A DNA stretch of 57,757 nucleotides from Gemmatimonadaceae bacterium (GTDB taxonomy: Bacteria > Gemmatimonadota > Gemmatimonadetes > Gemmatimonadales > Gemmatimonadaceae). Below are positions 1 through 57,757 of this stretch, in pieces (position 1 is the stretch's first letter; each line of letters starts with the position of its first letter). The stretch is taken from positions 1-57,757 of the forward strand of contig DATNEW010000021.1 in assembly GCA_035606695.1 (NCBI GenBank). Direction: 5' to 3'. The notes below the pieces were generated by a model. The model searched no databases. It was given only the letters and a program-made list of their open reading frames with translations, and was not told the origin of the DNA. Made by a program: the position numbers and the translations under genes.

Positions 1-1
1 G

Positions 2-310
2 CAGGCCGTTCCCGTCGAACAAAACGCGCGGACCAGCCCGCCGGCGGTGACCACCGACACAGCCGCCGACGACGCCAGCGTCCCTATTGTGGTGACGCTG
101 CCGATGCCGGCGAGCGCGCCGGCACCGCGCACGATGCACCCCGTTCCCGACATCCGCGGCTTGCCGCTCCGCGACGCGGTGCGGTCGTTGCACAATGCGG
201 GGTTTCGCGTGCAGCTCGCGCGCGCGGCAGGCGGCGGCTCAGCGACGAGTCCGTCGGCCGGCGAGCTGGCACCCACTGGAACTCTGGTTCGACTGCTCTT
301 CGACTACTGA
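2..310 (+). CDS. ftsI: Penicillin-binding protein C-terminus with PASTA domain (partial, 5' end outside window)
   Basis: The reading frame is open from the first complete codon and ends in TGA, so only the last 102 or so residues are present. After a low-complexity Thr/Ala/Pro linker comes one PASTA-like domain, with VPDIRGLPLRDAV followed by NAGFRV and a terminal TLVRLLFDY. PASTA domains occur at the C-terminus of some division transpeptidases (FtsI/PBP2x class), which crosslink septal peptidoglycan in the periplasm. The assignment to FtsI rests on this domain plus the position just ahead of murE in a dcw cluster. The catalytic transpeptidase domain lies outside the window, so another PASTA-bearing PBP cannot be excluded. 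Confidence 0.75.
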   Translation, partial: QAVPVEQNARTSPPAVTTDTAADDASVPIVVTLPMPASAPAPRTMHPVPDIRGLPLRDAVRSLHNAGFRVQLARAAGGGSATSPSAGELAPTGTLVRLLFDY

Positions 311-320
311 ACGCACGTGA

Positions 321-1835
321 ATGCACGCTGACATCGATACGCTCGCGCAGGCGCTCGCCGAGGCAGGCCTTCTCGTCGAGCGGCGCGGCGCGGTGGCCGG
401 GAACGCGAAAGCGCTGACCGGCATCACCGACGACAGTCGCGCGGTTCGCCCCGGATACCTGTTCGTCGCCGTGCGTGGTAGTGAGCGCGATGGCCACGAC
501 TACCTCGACGCTGCCGCGAACGCGGGCGCGGTCGCGGCGATCGTGCAGGATGCGGCGCGCACCACGCTGCCCGCACTGGTTGTGAACGACGGCCGGCGCG
601 CAGCGGCGATCGCCGGTGCGGCGGCGTACGGATTTCCCGCGCGCGAGCTGCAGCTGGTCGGAATCACCGGCACGAACGGCAAGACGACGACGGTCAACAT
701 GCTGCGCCACTTGCTCGACGAACCGAGCGCGCGCAGCGCGTCGATCGGTACGCTCGGGGTGCTGATCGGCAGCGAGGGCGAGCCACTCGAGGGCGGCGGC
801 GGACTCACGACGCCGGGGCCGATCGAGCTGCAGCGCATCTTTCGCGCGCTGCACGACGCCGGGGTGCGCCGCATTGCGATGGAAGTTTCGTCGCATTCGC
901 TCGACCAGCGCCGCGTCGATGGCGTGTTCTTCGACGTCGTCGGGTTCACGAACCTGACCCGCGATCATCTCGACTACCACGGCACGATGGAGCGCTACTT
1001 CGCGGCCAAGGCGAGATTGGTCGAGCATCTGCTCCCGCACGGCACCGTCGTCTACAATCTCGACGACAAGGCGTGGGCCGCGCTCAAGACGGACCGGCGT
1101 CGCGTGGCATTCAGCGAACGGGTGCCAAGCGCCGAGGTTCACGCGGAGCACATTCAATTCGGTCCGCGGGGGAGCGAATTCGATGTCGTGCTCGACGGTG
1201 CTTCGACACGAGTTCGCCTTCCGGTCATCGGCGACTTCAACGTCATCAACGCACTCGGCGCCGCGGCCGCGGCGTACGCGCTCGGCGTTCCGAATGCGCG
1301 CATCGGCGAACGGTTGTCGTCGATGCCGCAGGTGCCCGGGCGGCTGGAGGTGCTGCGCGATTCACCGACGGTGCTGCGCGATTACGCGCATACGCCGGAC
1401 GCGCTCGCTCGCGCGCTCGATGCCGTGCGTCCGTTTGCGCCGGAACGCTTGATCGTGGTGTTCGGCTGCGGTGGCGACCGCGATCGCGGCAAGCGACCCG
1501 TGATGGGCGGCATCGCGGAAGCGAAGGCGAATTTGGTGATCGTCACGAGCGACAATCCGCGCACCGAAAATCCCGAATCCATTCTCGACGAGATCTTCAC
1601 CGGCATGCACGGCACGAATCACGAGCGTATCGAGGACCGGCGCGCGGCGATCGCGCGCGCGCTGGAGATCGCGTCGCCGCGCGACGTGATCGTCCTCGCC
1701 GGCAAGGGACATGAGACGTATCAAGTTCGCGGCACCGAGAAGCTGCCCTTCGACGAAAAGCAAATCGTCGGGGAGCTGTCCGCCGAGATCGCGCATGGGA
1801 GCGCGCGATCGGGCGCGCATGAGAACACGCGATGA
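321..1835 (+). CDS. murE: UDP-N-acetylmuramoyl-L-alanyl-D-glutamate--2,6-diaminopimelate ligase
   Basis: This cytoplasmic Mur ligase adds the third amino acid of the peptidoglycan stem peptide using ATP. The 504-residue protein has the Mur ATP-binding loop GITGTNGKTTT at about residues 114-124. The DNPR motif at 411-414 is known in the family to select meso-diaminopimelate over lysine, so the cell probably has DAP-type peptidoglycan. The ATG start lies 10 bases after the PASTA protein stop. The stop overlaps the murF start (ATGA), implying translational coupling. Length is normal for MurE. Confidence 0.97.
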   Translation: MHADIDTLAQALAEAGLLVERRGAVAGNAKALTGITDDSRAVRPGYLFVAVRGSERDGHDYLDAAANAGAVAAIVQDAARTTLPALVVNDGRRAAAIAGAAAYGFPARELQLVGITGTNGKTTTVNMLRHLLDEPSARSASIGTLGVLIGSEGEPLEGGGGLTTPGPIELQRIFRALHDAGVRRIAMEVSSHSLDQRRVDGVFFDVVGFTNLTRDHLDYHGTMERYFAAKARLVEHLLPHGTVVYNLDDKAWAALKTDRRRVAFSERVPSAEVHAEHIQFGPRGSEFDVVLDGASTRVRLPVIGDFNVINALGAAAAAYALGVPNARIGERLSSMPQVPGRLEVLRDSPTVLRDYAHTPDALARALDAVRPFAPERLIVVFGCGGDRDRGKRPVMGGIAEAKANLVIVTSDNPRTENPESILDEIFTGMHGTNHERIEDRRAAIARALEIASPRDVIVLAGKGHETYQVRGTEKLPFDEKQIVGELSAEIAHGSARSGAHENTR

Positions 1836-3226
1836 GCACCGCACCTCCGGTCGTCGCCAAATCGACGTTCTGGTCGCTCGATCGCGTCGCCCACGCACTG
1901 ACTCCGTTGGCGCCGGTGAACTTGCCGCGCGGAGCAGGGACGTTTGGCCGCGTGTGGACGGATACGCGAACCATCGAGCCGGGCGATTTGTTCGTGGCGC
2001 TCGTTGGTGAGCGGTTCGACGCGCACGATTTTCTTGCCGAGGCGGTCGCGAACGGCGCGACGGGTCTCGTCGTCTCGCAGGCGGGCAAGGCCGCGAGGCT
2101 CGGCGTTCCGGTATTCGAGGTGCGCGACACGCTCGTTGCGCTGGGCGCGCTCGGCACGTTCCATCGCCGTGCGTTGATGAAACCCGTCATCGCCGTCGTC
2201 GGCACGAATGGAAAGACGAGCACGAAAGAGTTGCTCAAGGCGGCGCTTGGCGGCGTGCTCGAGGTTCACGCGACGACGGGCAATTTGAACAACCTGATCG
2301 GCGTGCCGCTGACGCTCCTCGCGATGCCCGAGTCGGTCGACGTGGCGGTGATCGAGATGGGTACCAACCAGCCGGGTGAAGTCGCGCGGCTGCGCGCGAT
2401 CGTCGAGCCGAACATCACGGTGGTGACGTCGATCGCCGAGGAGCACCTCGAGGGATTGGGCGACCTGGCCGGCGTGCTGCGTGAAGAGATGGCGGGGACC
2501 GATGGAGTTGCCGCCGCGATCGTCCCCGCGGCGCAGACCGACGTCGTCCAGGCGGCGCGCGACAAGGCGGAGCGAGTCGTGAGTGCCGGTCTCGATGCGG
2601 GCGATGTCCGCCCGCGGTCGTGGAGTGTCGAGCCCGATGGACGCGGACGCCTGACCATCGACGACGTCGAGCTCACCGTACCGCTGCGCGGCGTGCACAA
2701 TCTGCGGAATGCGATGCTGGCGTTCGCCGTGGCGCGCGAGATCGGCGTGACGGCCGCCGACGCGGCGCGCGGCATTGCGTCGATGCCCGTTCCGCCGATG
2801 CGGTCGAGTGTCGAGCAAGTCGGGCGAGTGACACTGATCAACGACGCGTACAACTCGAATCCGGGCTCGGCACGCGCGGCGATCGAGCTGCTCCAGCACG
2901 CGGGCGCCGGTCGTCAGCGAGTGGCGGTGCTGGGGACGATGCTGGAGCTGGGTCCATCGACGCCGCGGCTGCACGAGGACGTGGCGCGCGACGCGCTCGA
3001 TGCCGGATTGGAGATCGTGGCCGCCATCGGCGAGTTCGCGTCCGCGCTGGGGCGTATCGCACCCGGGGATTCGCGCGTCATTACCGCCGACGACGTGGAT
3101 GGACTGTGGCGGGCGCTTTCGCCGCGGCTGGAACCCGAAGCGGTTATCCTCCTCAAAGGTTCGCGAGGCATGCGGCTCGAGCGTCTGGTGGGTCCGATCA
3201 CGGAGTGGGCGGGTCAACGCGCGTGA
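1832..3226 (+). CDS. murF: UDP-N-acetylmuramoyl-tripeptide--D-alanyl-D-alanine ligase
   Basis: MurF attaches D-Ala-D-Ala to the UDP-MurNAc tripeptide, the last cytoplasmic step of the precursor. The 464-residue protein has the ATP loop GTNGKTS at about residues 124-130, the central-domain segment IEMGTNQPGEVARL, and the C-terminal-domain signature NDAYNSNPGS. Its ATG overlaps the murE stop by four bases. It is followed by a 71-base gap holding a copy of repeat A, the first break in the tightly packed cluster. Confidence 0.97.
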   Translation: MSTAPPVVAKSTFWSLDRVAHALTPLAPVNLPRGAGTFGRVWTDTRTIEPGDLFVALVGERFDAHDFLAEAVANGATGLVVSQAGKAARLGVPVFEVRDTLVALGALGTFHRRALMKPVIAVVGTNGKTSTKELLKAALGGVLEVHATTGNLNNLIGVPLTLLAMPESVDVAVIEMGTNQPGEVARLRAIVEPNITVVTSIAEEHLEGLGDLAGVLREEMAGTDGVAAAIVPAAQTDVVQAARDKAERVVSAGLDAGDVRPRSWSVEPDGRGRLTIDDVELTVPLRGVHNLRNAMLAFAVAREIGVTAADAARGIASMPVPPMRSSVEQVGRVTLINDAYNSNPGSARAAIELLQHAGAGRQRVAVLGTMLELGPSTPRLHEDVARDALDAGLEIVAAIGEFASALGRIAPGDSRVITADDVDGLWRALSPRLEPEAVILLKGSRGMRLERLVGPITEWAGQRA

Positions 3227-3293
3227 CATTTTGATTTATCGTTCCTCGCTACAGCGCTTCGCACCTTCGCTCGGAATTCCGCCATTTTGATTT
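3227..3293 (+). repeat. Repeat A copy 1 with flanking 11-bp direct repeats
   Basis: A 42-bp copy of repeat A occupies 3241-3282; it starts GTTCCTC and ends GGAATTCCGC. It is bracketed by two perfect copies of CATTTTGATTT, at 3227-3237 and 3283-3293. The A/T-rich flanks contrast with the GC-rich genes around. The arrangement resembles a target-site duplication, or one-plus units of a tandem repeat with a 56-bp period. It fills the murF-mraY gap and ends just before the mraY start. Confidence 0.85.
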
Positions 3294-3297
3294 GCTA

Positions 3298-4446
3298 ATG
3301 CTCTACTCATTTTTGTACCCGCTCTCCCGACAATACAAAGTTCTGAACGTCTTCCAGTACATCTCTCTGCGCGCGGTCGGCGCGGCGGTGACGGCACTGC
3401 TCCTGTCCTTCATCGTCGGTCCGATCATCATGGCGGCGCTGAAGCGGCAGTCGATGCACCAGGTCGTGCGCGAAGGAACGCCCGACTCGCATGCCGCGAA
3501 GGGTACGACGCCGACGATGGGCGGCTTGATCATTCTGGGCAGCTCGCTGTTGTCCATCGCGCTCTGGGGGCGGTTCAGCATCAGCCATCCGTACTTGTGG
3601 ATCGCGATCGCGATCACGATCTGGATGGGCCTGATCGGATTTCTCGACGACACGCTCAAGCTGCGGCAGAAGCGGCGCGGCGAAAAAAATCGCGGGCTGG
3701 TCGAGAAGTACAAGCTCGCCGGCCAGTTCGTTGCCGGGGTGACGCTCGGTTGGTATCTGTGGCAGCATCCGTTGTCGCCGAATCTGCCGGGCGCGTCGTC
3801 GACGCTGCCATTTCTCAAGTACGTCCTGCTCGTGTGGTGGCCGAAGTTCGCGTTTCTCTACGTGGCGTGGACGACGTTCATCCTCATCGGTACCACGAAC
3901 GCGGTGAACATCACCGACGGGTTGGACGGTCTCGCCGCCGGACTCTCGGCGATTGCCTTCGGTACGTTCGCGATCTTCGCGTACATCATGGGTCGCGTGG
4001 ACCTGAGTCGTTATCTGGGCGTCTTCAACCTTCAGGATTCGGGCGAGCTCACCGTGTTCTGCCTCGGCATGGTGGGCGCGCTGATCGGATTTCTCTGGTT
4101 CAACACGCACCCCGCGCAGGTGTTCATGGGCGACACGGGTGCGCTCGCGCTGGGCGGTGCGTTGGGTGGAATCGCGCTGCTGCTCAAGTCGGAGTTCGTG
4201 CTGGCGTTCGTGGGCGCGCTCTTCGTTGCGGAGATGATGTCGGTGGTGGTGCAGCGTTATGTGTTCAAGTATCTGAAACAGCGTCGCGGGCTGGAGTATG
4301 CTCAAGCCCACCGCGTCTTTCGACGAGCACCGCTGCATCACCATTTCGAAGAGATCGGTTGGGCGGAGACGCAGGTGGTCGTACGATTCTGGATCATCGG
4401 CATTCTCTGCGCGTTCTTCGCGCTGAGTACTCTCAAATTGAGATGA
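3298..4446 (+). CDS. mraY: Phospho-N-acetylmuramoyl-pentapeptide-transferase
   Basis: MraY transfers phospho-MurNAc-pentapeptide to undecaprenyl phosphate, making lipid I at the inner membrane. The product is a polytopic membrane protein of about 382 residues. Visible family motifs are the aspartate pair in GFLDDTLKL, the NITDGLDGLAAG segment, FMGDTGALALGG, and the histidine-rich loop RRAPLHHHFE near the C-terminus. I chose the ATG at 3298; a TTG two codons upstream (3292) is in frame but overlaps the flanking direct repeat. No strong ribosome-binding site is visible. Confidence 0.96.
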   Translation: MLYSFLYPLSRQYKVLNVFQYISLRAVGAAVTALLLSFIVGPIIMAALKRQSMHQVVREGTPDSHAAKGTTPTMGGLIILGSSLLSIALWGRFSISHPYLWIAIAITIWMGLIGFLDDTLKLRQKRRGEKNRGLVEKYKLAGQFVAGVTLGWYLWQHPLSPNLPGASSTLPFLKYVLLVWWPKFAFLYVAWTTFILIGTTNAVNITDGLDGLAAGLSAIAFGTFAIFAYIMGRVDLSRYLGVFNLQDSGELTVFCLGMVGALIGFLWFNTHPAQVFMGDTGALALGGALGGIALLLKSEFVLAFVGALFVAEMMSVVVQRYVFKYLKQRRGLEYAQAHRVFRRAPLHHHFEEIGWAETQVVVRFWIIGILCAFFALSTLKLR

Positions 4447-4455
4447 GAGGGCGTG

Positions 4456-5844
4456 ATGCGTAATTCGGATCCGGCGATGCGGTCGGAATGGCTCGGTGGG
4501 GAAATCGCGGTGGTCGGCCTGGCGCGCAGCGGACGGTCGGCGGCGCAGTTGCTGGCACGCGCCGGATCGGACGTGTACGCGTCCGACTACTCGCGCGACG
4601 AACGGCTCGAACAAACCGCGGTCGAGCTCCATCATGACGGCGTCGACGTGCAGCTGGGCGGACACGATCTCGAGCGCATCGCGCGCTGCAAGCTGGTCGT
4701 CGCCAGTCCCGGTGTGCCGCCCGACGCCGCGCCCTTCGTCGCCGCGCGCCGGGCGGGCGTCGACATCGTGAGCGAGATCGAGATCGGCCTGCGATTTCTG
4801 CCGAGTCTCAAATACATCGCCGTCACCGGCACCAACGGCAAGACGACGACGACGGCGCTGATGGGCCACCTCCTCAAGGCACTCGGTCGTCGCGCGGAGA
4901 CGGCGGGGAACATCGGGACCCCGCTGACGGAGCTGGCGATGGCGAAGCAGCCGCCCGAGTGGGTGGCGCTCGAGGTGTCGTCGTTTCAGCTGCACGATAC
5001 CCCGAGCATCGATCCCGAGGTCGGCGTGTTGACGAATCTCTCGGCGAATCATCTCGACCGGTACAACAGCGTCGAGGAGTATTACGGCGACAAGGCGCTG
5101 CTCTTCCGCAACGCGACAGCGGCATCGCACTGGGTCACGAACGCCGACGATTCGGACGTGCAGTCCATGACGGAGCACGTAACCGGCATGCAGTGCCGAT
5201 TTTCGGTGCGTGGCAAGAGCGACGCGTATTACGATCGCGACAAGGACCGGCTGTGCGTGCTGGGGCACCCGATTCTGGATCGTCGGGATTTGCCGCTGCT
5301 CGGCGACCACAACGTGGCGAACGCACTCGCGGCCGCGCTCGCGGTGATGATCGCCGAGCGCGATCATCGGGGCGAGCAGGCGCTCAAGAAGATCGGCGGC
5401 GCGCTCGCGACCTTCTCGGCGCTGGAGCATCGAATCGAGACCGCGGCCGAACAGGGTGGGGTGACCTGGATCAACGACTCGAAGTCGACGACGGTCGAGT
5501 CGACGCGCATCGCGTTGCGCGGAATGACCAAGCCGACGGTGCTGTTGCTGGGCGGCAAGCACAAGGGCGCGCCATATACCGATCTCGTGCCCGAGCTCAA
5601 GCGGACGGCACGCGCGGTGATCGCGTACGGTGAAGCAGCGCCGCTCATCGAGAAGGATCTTCATGGCGTCGTGCCGTTGACCCGGCTCGGATCGTCGTTC
5701 GAGGACGTCATCGCGGCCGCACGCCAGCTTGCGCAGCCCGGAGACGTCGTGCTTCTCTCTCCAGCCTGCTCGAGCTACGACATGTTCGACAACTATGAAG
5801 AACGGGGCCGGGAGTTCAAGCGGCTTGCCGTCGTCTCCCGCTAG
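4456..5844 (+). CDS. murD: UDP-N-acetylmuramoylalanine--D-glutamate ligase
   Basis: MurD adds D-glutamate to UDP-MurNAc-L-Ala in the cytoplasm. The N-terminal Rossmann segment (GGEIAVVGLARSGRSAA) precedes the ATP loop VTGTNGKTTTT, the LEVSSFQL segment of the central domain, and the C-terminal NDSKSTTVEST motif. GAGAGG lies 5 bases before the chosen ATG; a GTG one codon upstream (4453) is an alternative. The gene lies ten bases after mraY, in the usual dcw order before ftsW. Confidence 0.96.
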   Translation: MRNSDPAMRSEWLGGEIAVVGLARSGRSAAQLLARAGSDVYASDYSRDERLEQTAVELHHDGVDVQLGGHDLERIARCKLVVASPGVPPDAAPFVAARRAGVDIVSEIEIGLRFLPSLKYIAVTGTNGKTTTTALMGHLLKALGRRAETAGNIGTPLTELAMAKQPPEWVALEVSSFQLHDTPSIDPEVGVLTNLSANHLDRYNSVEEYYGDKALLFRNATAASHWVTNADDSDVQSMTEHVTGMQCRFSVRGKSDAYYDRDKDRLCVLGHPILDRRDLPLLGDHNVANALAAALAVMIAERDHRGEQALKKIGGALATFSALEHRIETAAEQGGVTWINDSKSTTVESTRIALRGMTKPTVLLLGGKHKGAPYTDLVPELKRTARAVIAYGEAAPLIEKDLHGVVPLTRLGSSFEDVIAAARQLAQPGDVVLLSPACSSYDMFDNYEERGREFKRLAVVSR

Positions 5845-5860
5845 CGGCGCGCGACCACGC

Positions 5861-7039
5861 ATGAAGGCGGTCGCGGCATCCGCCGTTCGCGAACGGTGGA
5901 AAATGGGCCCGGAGGCGCGCGGCATGGTGCTCGTGAGCGCCATCATCACCGCGTTCGGCCTCGCCGTGCTGTACAGCGCGAGCGCCTTCGTCGCCGCCAA
6001 CGACCACAATGGCCAGAGCGCCTACTTTCTCCTCAAGCAATTGAGCGGCGTCGCCGCCGGCATCGTGGTGTTCGCCATCGCCGCGAAGTTCGATGCCGAG
6101 AAACTGCGTGAATGGGCGTGGCCGCTGATGTGGTTCACGATCGCGACGATGTTCGCGGTGCTCGTGCTGCCGGCGAAGTTCGCGCCGGTGATTCACGGCT
6201 CGCGCCGATTCCTGATTGGTTCGTCGTTTCAGCCGTCGGAATTCGGAAAGCTGTCGGTGGTCGTGTGGTGTTCCATGCTGATCGTGAAGAAGGGCGACAG
6301 CCTCAAGCGTTTCAGCAAGGGCCTGGTTCCATTCCTCGTCGTCATCGGCCTCCTGGCCGCGCTCGCTGCGCTCGAGCCGGACCTGTCGGTGTCGATGCTG
6401 TATTTCCTGTTGATGGCACTGCTGCTCTTCGTCGGTGGCGCGCGCATGAGCCACTTCGTGGCGCTCGGCGCGATGATGTTTCCGATTGCCATCACGAAGA
6501 TCGACAAGTGGCGCTACGCGCTCGCGCGTTTGACCGCGTTCTTCGAGCCCGGGCAGGCGCCGGCTGACATCAGCTATCAGCTGCAGCAGTCGTTGATCGC
6601 CGTCGGATCGGGCGGCTGGTTCGGGCGCGGCTTCGGCGAGGGCATGCAGCAAGCGTATTTCGTTCCGTTTCCTTATAGCGACTTCGTCGCGAGCAACATC
6701 GGCGAGGAGTGGGGATTCGTCGGGCTTGCGGGCATCACGATCGCGTTCGCGATCTATGGGTTGTTCGGCTTCAGAATCGCGCGGAAGGCGCGCTCGCCGT
6801 TCCTGCAGCTCGTGGCGGTGGGATTGACGTTCACGACCGTGCTCACCGCGTTTCTGCACATCGGCGTGGTCATCGGTCTGTTGCCGACCACGGGTCTCAC
6901 GTTGCCGTTCGTATCGTACGGCCGTTCCAATCTCGTCCTGACGATGTTGTTCACCGGCATTCTCGTGAACATCGGCAGCGAGAAGGAACGCGTGATGGGC
7001 AGCCGCGCCACGGACCCGCTCGCCGTCGCCGCGGCATAA
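5861..7039 (+). CDS. ftsW: Lipid II polymerase FtsW (SEDS family)
   Basis: FtsW is the SEDS-family glycosyltransferase that polymerises lipid II at the septum together with its partner PBP. The protein has about ten hydrophobic segments, the early LAVLYSASAF helix, and the conserved region PTTGLTLPFVSYGRSN near the C-terminus. The usual family motif reads SYGGSS, so Gly-to-Arg and Ser-to-Asn changes are present. The ATG at 5861 follows murD by 16 bases. An internal ATG at 5903 has a better purine-rich leader (GGTGGAAA) and is a possible start. Position between murD and murG supports FtsW over RodA. Confidence 0.93.
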   Translation: MKAVAASAVRERWKMGPEARGMVLVSAIITAFGLAVLYSASAFVAANDHNGQSAYFLLKQLSGVAAGIVVFAIAAKFDAEKLREWAWPLMWFTIATMFAVLVLPAKFAPVIHGSRRFLIGSSFQPSEFGKLSVVVWCSMLIVKKGDSLKRFSKGLVPFLVVIGLLAALAALEPDLSVSMLYFLLMALLLFVGGARMSHFVALGAMMFPIAITKIDKWRYALARLTAFFEPGQAPADISYQLQQSLIAVGSGGWFGRGFGEGMQQAYFVPFPYSDFVASNIGEEWGFVGLAGITIAFAIYGLFGFRIARKARSPFLQLVAVGLTFTTVLTAFLHIGVVIGLLPTTGLTLPFVSYGRSNLVLTMLFTGILVNIGSEKERVMGSRATDPLAVAAA

Positions 7040-7060
7040 GTCCCGCACTTCGCACGGGCC

Positions 7061-8158
7061 ATGACGCGCATCGTCTTCGCGGGTGGGGGCACCGGCGGGC
7101 ATCTCTATCCAGGCATCGCGATCGCGCGCGCCCTCGTGCGGGCGGATGCGTCGGTCGAGCCGTTCTTCATCGGCGCGCAGCGCGGCATCGAGCGCACGGT
7201 GCTGCCGACGACTGAATTTCCATATCTGCTGCTCGATCTCCATCCGCTCTACCGAACGGCGGTGTGGAACAACGCGAAGACGGTGGCGGGATTGTCGACG
7301 TCGTGGCGGCGGCTGTCCGCCATGGTGAAGCAGGAGCGGCCCGCCCTGATCGTCGGAACCGGCGGCTATGCGGCGGGGCTCGCGCTGGCGTACGCCGTGA
7401 TGCACCGCATTCCCATCGTGCAGCAGGCGGGCGACAGCTTTCCCGGACTCACCGCGCGCGCGTTCAGCCGCTGGTCGCGCGAGATCTATCTCAACTTTCC
7501 TGAAGCGGCGCGCGTGCTGACGTCGCATCATCCAGGTTCGCTGATCGACACCGGCGCGCCGATCGAGCCGCCGCCGTCGCCCCGCCCGGACCGCGCGGCC
7601 GCGCGAGTGAAGTGGGGATTTCCGCCGACCGGCGGCCACGTGCTGCTCGTCTACGGAGGCAGCCAGGGATCGCGCGCGATCAACGAGGTCGTCGCGGAGT
7701 GGGTCGATCGTTCGCTTCCCGAAAACCTATACGTTATCTGGGGAACGGGGCGCGCGACGTACGAACAGTTCAAGCATTGTGAGGGACCGCGCGTGCGCGT
7801 GCGCGACTATCTCGCGCCGATCAGCGAGGCGTATGCGGCGACCGATCTCGCCGTCGCGCGCGCGGGGGCGATGACGACCGCCGAGCTCTTCGCGTGGGAG
7901 ATTCCCGCGATCCTGATTCCGCTGCCGACGGCCGCGGCGGATCATCAAAGCACGAACGCCGTGACGCTCGAGCGCGCCGGCGCGGCGATTCACATTCCGC
8001 AGGCGCAGTTCACGGTCGAACGACTCGATGCCACCGTGCGCAAGCTGCTCGAGTCCCCGGGAGAGATGGACCGGTTGTCGGCCGGTGCGGCCGCGCGCGC
8101 GAGGCCCAATGCGGCAGCGGAGATTGCGCGGAGGATACTGCATTTGCTGTCATCCTGA
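7061..8158 (+). CDS. murG: UDP-N-acetylglucosamine--N-acetylmuramyl-(pentapeptide) pyrophosphoryl-undecaprenol GlcNAc transferase
   Basis: MurG adds GlcNAc to lipid I to make lipid II on the cytoplasmic membrane face. The glycine-rich loop GGGTGGHLYPG, the GGSQGSRAIN loop and the C-terminal donor site (RAGAMTTAEL, then DHQSTNA) are all present. The acceptor-side segment, which commonly reads HEQN followed by GLTN in MurG, reads QAGD and GLTA here. The length of 365 residues is normal. The last codons and the stop lie inside a B repeat, so the element supplies the gene's 3' end. Confidence 0.95.
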   Translation: MTRIVFAGGGTGGHLYPGIAIARALVRADASVEPFFIGAQRGIERTVLPTTEFPYLLLDLHPLYRTAVWNNAKTVAGLSTSWRRLSAMVKQERPALIVGTGGYAAGLALAYAVMHRIPIVQQAGDSFPGLTARAFSRWSREIYLNFPEAARVLTSHHPGSLIDTGAPIEPPPSPRPDRAAARVKWGFPPTGGHVLLVYGGSQGSRAINEVVAEWVDRSLPENLYVIWGTGRATYEQFKHCEGPRVRVRDYLAPISEAYAATDLAVARAGAMTTAELFAWEIPAILIPLPTAAADHQSTNAVTLERAGAAIHIPQAQFTVERLDATVRKLLESPGEMDRLSAGAAARARPNAAAEIARRILHLLSS

Positions 8159-8248
8159 GCGCGGCGAAGGACCCCTTTCGCGGCGGAGGAGTTCTCCTCG
8201 GCGACCAAGGGGTCCTTCCCCTTCGCTACGCTCAGGGTCAGGATGACA
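8148..8248. repeat. Repeat B copy 1, inverted-repeat element between murG and murC
   Basis: The 101-bp element begins TGTCATCCTGA and ends with its exact inverse TCAGGATGACA. Inner arms GAAGGACCCCTT and AAGGGGTCCTT also pair, giving a long hairpin with a short central loop. It overlaps the end of murG by 11 bases, including the stop codon. No T-tract follows, so it is not a classical terminator, but the folded RNA could affect murG mRNA stability or murC readthrough. Confidence 0.9.
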
Positions 8249-8273
8249 CCTCTCGGCACGACAACTTAGTTTC

Positions 8274-9653
8274 ATGTCCATGCCTCTGATCGATCCATCC
8301 GACACGCGTCCCATCCACTTCGTCGGAATCGCCGGCGCGGGCATGAACGCGCTGGCGGAGCTGTTCTTCCGTCAGGGCGTGCCGATCACCGGCTGCGACG
8401 CGCATCCCGAAAGCGCGCCGGATCTCGAGCGACTCGGCATTCAGGTCACGAACCACGACGTCGCGCACGTCGCCGGCGCACGCGCGCTCGTCGTCACGTC
8501 GGCCATGCCGAAGGATCATCCCGAGCTCGTGCGCGCGCGCGAGCTTGGCATTCCCGTCATTCGCCGCGCCGAAGCACTCGGCGAAGCAACCGCCGGGCGC
8601 GAGCTCATCGCGATCGCCGGCACGCATGGCAAGACCACGACGACGGTGATGACGACCGCCGCGCTCGATGCGGCCGGACGAACACCAACCGCGCTCGCGG
8701 GCGGCCGGGTATCGGCGTGGCAGGGCAATCTGCACCCCGGCAGCGATCGTCTCTACATCGTCGAAGCCGACGAATACGATCGATCGTTCCTCACACTCTC
8801 GCCGACCGTCGCGGTGGTGAACAACATCGACGCGGACCATCTCGACATCTACGCGGATCTCGCCGACATCAAGCGCACGTTCGCGCAATTTGCGCGCGGC
8901 GCGCGAACGATCGTGTTGTGCGCGGACGATGCCGGCGCGAGCTCGATGATCACCCCGAGCAGCACCGAGGTCATTCGCTTCGGCATCGACTCGGCGGATG
9001 CACGGGTGGTCGCGAAGAATCTCTCGCTCGGACCGAACGGCTCGACGTTTCACGTCGTGTTCGATGACGAAGCGCTGGGCGACGTGCAGCTGCGCATTCC
9101 CGGCCGTCACAATGTCCTGAACGCGCTCGCCGCGTTGTCCGCCGGGCTCGCGGTGGGTGCCAAGGTTCCGGACATGGCGCGCGGGCTCGAGAGTTACGCC
9201 GGCGTCGAGCGGCGATTTCAGCGACTCGGTGAATCGCGCGGCGTCGCGGTGGTGGACGATTACGCGCACAATCCCGGGAAAGTGCAGGCTGCGCTCGCGA
9301 CGGCGCGCATTGCGTTTCCGGGCCGACGAATCATCGCCGCGTTTCAACCGCATCTGTACACGCGCACGCGCGACTTCGCGCGCGAGTTCGGGGCATCGCT
9401 CGCGGCGGCGGATCTCGTATACCTCACCGAGATCTACCCGGCGCGCGAGCAGCCGATCGAAGGCGTGACGTCCGGCTTGATCGGCGACGCACTGAAGTCG
9501 TCGGGCGGTACGCTGGCCTGGCGCGGCGAGCGCGGCACGCTCGCCGAAGCGTTGGCCGGCGCCGTGCGCGAAGGCGACGTCGTCGTGACGATCGGTGCCG
9601 GCGACATCACGCGCACCGGGCCCGAGCTCCTCGAGCGCCTGGAGAGCAAGTGA
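8274..9653 (+). CDS. murC: UDP-N-acetylmuramate--L-alanine ligase
   Basis: MurC adds the first amino acid, L-alanine, to UDP-MurNAc. The 459-residue protein has the N-terminal nucleotide-binding motif GIAGAGMNALAEL, the ATP loop GTHGKTTTT with the MurC-specific histidine, the EADEYDRSF segment, and the C-terminal VDDYAHNPGKV motif. The ATG at 8274 follows repeat B copy 1 by 25 bases. The stop codon overlaps the ftsQ start (GTGA). No murB or ddl gene follows, unlike many dcw clusters. Confidence 0.97.
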   Translation: MSMPLIDPSDTRPIHFVGIAGAGMNALAELFFRQGVPITGCDAHPESAPDLERLGIQVTNHDVAHVAGARALVVTSAMPKDHPELVRARELGIPVIRRAEALGEATAGRELIAIAGTHGKTTTTVMTTAALDAAGRTPTALAGGRVSAWQGNLHPGSDRLYIVEADEYDRSFLTLSPTVAVVNNIDADHLDIYADLADIKRTFAQFARGARTIVLCADDAGASSMITPSSTEVIRFGIDSADARVVAKNLSLGPNGSTFHVVFDDEALGDVQLRIPGRHNVLNALAALSAGLAVGAKVPDMARGLESYAGVERRFQRLGESRGVAVVDDYAHNPGKVQAALATARIAFPGRRIIAAFQPHLYTRTRDFAREFGASLAAADLVYLTEIYPAREQPIEGVTSGLIGDALKSSGGTLAWRGERGTLAEALAGAVREGDVVVTIGAGDITRTGPELLERLESK

Positions 9654-10366
9654 GCGACGAGGAGCGTCCCGCGGCGCGTGACGGGCGCCGGATGCTCCGT
9701 CTGAGCCTCATCGGCATCGCGGCGCTGCTCGTCGTGTCGTCGCCGCTGTGGGGGCCCGTGCTGATGCGCCGCATGGCGTTCTTTCACGTGCATCGCATCG
9801 AGATCATGGGTGCGCGCTACGTCGCGCCGAACGACATCCTCAACCGTCTCCACGTCGATACGATGAAGTCGGTGTGGGATCCAACCGGCCCGCTCGAGCG
9901 CCGCATTCTGTCGCAGCCGGAGATTGCGAGCGCCCACGTCGAGCGTAAACTCCCGGGAACGCTCGTGATTCGAGTCACCGAGCGCGCTCCCGTCGCCCTC
10001 GTGCCTGCGAACGGCGGCTTTCGTGTGTATGATGAACGCGGCGTCGCGTTGCCGATCGATCCCACGCGAGTCTCTGTGGATGCGCCGGTGATCATGCAGC
10101 CCGACATCGGCGTGCTCCGATTACTCGGCGCCATGCGCGTGGGTTTGCCGAATCTGTATGCTCGTGTCAGTACCGTGCGGCGCGCGGGGGCGCCCAATGA
10201 GCTGGTGCTTCAGCTCAAGGAAATCCCCGTGCGTACCACCCAGGATGTTACACTCGATCGTCTCGCCGAGATCGAGCCCGTCGAAGCGGACCTGATGCGT
10301 AAACAGCTTCGCGTTCTCGAGCTCGATCTTCGTTTTCGGGATCAAGTCGTTGCCAGATTACAATGA
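9650..10366 (+). CDS. ftsQ: Cell division protein FtsQ (POTRA domain)
   Basis: FtsQ is a bitopic inner-membrane protein linking early and late divisome proteins. One hydrophobic helix at about residues 16-34 (LRLSLIGIAALLVVSSP) follows a short charged cytoplasmic tail. A POTRA domain starts at FFHVHRIEIMGARYV, and the FtsQ core has the VERKLPGTLVIRVTERAPVAL segment. The GTG start overlaps the murC stop. At 238 residues it is on the short side of the family. Identification relies on the fold-level motifs plus position before ftsA. Confidence 0.92.
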   Translation: MSDEERPAARDGRRMLRLSLIGIAALLVVSSPLWGPVLMRRMAFFHVHRIEIMGARYVAPNDILNRLHVDTMKSVWDPTGPLERRILSQPEIASAHVERKLPGTLVIRVTERAPVALVPANGGFRVYDERGVALPIDPTRVSVDAPVIMQPDIGVLRLLGAMRVGLPNLYARVSTVRRAGAPNELVLQLKEIPVRTTQDVTLDRLAEIEPVEADLMRKQLRVLELDLRFRDQVVARLQ

Positions 10367-10368
10367 TG

Positions 10369-10455
10369 GTTCCTCGCTACGGCGCTCCGCACCTTCGCTC
10401 GGAATTCCGCCGAGACAGCCGCTACGCCACTCCGCACCTTCGCTCGGAATTCCGC
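10369..10455 (+). repeat. Repeat A copies 2 and 3, in tandem between ftsQ and ftsA
   Basis: Two 42-bp copies lie at 10369-10410 and 10414-10455, separated by three bases. Both end GGAATTCCGC. The second is degenerate in its first seven bases and has CCACT where the first has GGCGCT. They fill the whole gap: the first begins two bases after the ftsQ stop and the second ends four bases before the ftsA ATG. The ftsA ribosome-binding region therefore lies inside the repeat, where GGAA sits 10 bases before the ATG. Confidence 0.9.
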
Positions 10456-10459
10456 AGTT

Positions 10460-11713
10460 ATGAACCCTGACCGGCTTGTAGCGGGACTCGACATCGGATC
10501 GGCGAAGACCACGGCCATCATCGCCGAGGTCGAGGGCGATCTTCCGAAGCATCCCACGATCAAAGTGCTGGGCGTCGGACAGGCGCGCACCACCGGGATG
10601 CGCCGCGGCGTCGTGTCGGACATCGAGGAAACGACGCGCTCGATCAAGAAGGCCATGCAGGACGCCGAGCGCATGGCCGGGGCGCAGGTGCAGGAGGTCT
10701 ACGCCGGCATCGCGGGCGAGCACGTGCAGGCGATGACCAGCAAAGGCATCGTCGCGGTGAATCACGACGAGATCGACAAGTCGGACGTCGACCGGGCGAA
10801 CGAAGTCGCGCGCGCGCAGGCAATTCCGCAGGATCGCGAGCTGCTGCACGCAATTCCGCAGGAGTACACGGTCGACAAGAACGTCGGCATTCGCGATCCG
10901 ATCGGCATGAGCGGCACGCGCCTCGAGACGGAGATGTATCTCGTCACGATCGGCAGCTCGCCGGCGATCAACCTCCGCAAGTCGGTGGAGCGCGCGGGTT
11001 ACAAGGTGCGCGAGCTCGTCCTCGAGCCGCTCGCCAGCTCGCTCGCCGTGCTCACCGAAGACGAGAAAGAGCTCGGTGTCGGCCTCGTGGAGATGGGCGC
11101 GGGAACGACCGACCTCGCGGTGTTTTACGAGGGAAAAATCCGGCATCTCGGAACGATCGCGTTCGGCGGCAACAACGTGACGAGCGACATCGTGCACGGC
11201 CTGGGGGTCACGCAGGCGGATGCGGAGCGGTTGAAGGAGCGCTACGGGTGCGCGTACGAGCCGCTCGTCGATCCGAGCGACGTCATTCAGCTGCCGAGTA
11301 CCGTGGCGCAGGGCGATCGGCAGATTCCGCGTGAGTTGCTGGCGCACATCATTCACCAGCGCATGGACGAGATCTTCGACCTGGTGCAGCGAGACATCTC
11401 GTCGGCGGGTTTCGCGGGCAAGCTGAGCGCGGGGGTGGTGCTCACCGGCGGCGCCGCGGCGATGCAGGGCGCAGCGGAACTGGCGAGCGAGGTCTTCGGA
11501 ACGGGTGTTCGTGTCGGCGTGCCGAGCGAAAACATCGGTGGCTTGGTGGATTCGGTCGAAGCGCCTCGTTTTGCGACGGCGGTCGGGCTCGCTCAGTACG
11601 GCGGGAGTCGGATCGCGCTGGGCGGGATCGGTGCGACGCGGCGCATGCCGGGCGGGAAGGGGATGGAAGGGATCGTCGGGAAGATAAAATTTTGGCTGCA
11701 GGACTTTTTCTAG
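10460..11713 (+). CDS. ftsA: Cell division protein FtsA
   Basis: FtsA is the actin-like ATPase that tethers FtsZ filaments to the membrane. The 417-residue protein starts with the phosphate-1 loop AGLDIGSAKTTAII, has the phosphate-2 region VEMGAGTTDLAVF, and the adenosine motif VVLTGGAAAMQG. The last residues (IVGKIKFWLQDFF) form the amphipathic membrane-targeting helix typical of FtsA. The start is immediately preceded by two repeat A copies. It is followed by the longest gap in the cluster (250 bases), before ftsZ. Confidence 0.97.
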   Translation: MNPDRLVAGLDIGSAKTTAIIAEVEGDLPKHPTIKVLGVGQARTTGMRRGVVSDIEETTRSIKKAMQDAERMAGAQVQEVYAGIAGEHVQAMTSKGIVAVNHDEIDKSDVDRANEVARAQAIPQDRELLHAIPQEYTVDKNVGIRDPIGMSGTRLETEMYLVTIGSSPAINLRKSVERAGYKVRELVLEPLASSLAVLTEDEKELGVGLVEMGAGTTDLAVFYEGKIRHLGTIAFGGNNVTSDIVHGLGVTQADAERLKERYGCAYEPLVDPSDVIQLPSTVAQGDRQIPRELLAHIIHQRMDEIFDLVQRDISSAGFAGKLSAGVVLTGGAAAMQGAAELASEVFGTGVRVGVPSENIGGLVDSVEAPRFATAVGLAQYGGSRIALGGIGATRRMPGGKGMEGIVGKIKFWLQDFF

Positions 11714-11963
11714 CGACGGGATGACGCATCAAAAAACTGCCACGCTCGTGTCACATTGTGGATAACCGTACGTCATCCAAGTTGTTATCTCTTCGCAGGT
11801 TCCTCGTCCTAAAATTGGAGTGGTTGGCGCGCTCGAAAGCGTTATATTGCCCGAGCGATTTCGACCGTCCGCAGTCGTTCTGAAGCGAGCTTCAACGCGC
11901 CGTAGCAGCACTCCTTCCCGCTGTTCCGATCACACCACCATTTCGAAGTACGGATCTCTCTCA
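11714..11963 (+). promoter_or_regulatory. ftsA-ftsZ intergenic region, probable ftsZ leader/promoter region
   Basis: This 250-base gap holds no convincing gene and no A or B repeat. It is richer in A/T than the flanking genes and has two -10-like hexamers, TAAAAT (11810-11815) and TATATT (11843-11848). Neither has a well-spaced -35 box, so no specific promoter is claimed. An in-frame extension of ftsZ runs back to 11820, but its sequence does not resemble FtsZ. The length and composition suggest that ftsZ has its own regulated leader. Confidence 0.35.
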
Positions 11964-13139
11964 ATGATCTTCGAGTTCGAAGAGAGCGCGACCCAGAACG
12001 CTCGCATGAAGGTGGTGGGCGTCGGCGGTGGCGGTGGCAATGCCGTCAATCGCATGATCGACGAACACCTCGAGGGTGTCGAGTTCATCTCGGTGAACAC
12101 GGATTCTCAGGCGTTGATCACGTCGAAGTCGGACGTGAAGGTGCAGATCGGAAAGAAGCTCACGCGCGGGCTTGGCGCCGGCGCGCGGCCCGATATCGGC
12201 CGCCAGGCGATTGATGAGAATCGCGATGAAGTCTCGGGCGCGCTCAAGAGCGCGGACCTCGTGTTCATCACGTGCGGCATGGGCGGCGGCACCGGCACCG
12301 GCGCGGCGCCGGTCATCGCGGAGCTCGCGAGAGAAGCAGGTGCGCTCACCGTCGGCATCGTGACCAAGCCGTTCCTCTTCGAGGGACGAAAGCGCATGCG
12401 CCAGGCGGAGCAGGGCATCGCCGAGATGCGCAAGAACGTCGACACGATGATCGTCGTGCCGAACGAGCGCTTGCTCGCGGTCGTCGGCAAAGGCATTCCG
12501 TTCCAGGACGCGCTCAAGAAGGCCGACGAAGTGCTGCTCCACGCGACGCAGGGCATCTCGTCGCTGATCAGCGTCACCGGTCTCGTGAACGTCGACTTCG
12601 CCGATGTGCGCACCGTCATGCAGGCCGGCGGCTCGGCCCTCATGGGCACGGGTGTCGGCAAGGGTGAGAATCGCGCGATGGAAGCCGCGCAGCAGGCGAT
12701 TTCCTCGCCGCTGCTCGACAACGTGTCCATCTCCGGCGCGACGGGCGTGCTCGTCAACATCACCGGCGGCGCCGATCTCACGCTTGGCGAAGTGCATCAG
12801 ATCAACGAAATCATTCACGACGCCGTCGGCGACGATGCGGAAATCATCTTCGGCGCCGTGCACGAGCCGGCGATGCAGGGCGAGATTCGCGTCACCGTCA
12901 TCGCGACGGGCTTCGATCGCGCCCTCAACGTCGGTGGAACGTCGGCGCGCGAAAGTGCGTCGCCCGCACAGGCCAAGGGCTCGCCGGTCATTCCATTCCC
13001 CGGCAATCGTCCCGCGCGCGTCACCGGAAATCAGCCGGCGCCTCGCTCCGAGCCGCAGCGCGCCCCTCGTCCCGTGAACGATCGCGGTGATCTCAGCGAC
13101 ATGGAGATCCCAACGTTCATCAGAAGGCAGATGGACTGA
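11964..13139 (+). CDS. ftsZ: Cell division protein FtsZ
   Basis: FtsZ is the tubulin-like GTPase that forms the division ring. The 391-residue protein has the N-terminal loop [16 protein letters not shown], the tubulin signature [10 protein letters not shown] at about residues 107-116, and the catalytic-loop region [12 protein letters not shown] variable Pro/Arg-rich linker precedes the conserved C-terminal peptide [10 protein letters not shown], which in the family binds FtsA and other partners. The ATG at 11964 gives the usual short N-terminus (MIFEFEE), so I preferred it to in-frame upstream starts. Confidence 0.98.
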
Positions 13140-13148
13140 TGCGTATCT

Positions 13149-13233
13149 GCGGAATTCCGAGCGAAGGCGCGCAGCGCCGGAGTGAGGAACTATGACGACT
13201 GTTCGCAAATGCGCGTCGCGCCGGAGTAAGCAA
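13149..13233 (-). repeat. Repeat A copy 4 plus a decayed half copy, between ftsZ and the M23 gene
   Basis: A full 42-bp repeat A lies at 13149-13190 in reverse orientation, reading GCGGAATTCC at its left end and GAGGAAC at its right. A decayed partial copy follows at about 13205-13233, keeping CGCCGGAGTAAGCAACT, which parallels CGCCGGAGTGAGGAACT of the full copy. Together they fill most of the 99-base gap. The purine-rich GGAGTAAG of the decayed copy is the only Shine-Dalgarno-like sequence before the next gene. Confidence 0.85.
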
Positions 13234-13238
13234 CTCGC

Positions 13239-14519
13239 GTGAAGCTGGGTTTCGTTCGCATCCTGACGTACGGCCTGGTCGCGCTGGCTCTCGCCGGCGC
13301 GCTTCGCTTTACCCCAGAACTTCCCGAACCCGAGCGAAAGGCCGCCGAGGTCCTCATCACCCAGGCGGCCACGCCCACGTGGAAGCTGCGCTTCGACACG
13401 CTCGGCCGCGGTGAATCGCTGCAGTCGCTCCTGCGGCGCGGTGGATTCAGCGACGACGATGCCGCGGCCGCCCTTCAGGCCGCGACGACACTCGATGCGC
13501 GTCGCATTCCGGCGGGCATGCCCGTCACCATCAAGGCGGAAGCCGCCGATTCGTCGCCAAACGAAGTGACGCTCCAACTGTCGATCGATCGCCTGCTGCA
13601 TCTCAAACGCAACGGCGATACGTGGACGGGTACGGAAGAGAAACTCGCGTGGGCGACGGATACGATCATCGTCGGCGGCACGATCAATACGAATCTCTAC
13701 GACGCGATCAACACCAGCGCGAAGAATGATTTGCCTGGCGGCGCGCGTCAGCAGCTTGCCTGGGCGTTGGCGGACGTGTACGAGTATCGCGTCGACATGA
13801 GCCGCGACCTGCAGGTGGGCGACGAATTCAAAGTCGTCGCCGAGCGGTCGGTGGCGCCGACGGGCGCGATGCGCATCGGCAAAGTCATCGCGGCCACGTT
13901 CAAGCTGTCGGGCAACATGATCGACGCCGTGCACTTCAACAGCGACGGCGCAACGGGCGAGTATTTCGATCAGGCGGGCAAGTCGATGCGCGCCGCCTTC
14001 CTGCACGCGCCGCTGGAATTCCGCCGCATCTCGAGCGTGTTCGGCGGCCGCGAGCATCCCATCCTTGGCGGATGGCGCATGCACAAGGGCCTGGACTACG
14101 CGGCGAACTACGGCACGCCCGTGCGCGCGATCGGCGACGGCGTGGTGATTCGCGCCGGCTGGAGCAACGGTTACGGCAACGTGCTCGAGATTCGGCATCG
14201 CAATGGATTCGTCACGCGCTACGGCCATTTGAGCCGCTACGCGGCGGGCATTCGCGTCGGCACGCACGTGGCGATGGGCCAGTATGTCGCGAACGTTGGC
14301 AGCACGGGCCTGAGCACCGGGCCGCACCTCCACTTCGAGGTGATCGTAAACGGCGAGCAGCGCGATCCGCGCGTGGCGCTCAAGGCAACGGGCGGCGACC
14401 CGATTCCGGCGAATGAGCGGACGGCGTTCGAGCAGTTCAAGGACAAGCTGCTCGCTCAGCTGGACGGGCCGGTGAATGGCGTTGAGAAGCTTGCGGGAAT
14501 GGCCAGCGCACCGCGCTGA
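13239..14519 (+). CDS. M23 family metallopeptidase (LytM-type, murein endopeptidase-like)
   Basis: The C-terminal third is a complete M23/LytM domain: MHKGLDYA gives the zinc-binding HxxxD pair (about H282, D286) and HLHFE gives the HxH pair (H363, H365). The N-terminus has one hydrophobic segment (about residues 8-22), so the protein is probably secreted or anchored in the periplasm. A LysM/OapA-like region (RGESLQSLLRRGGFS) follows, as in MepM-type endopeptidases. All zinc ligands are present, so it is likely an active peptidoglycan hydrolase rather than an EnvC-like activator. The GTG start at 13239 follows a repeat-derived GGAG. Location next to ftsZ suggests a role in septal wall cleavage or growth. 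Confidence 0.88.
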   Translation: MKLGFVRILTYGLVALALAGALRFTPELPEPERKAAEVLITQAATPTWKLRFDTLGRGESLQSLLRRGGFSDDDAAAALQAATTLDARRIPAGMPVTIKAEAADSSPNEVTLQLSIDRLLHLKRNGDTWTGTEEKLAWATDTIIVGGTINTNLYDAINTSAKNDLPGGARQQLAWALADVYEYRVDMSRDLQVGDEFKVVAERSVAPTGAMRIGKVIAATFKLSGNMIDAVHFNSDGATGEYFDQAGKSMRAAFLHAPLEFRRISSVFGGREHPILGGWRMHKGLDYAANYGTPVRAIGDGVVIRAGWSNGYGNVLEIRHRNGFVTRYGHLSRYAAGIRVGTHVAMGQYVANVGSTGLSTGPHLHFEVIVNGEQRDPRVALKATGGDPIPANERTAFEQFKDKLLAQLDGPVNGVEKLAGMASAPR

Positions 14520-14543
14520 GCATGTAAGGAGCGCTTGAACCAT

Positions 14544-14560
14544 CGGCGCCTCCGGCGCCG
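14544..14560 (+). terminator. GC-rich hairpin after the M23 gene, no T-tract
   Basis: CGGCGCC and GGCGCCG form a perfect 7-bp stem around a TCC loop, 24 bases after the M23 stop codon. No run of T follows, so it is at best a factor-dependent or processing hairpin. The rest of the 87-base gap holds no gene. Confidence 0.35.
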
Positions 14561-14606
14561 GCTCACTCGCGGCCAAACCGAGCGCGGAGCACTAGGTTAA
14601 GACCGA

Positions 14607-16400
14607 ATGTCTCCCTGGCTCGTCGCCATCATCGCCGGCGTCGTCGTCGCGCTCATCCAATACGGCCTGCGTGAGCTACGCTCGCCGGCAAGCGCCTTCT
14701 CGGCGCTGCTGCGCGTGGTCGCGGTGGCGATCGTCGTCGCGCTCGTGCTCGATGCGCCCGCCGCGCGCGCGAAACCCGTGTCGACGTGGGGAGCACTCGA
14801 CGTCTCACAAAGCATGCGGCGCGGCGATACGATCGCCTGGCGCGCGGCGCGCGACTCGCTCCTTCGCGCGCATCCCGAGTCGATCATCGCGTTCGGCGAC
14901 TCCGCGCGCCGCGGCGATACGACGACCGTTCCACGCGACATGGCATCGTCGCTGAGGCCCGCGGCCGAGCGTGCGTCCGCCGCGGGGCATCCGCTGATCG
15001 TCGCCACCGATGGCGAGCTCGATGATCCCGACGCCGCGCGCGCCCTGTCCGCCGGATCGCGCATCATTCTCGTGACGCACCCGCCGAGACGCGATCTCGC
15101 CGTCACGTCGATCGACGTGCCGCGCGCCGTCGTGAGCGGCGACACGATCGAAGCGCGCGTCGGTGTCGCGGCGGGCAACGCAGGCGCGCGGCCCGGCACG
15201 ATCGCTCTGTCACTCGACGGGAAGCCGCTCGCCACAGCGCCCGTCGACTCGCTCCCCGCGTTTGGCGAGCACACACTGTCGTTCAAGGTGCGCCTCGACG
15301 GCGCGGCCGGGCCGGCAATTCTGCGCGTCGTATCGACGAGCCCCGAAGACGCCGAGCCGCGCAATGATACCTTGTCGGCGGCGATCGATCTGTCGGCGGC
15401 GGCGAGCGCGGTATTCGTATCCACGTCACCCGACTTCGACGCCCGCTATTCGCTCGCGGTGCTGCGCGGCGCACTCGGCATTCCGACCCGCGGTTTTTTT
15501 CGCGTCGCGCCAGGTGAGTGGCGCGTCGAAGGTGCGCTGACGCCCATCGCTGAAGCCGAGGTGCGCCGCGCGACGCGCGAGGCGCCCGTGGCGATCATTC
15601 ACGGCGACACGGCGGCCTTCGGGCCGCCGCGTTCGGCGACGCGTGGACCGTTGGCGTTGATCGTCACCTCGGGCACCGAGGGTGAATGGTATCCGTCCGC
15701 GGCGCCGGCGTCGCCGCTCGCGCCGGCGCTGAGCGGTCTGTTGTGGGACAGCTTGCCTCCCGTCGGGATCGCGACGACGACGCCGAAGGGAAGTTGGACC
15801 GCGGTCGAAGCGCGAAAGGGGCGCGGGGATGAACGGAAGCCGATCGTGGTCGGGACCGATGAGCCGCGCCGCGTCGCGATCATCGCGGCCTCCGGGCTCT
15901 GGCGCTGGCGCTTTCGCGGCGGCGTGGCGTCCGACGCGTTCACCGCCCTCTGGGGAAGTATCTTTGATTGGTTGGCGGCGCAGCGCGCGGATCGGCGTGC
16001 GGCGGTGCCGGACGAGCGTCTGCTGCGCGCCGGCGAGCCGGTGCGGTGGCGTCGTGGCTCGCCCAGCGATTCGGTCGTGAGCGTCGAGTTGCGTACGCGC
16101 GGTGGCGCACGCGTGGATTCGCTGATGCTCCGCTTCCCCAACGATGGCAACGTGGTGGAGACGCGGCCGCTGCCGCCGGGGATCTACGAGGCGGTGACGC
16201 GCGGCGGCAGCTCGTTGCTGGCGGTGAATCCGTCGCGCGAATGGCTGCCGCGCGCGCCGCGGGTGTCGAAGGGCGCGGTACGCGGGACGGTGTCGGCGGA
16301 TCTGGCGCCGCGGCTGCGCGACAAGGGATGGGCCTACGCGCTGGCGATCGTGCTGTTGTGCGTGGAGTGGCTGCTGCGGCGCCGCCGCGGCATGCGTTAG
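14607..16400 (+). CDS. Membrane protein with von Willebrand factor A domain (BatA-like), function unknown
   Basis: Two hydrophobic helices at about residues 2-21 and 31-50 lead into a compact vWA-like domain. A MIDAS-type DxSxS motif (D65, S67, S69 in LDVSQSM) is followed by the VATDGELDD segment. A long Ala/Pro/Arg-rich region without recognisable domains follows. A C-terminal helix (WAYALAIVLLCVEWLL) precedes an Arg-rich tail. The topology resembles BatA-type aerotolerance proteins and large membrane proteins with an N-terminal pair of helices plus a vWA domain. No MoxR ATPase or DUF58 partner is adjacent, so the usual Bat context is missing. Function is not assigned. Confidence 0.75.
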   Translation: MSPWLVAIIAGVVVALIQYGLRELRSPASAFSALLRVVAVAIVVALVLDAPAARAKPVSTWGALDVSQSMRRGDTIAWRAARDSLLRAHPESIIAFGDSARRGDTTTVPRDMASSLRPAAERASAAGHPLIVATDGELDDPDAARALSAGSRIILVTHPPRRDLAVTSIDVPRAVVSGDTIEARVGVAAGNAGARPGTIALSLDGKPLATAPVDSLPAFGEHTLSFKVRLDGAAGPAILRVVSTSPEDAEPRNDTLSAAIDLSAAASAVFVSTSPDFDARYSLAVLRGALGIPTRGFFRVAPGEWRVEGALTPIAEAEVRRATREAPVAIIHGDTAAFGPPRSATRGPLALIVTSGTEGEWYPSAAPASPLAPALSGLLWDSLPPVGIATTTPKGSWTAVEARKGRGDERKPIVVGTDEPRRVAIIAASGLWRWRFRGGVASDAFTALWGSIFDWLAAQRADRRAAVPDERLLRAGEPVRWRRGSPSDSVVSVELRTRGGARVDSLMLRFPNDGNVVETRPLPPGIYEAVTRGGSSLLAVNPSREWLPRAPRVSKGAVRGTVSADLAPRLRDKGWAYALAIVLLCVEWLLRRRRGMR

Positions 16401-16419
16401 TAAATTAGTATTAATGAAT

Positions 16420-16428
16420 TGATATAGT
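16420..16428 (+). promoter_or_regulatory. Candidate extended -10 promoter for ftsY
   Basis: TGATATAGT matches an extended -10 element (TGn plus a TATAAT-like hexamer). It lies in a 41-base A/T-rich gap that stands out in this GC-rich window. No good -35 box lies at 16-18 bases. Transcription would begin only about 7 bases before the ftsY ATG, giving a very short leader. Confidence 0.35.
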
Positions 16429-16441
16429 CTCGGGGAACGGC

Positions 16442-17371
16442 ATGCGGTTATTGAAGAAGTCCGGAGACCTGCCGAAACGGTCGCTCTGGTCGCGAATCAA
16501 GGACGTCGCGCTGATGGACGTCGCCGTGCTCGCGCGCGGCGGCGTGACGGCGGGATCGCTGGAGGAGCTCGAGCAGCTGTTGCTCGAGGCGGACTTCGGC
16601 GTGCCGGTGACGCTGCGGCTCGTCGAGGACGTCGAACGTCGTGCCAAACGCGGCCAGGTGAAGACGCAGGAGGAGTTCCGTGCCGCGCTGGCGGACGGCA
16701 TCGACGCGGCGCTGCGCAGCGGAAACAACGACGCGGGGCTCACGCTCTCGCCGACCGCGCCGACGGTGATTCTCGTCGTCGGCGTCAACGGAGCGGGGAA
16801 GACGACGTTTATCGGCAAGCTCGCGTCGCGGTTCGCGCGCGAGAAGAAGCGCGTCATGGTCGCCGCCGGCGACACCTTTCGCGCCGGCGCGATCGATCAG
16901 CTCAAGGTGTGGGCCGATCGCGCGGGCGCGGAATTCGTCGGCGCCAAGGCGGGGACCGATCCGGCGGCCGTCGCGTTCGACGCGATCGACGCCGCCGTCG
17001 CGCGCGGCGCCGACGTGTTGATCGTCGACACCGCCGGGCGGCTGCACACGAGCGAAGGGCTCATGGAAGAGCTCAAGAAAGTCGCGCGCGTGATCACGAA
17101 ACGGCTGCCGGGCGCGCCCCATGAATCCCTGCTCGTGCTCGACGGCACGATCGGGCAGAACGCGGTGCAACAGGCCAAGACCTTCGCGGGTGCGGTGCCG
17201 GTGACGGGTCTCGTCGTGACGAAGCTCGATGGCACCGCACGCGGCGGCGTGGTGGTCGCGGTGCACGAGGCGATCGACGTTCCCGTCAAGTTCCTTGGCG
17301 TCGGCGAAGGCGCGGACGATCTCGTCCCGTTCGACGCGTCGGCGTTCGCGCAGGATCTCATGGAAGAGTGA
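16442..17371 (+). CDS. ftsY: Signal recognition particle receptor FtsY
   Basis: FtsY is the SRP-receptor GTPase that docks ribosome-SRP complexes at the inner membrane. The 309-residue protein lacks the long acidic A domain of the E. coli homologue. It begins with a short basic segment and the four-helix N domain (LEELEQLLLEADFGVPV). The G domain shows GVNGAGKTTFIGKLA, DTFRAGAIDQL, DTAGRLHTSEGLMEEL and TKLDGTARGG. The ATG at 16442 has GGGGAA four bases upstream. The stop lies four bases before the recG GTG. Confidence 0.96.
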   Translation: MRLLKKSGDLPKRSLWSRIKDVALMDVAVLARGGVTAGSLEELEQLLLEADFGVPVTLRLVEDVERRAKRGQVKTQEEFRAALADGIDAALRSGNNDAGLTLSPTAPTVILVVGVNGAGKTTFIGKLASRFAREKKRVMVAAGDTFRAGAIDQLKVWADRAGAEFVGAKAGTDPAAVAFDAIDAAVARGADVLIVDTAGRLHTSEGLMEELKKVARVITKRLPGAPHESLLVLDGTIGQNAVQQAKTFAGAVPVTGLVVTKLDGTARGGVVVAVHEAIDVPVKFLGVGEGADDLVPFDASAFAQDLMEE

Positions 17372-17375
17372 GCGT

Positions 17376-19466
<2,091 letters not shown>

Positions 19467-19472
19467 CCCGAC

Positions 19473-19521
19473 CGCCGAGCGCCGAGCGCCGAGCGCCCAT
19501 CGCCCATCGCCCATCGCCCAG
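19473..19521. repeat. Seven tandem 7-bp repeats after recG
   Basis: Three copies of CGCCGAG are followed by three of CGCCCAT and one of CGCCCAG, an exact 49-base heptad array. It fills the short convergent gap between recG and the minus-strand lipoprotein gene. The array contains no T-tract. Its sharp switch from one heptad variant to the other suggests slipped-strand expansion. Confidence 0.9.
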
Positions 19522-19523
19522 CG

Positions 19524-20147
19524 CTAGGGGTGGGGCGGAGGCTGCCCCAGCCGCTTGCGGATCCGATCGAGCTCCGCGTTCGCTTTCGCGAGCTCATCAC
19601 GCAACCGCTTGATCTCCGCCTGCGCGTCAGCGGTCGTCGCGGCATCAGCGGCGGCTTTCGCGTCTTTGGCGTCGCTGGCGGCGGCGGTTGCATTCGCCGC
19701 ATTCACCTTTGCATCGTGGACCTGCGACATCGCGTTCGCGGCGAGCTTGTTCAACTCCGAGAGCTGGGCCGCCGCGCGGCGCAGCGTCGTCGCCTCGGCG
19801 ACGTGGTCGCGCGGACGAGGGTCCTGCAGGTACCCGTCGAGCGACGCGATCGCCGTTGTCAGTGACGCCGAACGGTTCGAGGGATCCATCTTGAACAGCG
19901 CGCGCCAGTAGGCCGTCTCCAGCGTCTGGGGCGATCCTGGATAGCGCGCGGCAAATGAAGCCAGCAGGCTGTCGGCTCCGTCGAAGTCACCGTGCGCGGC
20001 GTCGGACTGCGCTTGCGTGAGCGTCGCCGGCCAGTTGGCGGCGGGGGCGGGTGTCGAGCGTGCATGCAGCGCGGCACATCCGCTCGAGAGTAGCGGGACG
20101 ACGACCGACGCGAGGACGAGCGCGACGCGGCGCAACGGTGTGCGCAT
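19524..20147 (-). CDS. Putative lipoprotein with C-terminal coiled coil
   Basis: The 207-residue protein has a type II signal peptide with lipobox LSSGC (C24), so it is probably membrane-anchored in the periplasm. Residues of about 35-125 look helical and TPR-like (GDFDGADSLLASFAARYPGS). The last 70 residues are Ala-rich and end in a strong coiled coil (EIKRLRDELAKANAELDRIR) followed by a Pro/His tail. The ATG is preceded by the sensor kinase stop in a TGATG junction, so the two proteins are translationally coupled. It may be an accessory of the kinase, but no function is assigned. Confidence 0.75.
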   Translation of the reverse strand: MRTPLRRVALVLASVVVPLLSSGCAALHARSTPAPAANWPATLTQAQSDAAHGDFDGADSLLASFAARYPGSPQTLETAYWRALFKMDPSNRSASLTTAIASLDGYLQDPRPRDHVAEATTLRRAAAQLSELNKLAANAMSQVHDAKVNAANATAAASDAKDAKAAADAATTADAQAEIKRLRDELAKANAELDRIRKRLGQPPPHP

Positions 20148-21634
20148 CACACCGCCGCGGTGATGGCGCGCTGCATCGAAGAACGACGCGCGACCCGAAC
20201 AGGCAGCGTGATCGAGAATGTCGTTCCTACTCCCACGGTGCTGTCGCACGCGATCGTTCCCCCGTGTGCTTCAACGATTTGCTTTGCGATGGCAAGTCCC
20301 AAGCCCGTACCAGTCGTGTGCGCCGACCGTTGGTTGTCGGCTTGGTAAAACTTTTCGAAGATGCGCGGGAGCTGTTCGGGCGGAATACCGGCGCCCGTGT
20401 CGCGCACTTCCATGTGAATCCCGCCATCGACCGGCTCTATCCCCAACTCGACCCGGCCGCTGCGTGGGGTGAACTTGAATGCGTTCGACAACAAGTTGCC
20501 CAGCACTTCGTTGATGCGGTCCACGTCCCAGTATACCTCATCCGGCAAATCCCCGCGCCGCTCGACCTGGAACGTGATCTCGCGCTGAACGGCCAGCACG
20601 TGAAACGCGGCATCGAGCTCGGCGAGAAAGTGGTCGAGATCGACCTTGCGCGGCTCGACACGGCCGCCGCCTGCTTCGAATCGACTCACGTCGAGCAATT
20701 GCTTCACGAGCCGGAGCAGCGTGTTGGCTTGAACGACGAGCGTCTTGTGCACGTCGAGCTGCTTCTGTGTCAGAGAGCCGTAAACGCCTTCCTCGAGCAG
20801 CTGCAGATATCCGATCATGACGTTGATCGGCGTCTTGAGCTCGTGCGACGCGACGGATACGAATTCGGCCTTGAGCTTGTCGAGCTCGCTCAACTGCCGC
20901 GTCATTTCCTTGAAGCTCTCGGCGAGCGTACCGAACTCATCGGTTCGGTCACTCGGTATTCTCAGTTTGAAGTCCAGATCACCGTCGGCGACGGCGGTCA
21001 TGCCCGCGCGCAGGTCGAGCACCGGTTCGCTGATCGATCGTGTCAGGAGAATCGCGATCACGGCGGCGATGAACAGCGCCAACGCCAGCGCGGTGACGGA
21101 TACCGTCGTCGTCCGGCCGATCGCCGTGGTCTGAGCAGAGACGACGCTGCTCGTTCGGTCGCGAATCGCGCTCTCCGCAAACGTCGCGGTGGAGTCGGCG
21201 CGGTTGAGCGCGGGCACGAACACTTTGGCGGACAGCGCGTCTGCCTTCGCCGTGTCGCCAGCAAGTGCGGCCGCATACTCGGACGGCGCGGCCTGCTGGA
21301 TCTGCTGCACCGCGCTCCGAATGTCCTGCGCATAGCTCGGCAGCTGGAAGCGGCTGAGCGTGTCGGCCATGGCGCCGAGATGCGAGAGCTCGTGATCGAC
21401 GGTGTCGCGCGCGGCACTGTTGTATGAGAACAACAGCGCCAGTTCCTCGCGCCGAAGATTGTTGAGGCCCTCGCGGACGCGCCCGATCAGCAGCAGCCCC
21501 GAAAACTCGCGGTCGCGCAATGCCTTCGCGTCCTCGTGCAACCGGTTGAGTGACCGGATCGCGAAGACGAGCGGCAGAACGAGAATGATGGCGATGGTAA
21601 CGAGGCCGGCGCCGAGCCTCGAACGCAGGGTCAT
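20147..21634 (-). CDS. Sensor histidine kinase with HAMP domain
   Basis: This is a membrane-bound two-component sensor of 495 residues. A first helix (residues of about 8-26) and a second (about 178-198, ALALALFIAAVIAILL) bracket a helical periplasmic domain of the four-helix-bundle type. A HAMP linker follows. The HisKA H-box reads VASHELKTPINVMIGYL. The ATPase domain shows the N-box NLLSNAFKFTP, G1 DTGAGIPP and G2 GTGLGLAIAK, so all catalytic motifs are intact. No response regulator is adjacent; the only partner is the coupled lipoprotein gene downstream. It is transcribed divergently from asnS. Confidence 0.92.
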   Translation of the reverse strand: MTLRSRLGAGLVTIAIILVLPLVFAIRSLNRLHEDAKALRDREFSGLLLIGRVREGLNNLRREELALLFSYNSAARDTVDHELSHLGAMADTLSRFQLPSYAQDIRSAVQQIQQAAPSEYAAALAGDTAKADALSAKVFVPALNRADSTATFAESAIRDRTSSVVSAQTTAIGRTTTVSVTALALALFIAAVIAILLTRSISEPVLDLRAGMTAVADGDLDFKLRIPSDRTDEFGTLAESFKEMTRQLSELDKLKAEFVSVASHELKTPINVMIGYLQLLEEGVYGSLTQKQLDVHKTLVVQANTLLRLVKQLLDVSRFEAGGGRVEPRKVDLDHFLAELDAAFHVLAVQREITFQVERRGDLPDEVYWDVDRINEVLGNLLSNAFKFTPRSGRVELGIEPVDGGIHMEVRDTGAGIPPEQLPRIFEKFYQADNQRSAHTTGTGLGLAIAKQIVEAHGGTIACDSTVGVGTTFSITLPVRVARRSSMQRAITAAV

Positions 21635-21697
21635 GTGCGATGCGTGGGACGTTCGGGAATGAAACTCTATTGCAAGGAAAACACCGCAAGGTCGAAG

Positions 21698-21707
21698 CCG
21701 CTAGCGG
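21698..21707. promoter_or_regulatory. 10-bp palindrome in the divergent kinase/asnS intergenic region
   Basis: CCGCTAGCGG is a perfect palindrome within the 179-base divergent region between the sensor kinase and asnS. It could be an operator half-pair or chance. No well-spaced -35/-10 pair was found for either gene. Confidence 0.2.
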
Positions 21708-21813
21708 GGTACCATCATCTTACCGCCAGTTGTAGCCTTATTGCTCGTCGTTACACCAGCTTAGCCGCTCGTAAGCTGCTCTCAGCAACTGTTCGTACGC
21801 CTCGATCCTCTCC

Positions 21814-23115
21814 ATGGCAGACCCGACGCCGCGCATCGCCGAGCTCAAGGACCACGTTGGTCAGCGTGTCACCATCCGAGGATGGGTCACGCACGTAAGA
21901 TCGTCTGGTAAGGTCGCTTTCGCAGTGATCCGCGACGGTACCGGCGTCATGCAGGCGGTCTTCGTGAAGACGCAGCTGCCGCCCGAGGTGTGGGAGCGGT
22001 TCAAGGAGCTGACGCTCGAGGCATCGGTGCACGTGACGGGTGAGGTGCGGGCCGAGGCGCGCGCACCGGGCGGCTTCGAGATGGGCGTCACTGATTTGAC
22101 CGTCTTCGGCGCCAGCCCCATCGACTACCCGATTCAGCCGAAGGAGCACGGAATCGACTTCCTGCTCGACCACCGGCACTTCTGGCTGCGCTCGAACCGC
22201 GTGCGGGCGATCTTCGCCATTCGCAACGAGATCGAGCAGGCGATCCACGATTTCTACTACGAGCGCGGCTTCCTGCGCGTCGACACGCCGATCCTCACCG
22301 CGGCGATCGGTGAGCGCAGCGGCCTGTTCTCGACCGAGTACTTCGAGGAAGGGAACGCCTATCTCGCGCAGACCGGTCAGCTCTACGGCGAAGCCGCCGC
22401 CGCCGCGTTCGGAAAGATCTATACGTTCGGGCCGACCTTCCGCGCCGAGAAGTCGAAGACGCGGCGGCATCTGACCGAGTTCTGGATGATCGAGCCCGAG
22501 GTGGCGTGGAACGACTCGAACGACAACATGCGGTTGCAGGAAGACTTCGTGAGCTTCCTCGTGCAGCGCTGCCTCGAGCGGAGATCCGCGGAGCTCAAGG
22601 AGCTCGAGCGCGACACCTCGCATCTCGAGCGGGTGAAGGCGCCATTCCATCGCGTGAACTACACCGACGCGGTCGCGATTCTGCAGAAGAAGGGCAGCGA
22701 GGTGAAATGGGGCGACGATTTAGGCGCCGAAGACGAATCATTGCTCGTCGCCGACTACGATCGCCCGGTCTTCGTGATGAACTATCCGAAGGAAGCGAAG
22801 GCGTTCTACATGAAGGAGAATCCCGACGATCCGCGCACGGTATTGTGCGACGATTGTCTGGCGCCCGAAGGGTACGGCGAGATCATTGGCGGGTCGCAGC
22901 GCGAGGACGATTACGACAAGCTGCTGCACCGCATTCACGAGGAAGGTCTGCCCGTCGATGCCTATGGCTGGTATCTCGATCTCCGCAAATACGGCACGTT
23001 CGTGCACTCGGGCTTTGGACTCGGACTCGAGCGAACGGTGGCGTGGATTTGCGGCTTGCCGCATATCCGCGAGGTGATTGCCTTCCCGCGGATGATGCAT
23101 CGCTTGCGGCCGTAG
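21814..23115 (+). CDS. asnS: Asparaginyl-tRNA synthetase
   Basis: AsnRS charges tRNA-Asn with asparagine. The 433-residue protein has an N-terminal OB-fold anticodon-binding domain (VTIRGWVTHVRSSGKVAFAV) and a class II catalytic domain. Motif 2 reads GPTFRAEKSKTRRHLTEFWM and motif 3 reads GFGLGLERTVAWICGL. The insertion and the length are typical for AsnRS rather than AspRS. The stop codon lies one base from the stop of the convergent mazG gene. Confidence 0.95.
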   Translation: MADPTPRIAELKDHVGQRVTIRGWVTHVRSSGKVAFAVIRDGTGVMQAVFVKTQLPPEVWERFKELTLEASVHVTGEVRAEARAPGGFEMGVTDLTVFGASPIDYPIQPKEHGIDFLLDHRHFWLRSNRVRAIFAIRNEIEQAIHDFYYERGFLRVDTPILTAAIGERSGLFSTEYFEEGNAYLAQTGQLYGEAAAAAFGKIYTFGPTFRAEKSKTRRHLTEFWMIEPEVAWNDSNDNMRLQEDFVSFLVQRCLERRSAELKELERDTSHLERVKAPFHRVNYTDAVAILQKKGSEVKWGDDLGAEDESLLVADYDRPVFVMNYPKEAKAFYMKENPDDPRTVLCDDCLAPEGYGEIIGGSQREDDYDKLLHRIHEEGLPVDAYGWYLDLRKYGTFVHSGFGLGLERTVAWICGLPHIREVIAFPRMMHRLRP

Positions 23116-23116
23116 C

Positions 23117-23902
23117 TCATTTCCGTTCGGTCGTCTTCACTTCGTCCCACAGCGCGTCCAACTGCTGGAGCGACGCTTCGCCGACCTTGAGCCCCCGCTC
23201 GGCCGCCATTTTTTCGACTGCTCCGAACCGCCGCGCGAACTTCACGTTCGCCTTGTCGAGCGCGAGCGCGGGGTGCACGCCGGCCTTGCGGCTCAAATTC
23301 ACGACCGCGAATAACAGATCTCCAATCTCTTCCTCGAGGCGCTCGTGCGCCGCGTCGTAGTTGGGTGGCGCATGGGGATCGGCGGGCGGCCGCGCGCGCA
23401 GCTCCTCGTGTACCTCTTCCAGCTCTTCTTCGACTTTCTGCGCCGGACCCTCCGTGTCGGGCCAGTCGAAACCGACGCCTGCCGCGCGATCTTGTAACCG
23501 AAACGCGCGATGCAGCGCGGGCAGATCGGCCGGCAATCCATCCACGATGCTCGCGCGCTTCTTCGCCTTCATCTGCTCCCACGGCTGGCGCGCGCCTTCG
23601 CCGTACAGGTGCGGGTGACGGCCTTTCATCTTCGTGATGAAACCGGACGCAACGTCGTTCATGGTGAACGCGCCACGCTCCTCGGCCAGCACGGAATGGA
23701 AGAGAATCTGCAGCAGCAGGTCGCCGAGCTCTTCGCGAAGTTGCGCGTCGTTGCCGGCGCGAATGGCGTCGTCGACCTCGTAGGCCTCCTCGATCAAATA
23801 CGGACGCAGCGACTCGTGCGTCTGCGCGGCGTCCCACTCGCACCGCGCGCGCAGGTCGCGCATCAGGGACAAAGTATCGTCGAGCGATGGTTTACTTTGC
23901 AT
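23117..23902 (-). CDS. mazG: Nucleoside triphosphate pyrophosphohydrolase MazG
   Basis: MazG hydrolyses NTPs and dNTPs to monophosphate plus pyrophosphate, a house-cleaning function. The 261-residue protein has two MazG domains, as in E. coli: the first metal site reads LIEEAYEVDDAI then LREELGDLL, the second reads EEEIGDLLFAVVNL. The segment CEWDAAQTHESLRPYLIEE replaces the commoner CPWDxxQTHxSL form by one residue. I chose the ATG at 23902 because upstream in-frame residues do not match the family and would overlap the alr promoter. Confidence 0.93.
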   Translation of the reverse strand: MQSKPSLDDTLSLMRDLRARCEWDAAQTHESLRPYLIEEAYEVDDAIRAGNDAQLREELGDLLLQILFHSVLAEERGAFTMNDVASGFITKMKGRHPHLYGEGARQPWEQMKAKKRASIVDGLPADLPALHRAFRLQDRAAGVGFDWPDTEGPAQKVEEELEEVHEELRARPPADPHAPPNYDAAHERLEEEIGDLLFAVVNLSRKAGVHPALALDKANVKFARRFGAVEKMAAERGLKVGEASLQQLDALWDEVKTTERK

Positions 23903-23921
23903 GCGGTTGGGTGTGTACGCC

Positions 23922-23950
23922 TTGGATAGCCTGGTCCGGTTCGGTATACT
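23922..23950 (+). promoter_or_regulatory. Sigma-70-type promoter for the alr-deoB-cdd operon
   Basis: TTGGAT (23922-23927) and TATACT (23945-23950) are separated by exactly 17 bases, the best -35/-10 pair I found in the window. Transcription would start near 23957, about 18 bases before the alr ATG. It lies in the 72-base divergent region between mazG and alr. Confidence 0.6.
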
Positions 23951-23974
23951 ACCCGTTCTCTGAATCACGGGTCA

Positions 23975-25069
23975 ATGCACAGTTTGATCAGACGCGCCTG
24001 GGTCGAAGTCGACCTCGGCGCGTTGTTACGCAACGCCAGCGCGATTGCCGCGCAGTCACGCGCACCGCTGTTGCCCATGGTCAAAGCCGACGGCTACGGT
24101 CTGGGCGCGGTGCGCGTCGCGCGCACGCTCGAGCGGCTCGACCCTTGGGGCTTCGGTGTTGCGACCGTCGGAGAGGGCGAGGAACTTCGCCGCGCACGCA
24201 TCACCCGGCCCGTTCTCGTCTTCACTCCGCTCCTCGCCGGCGACTTCGACGCGGCGGTTCGCGCCGATCTCACTCCAACGCTCGGCACGCACGAGGGCAT
24301 CGTGCGCTGGGAAGAAACTGGCCGGCCGTGGCATCTGTCGATCGACACCGGAATGAACCGCGCCGGCGTGCCGTGGAATGAAGTCGCATCGCTGCGCGAT
24401 CTCCTCGTGCGCTTTCCGCCGCACGGCGCGTTCACGCATTTTCATTCCGCGGAGAAGAAGGACGCCTCACGCGCCGAGCAGGAGCGGCGGTTCGACAAGG
24501 CCATCGCGGATTTGCCGATCGAACCGAAGCTCCTGCATGCGGAAAACAGCCCGGCCGTTCAGCACGGCGGCGTTTCGCGCTGGAGTCTCGTGCGTCCCGG
24601 CGTGTTTCTGTACGGCGTGACGTCGGGCGAGAATCCACGCATCACACCCGCGCCCGTTGCGTCGCTGCACGCGCGCATCGTCGATGTACGCACGATCGCG
24701 GCCGGTGAATCGGTGAGCTACGGCGCCACGTTTCACGCGAGCGAGTTGCGTCGCATCGCGACACTTGCAATCGGATACGGCGACGGATACCGCCGAGCGA
24801 TGAGCAATCGCGCATGCGTGCTCGTTCACGGTCAGCGCGCGCCGGTCGTCGGTGTGGTCACGATGGACATGACCATGATCGACGTGACTGGGATCGACTG
24901 CGCGATCGGCGACGCGGCGACGCTCATCGGGTCCAACGGCGATGATTGCCTCACGGTGAACGACGTCGCCGCGTTCGGCGACATCAGTCCGTATGAGGTT
25001 CTCACGAGCCTGCGCGGTCGACTGCCGCGCCGCTACCTGAACGACGCTGACGGAGACGACCGCCGATGA
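23975..25069 (+). CDS. alr: Alanine racemase
   Basis: Alr interconverts L- and D-alanine with pyridoxal phosphate, feeding D-Ala into peptidoglycan. The 364-residue protein shows the PLP lysine at K37 in MVKADGYGLGA, and the C-terminal catalytic tyrosine region VSYGATF. The MDMTMIDVT motif follows. The ATG at 23975 sits 25 bases after the -10 box. The stop overlaps the deoB start (ATGA). D-Ala production complements the D-Ala-D-Ala step of murF, but ddl is not in the window. Confidence 0.96.
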   Translation: MHSLIRRAWVEVDLGALLRNASAIAAQSRAPLLPMVKADGYGLGAVRVARTLERLDPWGFGVATVGEGEELRRARITRPVLVFTPLLAGDFDAAVRADLTPTLGTHEGIVRWEETGRPWHLSIDTGMNRAGVPWNEVASLRDLLVRFPPHGAFTHFHSAEKKDASRAEQERRFDKAIADLPIEPKLLHAENSPAVQHGGVSRWSLVRPGVFLYGVTSGENPRITPAPVASLHARIVDVRTIAAGESVSYGATFHASELRRIATLAIGYGDGYRRAMSNRACVLVHGQRAPVVGVVTMDMTMIDVTGIDCAIGDAATLIGSNGDDCLTVNDVAAFGDISPYEVLTSLRGRLPRRYLNDADGDDRR

Positions 25070-26235
25070 GCCGGCGCGCGGCGATCATCGTCCTCGACGG
25101 CGTCGGCATTGGCGCGGCTCCGGACGCGGCGCGATACGGCGACACCGGGAGCAACACGCTTGGCAATGTCGCACGAGCGGTTGGCGGTATGGAGTTGCCA
25201 AACCTCGAGCGCGCGGGCCTTGGCAACATCGCTCCCTTGGACGGCGTCTCGCCAAACGACTCCGCCACCGGCGCGTGGGGATTGATGGTCCCGAAGTCGG
25301 CGGGAAAAGACAGCACCACCGGCCACTGGGAGATTGCGGGCGTTCATTTGCTCAAACCGTTTCCGACGTATCCCAACGGGTTTCCCGCCGACGTCGTGCG
25401 CGAGTTCGAACGTCGCACGGCTCGCCGCGTCATTGGAAGCGTCGTCGGAAGCGGCACGGCGGTTCTCGATCAGTTCGGTCACGAACACCAGCACACGGGC
25501 GCGTGGATTCTCTACACGTCGGCCGACTCGGTCTTCCAGGTCGCCGCCCACGAGAACGTTATCGCGCTCGACGAGTTGTATGCCGCGTGCGAGACCGCCC
25601 GCGCCATGCTCGTTGCGCCGAATGACGTCTCACGCGTCATCGCGCGTCCCTTCGTCGGTGAGTCGGGTTCGTACACGCGAACGAAGAACCGTCGCGACTT
25701 CTCGATCGAGCCGCCCGCCGAGACGTTGCTCGACGCACTGGCGACCGCGGGCGTGCCCCGCGCGGGTGTCGGCAAGGTCGACGACTTGTTTGCGGGGCGA
25801 GGTATCGTTTCGCGCCACACCGCCAACAATGCGGAGGGCATCTTTGCGATCGGCCAATGGCTGAGCGATGCGCCAAGTGGGTTACTTTTCAGCAACTTGG
25901 TAGATTTCGACCAGGCTTTTGGGCACCGGAACGACACTCAGGGGTTTTATGGGGCGCTGCGTGAGTTTGACGCTGCGCTGCCGGCGCTCCTGGCCACGTT
26001 ACGAGAGGACGATCTGCTCTTCATTACCGCCGACCACGGGAACGACCCAACGACAGCATCGACCGACCACGCACGCGAGTGCGTGCCGTTGCTCGTGCTC
26101 GGGCCGGCGGTCCGTCCCCAGGCACTCGGCCGCCGCGCCACGTTCTCGGATCTTGGCGCGACCGTTGCCGAGTGGCTCCGCGTCGATTTTCGAGGCCGTG
26201 GCAGCTCGTTCCTTCCCGAACTGACCGGGCGATAG
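25066..26235 (+). CDS. deoB: Phosphopentomutase
   Basis: DeoB interconverts ribose or deoxyribose 1- and 5-phosphate in nucleoside salvage. It belongs to the alkaline-phosphatase-like metalloenzymes. The N-terminal IIVLDGVGIGAAPDA holds the first metal ligand. DSTTGHWEIAG carries the phosphorylated threonine region, and LLFITADHGNDPTTASTDHARE carries the metal-binding Asp/His residues near the C-terminus. The length of 389 residues is normal. It is coupled to alr by ATGA and followed by cytidine deaminase, a coherent nucleoside-salvage pair. Confidence 0.96.
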   Translation: MSRRAAIIVLDGVGIGAAPDAARYGDTGSNTLGNVARAVGGMELPNLERAGLGNIAPLDGVSPNDSATGAWGLMVPKSAGKDSTTGHWEIAGVHLLKPFPTYPNGFPADVVREFERRTARRVIGSVVGSGTAVLDQFGHEHQHTGAWILYTSADSVFQVAAHENVIALDELYAACETARAMLVAPNDVSRVIARPFVGESGSYTRTKNRRDFSIEPPAETLLDALATAGVPRAGVGKVDDLFAGRGIVSRHTANNAEGIFAIGQWLSDAPSGLLFSNLVDFDQAFGHRNDTQGFYGALREFDAALPALLATLREDDLLFITADHGNDPTTASTDHARECVPLLVLGPAVRPQALGRRATFSDLGATVAEWLRVDFRGRGSSFLPELTGR

Positions 26236-26282
26236 TGGCCACAGACGCGCGCACGAATAGTCCCGCCGGCGACGAGCGAACG

Positions 26283-26675
26283 ATGACACTGCTGCGCGAG
26301 CGAGCGTTCGCCGCGATGGAGCGGGCGTACGCGCCGTACTCCAAGTTCCGTGTCGGCGCCGCGATTCTCGCGTCCGACGGCAGCGTTACCGAAGGCTGCA
26401 ACGTGGAGAACGCCGCCTATCCCGCCGGCATGTGCGCCGAGCGCGGCGCGATCGCCTCGGCCGTGGCGCGCGGCAATCGCAGCTTCGAGGCGGTGATGAT
26501 CGCCACCGAAGCCGAGGAGCCGACGCCGCCGTGCGGCATCTGCCGCCAGGTCCTCGAGGAATTCTCGCCGCATTTGCTCGTCATCTCGACCACTCGCGAT
26601 GGACGCGAGGCGCGCTGGTCGCTCGATGAGCTGCTGCCCAAGGCGTTCACTCCGCAATCACTCGACCGGCGATGA
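26283..26675 (+). CDS. cdd: Cytidine deaminase
   Basis: Cdd deaminates cytidine and deoxycytidine to the uridine forms. The 130-residue protein has the catalytic CAE motif (C51, E53 in MCAERGAIAS) and the second zinc motif PCGICRQ (C84, C87). The substrate-binding segment NVENAAYPAG is also present. I chose the ATG at 26283, which gives the usual N-terminus. A GTG at 26235 overlapping the deoB stop (TAGTG) would add 16 residues and is a real alternative. The stop overlaps the next start by ATGA. Confidence 0.94.
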   Translation: MTLLRERAFAAMERAYAPYSKFRVGAAILASDGSVTEGCNVENAAYPAGMCAERGAIASAVARGNRSFEAVMIATEAEEPTPPCGICRQVLEEFSPHLLVISTTRDGREARWSLDELLPKAFTPQSLDRR

Positions 26676-27967
26676 ATAGATTTTTTGAGGAACGATCACG
26701 CAAGTTTCTCGGTCTGCTTACCGCGGTGCTCGCGACCGTATCGATCGCCGCGTGCAGTGAAAAGCTCGAAGCGGGCAAATCGTGTCCGCTGCTCTGTCCC
26801 GAGCAAGCGATCTCGCTGAGCGACACGACGATCGACGCCATCGTCACGGATACGACCGTGCTCGGTCTGCCGCCGATCGGCGCCGAGGCGTTTCTCATGC
26901 TCGCGTCACATGGCGACACGCTCGACTCGCGCGCGATGGTCCGCTTCGACACGCTCCCGCAAACGTTCACGGCGCGGAATTCAATCGACAGCTCGATCAC
27001 GGTCATCGACAGCGCGTTCCTCGTGACGCCGATCGCCAAGCCGGACAGCGCGCATCGCCCGGCCGGTCCGATCACGATCGAAGTCTACGACGTCGACACC
27101 ACGGCGACGGACACCGTCGCCTCGATTCTCGGCTCGCTGTTCCGGAACGACCGGTTCCTGGGCTCGCGCACGTTCCGGCCGGAGTCGTTGACCGACACGC
27201 TCCAGATTCCGATCTCGACGGACACGGTGCTCGACCGCGTGTTGAACGGAAAGAAGCTGCGCGTCGGCTACCGCCTGGTGACCCCAACTGGTCGCGGCTA
27301 CGACATTCGCATCGGCAGCACGCAAGGCACGGCGGCGGTGTCGTTGCGCATCAAGGCGTCGCTGGACACCGCCGCGACGGCCGTCGTCGTTTCGCCGCTG
27401 TCGAACACACCGCTGAATCAGTCCTTTCTCGCCGGGCCGCTCGCCGACTTCACGATCGTGCTGAAGGGCCTGACGTCGTCGCCGGCCACTGTTTTGGCGG
27501 TTGGCGGCGTCCCGTCTCGGCGCTCGCTGCTGCGCTTTGACGTGCCGTCGCACATCATCGATTCGACGACGATCGTTCGTGCGTCGCTCATTCTGACGCA
27601 GCTGCCGAACCGGCGAATCGATCCGCGTGATTCGATCTTCGTATTTCCGAACGCGATTCTCGCCGGACCGACGGTCACCAACGCCGGCTCCGCCCTGGGA
27701 TTCATTGGCACCAACGGCCAATTCGGCCTCGATTCACTGCTCATCGCGCCCGGTGACAGCGGCCAGAAGAGTTTCGAGATCGTCGGTCTCGTACGCACGT
27801 GGAAAGGCAATCCGACCACGACGAGCCCGCGCGCCATCGCCCTGCGCAGCGGGCTCGAAGGTCAGGCGCCCGGCGAAATCGATTTCTTCTCGACGAAAGC
27901 CGCTGCGGCGCTGCGGCCGAGGCTTCGCATCACCTACGTGCCGCAAACGAGCTTCGGAATCCCATGA
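26672..27967 (+). CDS. Putative lipoprotein, DNRLRE-like repeats
   Basis: The 431-residue protein has a type II signal peptide ending in the lipobox SIAAC (C28). The mature protein is rich in Thr, Ser and Asp and strand-forming. It contains two similar segments in which an Arg/Phe-Asp element (AMVRFDTLP and LLRFDVPS) precedes SxIxVxxA/SxLxL strands. That pattern recalls DNRLRE-type adhesive or structural domains of surface proteins. The start overlaps cdd and the stop overlaps the following beta-barrel gene, both by ATGA. The pair with the barrel suggests an outer-membrane lipoprotein acting with it. No enzymatic motif is visible. Confidence 0.65.
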   Translation: MNRFFEERSRKFLGLLTAVLATVSIAACSEKLEAGKSCPLLCPEQAISLSDTTIDAIVTDTTVLGLPPIGAEAFLMLASHGDTLDSRAMVRFDTLPQTFTARNSIDSSITVIDSAFLVTPIAKPDSAHRPAGPITIEVYDVDTTATDTVASILGSLFRNDRFLGSRTFRPESLTDTLQIPISTDTVLDRVLNGKKLRVGYRLVTPTGRGYDIRIGSTQGTAAVSLRIKASLDTAATAVVVSPLSNTPLNQSFLAGPLADFTIVLKGLTSSPATVLAVGGVPSRRSLLRFDVPSHIIDSTTIVRASLILTQLPNRRIDPRDSIFVFPNAILAGPTVTNAGSALGFIGTNGQFGLDSLLIAPGDSGQKSFEIVGLVRTWKGNPTTTSPRAIALRSGLEGQAPGEIDFFSTKAAAALRPRLRITYVPQTSFGIP

Positions 27968-29136
27968 GCCCTCGTCGAACGCAAACTGAAACGAACGGTC
28001 GGGCAATCCGCTCGCTATTGGTGGCGCTGCTCTTCAGCGCGATCAGTACCATGCGTGCGAACGCCCAAGCCAATTTGAGCTCGCAAGGGTTCGGTTTCCC
28101 CACGGGCCAGTTCAGCTCACGGGCGTATGGCACCGGCGGTGCGATCGGCGAAATGGATCCGTTGTCACCGATCAATCCGGCGGCGCTCGCGCAGCTCGGA
28201 TCGCGCCTCGTCTTCTTCCAGATCGAGCCCGAGTACCGAAGCGTGACGACGAGCAACGGAACCGAGCGCACGACCACGGCGCGTTACCCCGTCGTGTTTG
28301 GAGCCATCCCGTTCGGTTCACGTTTGGTGATGAGCCTCAGCTCGTCCACGCTGCTCGACCGAACGGCAACGACCGTCTTCAATACGACCGACACGATCGC
28401 CGCGGGCGAGCTGGTGCCGATCACGACGCGCTTTCGCGTGGACGGCGCGTTGAACGACATTCGCCTTGCCGGCGCATGGACGGCAGCGCAGTGGCTTCGC
28501 GTTGGTGTCGGGGTGCACGGCATCGCCGGTCACAATCTCGTGAGCATCACGCAATCATTCACGGACACGACGCAGTTTGCACCCTTCACGCAGCAACGCG
28601 TCCTCGGCTTCGGCGGTGCCGCTGCATCGGCGGGCCTTCAGGTGTTCAGCAAGACGTGGAACGCGTCCGCCTCGTTCCGCGTGGGCGGGAAGCTCGACCT
28701 CTCGTCCGAAGACACCGTGCTCACGTCGGCGCACGTCCCGAACCGGTTCGGTGTGTCGCTCGCGTACACCGGTATCCCCGGTTCGTCGATCGCGGTGCGC
28801 ACCGCGCACGACACGTGGTCCGCGCTCGGCAATCTCGGGCAGAATGGGCTGGTCGGCGTCGATGCGTGGGACACGAGCGTCGGAGGCGACTTTACCGCGC
28901 CACGAATCTTGAGCCATCCGGTGTTCTTGCGCGCGGGGTTCCGCGATCGTACGCTCCCATTTCAAGCCGCCGGTCAGGATGTGATGGAAAAGAGCATCAC
29001 GGCCGGTATTGGAAGCGCGTTCGCCAACAACCGAGTGCTTGGCGATCTCGCGATCATCAGCGCGTCGCGCAGCGCGAACATCGGCGCGTCGGAGCACGCC
29101 TGGACGATCAGCATCGGGCTCAGCGTCTTACCGTAA
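27964..29136 (+). CDS. Putative outer-membrane beta-barrel protein
   Basis: A signal peptide with a probable cleavage site after ANA (about residue 34) precedes a Gly/Ser/Thr-rich protein. It has many alternating amphipathic strands and few charged runs, as in outer-membrane barrels. The N-terminal part GFGFPTGQFSSRAYGTGGA, followed by DPLSPINPAAL, resembles the start of FadL/PorV-type barrels, where NPA motifs are common. The ATG at 27964 overlaps the lipoprotein gene stop by ATGA. No transport substrate can be assigned. Confidence 0.65.
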   Translation: MSPRRTQTETNGRAIRSLLVALLFSAISTMRANAQANLSSQGFGFPTGQFSSRAYGTGGAIGEMDPLSPINPAALAQLGSRLVFFQIEPEYRSVTTSNGTERTTTARYPVVFGAIPFGSRLVMSLSSSTLLDRTATTVFNTTDTIAAGELVPITTRFRVDGALNDIRLAGAWTAAQWLRVGVGVHGIAGHNLVSITQSFTDTTQFAPFTQQRVLGFGGAAASAGLQVFSKTWNASASFRVGGKLDLSSEDTVLTSAHVPNRFGVSLAYTGIPGSSIAVRTAHDTWSALGNLGQNGLVGVDAWDTSVGGDFTAPRILSHPVFLRAGFRDRTLPFQAAGQDVMEKSITAGIGSAFANNRVLGDLAIISASRSANIGASEHAWTISIGLSVLP

Positions 29137-29151
29137 GACGGTAACACATTC

Positions 29152-30354
29152 GTGGAACAATCCGAGCTCCCGCCCAACGCGCCAACGATTCTCGTCGCCG
29201 ACGACGTCGAAGCGAACGTGGAGTTGCTCTTCGACCAGCTGCACGTGCTCGGATTTCGCGCCATCGCCGCCCACGACGGCCCATCGGCGCTCGCGGCCTG
29301 TTTCGAGCATCGCCCCGATCTCGCGATCCTCGACGTCTCGATGCCGGCCGGCGATCTCGGGGTCGACGACCGCTCGACGGGGTTCGAGGTGTGCCGGCGC
29401 ATCAAGCGTGATCCGCGCACGAAGAGCATTCCCGTCATCTTCGTCACGGCGCTGAACGACACGACGGACCGCGTGAAGGCGATCGAGGCCGGCGGCGACG
29501 ACTTCCTCACCAAGCCGCATAACCGCCTGGTGCTCGGCGCGCGTGTCCGGAGCCTGCTCAAGCTCAAGGCGGCGACCGACTCGCTGGAGGATACGCTACG
29601 CAAGCTGCGCGAAGCGGAGAAGATGCGCGACGACCTGATGAAGATGATCGTGCACGATCTCAAGACGCCGCTCACCTCCGTGCTCGCGACGACCGAAATG
29701 CTCATCGACGGCGACTTTGGCGCGTTGGCTGACGAGCAGCGCCGCGCGCTGGGCGACGTCGAAGGCAAGGCCGAAGATCTGCTCGCGCTGATCGAGGATT
29801 TGCTGGAGGTGGCGCGCATCGAGGAAGCGACGATGACGCTCGACCTGCAACCGATCGCTCCCGCGGCGCTGCTCAACGAGATCGTCAACGAGTGGGCGCT
29901 GCGCTTCCAGCAGGAAGGTGCGCACGCCACGATCGACGTCTCGGACGACGCCACGGTGTTCGAGGCCGACAAGGGCCTGCTCAAGCGCGTCATCGGCAAC
30001 CTGGTATCGAACTCGTTGACGCACTCGGCGAGCGCGGTGACGCTGACGCTGTCGGCCCGCCGCGACGGCGACGCGATTCTGTTCACGGTCGCCGACAACG
30101 GCCCGGGCATTCCGGCCGAGTATCACGAAGTGATATTCAGGAAGTTTGAACGCGTGAAGAATCCGAGCATTCCGCGCACACGCAGCTCGGGACTGGGCCT
30201 CGCCTTCTGCAAGCTGGTCGTCGACGCGCACGGCGGGCGGATCTGGGTGCAGAGCGCCGGCGAAGGCAAGGGAAGCGCCTTCCACTTTTCCATGCCGATC
30301 AAGCCCGCGCACCGCGAGGTGCGCGTGACGTCGAGCGGCGCCGTGCCGGCGTGA
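29152..30354 (+). CDS. Response regulator-histidine kinase fusion (soluble hybrid kinase)
   Basis: An N-terminal receiver domain (residues of about 13-135) has the acidic pair in LVADDVEAN, the phospho-acceptor Asp in LAILDVSMPA, and the conserved lysine in LTKPHN. A coiled linker leads to a HisKA domain with H-box MIVHDLKTPLTSVL. The HATPase_c domain shows NLVSNSLTHS, DNGPGIP and GLGLAFCK. There is no membrane helix, so it probably acts in the cytoplasm, with kinase output controlled by phosphorylation of its own receiver. It starts with GTG 15 bases after the barrel gene and overlaps mtaB by GTGA. Confidence 0.92.
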   Translation: MEQSELPPNAPTILVADDVEANVELLFDQLHVLGFRAIAAHDGPSALAACFEHRPDLAILDVSMPAGDLGVDDRSTGFEVCRRIKRDPRTKSIPVIFVTALNDTTDRVKAIEAGGDDFLTKPHNRLVLGARVRSLLKLKAATDSLEDTLRKLREAEKMRDDLMKMIVHDLKTPLTSVLATTEMLIDGDFGALADEQRRALGDVEGKAEDLLALIEDLLEVARIEEATMTLDLQPIAPAALLNEIVNEWALRFQQEGAHATIDVSDDATVFEADKGLLKRVIGNLVSNSLTHSASAVTLTLSARRDGDAILFTVADNGPGIPAEYHEVIFRKFERVKNPSIPRTRSSGLGLAFCKLVVDAHGGRIWVQSAGEGKGSAFHFSMPIKPAHREVRVTSSGAVPA

Positions 30355-31622
30355 AGGTGTACCTGCGCACCCTTGGGTGCCGGGCGAACCACTACGATAC
30401 CGAAGCGGTTCGCGAGCTCGTCGAAGCGAGTGGGCACGCGATCGTTTCGTCGCCCGCGGACGCGGACGTCGCGGTGTTCAACAGCTGCGCGGTCACCGCG
30501 GATGCCGAGGCGGAGTTGCGGAAGCTGGTTCGTCGGGCGGCGCGATCGAAGCCGTCGCTTCGCACGCTCGTCATGGGTTGCGCCGCCGCGCTCGACGACG
30601 ACCGCGCGCCCGCGTTGCGCGCGCGATCGCTGCCGACGGTCGAGCATGTTGTTGGCGGCGCGGATCTGCCGCGCATCGCCGCGGCGCTCGAGCTACGCGC
30701 GCCGGCGACCACGCTCACCCGCCGCCAGGCTGGCACGCGCGCGCTGCTTCGCGTGCAGGACGGTTGCGACGAGCATTGCACGTTCTGCGCGACGACGCTC
30801 GCACGCGGCGCGAATCGCAGCCGAGCAGCAGATGAGTTGGTGCGCGAAGCCCTGGTGCTTGCGGAGTGGCATTCAGAAATCGTCATTACGGGAATTCACA
30901 TCGGGACGTACGGCCGCGACGCCGGGACTTCGCTGGGGGCGCTCATGCAGCGGCTCGTGCGCGACGTGCCCGATGTTCGCTTCCGCTTGTCGTCGATCGA
31001 GGCGACCGAGCTCGATGCCGCGCTGGTCGAGCTGATGTCGGGCGAGCCGCGCCGCGTTGCGCCGTACGTGCACGCGCCCGTGCAGACGGGCTCTGATCGA
31101 CTGCTGCGCCGGATGGGGCGCAATTGGTATACTTCTGCTACTTATTCCGCCGCACTCGAGCGCTTGGCCGAGCGTGTGCCGATTCTTGGAATCGGCGCGG
31201 ACGTCATCGCCGGATTCCCGGGCGAGACCGAGACCGATCACGCCGCGACGAAAGCGCTCGTCGCGCGGCTGCCGTTCACCTATCTGCACGTGTTTCCGTA
31301 CTCGCTGCGACCGGGGACGGCGGCCGAGCGACTGCCGGATCGCGTGTCGTCGCACGCGGTGCTCGAACGGGCGACGGAGCTTCGCGCGATCGGAGAAGCA
31401 AAGGCGTCGGCCCATCGCGCGTTGCGCGTTGGAGGGTGCGCCGACGTGATCGTCATCGGCGAGGGTGGCGCGAAGTCGGGAATGACGGAAGACTTCCTGA
31501 CCGTCGCGCTCGACGACATGTCACGTGGACGAAACGAGCGATTCGCGGCGCGGCTCGTGGAACGCGGCGGGGCGCTGGTTGCGGTGGAGGAGTCGTGCGC
31601 GCTGGCCGTGTCGCCGCGGTAG
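30351..31622 (+). CDS. mtaB: tRNA (N6-L-threonylcarbamoyladenosine(37)-C(2))-methylthiotransferase MtaB
   Basis: MtaB adds a methylthio group to t6A at position 37 of ANN-decoding tRNAs. It carries two iron-sulfur clusters. The auxiliary cluster ligands are C10 (TLGCRAN), C46 (NSCAVT) and C77 (MGCAAA); the radical-SAM motif is CDEHCTFC (C139, C143, C146). The LGCRAN form and the short TRAM-like C-terminus favour MtaB over MiaB or RimO. The GTG start overlaps the kinase stop. It is followed 94 bases later by miaB. Confidence 0.93.
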   Translation: MKVYLRTLGCRANHYDTEAVRELVEASGHAIVSSPADADVAVFNSCAVTADAEAELRKLVRRAARSKPSLRTLVMGCAAALDDDRAPALRARSLPTVEHVVGGADLPRIAAALELRAPATTLTRRQAGTRALLRVQDGCDEHCTFCATTLARGANRSRAADELVREALVLAEWHSEIVITGIHIGTYGRDAGTSLGALMQRLVRDVPDVRFRLSSIEATELDAALVELMSGEPRRVAPYVHAPVQTGSDRLLRRMGRNWYTSATYSAALERLAERVPILGIGADVIAGFPGETETDHAATKALVARLPFTYLHVFPYSLRPGTAAERLPDRVSSHAVLERATELRAIGEAKASAHRALRVGGCADVIVIGEGGAKSGMTEDFLTVALDDMSRGRNERFAARLVERGGALVAVEESCALAVSPR

Positions 31623-31716
31623 CCGCGGTTGCAGCGGATCTATTGGCGGTAAGGCGCGTTACCCGTCGCCGCGCGCTATCTTACAAGATTCACCCGCCTT
31701 GTCGCTTTCGATCCCG

Positions 31717-33063
31717 ATGACCGACCCGCGCCCCACCGTTTACGTCGAGACCTACGGCTGCCAGATGAACGTGAGCGACTCCGAGCTCATGCTCGGAAAG
31801 CTCGCCGCGCACGGCTATGACGCCGTCGAGCAGCCCGACGGCGCCGACGTCATTCTGGTGAACACCTGCGCGATCCGCGACCACGCCGAACAGCGCGTCA
31901 TCGGGCGGCTGGGCGAGCTCAAACGCAACATGAAGCCCGGCGCGATCGTCGGCGTCACGGGATGCATGGCGCAGCGCCTCGGTCCCGAGCTCCTGAAGAA
32001 GGCGAAGCACGTGAGCGTCGTGATTGGCCCCGACGGGTATCGCGCGCTGCCGGCGCTCATCGATGGCGCGCGCCGCGGTGAACGAACGACCGCCACGACC
32101 TTCGATCTCGAGGAGCACTACGAGGACTTCGAGCCGCGCCGCTTCGACAAGGTCAAGGCGTGGATTCCCGTGCAGCGCGGCTGTGATTACCGCTGCACGT
32201 ATTGCATCGTGCCGACGACGCGCGGTCCGGAACGCAGCCGCAAGCTGGCGGACGTCGTCCGCGAAGCGAATGACGTCGTCGCGGCCGGGATGTCGGAGAT
32301 CGTGCTGCTCGGGCAGACGGTGAATTCGTATCACGATGGTACTAATGATTTCGCGGATCTATTGCACGCGATCGGCCAGGTCGACGGTGTTCGCCGCCTT
32401 CGATTCACCAGCCCGCATCCGAACGACTTCTCCGATCGCGTGATCGACGCCATGGCCGACGTCGACGCCGTGTGCGAGCACGTGCATCTGCCGATGCAGT
32501 CGGGCTCGTCGCGCATTCTCAAGCGCATGCTCCGCCGCTACACGCGCGAAGAGTACCTCGCGTGCGTCGAGAGACTGCGCGCCGCGATTCCGGGTTTGTC
32601 CGTCACGACCGACGTCATCGTCGGCTTCCCCGGCGAAACGGAAGCCGACTTCGAGGAAACGCTCGAGGTGGTACGCGAGGTCGGCTTCATGGACGGATTC
32701 ACATTCAAGTTCTCGCCGCGCGACGGCACGCCGGCCACGCGCATGCCGGCCGAGCTGACGGTGAGCGACGAGGTCGCGAGCGAGCGGCTCGCCCGGCTCG
32801 TCGAGACGATCCGATCCAACTCGCGCGCGGCGAACATGCACCAGCTCGGCCGGCGCGTCGAAGTGCTCGTCGAGCGCGAAGCGCGGCGCGGCGGCGACCT
32901 CGTGATGACGCGCACGCGCGACTTCCGAACGGTGCTCGTGCCGGGCGACGCGAGCATGCTCGGCCAGTACCTCAACGTCGAGCTGTCGGGGACGACGGGG
33001 TCCACGTTCACCGGGCAGATCGTCCGTGAACGTGAGCGCCAGCCGCTGCCCATGGCGGGATAA
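31717..33063 (+). CDS. miaB: tRNA-2-methylthio-N6-dimethylallyladenosine synthase MiaB
   Basis: MiaB methylthiolates i6A37 in UNN-decoding tRNAs. Auxiliary cluster cysteines are C15 (TYGCQMN), C51 (VNTCAIR) and C83 (TGCMAQ); the radical-SAM motif is CDYRCTYC (C156, C160, C163). A C-terminal TRAM domain starts near RRVEVLVEREARR. The TYGCQMN signature and 448-residue length are standard MiaB. The ATG at 31717 gives the usual N-terminus; upstream in-frame residues are not conserved. The 94-base gap to mtaB holds no convincing promoter. Confidence 0.95.
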   Translation: MTDPRPTVYVETYGCQMNVSDSELMLGKLAAHGYDAVEQPDGADVILVNTCAIRDHAEQRVIGRLGELKRNMKPGAIVGVTGCMAQRLGPELLKKAKHVSVVIGPDGYRALPALIDGARRGERTTATTFDLEEHYEDFEPRRFDKVKAWIPVQRGCDYRCTYCIVPTTRGPERSRKLADVVREANDVVAAGMSEIVLLGQTVNSYHDGTNDFADLLHAIGQVDGVRRLRFTSPHPNDFSDRVIDAMADVDAVCEHVHLPMQSGSSRILKRMLRRYTREEYLACVERLRAAIPGLSVTTDVIVGFPGETEADFEETLEVVREVGFMDGFTFKFSPRDGTPATRMPAELTVSDEVASERLARLVETIRSNSRAANMHQLGRRVEVLVEREARRGGDLVMTRTRDFRTVLVPGDASMLGQYLNVELSGTTGSTFTGQIVRERERQPLPMAG

Positions 33064-33067
33064 GGAC

Positions 33068-34558
33068 GTGGGCGCGCGACTCGTCGTGCGTGTGGCGCGT
33101 GCGCTGATCGGACTGGCGACGCTTACGGCGACAGTTGCTGCGACGGCCTGCGATCGCACGTCGATCGCCGCGACGGCGCATGATTCGACGACCACCTCGC
33201 CGCCACCCGTTACGGCGGCTCTGAGCGCGCACGATTGGACGCGATTCGGCTTCGACGTTGGCCGTTCGAGCGCCTCACCTGATTCGATCGCGATCGATTC
33301 GACGAACGCCGCGTCGCTCACGCGGACGCAGATCTCGATCGACGGCACCGTCGACGCCGCCGCGATTTTTCTTCACGGCGTGACGGTCGCCGGCGCGTCG
33401 CATGACGTCCTGTTCGTGACGACGACGTACGGAAAGACCGTGGCGATCGATGCGTCGAGCGGCACGACGCTCTGGGAATTCACGCCGCCGGGGTACTCGT
33501 CGTTCGCGGGCAGTGCGCAGATCACGACGACCACGCCGGTCGCCGATCCGTCGCGCCAGTTCATCTACGCGGCGTCGCCGGACGGCTCCATTCGCAAGCT
33601 CGCTGTCGCGGATGGGCGCGTCGTATGGACGACGCCGATCACGACGTTGCCGGCGCGCGAGAAGATCGCGTCGCCGCTCAACTTCGATCGCGGGCACGTC
33701 ATCGCGGTGACGGGCGGCTACATCGGCGACGCGGCGCCGTATCAGGGCCATGTCTCGGTGCTCGACGCATCGAACGGCGGGGTGCTGCATACCTGGAATT
33801 CGCTGTGCAGCGACCGGGCCGGCCTGCTCACTCCGAGCTCGTGCAGCCAGAGCGGGTCCGCGATCTGGGGTCGCGCCGGCGCGGTGATCGATTCCGCGAC
33901 GGGCGAGATCTACGTCACCACCGGCAACGCGCGCTGGGATGGGCTCACCAATTGGGGCGACGCGGTGCTCGCGCTCGACGCGAACGCCACGCATCTCATC
34001 GGCAATTATACACCTGCTAATACACAAACACTCAATAACACCGACGCGGACCTCGGCTCGACGTCGCCCGTGCTGCTCGGCGGCGGGCTCGTGGCGCAGG
34101 GCGGCAAGGACGGACACATCCGCGTATTGAAGTGGTCGGACATGCGGGGAACCGTCGCGAATTCCGGCGGCGAAGTGCAGCTGCTGTCGACCCCGTCCGG
34201 CAATGCGCTCTTCACCGCGCCGGCCGTCTGGCGCGCGAGCGACGGCACGTGGGTGTTCGCGGCCGACGGCGGCGGTACGCAGGCCTGGAAGCTGTCCGGC
34301 GGCCAGCTGACGTCGGTCTGGCGGAACGGCAATTCCGGGACGAGTCCGGTCGTGGCGGGCGGATTGGTGTTCGTGTACGACCCGGGTGGAAGCCTGCGCA
34401 TCTACACGGCGCGTGGTGGCAACCAGGTCGCGCGGCTCACGATGGGATCCGGGCATTGGAACAGTCCGATCGTGGTCGATCGCATGGTGATGGTGCCGGA
34501 GGGGAACGCGAACTCGCATCAGACGAGCGGCGTCATCGACGTCTTTAGACTTCCCTAA
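33068..34558 (+). CDS. Putative lipoprotein with PQQ-like beta-propeller
   Basis: A basic N-terminus, a hydrophobic stretch and the lipobox VAATAC (C28) mark a lipoprotein of about 496 residues. The mature part has repeated propeller blades of the PQQ/quinoprotein type: AIDASSGTTLWEF, SIRKLAVADGRVVWTT, VSVLDASNGGVLHTW and LALDANATHL. The catalytic residues of a quinoprotein dehydrogenase were not recognised, so a binding or scaffold role is as likely as enzymatic. The GTG at 33068 lies four bases after miaB; later GTG codons at 33086 or 33092 are alternatives. A short A/T-rich island lies at 34004-34041. Confidence 0.8.
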   Translation: MGARLVVRVARALIGLATLTATVAATACDRTSIAATAHDSTTTSPPPVTAALSAHDWTRFGFDVGRSSASPDSIAIDSTNAASLTRTQISIDGTVDAAAIFLHGVTVAGASHDVLFVTTTYGKTVAIDASSGTTLWEFTPPGYSSFAGSAQITTTTPVADPSRQFIYAASPDGSIRKLAVADGRVVWTTPITTLPAREKIASPLNFDRGHVIAVTGGYIGDAAPYQGHVSVLDASNGGVLHTWNSLCSDRAGLLTPSSCSQSGSAIWGRAGAVIDSATGEIYVTTGNARWDGLTNWGDAVLALDANATHLIGNYTPANTQTLNNTDADLGSTSPVLLGGGLVAQGGKDGHIRVLKWSDMRGTVANSGGEVQLLSTPSGNALFTAPAVWRASDGTWVFAADGGGTQAWKLSGGQLTSVWRNGNSGTSPVVAGGLVFVYDPGGSLRIYTARGGNQVARLTMGSGHWNSPIVVDRMVMVPEGNANSHQTSGVIDVFRLP

Positions 34559-34568
34559 ACTTCCCTAA
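34549..34568. repeat. Perfect 10-bp tandem duplication across the gene end
   Basis: ACTTCCCTAA occurs twice head to tail. The first copy contains the stop codon of the beta-propeller gene, so the gene end has been duplicated by slippage or a short insertion. Confidence 0.9.
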
Positions 34569-34595
34569 AGTCGGCGGACTCCCCTCACTCCGCGG

Positions 34596-34707
34596 TCATC
34601 CTGAGTGGAGCGAAGGACCCCTGTCTCAGCGGAGCGCGGCATGAGACTCCTCCGCCGGGACGGGGGTCCTTCGACTGCGGCGCTGCGCGCCTTCGCTCAG
34701 GATGACA
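34596..34707. repeat. Repeat B copy 2, between the beta-propeller gene and comEC
   Basis: The 112-bp element starts GTCATCCTGAG and ends CTCAGGATGAC, the exact inverse. Inner arms GAAGGACCCC and GGGGTCCTTC also pair, and CGGAG and CTCCG are near the centre. It takes up half of a 229-base gap. The remaining 80 bases before comEC hold no gene. Confidence 0.9.
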
Positions 34708-34787
34708 TGCGTTGTGTGGTGAAATGATCCGCCGCGCGGTGGATCGATGGCATCCGCCGCGCCCGCGCACGGTATCCTCTCGCGACG

Positions 34788-37022
34788 ATGCCTCTCGTCG
34801 CCTGGGCGCTCGGCGCATACATCGCGGGACTCTACGCCGGCTTTTCGGCGGCGCCCCTGCTCATTGGTGTCGCGCTGGCTGCGTCGGCGCTCGCCGGCGT
34901 CATTCATGCGCGAACGGCGATCGCCGGTCTCGTCGCCGCGTGTCTCGCCGGCGTGTTCATGGCGCAGGCCGCCGTGCGTGCCGACGCCAATTGCCTGCGT
35001 GCGGTACAGGAGACCGGCAGCGCCGACGTGGTGCTTCAGGGTGACGCGTCGCCTGGAGCATTCGTGCGCGCCGGGGTGGACGGATGCGGCGCGACGATAT
35101 CGATATCGATCGTCAGCGGCGAGGCGATGGAGGGCAGTCACGCGACGGTGCACGGCATCGCACTGCGCGGCGATCGCGGTGTGGTGCTGCAGCATGCGTC
35201 CATCGCAATGGCGAGCGCGAATCGACCCGGCCTGCTCAACCGACTCCGCGCTGCTGCCGGGCACGCGATCGATGACACCTTCGGCTCGGACGCACCGCTC
35301 GTACGCGCGCTGCTGATCGCCGATCGCCACGAGATCGCGCCCGAGGTGCGCGACCGATTCGCCGCCGCGGGCTTGGCGCACATCCTTGCCATCGCCGGCC
35401 TGCACATCGGCATCATTGGACTCGCGTTCTCGATTCTGCTCGAGCTGCTTGGCGTCTCGCGCCGAACGTCGAGCATCGCGACGATCGGCGCCATCGTCGT
35501 CTACGTCGCCATCATCGGCGCGCCGGTGCCAGCGGTTCGCTCGGCGACCATGCTGAGCGTGCTCCTCGCGACGCGCCTCATGCAGCGACCGACCTCGCGC
35601 TGGGCCATCGTCGCACTCGGCGCGGCGCACGCGGTGCTCGATGCGCGCGTCGTGCTGGAGGTTGGCTATCAGCTCAGCGTCGTCGGCGTGTCGTCCATGA
35701 TCGCGGCGGGAATGTTGGGCAGGCGGCTTGGGCTCCATCGCTGGCGGCCGTTTCCGAAAGCGGCCGCGTTGACACTCCTCGGCACCACGGTGGCGACGAT
35801 TGGTTCGGCGCCGATCGTCGCGTTGGCGTTTGGGCGCGTGAGTCTCATCGCGCCGCTCAGCAATCTCGTGGCGACGCCGCTGATCGCGCTCGCGCAGCCG
35901 ATGATTCTCGCCGGGCTGCTGGTGTCGCCGATCGCGCCCGTCGCGCACTACATCGCGGACGCGGCGCACCCGTTGCTCGCCGGCCTGAACGGCGTCGCCA
36001 CTCTCTCCGCGTCGATTCCGTGGGCGAGCGTCGGCGTGGCGCCGAGTGCTGCGGCGGCGGTGATCGCGGCGGCGATGTCGGCGTGTGTGATCGTCGCGTG
36101 TGCATCACGGGAGTGGCGGCGTCCGGCGACATTGGCCGCTGTCGCCGCGACGACGTTGGCGTGGCTGCCGTTCGCGCCGTCGCGCGCGGGGCTCTTCGAA
36201 ATTCATATGATCGATGTTGGGCAGGGCGATGCGATCGCACTGCACACGCCGCACGGTCATTGGATCGTCGTCGACGCGGGCCGCGCGTGGCGCGGTGGCG
36301 ACGCCGGTCGGTCGACCGTCGTTCCGTACATCGGCCTTCGCGGTGGCGACGTCGATGAATTCATTCTGAGTCATCCGCACACCGATCATGTCGGCGGCGC
36401 CGCGACCGTGCTCCAGGTACTGCGTCCGCGCATCTATGTCGACGCGGGATTTCCCGGGCCGGCGGAGTCCTATCGCGCGTCGCTCTCCGCGGCGCGAGAC
36501 GTTGGCGTTCGTTGGCAGCGCGCGCATCCCGGCGACACCGCGACGATCGACGGCGTGTCGCTGCGCATTCTCGCGCCCGATTCCGCGTGGACTGCACATC
36601 TCGTCGACCCGAACCTCGCGAGCGTGATCGTGCTGGTGCAGTACGGCGCGGTGCGCATGCTCATGATGGGCGACGCCGAGCGGCCGGAAGAGGAGTGGCT
36701 GCTCGCGCATGAACGTGATGCGTTGCATGCTGACATTCTGAAGGTCGGGCATCACGGCAGCAGCACGAGCAGCTCGCCGGAGTTCCTCACGGCCGTCACG
36801 CCTCGCCTCGCGCTGGTCTCCGTCGGCGCGGGAAACAGCTATCACCTGCCGACGCCGTCCGTGATGCACCGCCTGGCCGCGCAAGGCGCCGGGGCCCAGG
36901 TTCTGCGTACGGATCATCTCGGCACCATCGTCGTTCGAACGGACGGCGATCGAATTCTCATCGATGCCGCCGGAGACGAATGGGAGTTGCCGCCGCGCTC
37001 GAACTCGTTGGGCACGCGTTGA
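34788..37022 (+). CDS. comEC: DNA internalization-related competence protein ComEC/Rec2
   Basis: ComEC forms the inner-membrane channel for single-stranded DNA during natural transformation. The 744-residue protein has an N-terminal hydrophobic part with an OB-like periplasmic segment, a central Competence domain with many helices (LAHILAIAGLHIGIIGLAF), and a C-terminal metallo-beta-lactamase-like domain. The last shows IDVGQGDAIALHTP, the metal motif HPHTDHVGG, and VGHHGSST. All three parts are intact at normal length. The 3' end overlaps the next gene by 43 bases. Confidence 0.95.
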   Translation: MPLVAWALGAYIAGLYAGFSAAPLLIGVALAASALAGVIHARTAIAGLVAACLAGVFMAQAAVRADANCLRAVQETGSADVVLQGDASPGAFVRAGVDGCGATISISIVSGEAMEGSHATVHGIALRGDRGVVLQHASIAMASANRPGLLNRLRAAAGHAIDDTFGSDAPLVRALLIADRHEIAPEVRDRFAAAGLAHILAIAGLHIGIIGLAFSILLELLGVSRRTSSIATIGAIVVYVAIIGAPVPAVRSATMLSVLLATRLMQRPTSRWAIVALGAAHAVLDARVVLEVGYQLSVVGVSSMIAAGMLGRRLGLHRWRPFPKAAALTLLGTTVATIGSAPIVALAFGRVSLIAPLSNLVATPLIALAQPMILAGLLVSPIAPVAHYIADAAHPLLAGLNGVATLSASIPWASVGVAPSAAAAVIAAAMSACVIVACASREWRRPATLAAVAATTLAWLPFAPSRAGLFEIHMIDVGQGDAIALHTPHGHWIVVDAGRAWRGGDAGRSTVVPYIGLRGGDVDEFILSHPHTDHVGGAATVLQVLRPRIYVDAGFPGPAESYRASLSAARDVGVRWQRAHPGDTATIDGVSLRILAPDSAWTAHLVDPNLASVIVLVQYGAVRMLMMGDAERPEEEWLLAHERDALHADILKVGHHGSSTSSSPEFLTAVTPRLALVSVGAGNSYHLPTPSVMHRLAAQGAGAQVLRTDHLGTIVVRTDGDRILIDAAGDEWELPPRSNSLGTR

Positions 37023-37381
37023 TCGGAGAGCCGGATTGCTTGCCCGAGCATGTGACCGCGCGCTTTCCGGAACTGCGGCGCGCGCGGTGGCGTCGCGGCG
37101 GCTTGCCGGTGCGGGTCGGCGGCTGGTGCTTGGGACAGCGTACGGTGTCGGCCATTACGCTGTGGCACACCATCTGGCTTGCGCCCGGCGTCAGTCCGTC
37201 AGTCGAATTGCTCTTGCACGAATTACGACACGTCGATCAGTTTGAGGCGAGCACGGCCTTTCCGCTGCGCTATCTGTGGGAGTCGCTACGGCGCGGCTAT
37301 GTTAGGAATCGCTTCGAGGTCGATGCGCGCGAATACGCGGCGGCGCGGCTGCGCGCCCACGACGACACCCTGAACGGATGA
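36980..37381 (+). CDS. Small protein with HELRH zinc-metallopeptidase-like motif
   Basis: The 133-residue protein has H80-E-L-R-H84 in LLLHELRHVDQFEAS, an HExxH zinc signature followed by the VDQF/VxQ form seen in DUF4157-like proteins. A downstream acidic segment (RFEVDAREYAAARL, E113 and E118) could supply the third ligand. No signal peptide is obvious. It is too short for a full classical metallopeptidase, so the motif may be structural. The ATG at 36980 overlaps comEC by 43 bases in another frame, and fbp starts 6 bases after its stop. I do not recognise a named family with confidence. Confidence 0.65.
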   Translation: MGVAAALELVGHALIGEPDCLPEHVTARFPELRRARWRRGGLPVRVGGWCLGQRTVSAITLWHTIWLAPGVSPSVELLLHELRHVDQFEASTAFPLRYLWESLRRGYVRNRFEVDAREYAAARLRAHDDTLNG

Positions 37382-37387
37382 ACTAGC

Positions 37388-38416
37388 GTGGTCAAACACA
37401 CAGCGACGTCGGTCGTCACGATCGAGCGATTCATCATCGAAGAGGAACGCAATCACCCGGAAGCGACGGGCGAGCTTTCGGGCATTCTCTACGACCTGGC
37501 GCTCGCGGCGAAGATGATCGCCAACAAGGTGCGCAGCGCGGGCCTCGCCGACATCCTTGGTTCGGCCGACCTCGAGAACGTGCAGGGAGAGGTGCAGCAG
37601 AAGCTCGACATTCTCTCGAATGAGATCATCGTCAAGGCGATGGACCACGGCGGCCGCCTGTGCGCCATGGCGTCGGAAGAGGAGCCGGGCATCATTCAGA
37701 TTCCCGAGCACTTCAAGTGCGGCAAGTATTGTCTGCTCTTCGACCCGCTCGACGGATCGTCGAACATCGACGTGAACGTGCCCGTCGGAACGATCTTCTC
37801 CGTCGTCCGCAAGATCACGCGCGGCCGCCATGGAGAGCTCGAGGACATGCTGCAGCCGGGGCGGCGCCAGGTGGCCGCGGGGTACGTCATCTACGGCTCG
37901 AGCACGATGATGGTGTACACGACCGGGCAGGGCGCGCACGGCTTCACGCTCGACCCGTCCATTGGCGAATTCCTGCTCTCGCATCCGAACATTCGCATTC
38001 CGGAAAACGGGCGGTATTTGTCGGTTAACGATTCATATGAGCAGCACTGGGACGACAACGTTCGCACGGTGATGCGCAAGTACAAAGGCCTCGACAACGA
38101 TCACAAGGCGCTGAGCACGCGCTACGTCGGCTCGCTCGTCGCCGACTTCCATCGCAACCTGCTCGGCGGCGGCATCTTCGCGTATCCATCGAGCCGCAAG
38201 TCGCCGAACGGCAAGCTGCGGTTGCTGTATGAGGCAAATCCGCTGGCGTTCATCGTGGAGCAGGCGGGCGGCGCGGCGTGCGATGGATCGCAGCGCATTC
38301 TCGACGTGACGCCGACGGAGTTGCATCAGCGGACGCCGCTCTATATCGGGAGCAAGAGCGAGGTAGAGCTGGCGCAGCGGACGCTCGCGCAGAAGGCGGA
38401 GTTGGCGCTGACGTAA
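37388..38416 (+). CDS. fbp: Fructose-1,6-bisphosphatase class 1
   Basis: FBPase removes the 1-phosphate of fructose 1,6-bisphosphate in gluconeogenesis. The 342-residue protein shows the metal-binding segment ASEEEPG, the catalytic signature [22 protein letters not shown], and the substrate-binding region [23 protein letters not shown]. The GTG start at 37388 gives the normal N-terminus. A long B repeat follows its stop. Confidence 0.96.
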
Positions 38417-38422
38417 CGGCGC

Positions 38423-38591
38423 TGTCATCCCGAGCGAAGGCGCGCATCGCGGACCCCCCGCTGTCATCCCGAGCGAAGGCGCGAAGCGCCGAAGTCGAGG
38501 GACCCCCGTCCCGACGGAGGAGCTCCACGCAGCGCTCCGCCGAGAAGGGGGTCCTTCGACTCGCTCGCTGCGCTCACTCGCTCAGGATGAC
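38423..38591. repeat. Repeat B copy 3, compound element between fbp and the mutase gene
   Basis: The element begins with two head copies of TGTCATCCCGAGCGAAGGCG, at 38423 and 38462, and ends CTCAGGATGAC at 38591. Inner arms GGGACCCCCGTCCC and GGGGGTCCTTCGACTC are partly complementary. The second head copy runs CGCGAAGCGCCGAAGTCGAGG, which is also the core of repeat A in reverse orientation. This copy is therefore the clearest link between families A and B. The whole 201-base gap holds no gene. Confidence 0.88.
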
Positions 38592-38617
38592 GCACGCCGC
38601 GTTAATTTCCGGTCGCC

Positions 38618-40213
<1,596 letters not shown>

Positions 40214-40281
40214 TGCCTTGAACGGCCGCTGGGTCAGAACTAACTTTTGACTTCCACTCCCACCGTCTAAGTCCCAGCCGA

Positions 40282-40680
40282 ATGCCGACTTACGAGTATC
40301 GCTGCCCCGAAGGCCACGAGTTCGAGCGTTTCTTTCGCAAGATCAGCGACGCCGCCACGGAAGTGGCGTGTCCTGAATGCGGAAAAATCGCCGAGCGGCG
40401 GATGTCGGCGGGCGCGGGGCTGGTGTTCAAGGGCTCGGGCTTCTACCTGACGGATTACGGCAAGAACGCACATCGCAAGGGCGGCGACGCCCAGCCGTCG
40501 AGCAAGAGCGATTCGTCCGGCGGCGATTCGGCGAGCGAGTCGAAGAGCGACTCGAAGAGCGAGGGCAAGAGCGAATCGAAAGGCGAGGCAAAGAGCGAAA
40601 GCAAATCCGCCGAGTCGAAGTCGTCGGACGCCAAGCCGGCCGACAAGCCCGCGCCGAAAAACTCGAAGGCCGGCGAATAG
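40282..40680 (+). CDS. FmdB-family zinc-ribbon protein with Ser/Lys-rich tail
   Basis: The first 60 residues match the FmdB/CxxC_CxxC_SSSS regulatory family: MPTYEYRCPEGHEFERFF, then CPECGK, and the GSGFYLTDY segment. The first knuckle has only one Cys (CPEGH), where many members have CxxC. The last 70 residues are a low-complexity tail of Ser/Lys/Glu/Ala repeats. TTGACT at 40247-40252 is a good -35-like hexamer, but no well-spaced -10 was found. The stop codon overlaps the argS GTG. Confidence 0.88.
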   Translation: MPTYEYRCPEGHEFERFFRKISDAATEVACPECGKIAERRMSAGAGLVFKGSGFYLTDYGKNAHRKGGDAQPSSKSDSSGGDSASESKSDSKSEGKSESKGEAKSESKSAESKSSDAKPADKPAPKNSKAGE

Positions 40681-42332
40681 TGGACGGCACCGATCAACTG
40701 CGCGCGGAGCTCGTACGAGCCGCGCAATCGCTGGGTGCGCCCGCGGACGTCGAGCCCATCATCGAGCGGCCGCGCGATCCGTCGTTCGGCGACTGGGCGA
40801 CGAATCTCGCCATGGTGTTGGCCAAGCCGCTCGGCCTGAAGCCGCGCGATCTGGCGGCCGCGATCGTCGAACGTCTCGATCACATGCGCGCCGGAATTCG
40901 GAGCGCCGAAATCGCGGGGCCCGGGTTCATCAATTTCCGCGTCGCGTCGGACGTGTTCGCGGAAGGCCTGCGCGCGCTCATCAACGCGGGTGATGCGTAC
41001 GGCCGGTCGAACGCGGGCCAACAGTGTCCGGTGAACATCGAGTTCGTATCGGCGAATCCCACCGGGCCGCTGCACGTTGGACACGGCCGGCAAGCCGCGC
41101 TCGGCGACGCGATTTCGTCGCTGTTGGCCGCGACGGGCTGGAAGGTCACGCGAGAGTTCTATTACAACGACGCCGGCGCGCAGATCATGAATCTCGCGTT
41201 CAGCGTGCAGGCGCGCGTGCGGCAGCTTGGCGGCCAGGACATTCCGTTCCCGGAGAACGGCTACCTCGGCGACTATATTAGAGATCTGGCACAACGGTAC
41301 ATCGACGAGCACTCGTCCGATCCGAACGCCGACGACCTCGACGCCGTGCGCCGCTTCGCCGTGCGTGAGTTGCGTAAGGAGCAGGATCGCGACATGCAGG
41401 CGTTCGGCGTCAAGTTCGACGTCTACTTCCTCGAGTCGTCGCTGTACGCCGAAGGGCGCGTGACGGCCACGATCGAGCGCCTCGTCGCGGCGGGTCACAC
41501 CTACGAGAAGGATGGCGCGCTGTGGCTCAAGACCACCGACTTTGGCGATGACAAGGATCGCGTCATGCGGCGGAGCGCCGAGAAGGGCGGTGAGCCGACC
41601 TACTTCCTGCCGGACGTCGCGTACCACGTGACGAAGTGGGAGCGAGGCTTCGCGCGCGCGATCAACGTGCAGGGTGCCGATCATCACAGTACGGTGACGC
41701 GCGTGCGGGTCGGCCTGCAGGCGCTCGACATGGGCATTCCGCCGGGGTATCCGGAATACGTGCTGCATCAGATGGTGACGGTGATACGCGGCGGGGAAGA
41801 GGTGAAGATCTCCAAGCGCGCCGGCAGCTATGTCACGGTGCGCGATCTGATCGACGAGGTGGGCCGCGATGCGGTGCGCTACTTTTTCCTCATGCGCAAA
41901 GGCGACTCGCAGCTCGTGTTCGACGTCGACGTCGCGCGCTCGCAGTCCGATGAGAATCCGGTGTACTACATCCAGATGGCGCACGCGCGCATGTCGGGCA
42001 TCTTTCGCGTCGGCGAGATCGACGCCGAGAGTGTGACGGGTGTGGACGCCGACCTCTCGGTGCTCACGCTGCCGGAAGAGCAGGAGCTGATCAAGGCGCT
42101 GCTCGATTATCCGTCGCTCGTCGCCGGCGCGGCCGAGGCGTTGGAGCCGCACCGCGTCGCGACGTATCTGCACGACACGGCGGGGAAGGCGCACCTGTGG
42201 TATCACAAGGCGCACGTCCTCGGCGAACCCGATCAGATCATGCGCGCGCGGCTCGTGCTCGCGCGCGCGTCGAAGCTGGTGTTGAAGAATGGGCTGGCGG
42301 TGTTGGGGATCACCGCGCCGGAACGGATGTGA
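40680..42332 (+). CDS. argS: Arginyl-tRNA synthetase
   Basis: ArgRS charges tRNA-Arg. The 550-residue class I enzyme has the N-terminal Add-1 domain, the HIGH motif as HVGH at 132-135 (NPTGPLHVGHGRQA) and the KMSKS loop as KISKR at 376-380. A DALR anticodon-binding domain follows (YYIQMAHARMSGIF). The start is the GTG whose first base is the last base of the preceding TAG stop, giving direct coupling. A B repeat begins one base after the stop codon. Confidence 0.95.
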   Translation: MDGTDQLRAELVRAAQSLGAPADVEPIIERPRDPSFGDWATNLAMVLAKPLGLKPRDLAAAIVERLDHMRAGIRSAEIAGPGFINFRVASDVFAEGLRALINAGDAYGRSNAGQQCPVNIEFVSANPTGPLHVGHGRQAALGDAISSLLAATGWKVTREFYYNDAGAQIMNLAFSVQARVRQLGGQDIPFPENGYLGDYIRDLAQRYIDEHSSDPNADDLDAVRRFAVRELRKEQDRDMQAFGVKFDVYFLESSLYAEGRVTATIERLVAAGHTYEKDGALWLKTTDFGDDKDRVMRRSAEKGGEPTYFLPDVAYHVTKWERGFARAINVQGADHHSTVTRVRVGLQALDMGIPPGYPEYVLHQMVTVIRGGEEVKISKRAGSYVTVRDLIDEVGRDAVRYFFLMRKGDSQLVFDVDVARSQSDENPVYYIQMAHARMSGIFRVGEIDAESVTGVDADLSVLTLPEEQELIKALLDYPSLVAGAAEALEPHRVATYLHDTAGKAHLWYHKAHVLGEPDQIMRARLVLARASKLVLKNGLAVLGITAPERM

Positions 42333-42333
42333 A

Positions 42334-42431
42334 TGTCATCCCGAGCGTGGCGAGGGATCTGCCATGTCGGTCAGAGGGACGCCGCTCTAGCGGGATGCTA
42401 GATTCCTCGTCGCTTCGCTCCTCGGAATGAC
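42334..42431. repeat. Repeat B copy 4, between argS and the PfkB kinase gene
   Basis: The 98-bp element begins TGTCATCCCGAGCG and ends CGCTCCTCGGAATGAC, with imperfectly paired ends. It has diverged most from the other B copies in the middle (AGGGACGCCGCTCTAG). It starts one base after the argS stop and ends 15 bases before the next ATG, so it is essentially the entire gap. Confidence 0.85.
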
Positions 42432-42446
42432 TCTCTCCTCCAGCAA

Positions 42447-43364
42447 ATGACCGTCCTCTGCGTAGGATCCGTCGCTCTCGACTCGGTCGAGACGCCATTC
42501 GGCAAAGCCGACAACGTGCTCGGCGGATCGGGCAATTTCTTTTCGGCGTCGGCGAGTCATCTCTCGCCCGTGCAGCTCGTCGGCGTGATCGGCAACGATT
42601 ATCCGATCGCCGACCTCAGGGCGAAGTTCGCGTCGCGTCCGATCGATCTCACAGGCGTGGAGCAGGCTGACGGGGCTTCGTTCCGCTGGCGTGGACGCTA
42701 TCGCCACGACCTCAACGTCGCGGAGACGCTCGAGACACACCTTGGCGTGTTCTCGAACTTCCGTCCGAAGATTCCCGATCAGTTCCGCAACGCGCCGTTC
42801 GTGTTTCTCGGCAACATCGACCCGCGCCTGCAACTCGACGTGTTGACACAGGTCAACAAGCCCAAGCTCGTGGCGTGCGACACGATGAATTTCTGGATCG
42901 AGAGCCGGCGCCCTGATCTCATGAAGCTGCTCGAGCGCGTCGATCTCATCACGCTCAACGACGCCGAGGCGCGGCAGCTCACCGAGGAATTCAATCTCGT
43001 GAAGGCGGCGCGCTGGATCATGAATCACGGCCCCAAGTTCGTCGTGATCAAGAAGGGAGAGCACGGCGCGTTCATGTTCACGCAGTCGAGCATCTTCTTC
43101 GCGCCGGCGTATCCGCTCGAATCGGTGTTCGACCCCACCGGCGCCGGTGATTCCTTCGCCGGCGGCTTCATGGGCTATCTCGCCCGGACGGGTGACTTGT
43201 CGGAAGCCAGCCTGCGCCGAGCCGTCGTGTACGGCTCGGCGATGGGCTCATTCGCGGTCGAGAAGTTTTCCGTCGATCGCCTGCTCGAGATCAACGGTGA
43301 TGACGTGCGCAAACGCGTTGCGGACATCTACCAGCTCGTGTCGTTCGAGCAAGATCTGGCATGA
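42447..43364 (+). CDS. PfkB-family carbohydrate/nucleoside kinase
   Basis: The 305-residue protein is a ribokinase-like sugar kinase. The N-terminal substrate lid region (VLCVGSVALDSVET, VLGGSGNFFSASAS) and the C-terminal signature DPTGAGDSFAGGFMG, with the catalytic Asp, are clear. The substrate cannot be read from sequence. The stop overlaps the purM start by ATGA, which hints at a purine or ribose link but does not prove one. Confidence 0.88.
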   Translation: MTVLCVGSVALDSVETPFGKADNVLGGSGNFFSASASHLSPVQLVGVIGNDYPIADLRAKFASRPIDLTGVEQADGASFRWRGRYRHDLNVAETLETHLGVFSNFRPKIPDQFRNAPFVFLGNIDPRLQLDVLTQVNKPKLVACDTMNFWIESRRPDLMKLLERVDLITLNDAEARQLTEEFNLVKAARWIMNHGPKFVVIKKGEHGAFMFTQSSIFFAPAYPLESVFDPTGAGDSFAGGFMGYLARTGDLSEASLRRAVVYGSAMGSFAVEKFSVDRLLEINGDDVRKRVADIYQLVSFEQDLA

Positions 43365-44422
43365 GCGACACGGGCGCCAGCATACCGGGTGCGGGAACGT
43401 CTGGGCCGCTCGACTATCGCACCGCCGGCGTCGACATCGATGCCGCGGACGATGCCAAGCATCGCATCAAGTCACATGTGCTGTCGACGCTCACGGCCGG
43501 CGCGCGCGGTGCGTTTGGCGGCTTCGGCGGCATGTTTCGCGTGCCGACCGATGTGCCGAAGCCCGTTCTCGTGTCGAGCGCCGACGGCGTCGGCACGAAG
43601 CTCAAGGTTGCCATCGAGGCCGGAACGCACGACACCGTCGGCCACGATCTGGTGAACCACTGCGTGAACGACATCCTCGTGCAGGGGGCGCGGCCGCTCT
43701 TTTTCCTGGATTACGTCGCGTTCGCGGAATTGGTGCCTTCCGTGGTCGAAGGCGTCGTGGCGGGAGTCGCCGCCGGGTGTCGTGAGAATGGATGTGCGTT
43801 GCTCGGTGGCGAGACCGCAGAGATGCCGGGGGTATACACCGCGCCGGATTACGACTTGGCGGGGTTCATCGTCGGTTATGTGGATGAGGACGCCATTTTG
43901 GGTCCGGAACGGGTTCGGGAGGGGGATGTGCTCGTGGGTCTGGAAAGCAGCGGGTTGCATACCAACGGCTATTCGCTGGCGCGTCGTATCGTCAATGAAC
44001 GCATGAAGTTAGGCGTGAATGACCCGTTCCCTGGTGACTCGCGCACGACTGCCGGGGTGTTGCTCACGATCCATCGCTCGTACCTCGCCGCGCTGAGCCC
44101 GGTGTTGTCTCACGTTCATGCAATGGCACACATTACCGGCGGTGGCCTGCCCGGGAATCTCAACCGGGCGCTGCCCTCCAACCTGGACGCCGCCGTTGAT
44201 ACGGGAACCTGGAAGATTCCCAATCTGTTCGAGCAGCTCGCGCGAGCAGGCCAGGTCGAACGCCACGAAATGTTCCGGACGTTCAACATGGGTGTCGGGA
44301 TGGTCGTGATCCTTCCCGAGGTTCGTGCGTCTCAAGTCATCGAATCCGCGCGTGCGCGGCAAATCGGCGCCTGGGTCATGGGCCGGGTGCAGCGCGGTTC
44401 CGGCCAGGTTCTACTCAACTAG
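43361..44422 (+). CDS. purM: Phosphoribosylformylglycinamidine cyclo-ligase (AIR synthetase)
   Basis: PurM closes the imidazole ring in purine biosynthesis, using ATP. The 353-residue protein shows YRTAGVDIDAAD, the SSADGVGTKLKVA segment, HCVNDILVQGARPLFFLDY, GGETAEMPG and the late HITGGGLPGNLNR motif. ATG overlaps the kinase stop. No other purine gene is adjacent. Confidence 0.96.
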   Translation: MSDTGASIPGAGTSGPLDYRTAGVDIDAADDAKHRIKSHVLSTLTAGARGAFGGFGGMFRVPTDVPKPVLVSSADGVGTKLKVAIEAGTHDTVGHDLVNHCVNDILVQGARPLFFLDYVAFAELVPSVVEGVVAGVAAGCRENGCALLGGETAEMPGVYTAPDYDLAGFIVGYVDEDAILGPERVREGDVLVGLESSGLHTNGYSLARRIVNERMKLGVNDPFPGDSRTTAGVLLTIHRSYLAALSPVLSHVHAMAHITGGGLPGNLNRALPSNLDAAVDTGTWKIPNLFEQLARAGQVERHEMFRTFNMGVGMVVILPEVRASQVIESARARQIGAWVMGRVQRGSGQVLLN

Positions 44423-44433
44423 GGGAGAAGGGA

Positions 44434-45489
44434 ATGAAGAAACACCTCGTCGCCGCAGGCGTAGGCGTCATCGCGCTATCGAGCGTTGGCTCGGCGCAGG
44501 CGAACAACTGTCCCGTGGGTGGCAATCCGAACACCGTATCGGGTGCGCAGGCCAATCTCGTGCATGACGCATGTCTGCAGGGCGTCGATCTGTTCCAGAT
44601 GATGGCGCCGCAACTCGGCGTTGCGCTCGCGGGTGGTAACGCGACGCTCGGCCAGGGCGGCGCGATGGGCGGCCTGGGACATTTCTCGGTCGGCATTCGC
44701 GGCAACGTGTTCAGCGGCGATCTGCCGCAGGTGCAGCAATTCCCGGCGCCGCGGAACCAGACGAATCCCGCGCCGGAACCGCTGCCAAGCAAGAAGAACA
44801 TCCTCGGTCTTCCTGTCGTGGACGGCGCGTTCGGACTCTTCAAGGGCATTCCGCTCGGGCTGACGAACGTCGGCGGCATCGATGCATTGGTCAGCGTGGC
44901 GTATGTGCCGACGATTGGTGATTCGACGAGCGACGTGAGCATCAAGCCGCAGACGAGCATCAAGTGGGGCTACGGCGCGCGCATCGGAATCATTCAGGAG
45001 TCGCTGGTGCTGCCCGGTGTTGCCGTCACGTACATCAAGCGCGATCTGCCGACGACGGACATCGTCGGCAACTCGAGCCAGGTGAACATTCAGGTGACGA
45101 ATGCCGACGTGAAGACGAGCGCATGGCGCTTGGTTGCGAGCAAGAGCTTTATCGTGTTTGGGCTCGCCGGCGGCGTGGGCCAGGACAAGTACGACATGTC
45201 GACGACGGTCGGCGGCACGGTGAAGAGCCAGTCGGTCACCGTGAACGGGTTCCCGGTGCAGTCAGGCAACGTGACGATCCCGAACATTTCGCTCGCTCAG
45301 GATGTGACGCGCACGAACCTGTTCCTCGATCTCTCGTTGAACCTGCCGATCTTCAAGCTCGTGATCGAAGGCGGGCAGGTGAGCGGCGCGAGCCCGGCGA
45401 GCGCCATCACGACGACGAATACCTTCAGCAGCGGCAAGGCGGACGACTCGCGCACGTACGGGTCGGTCGGACTGCGCTTCGCCTGGTAA
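44434..45489 (+). CDS. Putative outer-membrane beta-barrel protein
   Basis: A clear signal peptide ends with SAQA (about residue 23). The mature 330 residues are rich in Gly, Val, Ser and Thr with alternating strands (VSVAYVPTIGDSTS, GYGARIGIIQESL, LFLDLSLNLPIFK). The chain ends in aromatic FAW, as many outer-membrane proteins end in Phe or Trp for BAM recognition. AGGGGAGAAGGG immediately before the ATG is the strongest ribosome-binding site in this part of the window, suggesting high expression. Ligand and role are unknown. ribD starts 10 bases after the stop. Confidence 0.65.
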   Translation: MKKHLVAAGVGVIALSSVGSAQANNCPVGGNPNTVSGAQANLVHDACLQGVDLFQMMAPQLGVALAGGNATLGQGGAMGGLGHFSVGIRGNVFSGDLPQVQQFPAPRNQTNPAPEPLPSKKNILGLPVVDGAFGLFKGIPLGLTNVGGIDALVSVAYVPTIGDSTSDVSIKPQTSIKWGYGARIGIIQESLVLPGVAVTYIKRDLPTTDIVGNSSQVNIQVTNADVKTSAWRLVASKSFIVFGLAGGVGQDKYDMSTTVGGTVKSQSVTVNGFPVQSGNVTIPNISLAQDVTRTNLFLDLSLNLPIFKLVIEGGQVSGASPASAITTTNTFSSGKADDSRTYGSVGLRFAW

Positions 45490-45499
45490 TCACGCAATC

Positions 45500-46636
45500 A
45501 TGACCGGGCCCGCAGCCCGCTCGGATGTCCGCGGGCCCGATGCGCATGACATGGCGCACATGCGCCGCGCGCTCACGCTGGCGCGCGAAGGCTGGGGACA
45601 GACGGCGCCGAACCCGATGGTCGGCGCCGTCGTCGTTGCCGGCGGTGTCGTCGTCGGCGAGGCGTATCACGCGCGATACGGCGAGGCGCACGCCGAGGCA
45701 CAGGCGCTGCGCGAGGCCGGCGAGCGTGCGCGCGGCGCGACGCTGTACGTCACGCTCGAGCCCTGTGCGCACTTTGGAAAGACGCCGCCCTGCGCCGATG
45801 CCGTGATCGCGGCCGGTATCTCGCGCGTCGTCATCGCGTCGCCGGATCCCAGTCTCGTCGCGCGCGGCGGCGCGTCGCGCTTGCGGCGCGCGGGCGTGAC
45901 GGTGGAAATCGGGCTGCTGCGTGACGAGGCGATGGAATTGAACGCGGCGTTCTTCAACGCGCTCTCGAGTCGCCGGCCCTGGATCACGCTCAAGCTTGCG
46001 CTGTCGGCCGACGGTGCCATCGCAGATCCGAGCGGCGCGCATCGCTGGATCACCGGACCGGACGCCCGAGCGGAGGTTCATCGCCTGCGGGCGAACGCGG
46101 ATGCGATCGCCGTCGGCGTCAACACCGTCATCGCCGACGATCCCTTGCTGACCGCGCGCGACGTACGTTCGCCGCGCCGCGCCCCGCTGCGCGTCGTCTT
46201 CGATTCCACACTGCGCACGCCGCGCACGTCGGCACTCATGCGCACCGCGCGCGAAGTGGAAACGATCCTGATCGGCCGGCTGAGTGCGGTGCCCGTCGAC
46301 CGATTGGCGATGGCAGAGGAAACAGGCGCCACGGTGTTGCTCGCGCCGTCCTTGCACGAATCGCTCGAGATGCTGCGCGCCCGGGACATTCGCTCGCTGT
46401 TCGTCGAGGGCGGGGCGCGCATCGCGGGATCGCTGCTGCGGGAAGACCTCGTGGATCGCCTCGTTATCTTTCGCTCATCGCTCGAGCTCGGATGCGACGC
46501 GCCGCGCGCGTTCGCTCATGCGCCCGAGGGATTCGAGTCGTCGCTCGCCGAGCGGCCCGTGATTGCGCGAGCGCAATTCGGCGACGACGTGATGACGACG
46601 TACGCGCTCCACGAGGTGCCGTGTTCACGGGGTTGA
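45500..46636 (+). CDS. ribD: Bifunctional riboflavin deaminase/reductase RibD
   Basis: RibD carries out the second and third steps of riboflavin synthesis. The N-terminal deaminase domain has zinc ligands H64 (HAE), C89 and C98 (PCAHFGKTPPC). The C-terminal reductase domain starts at about residue 150 (WITLKLALSADGAIA) and includes DAIAVGVNTVIADDP and FVEGGARIAGSLL. It is the first gene of ribD-ribE-ribBA-ribH. No FMN riboswitch fits into the 10 bases before it. Confidence 0.95.
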   Translation: MTGPAARSDVRGPDAHDMAHMRRALTLAREGWGQTAPNPMVGAVVVAGGVVVGEAYHARYGEAHAEAQALREAGERARGATLYVTLEPCAHFGKTPPCADAVIAAGISRVVIASPDPSLVARGGASRLRRAGVTVEIGLLRDEAMELNAAFFNALSSRRPWITLKLALSADGAIADPSGAHRWITGPDARAEVHRLRANADAIAVGVNTVIADDPLLTARDVRSPRRAPLRVVFDSTLRTPRTSALMRTAREVETILIGRLSAVPVDRLAMAEETGATVLLAPSLHESLEMLRARDIRSLFVEGGARIAGSLLREDLVDRLVIFRSSLELGCDAPRAFAHAPEGFESSLAERPVIARAQFGDDVMTTYALHEVPCSRG

Positions 46637-47223
46637 TCGATGACGTTGGAACCATCGAGCAGGTGTCGTCGGTCGACGCCGGCCGGGAGTTCCGGATTCG
46701 CTGCCGCTACGACGAGTTGAGCGACGGTGAGAGCATCGCGGTGAACGGCGCGTGCCTGACCGTGCGCGAGCACGGCTCGGGCTGGTTCACTGTCGCGGCG
46801 GTCGCGACGACGCTCGAGCGCACGACGGTCGGCGCCTGGGACACGGGCCGGCGTGTCAACCTCGAGCGCGCCATGCGGCTTGGCGATCGATTGGGGGGCC
46901 ATCTCGTGCAAGGGCACGTCGACGGCGTCGCGTCGGTCGAGAACGTTCGCACGCATGGCGACGCGGTGCTGATCGATCTTGCTCTGCCGCCGGGACTGGC
47001 TGAGCTTATGATATTGCACGGCTCCGTGGCGATCGACGGAGTGAGTCTCACGGTCAACGATCTGCCGGCACCGCGGGTGCTTCAACTCTCGCTGATTGAC
47101 TACACGTTGCGCCACACGACGTTGGGCGACCTCGAGGCGGGCGACGGCGTACACGTCGAAGCGGACATGCTGGGGAAGTACGTGCAGCGCCTTCTCAGTG
47201 CGAATTCAGAATTTCGGATTTAG
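46621..47223 (+). CDS. ribE: Riboflavin synthase, alpha chain
   Basis: This enzyme dismutates two molecules of 6,7-dimethyl-8-ribityllumazine into riboflavin. The 200-residue protein has the duplicated lumazine-binding barrels: MFTGLIDDVGTIEQV with IAVNGACLTVREHG, and GGHLVQGHVDGVASV with VAIDGVSLTVNDLP. The GTG at 46621 gives the canonical MFTGLI start and overlaps ribD by 16 bases. Confidence 0.95.
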   Translation: MFTGLIDDVGTIEQVSSVDAGREFRIRCRYDELSDGESIAVNGACLTVREHGSGWFTVAAVATTLERTTVGAWDTGRRVNLERAMRLGDRLGGHLVQGHVDGVASVENVRTHGDAVLIDLALPPGLAELMILHGSVAIDGVSLTVNDLPAPRVLQLSLIDYTLRHTTLGDLEAGDGVHVEADMLGKYVQRLLSANSEFRI

Positions 47224-47232
47224 GAAACTTCT

Positions 47233-48438
47233 ATGGCTTTCAGCACGATAGAGCAGGCGATCGCCGATGTGCGCGACGGAAAGTTCGTCATCGTCGCGGA
47301 CGACGAGGATCGCGAGAACGAAGGAGATCTGATCTGCGCGGCGCAGCTCGTGTCGGCCGAGATGATCAACTTCATGATCAAGAAGGCGGGCGGGCTGATC
47401 TGCCTCGCCCTGACCGGCGATCGCGTGGACGTGCTGCGTCTGGCGCAGATGAGCGAGACGAATCCGGATGAATACCGCACGGCGTACACGGTCAGCATCG
47501 ACGCCTCGCCGCGCTTCGGCGTGTCGACCGGCATCAGCGCGCAGGATCGCGCGACGACCATTCTCGCGGCGGTCGACGCGGCCGCGGTGCCGTCCGACTT
47601 CCGCCACGGCGGCCACGTGTTTCCGCTGCGGGCGCGCGAAGGCGGCGTGTTGCAGCGCGTCGGGCACACCGAGGCCGCGGTGGATCTCGCGCGGCTCGCC
47701 GGACTGATGCCCGCCGGGGTCATTTGCGAGATCTTGAATGAAGACGGATCGGCGGCCCGGCGCCCGGAGCTCGAGCGATTCGCCGGCGAACACGGCATCA
47801 CCTTCATCACCGTGGCGCAACTCGTCGCGTATCGCCTCAAGAACGAGCGGCTCGTGCATCGCGTCGCCGAGGCACGCTTGCCCACCGAGTTCGGCGCATG
47901 GCGCATCGTCGGCTACAAGAACGACGTCGATGCGCACGAACACGTCGCGCTCGTCTACGGCGAAATCGACGACGGTGAAAATCTGCTCGTCCGCATGCAC
48001 TCGAAGTGTCTCACGGGCGACGTCTTCCATTCCATGCGCTGCGATTGCGGCTGGCAGCTCGACACGGCGATGGACATGATCGCGCGCGAAGGCCGCGGCG
48101 TGATCGTGTACCTCGATCAGGAAGGGCGGGGCATTGGGCTGCTCAACAAGCTCAAGGCGTACGAGCTGCAGGACAAAGGCGCCGACACGGTCGAAGCCAA
48201 CGAGCAGCTCGGGTTCAAGCCCGATCTCCGCAACTACGGGATCGGCGCGCAGATTCTGCTCGACCTGGGTGTCAAATCCATTCGACCGATCACGAACAAT
48301 CCGCGCAAGATGGTCGGTCTCGAGGGGTACGGGATCGGACTCGGCGAGCGCGTACCGATCGTTCAGCCGTCGCACGACGAGAACGCGGGGTACATGAAGA
48401 CCAAGCGCGACAAGCTCGGACACCTGCTCGCCTCCTGA
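47233..48438 (+). CDS. ribBA: Bifunctional DHBP synthase / GTP cyclohydrolase II
   Basis: RibBA makes both riboflavin precursors: 3,4-dihydroxy-2-butanone 4-phosphate from ribulose 5-phosphate, and the pyrimidine precursor from GTP. The N-terminal RibB domain (about 1-200) has DDEDRENEGDL and REGGVLQRVGHTEAAVDL. The C-terminal RibA domain has the zinc motif KCLTGDVFHSMRCDCGWQ and the GTP-binding YLDQEGRGIGLLNKLKAY. Both active sites look intact. The ATG is ten bases after ribE. Confidence 0.96.
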   Translation: MAFSTIEQAIADVRDGKFVIVADDEDRENEGDLICAAQLVSAEMINFMIKKAGGLICLALTGDRVDVLRLAQMSETNPDEYRTAYTVSIDASPRFGVSTGISAQDRATTILAAVDAAAVPSDFRHGGHVFPLRAREGGVLQRVGHTEAAVDLARLAGLMPAGVICEILNEDGSAARRPELERFAGEHGITFITVAQLVAYRLKNERLVHRVAEARLPTEFGAWRIVGYKNDVDAHEHVALVYGEIDDGENLLVRMHSKCLTGDVFHSMRCDCGWQLDTAMDMIAREGRGVIVYLDQEGRGIGLLNKLKAYELQDKGADTVEANEQLGFKPDLRNYGIGAQILLDLGVKSIRPITNNPRKMVGLEGYGIGLGERVPIVQPSHDENAGYMKTKRDKLGHLLAS

Positions 48439-48445
48439 CATACCT

Positions 48446-48487
48446 GCGGAATTCCGAGCGAAGGTGCGTAGCGCCGAAGCGAGGAAC
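48446..48487 (-). repeat. Repeat A copy 5, between ribBA and ribH
   Basis: A 42-bp copy in reverse orientation reads GCGGAATTCC at its left end and GAGGAAC at its right. It fills most of the 63-base ribBA-ribH gap. The only Shine-Dalgarno-like purine tract upstream of ribH (GAGGAAC) belongs to the repeat, but it is 14 bases from the ATG. Confidence 0.9.
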
Positions 48488-48501
48488 GACAAATAATCGT
48501 A

Positions 48502-48981
48502 ATGGCCGAATTTTCCGGAACGCCCTCGGGCGAAGAACGCCGCTTCGCCGTGGTGGCGAGCCGATTCAATCAATCGATCGTCGAAAGGCTCGTGGACGGT
48601 GCGCTGGATGCGCTGGTTCGGCATGGGGCGTCGGCGGACAACGTCGACGTCGTATGGGTGCCGGGCGCCTGGGAGCTGCCGCTTGCCGTGCGCCGCTTGC
48701 TCGCCTCAGAGCGATATCACGCGCTCGTGGCAGTCGGTGCGGTCATTCGCGGCGACACGCCGCACTTCGACTACGTCGCCGGCGAAGCGTCGCGCGGGCT
48801 GGCGCAGGCGAGCGCGGAGTTCGACGTGCCGATCGGGTTCGGCCTGCTCACGTGCGACAATGATGAACAAGCCGAGGCACGGGCCGGCGGCGCGCACGGC
48901 AACAAGGGTTGGGATGCCGCGCTCGCGGCGCTCGAGATGGCGGACCTCTTCGATCGACTGGATGCCTCGGACGAGAGTTGA
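48502..48981 (+). CDS. ribH: 6,7-dimethyl-8-ribityllumazine synthase
   Basis: RibH condenses the two riboflavin precursors to the lumazine. The 159-residue protein shows VVASRFNQSIVERLVDGAL, VPGAWELPLAVRRL, AVGAVIRGDTPHFDYVAGEASRGL and the C-terminal GNKGWDAA segment. It completes the rib operon. Its 3' end overlaps nusB by 20 bases. Confidence 0.95.
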   Translation: MAEFSGTPSGEERRFAVVASRFNQSIVERLVDGALDALVRHGASADNVDVVWVPGAWELPLAVRRLLASERYHALVAVGAVIRGDTPHFDYVAGEASRGLAQASAEFDVPIGFGLLTCDNDEQAEARAGGAHGNKGWDAALAALEMADLFDRLDASDES

Positions 48982-49381
48982 AACGCGGGCCCGCGCGCGG
49001 GTGCTGCAGGCGCTGTATGCCTGGGATCTGCGCGGCAGCGAACCGCTCGAGCGCGTGGCGACGAGAATCTGGGACGATCTCTCGGTGCCGCCCGACGAGC
49101 GGAAAATCGCGGGCACGCTCGTGCGCACCCTGACGAAAGAGCAGCGCGCGCTCGACGAGGAGCTGGCGGACGTCACGACGAACTGGCGCCTCGAGCGCCT
49201 GGGTGTCATCGACCGCTGCGTGCTGCGGCTCGGCGCGGCCGAGCTGAGCCAGGGCGAGACGCCGCCGCGGGTCGTCATTCAGGAAGCCGTGCGCCTGGCC
49301 GAGCGATACGGCACGGTGAAGAGCGCGAAGTTCGTCAACGGCGTGCTCGATGCGCTGGCGCGCCGCATGGGACGGATGTAA
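48962..49381 (+). CDS. nusB: Transcription antitermination factor NusB
   Basis: NusB works with NusE (S10) at boxA in rRNA antitermination. The 139-residue all-helical protein shows RARARVLQALYAWDLRG, the central NWRLERLGVIDRCVLRLGAAEL and VVIQEAVRLAERYGTVKSAKFVNGVLD. The ribH-nusB order is common in bacteria. The ATG at 48962 lies inside ribH in another frame, implying coupling. The next gene begins directly after its stop. Confidence 0.95.
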   Translation: MPRTRVETRARARVLQALYAWDLRGSEPLERVATRIWDDLSVPPDERKIAGTLVRTLTKEQRALDEELADVTTNWRLERLGVIDRCVLRLGAAELSQGETPPRVVIQEAVRLAERYGTVKSAKFVNGVLDALARRMGRM

Positions 49382-50491
49382 GTGCGCATCCTGCTCGTCA
49401 ACTGGCAGGATCGCGAGAACCCGCAGGCCGGCGGCGCCGAGATTCACCTGCACGAGATCTTCGGCCGGCTCGCGAAACGCGGCCACGAGGTGCGGCTGCT
49501 CTGCGGCGGCTGGCCGCACAGCGCGCCGCGCGCGACGCTGGACGGAATTTCCGTCTATCGTGTCGGTACGCGCCACACGTTCCCTTTTTTAGCACATCGC
49601 TACTATAAGAGAATACTAAACAACTGGCCGAACGTGCTCGTCGAGGACGTCAACAAGGTCCCGTTGTATACGCCGCGGTGGGGTGCACGTCGCACGGTCG
49701 CGCTGGTGCCGCATCTCTTCGGCTCGACGGCGTTCCACGAGCTCGCCGCGCCGCTCGCCGCCGCGGTGTGGACCGCCGAGCGTCCGCTCGGGCGCGCTTA
49801 CCGCGACATTCCGTTCGAGGCGATCAGTGAGAGCACGGCCGACGATCTCGCGGCGCGCGGCATTCCGCGCCAATCGGTCGAGGTCATCTATCCCGGCATC
49901 GATACCGTGGCGTACACGCCGAACGCCGCCGAGCGCGCGCCGCGCCCCGTATTTTCGTATCTCGGGCGATTGAAGAAGTACAAAGGCGTGCATCTCGTCA
50001 TTCGCGCGTTCGCGGCGATGAACGTAGCCGACGCGGTGCTCGAGATCGCCGGCGCCGGCGACTACCGCGATGAGCTCGAATCGCTCGCCGCCTCGCTTGA
50101 CCTGACCGGCCGCGTGCGATTTCTTGGGCGCATCTCCGAGGCCGACAAGCTCGCGCTGCTTCGCCGTTCGTGGGCGTTGGTGTTCGCCTCGCCAAAGGAG
50201 GGATGGGGCATCACCAATCTCGAAGCCGCCGCCTGCGCGACGCCGGTCGTCGCCTCCAACTCGCCTGGCATTCGCGAGTCCGTGCGTGACGGGCGCACGG
50301 GCTTTCTCGTTCCGCACGGCGACGCCGGCGCCATGGGCGCCGCCATGCGCCGGCTGGCCGAGTCGCGCGAGCTCGTCGCGACGTTGGGCGCCGAGGCGCG
50401 CCAGTTCGCTGAAGGCTTCACCTGGAACAACGCCGCGCTCGAGACCGAGCGACATTTGATGCGCATCGTCGGACGAGGCGACACACCATGA
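49382..50491 (+). CDS. Glycosyltransferase family 4 protein
   Basis: The 369-residue protein has a GT-B fold. The N-terminal half starts RILLVNWQDRENPQAGGAE, with the GGAE acceptor-side motif of GT4. The C-terminal half has YLGRLKKYKGVHLVIRAF, IAGAGDYRDEL and the retaining GT4 signature SPKEGWGITNLEAAACATPVV. The nucleotide-sugar donor is unknown. The GTG start directly follows the nusB stop and its stop overlaps hprK by ATGA. An A/T-rich cluster of rare codons lies at 49588-49626. Confidence 0.9.
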   Translation: MRILLVNWQDRENPQAGGAEIHLHEIFGRLAKRGHEVRLLCGGWPHSAPRATLDGISVYRVGTRHTFPFLAHRYYKRILNNWPNVLVEDVNKVPLYTPRWGARRTVALVPHLFGSTAFHELAAPLAAAVWTAERPLGRAYRDIPFEAISESTADDLAARGIPRQSVEVIYPGIDTVAYTPNAAERAPRPVFSYLGRLKKYKGVHLVIRAFAAMNVADAVLEIAGAGDYRDELESLAASLDLTGRVRFLGRISEADKLALLRRSWALVFASPKEGWGITNLEAAACATPVVASNSPGIRESVRDGRTGFLVPHGDAGAMGAAMRRLAESRELVATLGAEARQFAEGFTWNNAALETERHLMRIVGRGDTP

Positions 50492-51465
50492 GTGCCAAGG
50501 CGAAACTGACCGTCGGCCGATTGCTCGAACGCATGGCGGGGCCGCTGCAACTCGATCTCGTGGCCGGACCGAACGGACTGGACAACATCATCGAGAATCC
50601 GGACGTCTCGAGTCCGGGACTGGCGCTCGCGGGTTACGTGAAGCGGTTTCCCTCGGAGCGATTGCAGGTCCTCGGCGAGACCGAGATTACGTATCTCAAG
50701 CAGCTCGATCCGGAAACGCGGCGCGAACACCTCTCGACCTTTTTTTCGTTCCCGATGCCTTGCCTCTTCGTCACCAAGGGACAGGAGCCGGGCGAAGATC
50801 TCGTCGCGTTCGCGGTCGAGGCGGGCATCAGCGTCATTCGCACGAAGCTCAAGACGAACGACTTCTACACGCGCATCAAGCCGTGGCTCGAGGACGAGTT
50901 CGCGCCGTCGACGAATCTTCACGGCTCACTCTCCGACGTGTTCGGCGTCGGCCTCTTGTTCATTGGGAAAAGTGGTATTGGAAAATCCGAATGCGTGCTG
51001 GATCTCGTGGAGCGCGGCCACCGGCTGGTGGCGGACGATCTCGTGCTCGTACAGCGGCGGGGGAGCGACGTGCTGATCGGTCGCGGGCACGAGCTGCAGC
51101 GGCACCACATGGAGATTCGCGGTGTCGGCCTCGTGGACATTCCCTCGATCTTTGGCATCCGCGCCGTGCGCCAGCAGAAGCGTATCGAGGTCGTCGTGCA
51201 GCTCGAGACGTGGGATCAGGAGGCGGCCGTCGATCGCACGGGATTGGATACCGAGTCGACGACGATCCTCGACGTCGAGATCCCGATGGTGCGCGTTCCG
51301 TTGAATCCGGGAAAGAACATCACGGTCATCGCGGAAGTGATCGCGATGAATCACTTGCTCAAGTACAGCGGCATCGATCCGGCGGAGCGCTTCAACGAGC
51401 GCCTGATGCGGCAGATGCGCGACCGCCCGGACGTCGCGCGCTACCTGCAGGACGACAATGAATGA
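50488..51465 (+). CDS. hprK: HPr kinase/phosphorylase
   Basis: HprK phosphorylates and dephosphorylates a regulatory serine of HPr in response to metabolites. The 325-residue protein has the N-terminal HprK domain and the P-loop GKSGIGKSE at 160-168. The HPrK/P segments LVADDLVLVQRR and EIRGVGLVDIPSIFGI and the C-terminal NPGKNITVIAEV also match. The neighbouring HPr carries Ser46 in the right context (GKSIMGV), so the pair should be functional. It overlaps the glycosyltransferase upstream and EIIA downstream. Confidence 0.95.
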   Translation: MSAKAKLTVGRLLERMAGPLQLDLVAGPNGLDNIIENPDVSSPGLALAGYVKRFPSERLQVLGETEITYLKQLDPETRREHLSTFFSFPMPCLFVTKGQEPGEDLVAFAVEAGISVIRTKLKTNDFYTRIKPWLEDEFAPSTNLHGSLSDVFGVGLLFIGKSGIGKSECVLDLVERGHRLVADDLVLVQRRGSDVLIGRGHELQRHHMEIRGVGLVDIPSIFGIRAVRQQKRIEVVVQLETWDQEAAVDRTGLDTESTTILDVEIPMVRVPLNPGKNITVIAEVIAMNHLLKYSGIDPAERFNERLMRQMRDRPDVARYLQDDNE

Positions 51466-51889
51466 ATCGATGACCCAGCCCGCGAACGACGACGCGCAAT
51501 CGCACGGCGTGCCGCGGGCGATCGTCGCGGGTCACGGCGAGTTCGCCGCCGGCCTCGTGTCCGCGGTCGAGCAAATCACCGGACGAGGCACGCAACTCAT
51601 TCCCGTGTCGGTTGCGAAACTCAGCGTGCAGGACATCGAAGAGCTCTTGCGCTCGAAGATGTTGGAGCATGGCGTGAAGGTGATTTTCACCGATCTGCAG
51701 GCCGGAAGCTGCACCATGGCATCGCGCCGAATTCTGCGCGGCATGGACGACGCCATTCTCGTCGCGGGAACGAACCTTCCGTTGCTGCTCGACTTCGTCT
51801 TCGCCGAAGGGCGGCCCGCGCCGGAAGCCGCACGCCATGCCGCCGAGCGCGGACGTGCGGCGATCAACGCGTATGGGGCCGGCGCGTGA
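51458..51889 (+). CDS. PTS mannose-class EIIA component
   Basis: The 143-residue protein is a EIIA-Man domain. The phosphorylated histidine is H26 in AIVAGHGEFAAGL, accepting phosphate from HPr. The downstream TDLQAGSCTMASRRI and AGTNLPLLLDFVF segments match the family. A 20-residue extension (NESMTQPAND...) precedes the domain; an ATG at 51470 is an alternative start. It is separate from EIIB rather than fused as in E. coli ManX. Confidence 0.9.
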   Translation: MNESMTQPANDDAQSHGVPRAIVAGHGEFAAGLVSAVEQITGRGTQLIPVSVAKLSVQDIEELLRSKMLEHGVKVIFTDLQAGSCTMASRRILRGMDDAILVAGTNLPLLLDFVFAEGRPAPEAARHAAERGRAAINAYGAGA

Positions 51890-52371
51890 CACTCGTGCTG
51901 TATCGGATCGACGACCGGCTCATTCATGGGCAGGTCGTCGTTGGATGGGGTCAGCCGCTGGATTTGCGCTTCATCGTGCTCGTCGATGACGCCGTTGCCG
52001 AGAGTGACTGGGAGCAAGAGCTCTATCGCATGGGCGTGCCGCCGGAGATGGAAGTGTATTTCCACACGGCGGACGACGCGGTCAACGCGGTCGCGAAATA
52101 TCAGGCCGATCCGCGGCCGGGCCTCTTGCTCACGGGCGACATCGCGACCATGCGCAAGCTCGTCGACGGTGCCGGTGTGACGGCGGTCAACGTCGGAGGC
52201 ATTCACTCGAAGCCCGGCCGCGTGCAACGCATGCGCTACGTCTTCCTCTCCCCGGAGGAAGAGCAGCAGCTGCGCGATCTCGCCGCGCGCGGCGCGAAAG
52301 TCACGGCGCAGGATGTGCCGGGTGCGCGTCCTGTTTCGCTCGACGATCTGCTCGCGGGCAACGAATCATGA
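51886..52371 (+). CDS. PTS mannose-class EIIB component
   Basis: The 161-residue protein matches EIIB of the mannose/sorbose family. The phosphorylated histidine is H14 in RIDDRLIHGQVVVGWG. The segments VDDAVAESDWEQELYRM and VNVGGIHSKPGRVQR are also typical. GTG start overlaps the EIIA stop. Sugar specificity cannot be read from EIIB. Confidence 0.92.
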   Translation: MTLVLYRIDDRLIHGQVVVGWGQPLDLRFIVLVDDAVAESDWEQELYRMGVPPEMEVYFHTADDAVNAVAKYQADPRPGLLLTGDIATMRKLVDGAGVTAVNVGGIHSKPGRVQRMRYVFLSPEEEQQLRDLAARGAKVTAQDVPGARPVSLDDLLAGNES

Positions 52372-52381
52372 AGGACCTATG

Positions 52382-53062
52382 ATGCTCATCGACCTGATCC
52401 CCCTCGCGCTGCTCGGCGGCGTGCTGGGGTTGGACGTCGTGAGCTTTCCGCAAGCGATGATCTCGCGGCCGATCGTCGCGTCGACGATCGCCGGCGCGCT
52501 CGTCGGACAGTCGCCGAGCGGATTGCTGCTCGGCGCCGCGCTGGAGTTGATCGCGCTCGAGACGCTGCCGTTCGGTGCGTCGCGGTATCCGGAGTGGGGC
52601 TCGGCGTCGGTCGTTGGCGGCGCGATCTTCTCGAGCTATCCGTCGCATCCCGCAGGGGCGATGTCGCTCGCCATGGTCGCCGCGCTCGCGACGACGTGGA
52701 TCGGCGGCTGGACGATGGTCAAACTCCGGCAGCTGAACGCCGTGTGGGCCGGGCGGAAGCGCGATGCGCTCGCCGCCGGCGCGCGCGGCTCCGTGATCAG
52801 CTTGCAGCTCGACGGCATGACGGCGGACTTCGCGCGCGGCGCGCTGCTGACCGCGATCGCCTATGCGGCGCTCGCACCGCTGTCGCGCATGTGCATCGAG
52901 CTGTGGACGATCGATCAGCGCGACTCGCGCGCGTTCGTCGTCGCGGTCGCGGCCAGCGTCGCCGGCGGTGCGGCGTGGAAGCTGTTTCATTCGACCGCCG
53001 GCGCGTTGTGGTTCTTCGGGGGCGGTCTGGCGCTGGGCCTCTTCATGATGTTTCTCAGATGA
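52382..53062 (+). CDS. PTS mannose-class EIIC membrane component
   Basis: The 226-residue protein is a polytopic membrane protein of the EIIC-Man type, with LALLGGVLGLDVVSFPQAM, RPIVASTIAGALVG and the GLLLGAALELIALETLPFGASRYPEWG segment. It is shorter than ManY (about 265). AAGGA lies six bases before the chosen ATG; an ATG one codon earlier (52379) is too close to it. The stop overlaps the EIID start. Confidence 0.9.
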   Translation: MLIDLIPLALLGGVLGLDVVSFPQAMISRPIVASTIAGALVGQSPSGLLLGAALELIALETLPFGASRYPEWGSASVVGGAIFSSYPSHPAGAMSLAMVAALATTWIGGWTMVKLRQLNAVWAGRKRDALAAGARGSVISLQLDGMTADFARGALLTAIAYAALAPLSRMCIELWTIDQRDSRAFVVAVAASVAGGAAWKLFHSTAGALWFFGGGLALGLFMMFLR

Positions 53063-53832
53063 CCACAAACGTATCGGCGGCCACGCGCTCGCTTCCCGTG
53101 CGCACGCAGATCTCGATGTTCGTGCGCATGCTCGCGATTCAAGGCGCGTGGAATTACGAGACCCTGCTCGGGAACGGAATCGGCTTTTGTCTCGAGCCCG
53201 CGCTAAGATTTCTGCCTGGCGGCGTGCACGGAAAGGCGTTCAAGGACGCGATGGCGCGGGAGAGCCACTACTTCAATGCGCATCCGTATCTCGCCGCTGT
53301 TGCCGTCGGTGCGCTCGCGCGCGTGGAGCTCGACGGCGAGTCGCCGGAGCGCATCGAGCGTTTTCGCACGGCGCTTTGCGGACCGCTTGGCAGCGTCGGC
53401 GACCGGCTCGTGTGGGCGGGCTGGCTGCCATTCTGCTCGCTTGCGTCGCTGGCCTTGTTCGGCCTGGGCGCGACACCGATCGTCGTCGTTGGCTTCTTCC
53501 TCGCCGCGTACAATGCCGGACACTTCGCGCTGCGGATCTGGGGACTGCGCACGGGGTGGAATCACGGACTGCGCGTCGCGACCGCGCTCGGGCATCCGGT
53601 GCTGCGGCGTGGACCGCAGCAGATCGGACGGGTGGCGGCGCTCGCGACCGGGGTGGCAATACCGCTCGCGCTGGGTCGCATCATCGGACCGGGTCGGAGC
53701 CTGCTGGGGCTCGTGCTCGTGACCGTCGCGCTCGGATCGTTTCTGCTGGTTCGTTTGCAGGGCCGCATTGAAGGCTGGCGTTTGTCTCTGTTCGTGGTCG
53801 CCGCGTTTGTCCTCTTCTCGGTAGTCCGCTAA
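53059..53832 (+). CDS. PTS mannose-class EIID membrane component
   Basis: EIID is unique to mannose-class PTS systems and forms the translocator with EIIC. The 257-residue protein shows MLAIQGAWNYETLLGNGIGF near the N-terminus, RESHYFNAHPYLAAVAVGAL, and a predicted membrane C-terminal half. The GPLGSVGDRLVWAGWLPF segment is strongly typical. Its TAA stop overlaps the HPr ATG. Confidence 0.9.
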   Translation: MTTNVSAATRSLPVRTQISMFVRMLAIQGAWNYETLLGNGIGFCLEPALRFLPGGVHGKAFKDAMARESHYFNAHPYLAAVAVGALARVELDGESPERIERFRTALCGPLGSVGDRLVWAGWLPFCSLASLALFGLGATPIVVVGFFLAAYNAGHFALRIWGLRTGWNHGLRVATALGHPVLRRGPQQIGRVAALATGVAIPLALGRIIGPGRSLLGLVLVTVALGSFLLVRLQGRIEGWRLSLFVVAAFVLFSVVR

Positions 53833-54098
53833 TGCCCGAACGAACCGTCCAGATCACGAATAGAAACGGGCTCCACGCGCGTCCCGCGGCGGAGATCGTC
53901 AAGCTCGCCGCCAGGTTTCAAAGCGAGATCACCGTCGGCAAAGACGACCTCGACGTGAATGGCAAAAGCATCATGGGTGTGATGATGTTGGCCGCCGAAC
54001 ATGGGTCGAGTATTACGTTTCGAGCGGAGGGCCCCGATGCCGACCAGGCTCTCGACGCACTCGCGACGCTCGTCAGCAACGGCTTCGGGGAGAGTTAG
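53832..54098 (+). CDS. ptsH: Phosphocarrier protein HPr
   Basis: HPr relays phosphate from Enzyme I to EIIA. The 88-residue protein has the active histidine H15 (NGLHARPAAE) and the regulatory serine S46 (GKSIMGVMML), the target of HprK. The presence of both shows that HPr is both a transport carrier and a regulatory node here. Start and stop each overlap their neighbours. Confidence 0.96.
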   Translation: MPERTVQITNRNGLHARPAAEIVKLAARFQSEITVGKDDLDVNGKSIMGVMMLAAEHGSSITFRAEGPDADQALDALATLVSNGFGES

Positions 54099-55864
54099 TG
54101 GATCGAAAGCTCGTCGGGGTTCCCGCGTCTCCCGGCATCGCCGTTGGCCCGGTGCATCTGCTGCGATGGGAGATCCCCGAGGTGCGGCATCGGATCATTC
54201 CCGATGACGCCGTTCCCGGCGAGTTAGCGCGCCTGCACGACGCACTCGACCGCGCGAAGGCACGCGTCAGTCAGATCCGCGATCGCGTCGAGCGAACCGC
54301 GGGCGCGCAGGAAGCGGCGATCTTCGACGTGCAGCGCTCCATCCTCGACGACTCGGAGCTGGTGGGCGCCGTCGAAGAGCTGATTCGCCAGAACCTGGGC
54401 GCGGAGAAGGCGTTCGAGATCGTGATGATCGAGTGGGGGCAAAAGTTCGGACGTGCGGCGCACGCCATGTTGCGTGAGCGCGTCGGCGATCTCAAGGACG
54501 TCGAGATTCGTGTGCTGACGATCCTGCTCGATCTCCCCGATCACGATCCCGTCGACCTTCCGAAGGGATCGAACGCAATCCTCGTGACGCACGATCTGAC
54601 GCCGAGTCTCACCGTGCAGCTCGACCGCGAAGCGATCGCCGCGATCGCGACCGACGCGGGGACACGTACCTCGCACGTCGCGATTCTCGCGCGCTCGCTC
54701 GGCTTGCCCGCCGTGGTTGGACTTCGCACCGCGACGCAGGAGCTCGTTGGGCGCGAGACGGCCATTCTCGACGGATCAACCGGGGTGCTGGCGATCAACC
54801 CGTCGCACTCCGACATCGACGCGTATCGCGAGCGCGCACGACAGGAGGCGATGGCGGACGAGGAGCTGCGCCAGCTCGCGCAGCTCGAGTCGATCACGAC
54901 CGACGACGTGCGCATCACGCTGCGCGCGAACGTCGATTTGCCCGAGGAAGCCGACATCGCCGCGACGAGCGGCGCCGAGGGCGTCGGCCTGATGCGCACC
55001 GAGTTTCTCGTCGTCGGACGCGCCACGATGCCCGACGAGAACGAGCAGTATCGCGCGTATACGCGCGTGGTTCGCGCGTTCGATGGATGTCCGGTGGTGA
55101 TTCGGACGTTCGACGTCGGCGGCGACAAGCTGCCGGCCGGCGGGTTTCCCAGCGAGCCAAATCCGTTTCTGGGGTGGCGCGCCATACGGATGTGTCTCGA
55201 TCAACCGGACATGTTCCGGGTGCAGCTGCGCGCGTTGTTGCGAGCCGCGGTGCATGGCGACGTACACATCATGCTGCCGCTCGTCGTGTCGGTGGACGAG
55301 GTGCGTGCCGCCCGCGCGCTGCTCGATGAGGCAGCGCGCGAGCTCGAGGCGCGCGGCACGGAGTTTCGCCGCGATGTGCCGTTGGGCGTGATGATCGAGA
55401 CGCCGGCGGCGGCCGTCGCCGCGGATACGTTCGTCAACGACGTGTCGTTCTTCAGCATCGGCACGAACGATCTCGTGCAATACACCCTGGCGGTGGATCG
55501 CGGCAACGCAAACCTCGCGTCGCGATTCACGGCGTTGCATCCCGCGGTGCTCACGCTCATCCGCCGGACGGCGTACACGGCGCGTCAGCATTCCCTGGAC
55601 GTTGCCGTGTGCGGCGAGATGGCCTCGCAGCCGCTCATGGCGTTCGCGCTCATCGGACTCGGCGTGCGGCAGCTCAGCGTCGCGCCGCGCTCGGTGCCGC
55701 TCGTCAAGCGCATCGTCCGTGCGATTTCGGTGAAGGCGGCCGAAGAGGCGGCATCGGCCGCGATTCGCGCGCAGACCGCGGCCGAAGCGGAGGCGGTCCT
55801 GCGTGAGCGCCTGAGCACGATGATCGGCGATCCGGCGGTAGTCGGACACGGGTTGCCCCACTGA
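54098..55864 (+). CDS. ptsI: Phosphoenolpyruvate-protein phosphotransferase (Enzyme I)
   Basis: Enzyme I takes phosphate from PEP and passes it to HPr. The 588-residue protein has the phospho-histidine H193 in DAGTRTSHVAILARSLGLPAVVG, the PEP-binding ATSGAEGVGLMRTEFL, and FSIGTNDLVQYTLAVDR with VCGEMASQP near the C-terminus. No GAF domain precedes it, so it is a sugar-type Enzyme I rather than PtsP. The GTG start overlaps the ptsH stop (TAGTG). Confidence 0.95.
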   Translation: MDRKLVGVPASPGIAVGPVHLLRWEIPEVRHRIIPDDAVPGELARLHDALDRAKARVSQIRDRVERTAGAQEAAIFDVQRSILDDSELVGAVEELIRQNLGAEKAFEIVMIEWGQKFGRAAHAMLRERVGDLKDVEIRVLTILLDLPDHDPVDLPKGSNAILVTHDLTPSLTVQLDREAIAAIATDAGTRTSHVAILARSLGLPAVVGLRTATQELVGRETAILDGSTGVLAINPSHSDIDAYRERARQEAMADEELRQLAQLESITTDDVRITLRANVDLPEEADIAATSGAEGVGLMRTEFLVVGRATMPDENEQYRAYTRVVRAFDGCPVVIRTFDVGGDKLPAGGFPSEPNPFLGWRAIRMCLDQPDMFRVQLRALLRAAVHGDVHIMLPLVVSVDEVRAARALLDEAARELEARGTEFRRDVPLGVMIETPAAAVAADTFVNDVSFFSIGTNDLVQYTLAVDRGNANLASRFTALHPAVLTLIRRTAYTARQHSLDVAVCGEMASQPLMAFALIGLGVRQLSVAPRSVPLVKRIVRAISVKAAEEAASAAIRAQTAAEAEAVLRERLSTMIGDPAVVGHGLPH

Positions 55865-55884
55865 CACCCCTCGCCTAGGTCTAG

Positions 55885-57060
55885 ATGATGTACGATCGCC
55901 ATCTCTTCACGTCCGAATCCGTCACCGAGGGTCACCCGGACAAGGTCGCTGACGCGATCTCGGACGCGATCCTCGACGCCATTCTCACCGACGACGCGAA
56001 CGCGCGCGTCGCGTGCGAGACGCTCGTCACCACCGGCCTTGCCTGCGTCGCCGGTGAGATCACGACGTCCACGTACGTGCACGTCCCCGACGTCGTGCGC
56101 TCGACTATCGAGCGGATCGGCTACACCGATCCCGCGTATGGCTTCGACAGCAAGACATGCGCGGTGATGAGCACGATCGACCGCCAGTCGCCGGACATCG
56201 CGATGGGGGTCGATACCGGCGGGGCCGGCGACCAGGGCATGATGTTCGGCTATGCGACCGACGAGACCGAGGAGCTGATGCCGATGGCGATCCTGCTCGC
56301 GCATCGCTTGACGGAAGCGCTTGCCGCGCGTCGCAAGAACGACGACATCAAATGGCTCCGGCCCGACGGCAAGGCGCAGGTCACCGTGGTGTACGAGGAC
56401 AAGCGCCCGGTGGCCGTGGACACGGTCGTCATCTCGACGCAGCACGCGCCGGAGGCATCGGAGCGGCAGATCAGGAACGCGATCATCGAGCAGGTGATCG
56501 AACCGACGATTCCCGCGGAACTGCGCGCGAAGAAGCCCAAGTTTCACATCAATCCGACGGGGCGATTCGTGATCGGCGGACCGCAGGGCGACGCGGGACT
56601 CACCGGCCGAAAAATCATCGTCGATACCTACGGCGGCATGGGACGTCACGGCGGTGGCGCGTTCAGCGGCAAGGATCCGTCGAAGGTCGATCGTTCCGCG
56701 TGCTATGCGGCGCGGTGGGTCGCGAAGAACATCGTTGCCGCGAAGCTCGCGCAGCGGTGTGAAGTCCAGCTCGCGTACGCGATCGGCGTCGCGGAACCGG
56801 TCTCGGTGATGGTCGATACGTTCGGTACGTCGTCGGTACCGGAGTCGGCGATCATGGACGCGGTGCGCGAGGAGTTCGACCTCACGCCGCGCGGCATCAT
56901 CAAGGCGCTCGATCTTCGGAAGCCGATCTACAGCGCGACGTCGGCCTACGGCCACTTTGGCCGCACGCCGTGCAAGGTGGGAACGGGGCGGGGCGCTCCG
57001 ACGGCGTTTACGTGGGAGCGCACAGACCGGGCGAAGGTGCTTTCCCGTGCCGTCAAATAA
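55885..57060 (+). CDS. metK: S-adenosylmethionine synthase
   Basis: MetK makes S-adenosylmethionine from methionine and ATP. The 391-residue protein shows [20 protein letters not shown], the signature [12 protein letters not shown], and the P-loop-like [17 protein letters not shown]. The ATG at 55885 is 20 bases after ptsI; an ATG one codon later is equally possible. The short gap leaves no room for a SAM riboswitch. Its product feeds the radical-SAM enzymes MtaB and MiaB elsewhere in the window. Confidence 0.97.
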
Positions 57061-57087
57061 TCACGGAACTCGTATTACCATGTCATC

Positions 57088-57609
57088 ATGATTGAAGTCG
57101 TCGTATCGCGGTTGGGGATGGATCCGGGCACGCAGACGTACGTCGTGGTGCTGCAGGAGAAGGGCGGTGAGCGCCTGCTTCCGATCTGGATCGGCCAGCC
57201 GGAAGCGGAGTCGATCGTCATGCACATGCACAACATGAAGCGCGCGCGGCCGCTGACGCATGATCTCTGCAAATCGATGATTCTCGGACTCGGCGCCACG
57301 CTGCGGCGGGTGCAGATCACGCGCGTCGAAAACAACACCTATTACGGCGAGCTGCATCTCCTGCGCGACGGAAAAGTCGTGAATGTCGACTCGCGTCCGT
57401 CCGACGCGATCGCGATCGCGCTGCGTCTCGACGCGCCGATCTTTGCCGCCGAATCGCTGCTCGTCATTCCGGACGAAGACGATGAGCAGGCGGCCGAGAC
57501 GTTGTCGCCGCCGACCGCGGGGGGCGAGTCGTCGGAATTGAGCGCGGAGCAGCTCAAAGAGTATCTCGAGCATCTCCGGCCGGAGGATTTCGGTAAGTTC
57601 AAGCTGTGA
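57088..57609 (+). CDS. Bifunctional nuclease (BFN/DUF151) family protein
   Basis: The 173-residue protein has the DUF151/BFN domain over about residues 1-130: VVLQEKGGERLLPIWIGQPEAESI and VVNVDSRPSDAIAIALRL. A short acidic linker leads to a C-terminal helix ending LEHLRPEDFGKF, as in members with a UVR-like tail. Family members have been described as nucleases or as regulators; which applies here is unknown. It follows metK by 27 bases. Confidence 0.88.
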   Translation: MIEVVVSRLGMDPGTQTYVVVLQEKGGERLLPIWIGQPEAESIVMHMHNMKRARPLTHDLCKSMILGLGATLRRVQITRVENNTYYGELHLLRDGKVVNVDSRPSDAIAIALRLDAPIFAAESLLVIPDEDDEQAAETLSPPTAGGESSELSAEQLKEYLEHLRPEDFGKFKL

Positions 57610-57622
57610 TATTAATAGCAAC

Positions 57623-57757
57623 ATTGTTCCTCACTGCGGCGCTTCGCACCTCCGCTCGGAATTCCGCCGAGCCAGGGGCATTGTTCCTCACTGCGGCGCT
57701 TCGCACCTCCGCTCGGAATTCCGCCGAGCCAGGGGCATTGTTCCTCACTGCGGCGCT
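57623..57757 (+). repeat. Repeat A copies 6-8 in a tandem 57-bp array, running off the window end
   Basis: Three copies of repeat A (57626-57667, 57683-57724, 57740 onward, the last cut by the window edge) occur with an exact 57-bp period. Each is separated by the same 15-base spacer containing GAGCCAGGGGCATT. The full copies appear identical. The array starts 14 bases after the BFN gene and probably continues beyond the window. Identical units argue for recent amplification. Confidence 0.92.

Follow-up and report, generated by a model that had tools for sequence, protein, structure and literature searches.

The CGTC-tagged REPs described by Di Nocera et al. (2013, PMC3733652) include dRS3 of Neisseria and RPE-4 and RPE-6 of Rickettsia. 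They have stems of 8-9 bp with complementary AT at the first two positions, loops of 4-5 nt and an unpaired tail that is mostly CCA, and they occur predominantly as head-to-head dimers (PMC3733652). No transposase is linked to them, and their movement was left open by the same authors (PMC3733652). GTAG-tagged REPs and REPINs are known together with RAYT (TnpAREP), and the features read by RAYTs are described in PMC8266576. A GNA loop on G-C pairs is known to form a very stable DNA mini-hairpin, as in the d(GCGNAGC) oligonucleotides of Hirao and Yoshizawa (cited in PMC4686876 and PMC6479982).

The window, the whole stretch of 57,757 nt analysed here, is from a genome of the Gemmatimonadaceae and contains copies of two repeat families, A and B. 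Both are REP-like elements by the general definition, being short, palindromic, mostly extragenic and present in many similar copies. Family B resembles the CGTC-tagged REPs in its TGTC or CGTC tag (32 of the 37 core-bearing heads) followed by AT, its many copies, its head-to-head dimers, its intergenic sites, often between convergent genes, and in having no linked transposase. It differs in its 4-bp outer stem, GA/GA loop, variable nested modules and GNA cap. Moreover, the B tail is usually CCCC (30/37), not CCA, and the A-T pair of the first stem is mostly lost (GGAC in 92/119 heads). Tag, dimers, location and the lack of a linked transposase (searched for as PF01797) thus agree with the CGTC/TGTC REPs, but the stem, the loop and the tail do not; B is therefore filed here as a variant beside the four published families and not as a member of one. 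Family A has no CGTC tag and forms direct arrays; it is a separate REP-like family.

Tagged, irregular, strand-specific hairpins are common to our repeats and the GTAG-tagged REPs/REPINs, and B also has the paired inverted heads. Nevertheless, classification of A or B as a GTAG REP with RAYT was rejected, because there is no GTAG-type tag and no PF01797 gene. A profile search for RAYT (PF01797) found none in this genome and, among 23 relatives, a single same-genus hit (genome G001) that is not flanked by such repeats; this search revealed no mobilising enzyme. Like MITEs, the repeats are short, palindromic, non-autonomous and recently inserted, and one A copy has an 11-bp direct repeat; A differs in its inconsistent target-site duplication, and no parent transposon was identified for it. 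The tips of the heads are GNA on G-C pairs, and the shortest B module is GCGAAGC itself, but the mini-hairpins of Hirao and Yoshizawa are studied oligonucleotides, whereas those discussed here are predicted tips of genomic repeats, known from sequence. A search of Rfam at gathering score gave no family in the window, and a literature search for the strings GAGCGAAGCGAAG and GTCATCCTGAGC returned unrelated papers only.

Copies in the window and their shared core

The B element behind fbp has three heads. The first (38423..38461, + strand) is 3'-truncated and stands in tandem with the second (38462..38507, + strand), which has a TGTC tag, a bulged T and a CCCC tail. The third (38548..38592, - strand) is the head-to-head partner and carries a different loop module, GCGAGTGAGCGCAGCGAGCGAGTC. 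The second head is built from the outer stem TCCC/GGGA, a GA/GA loop and the core hairpin GGCGC-GAA-GCGCC; the sequence at 38462-38510, TGTCATCCCGAGCGAAGGCGCGAAGCGCCGAAGTCGAGGGACCCCC, is as the earlier note had read it. Family A in its own orientation (48446-48490, + strand) is GCGGAATTCCGAGCGAAGGTGCGTAGCGCCGAAGCGAGGAACGAC and carries the same inner sequence. The proposal of that note that A and B have a core in common is thus borne out, including the small hairpin, GGYGC-NNN-GCGCC, in both families.

The core might have been limited to this one pair of repeats, an outcome that the note itself had named as contrary to its proposal. Instead, it is repeated genome-wide, far above chance. In searches of the whole genome (5.9 Mb, 50 contigs) with the reversed pattern as control, the core pattern GAGCGAAGGNGCG has 75 copies versus 8, GAGCGNAGGYGCGNAGCGCC 127 versus 0, and GAGCGNAGGYGCGNNGCGCC 138 versus 0. 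In five same-genus genomes GAGCGNAGGYGCGNNGCGCC has 0, 0, 0, 2 and 3 matches, and the stricter GAGCGNAGGYGCGNAGCGCC was found once among 120 other sampled genomes of the phylum. The likeness reaches past the core noticed before, from GAGCGNAGG through CCGNAG on the far side. The earlier note had missed that the stems on either side are paired, as TTCC/GGAA in A and as TCCY/RGGA in B, that the three-base loop is GNA with a variable N, and that A and B differ within the core too. One half of the core stem is GGTGC in 31 of 38 A copies versus GGCGC in 37/37 B copies, and a bulged T (AGTCGA) is present in B only, A having no bulge. The common core is one of several modules carried by B.

Three more B elements in the window consist of two inverted heads each: one between murG and murC (8148..8248), one before comEC (34594..34707) and a B-like one at 42335..42431. 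The start of family B, GTCATCCTGAG, occurs 163 times in the genome versus 0 for the control, and the TGA inside its copy at 8149-8158 is the stop codon of murG. Both here and in sister species, 5'-truncated B heads also form runs with a period of 17-43 nt that close with a single full head (L050 10452-10538, L057 9890-9970, L250, L260 and L239). Family A copies lie between murF and mraY (3238..3282, - strand, flanked by the 11-bp direct repeat AAATCAAAATG), between ftsQ and ftsA (10366..10410, - strand, with a second, 3'-truncated copy at 10419..10455, - strand), directly after ftsZ (13149..13193, + strand, followed by a degenerate second copy to ~13239) and between ribBA and ribH (48446..48490, + strand). 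At the end of the window (57622..57757, - strand) there is a direct array of period 57, consisting of two full A copies plus another that is interrupted where the contig stops. Contig C47 starts with matches at the same spacing (31-44, 88-101). Since the window ends inside the array and C47 starts at this spacing, the assembly probably broke at the repeat.

Folding pattern and linkage of the ends

The tag-bearing strands of A and B follow a common pattern of short stems, GA/GA or GNA/GNA internal loops and a GNA triloop cap, with the general formula stem - GA/GA - stem - GNA/GNA - stem - GNA cap. An example from A is TTCC(ga)GC(gaa)GGTGC[GAA]GCGCC(gaa)GC(ga)GGAA. Family B combines the same pieces in various ways, from the short form TCCT(ga)GC[GAA]GC(ga)AGGA to nested ones, for example TCCT(ga)CCCT(ga)GC[GTA]GC(ga)AGGG(ga)AGGA. 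This grammar was written after inspection of these heads, so it is descriptive and not preset. It accounts for 20 of the 23 distinct A heads at no cost; of the 86 distinct B heads, 49 conform if up to one defect is allowed and 37 do not. Shuffled interiors fit in 0-0.6% of cases and reverse complements in 0%. The same head type is also present in sister species and in other genera. Among 56 distinct core heads sampled with the loop left free, 51 have a GNA cap, N ranging over all four bases.

Substitutions in the stems support the pairing. They were counted on a hand-set alignment, because MAFFT misplaces the one-base bulge of B, and the counts were repeated with looser sampling. The innermost pair of the B outer stem is C-G in 64 heads, T-A in 51, C-A in 4 and T-G in 0 (p=2e-29), and under the looser sampling Watson-Crick pairing is preserved in all 23 two-sided stem changes. 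Where only one side of an A stem has changed, the result is G.T in 88 cases versus A.C in 4, mostly at two positions that copies may inherit; the one-sided changes of B have no G.T/A.C bias. With RNA parameters the tag strand is predicted to adopt exactly this fold, which is favoured over shuffles, while with DNA folding parameters the A hairpin was not favoured over shuffles. A DNA fold of the heads is nonetheless plausible, given the known stability of GNA mini-hairpins on G-C pairs.

The ends of the two families are strictly linked. Among 115 distinct copies with GAGCGNAGGYGC, 81 could be classified at both ends: 41 have both A ends, 40 have both B ends and none is a hybrid (Fisher p=5e-24 for linkage of the 5' and 3' ends). 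The remaining copies are truncated, degenerate or unrelated, or have further end types. Tag, outer stem, tail and bulged T go together: the tag is CGGAA in 31 of 38 A copies versus GTCA in 37/37 B copies, and the commonest tails are CAAT in A versus CCCC in B. In single A-like copies with CTCG/CGAG or CTTC/GAAG outer stems, the stem is changed as a pair and the core is constant.

Recent insertion and different niches

Gene order in the window is conserved in same-genus genomes. Where the flanking genes could be placed, no element is present in these genomes in the A gaps at 3238, 10366 and 48446 or in the B gaps at 8148 and 38423; the comparison leaves out the gap at 34594. The A site after ftsZ is empty in 5/5 relatives. 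In 4/5 relatives ftsQ and ftsA overlap at ATGA, and in four relatives ribBA and ribH meet as TAATG or TAAATG; in both junctions A is inserted here. Because those window copies that could be compared are absent from the same-genus orthologous gaps, they are recent insertions, as judged from which species have or lack the element; the proteins compared are ~70-90% identical from species to species. The gap at 42335 is without an element in four relatives and contains a B element of different sequence in G001. This G001 element is in the same gap as window 42332-42447, which may be a favoured site. The gap between fbp and the methylmalonyl-CoA mutase gene, site of a B element here, contains other hairpin-like repeats in G001 and G004, for example ACAGAGATCACCGAGATCACAGAGG in G001. 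A clean 11-bp repeat flanks the A copy at 3238 only, the other good cases being array spacers, and the excess of flanking repeats over permuted flanks comes from a few copies and arrays. We therefore rejected target-site duplication as a general rule for A.

Copy numbers vary widely within the genus. The B pattern GTCATCCNGAG has 456, 418, 122, 113, 15 and 8 matches, over backgrounds of 2-8, and short B-type heads are found in 18 of 121 genomes of the phylum sample. The A pattern has 79 matches here and 6 in G004, five of which are true A copies, and its single match in G005 is not A; hence A is seen only here and in about five copies in G004. The core module is also present in A of G004, in two B-type heads of G005 and in one B-like head of G028.

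The two families occupy different niches. In 61 stretches, which cover ~18% of the genome, were chosen largely for holding copies and were annotated by a home-made gene caller, the A gaps are 36 co-directional, 4 divergent and 2 convergent, and the B gaps 33 co-directional, 3 divergent and 22 convergent; B is enriched between convergent genes (OR 3.8, p=1e-5). Where A lies in a short co-directional gap, its paired part begins ~15 nt (median) past the stop codon, and 15-19 nt separate its end from the following start codon. Family A is probably a case of mobile hairpins entering stop/start junctions of cell-division, cell-wall and riboflavin genes. In co-directional gaps 24 of 36 are sense (bias p=0.065), and the third that is antisense led us to reject A as a strictly oriented 5'-leader element. 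For 7 of 18 sense A copies in the short gaps there is a GAGGAA within 8 nt of the called start codon. Only direct arrays of A were seen, with spacers of 12-15 nt, while B forms head-to-head inverted pairs, in the window and in many pairs 60-120 bp apart.

Origin and spread of the two families

Taken together, we consider it probable that the repeats belong to two distinct families, A and B, of mobile, non-autonomous hairpins of REP-like type, which have a folding pattern and an inner module in common. The earlier note had offered two readings. According to one of them, there was one ancestral element with exchangeable ends, so that cores and ends recombine freely. The core module is identical in both families, as expected from such exchange, but the intermediate forms with one A end and one B end that the note proposed to look for number 0/81, and tag, outer stem, bulge and tail are linked; the idea is refuted in this genome, and we regard it as very improbable. 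The other reading took A as a shortened offshoot of B; widened to descent in either direction, through a change of tag and outer stem followed by independent spread, it is a real possibility, if not the one we favour. The layout and module are the same, the aligned starts of A and B, GTCATCCC and GGAATTCC, have 5/8 bases in common, and A is narrower in distribution than B. However, there are no intermediates, and outside this genome the module is almost absent, for A and B alike (138 matches here versus 0-3 in sisters), so that the direction is not readable from distribution. The likeness could also be convergent, if both families obey the same grammar and the core is one of the few sequences satisfying it. 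The grammar does impose numerous shared bases (GA, GNA, GC), and many further modules of B also satisfy it. Nevertheless, convergence appears improbable, because the five-pair GGYGC/GCGCC stem and two 3x3 loops are not fixed by the grammar and because no other genome has the module in abundance, whereas here both families do.

Two further alternatives concern how the repeats are maintained or spread. They may be RNA-level elements under selection, intercistronic hairpins acting on mRNA stability or translation. The exact fold given by RNA parameters, the predominantly sense copies of A at operon junctions and the GAGGAA within ~8 nt of the start codon in some of them are consistent with such a role, and a REP lying no more than 15 nt from a stop codon is able to influence translation (PMC12306157). 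An effect on the host would also be compatible with mobility. Still, we find this explanation unlikely, given that a third of the A copies are antisense, the sites are empty in sister species and the B heads form inverted pairs. Spread by replication slippage or template switching at hairpins would need no transposase, and none was found in the PF01797 search; the direct arrays of A with their 12-15 nt spacers could arise in this way, as could the series of 5'-truncated B heads that close with a full one. This is hard to reconcile with dispersed single copies that lie far apart with both ends conserved, and slippage is therefore also an improbable source of the families.

If A and B are two mobile hairpin families, as we favour, each would be recognised in trans as a folded single strand with the tag 5' of an irregular hairpin. 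We infer this from the tag and the hairpin, by analogy with TnpAREP; strand-specific recognition of this kind would be in line with the grammar, which no reverse complement of a head satisfies. What keeps the families apart would be the tag, GTCA for B and CGGAA for A, together with the outer stem that matches it. The shared module may have arisen by descent or been copied between the families within this lineage. Such common descent or within-lineage copying of one module fits best, since the module is abundant in both families only here. Selection would then leave B mainly between convergent genes and A at the stop/start junctions of operons, where the GAGGAA of A may serve as a Shine-Dalgarno sequence.

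A broader possibility, which we put forward tentatively and regard as somewhat unlikely, is a mobile superfamily read by fold more than by sequence. Its hairpins would be put together from interchangeable, even nested modules, with GA/GA steps joining the stems and GNA at the tips, and families with new tags, A among them, would arise within a single genome and spread without a RAYT-type transposase. The genus offers a natural contrast: by pattern count, relatives have 456, 418, ~120, 15 and 8 copies of B, and in one species a second family has recently expanded. With such differences it becomes practical to compare gene presence and to map insertions. The grammar offers a means of recognising such elements where sequence similarity fails, and it predicts the features that a mobilising protein should read.
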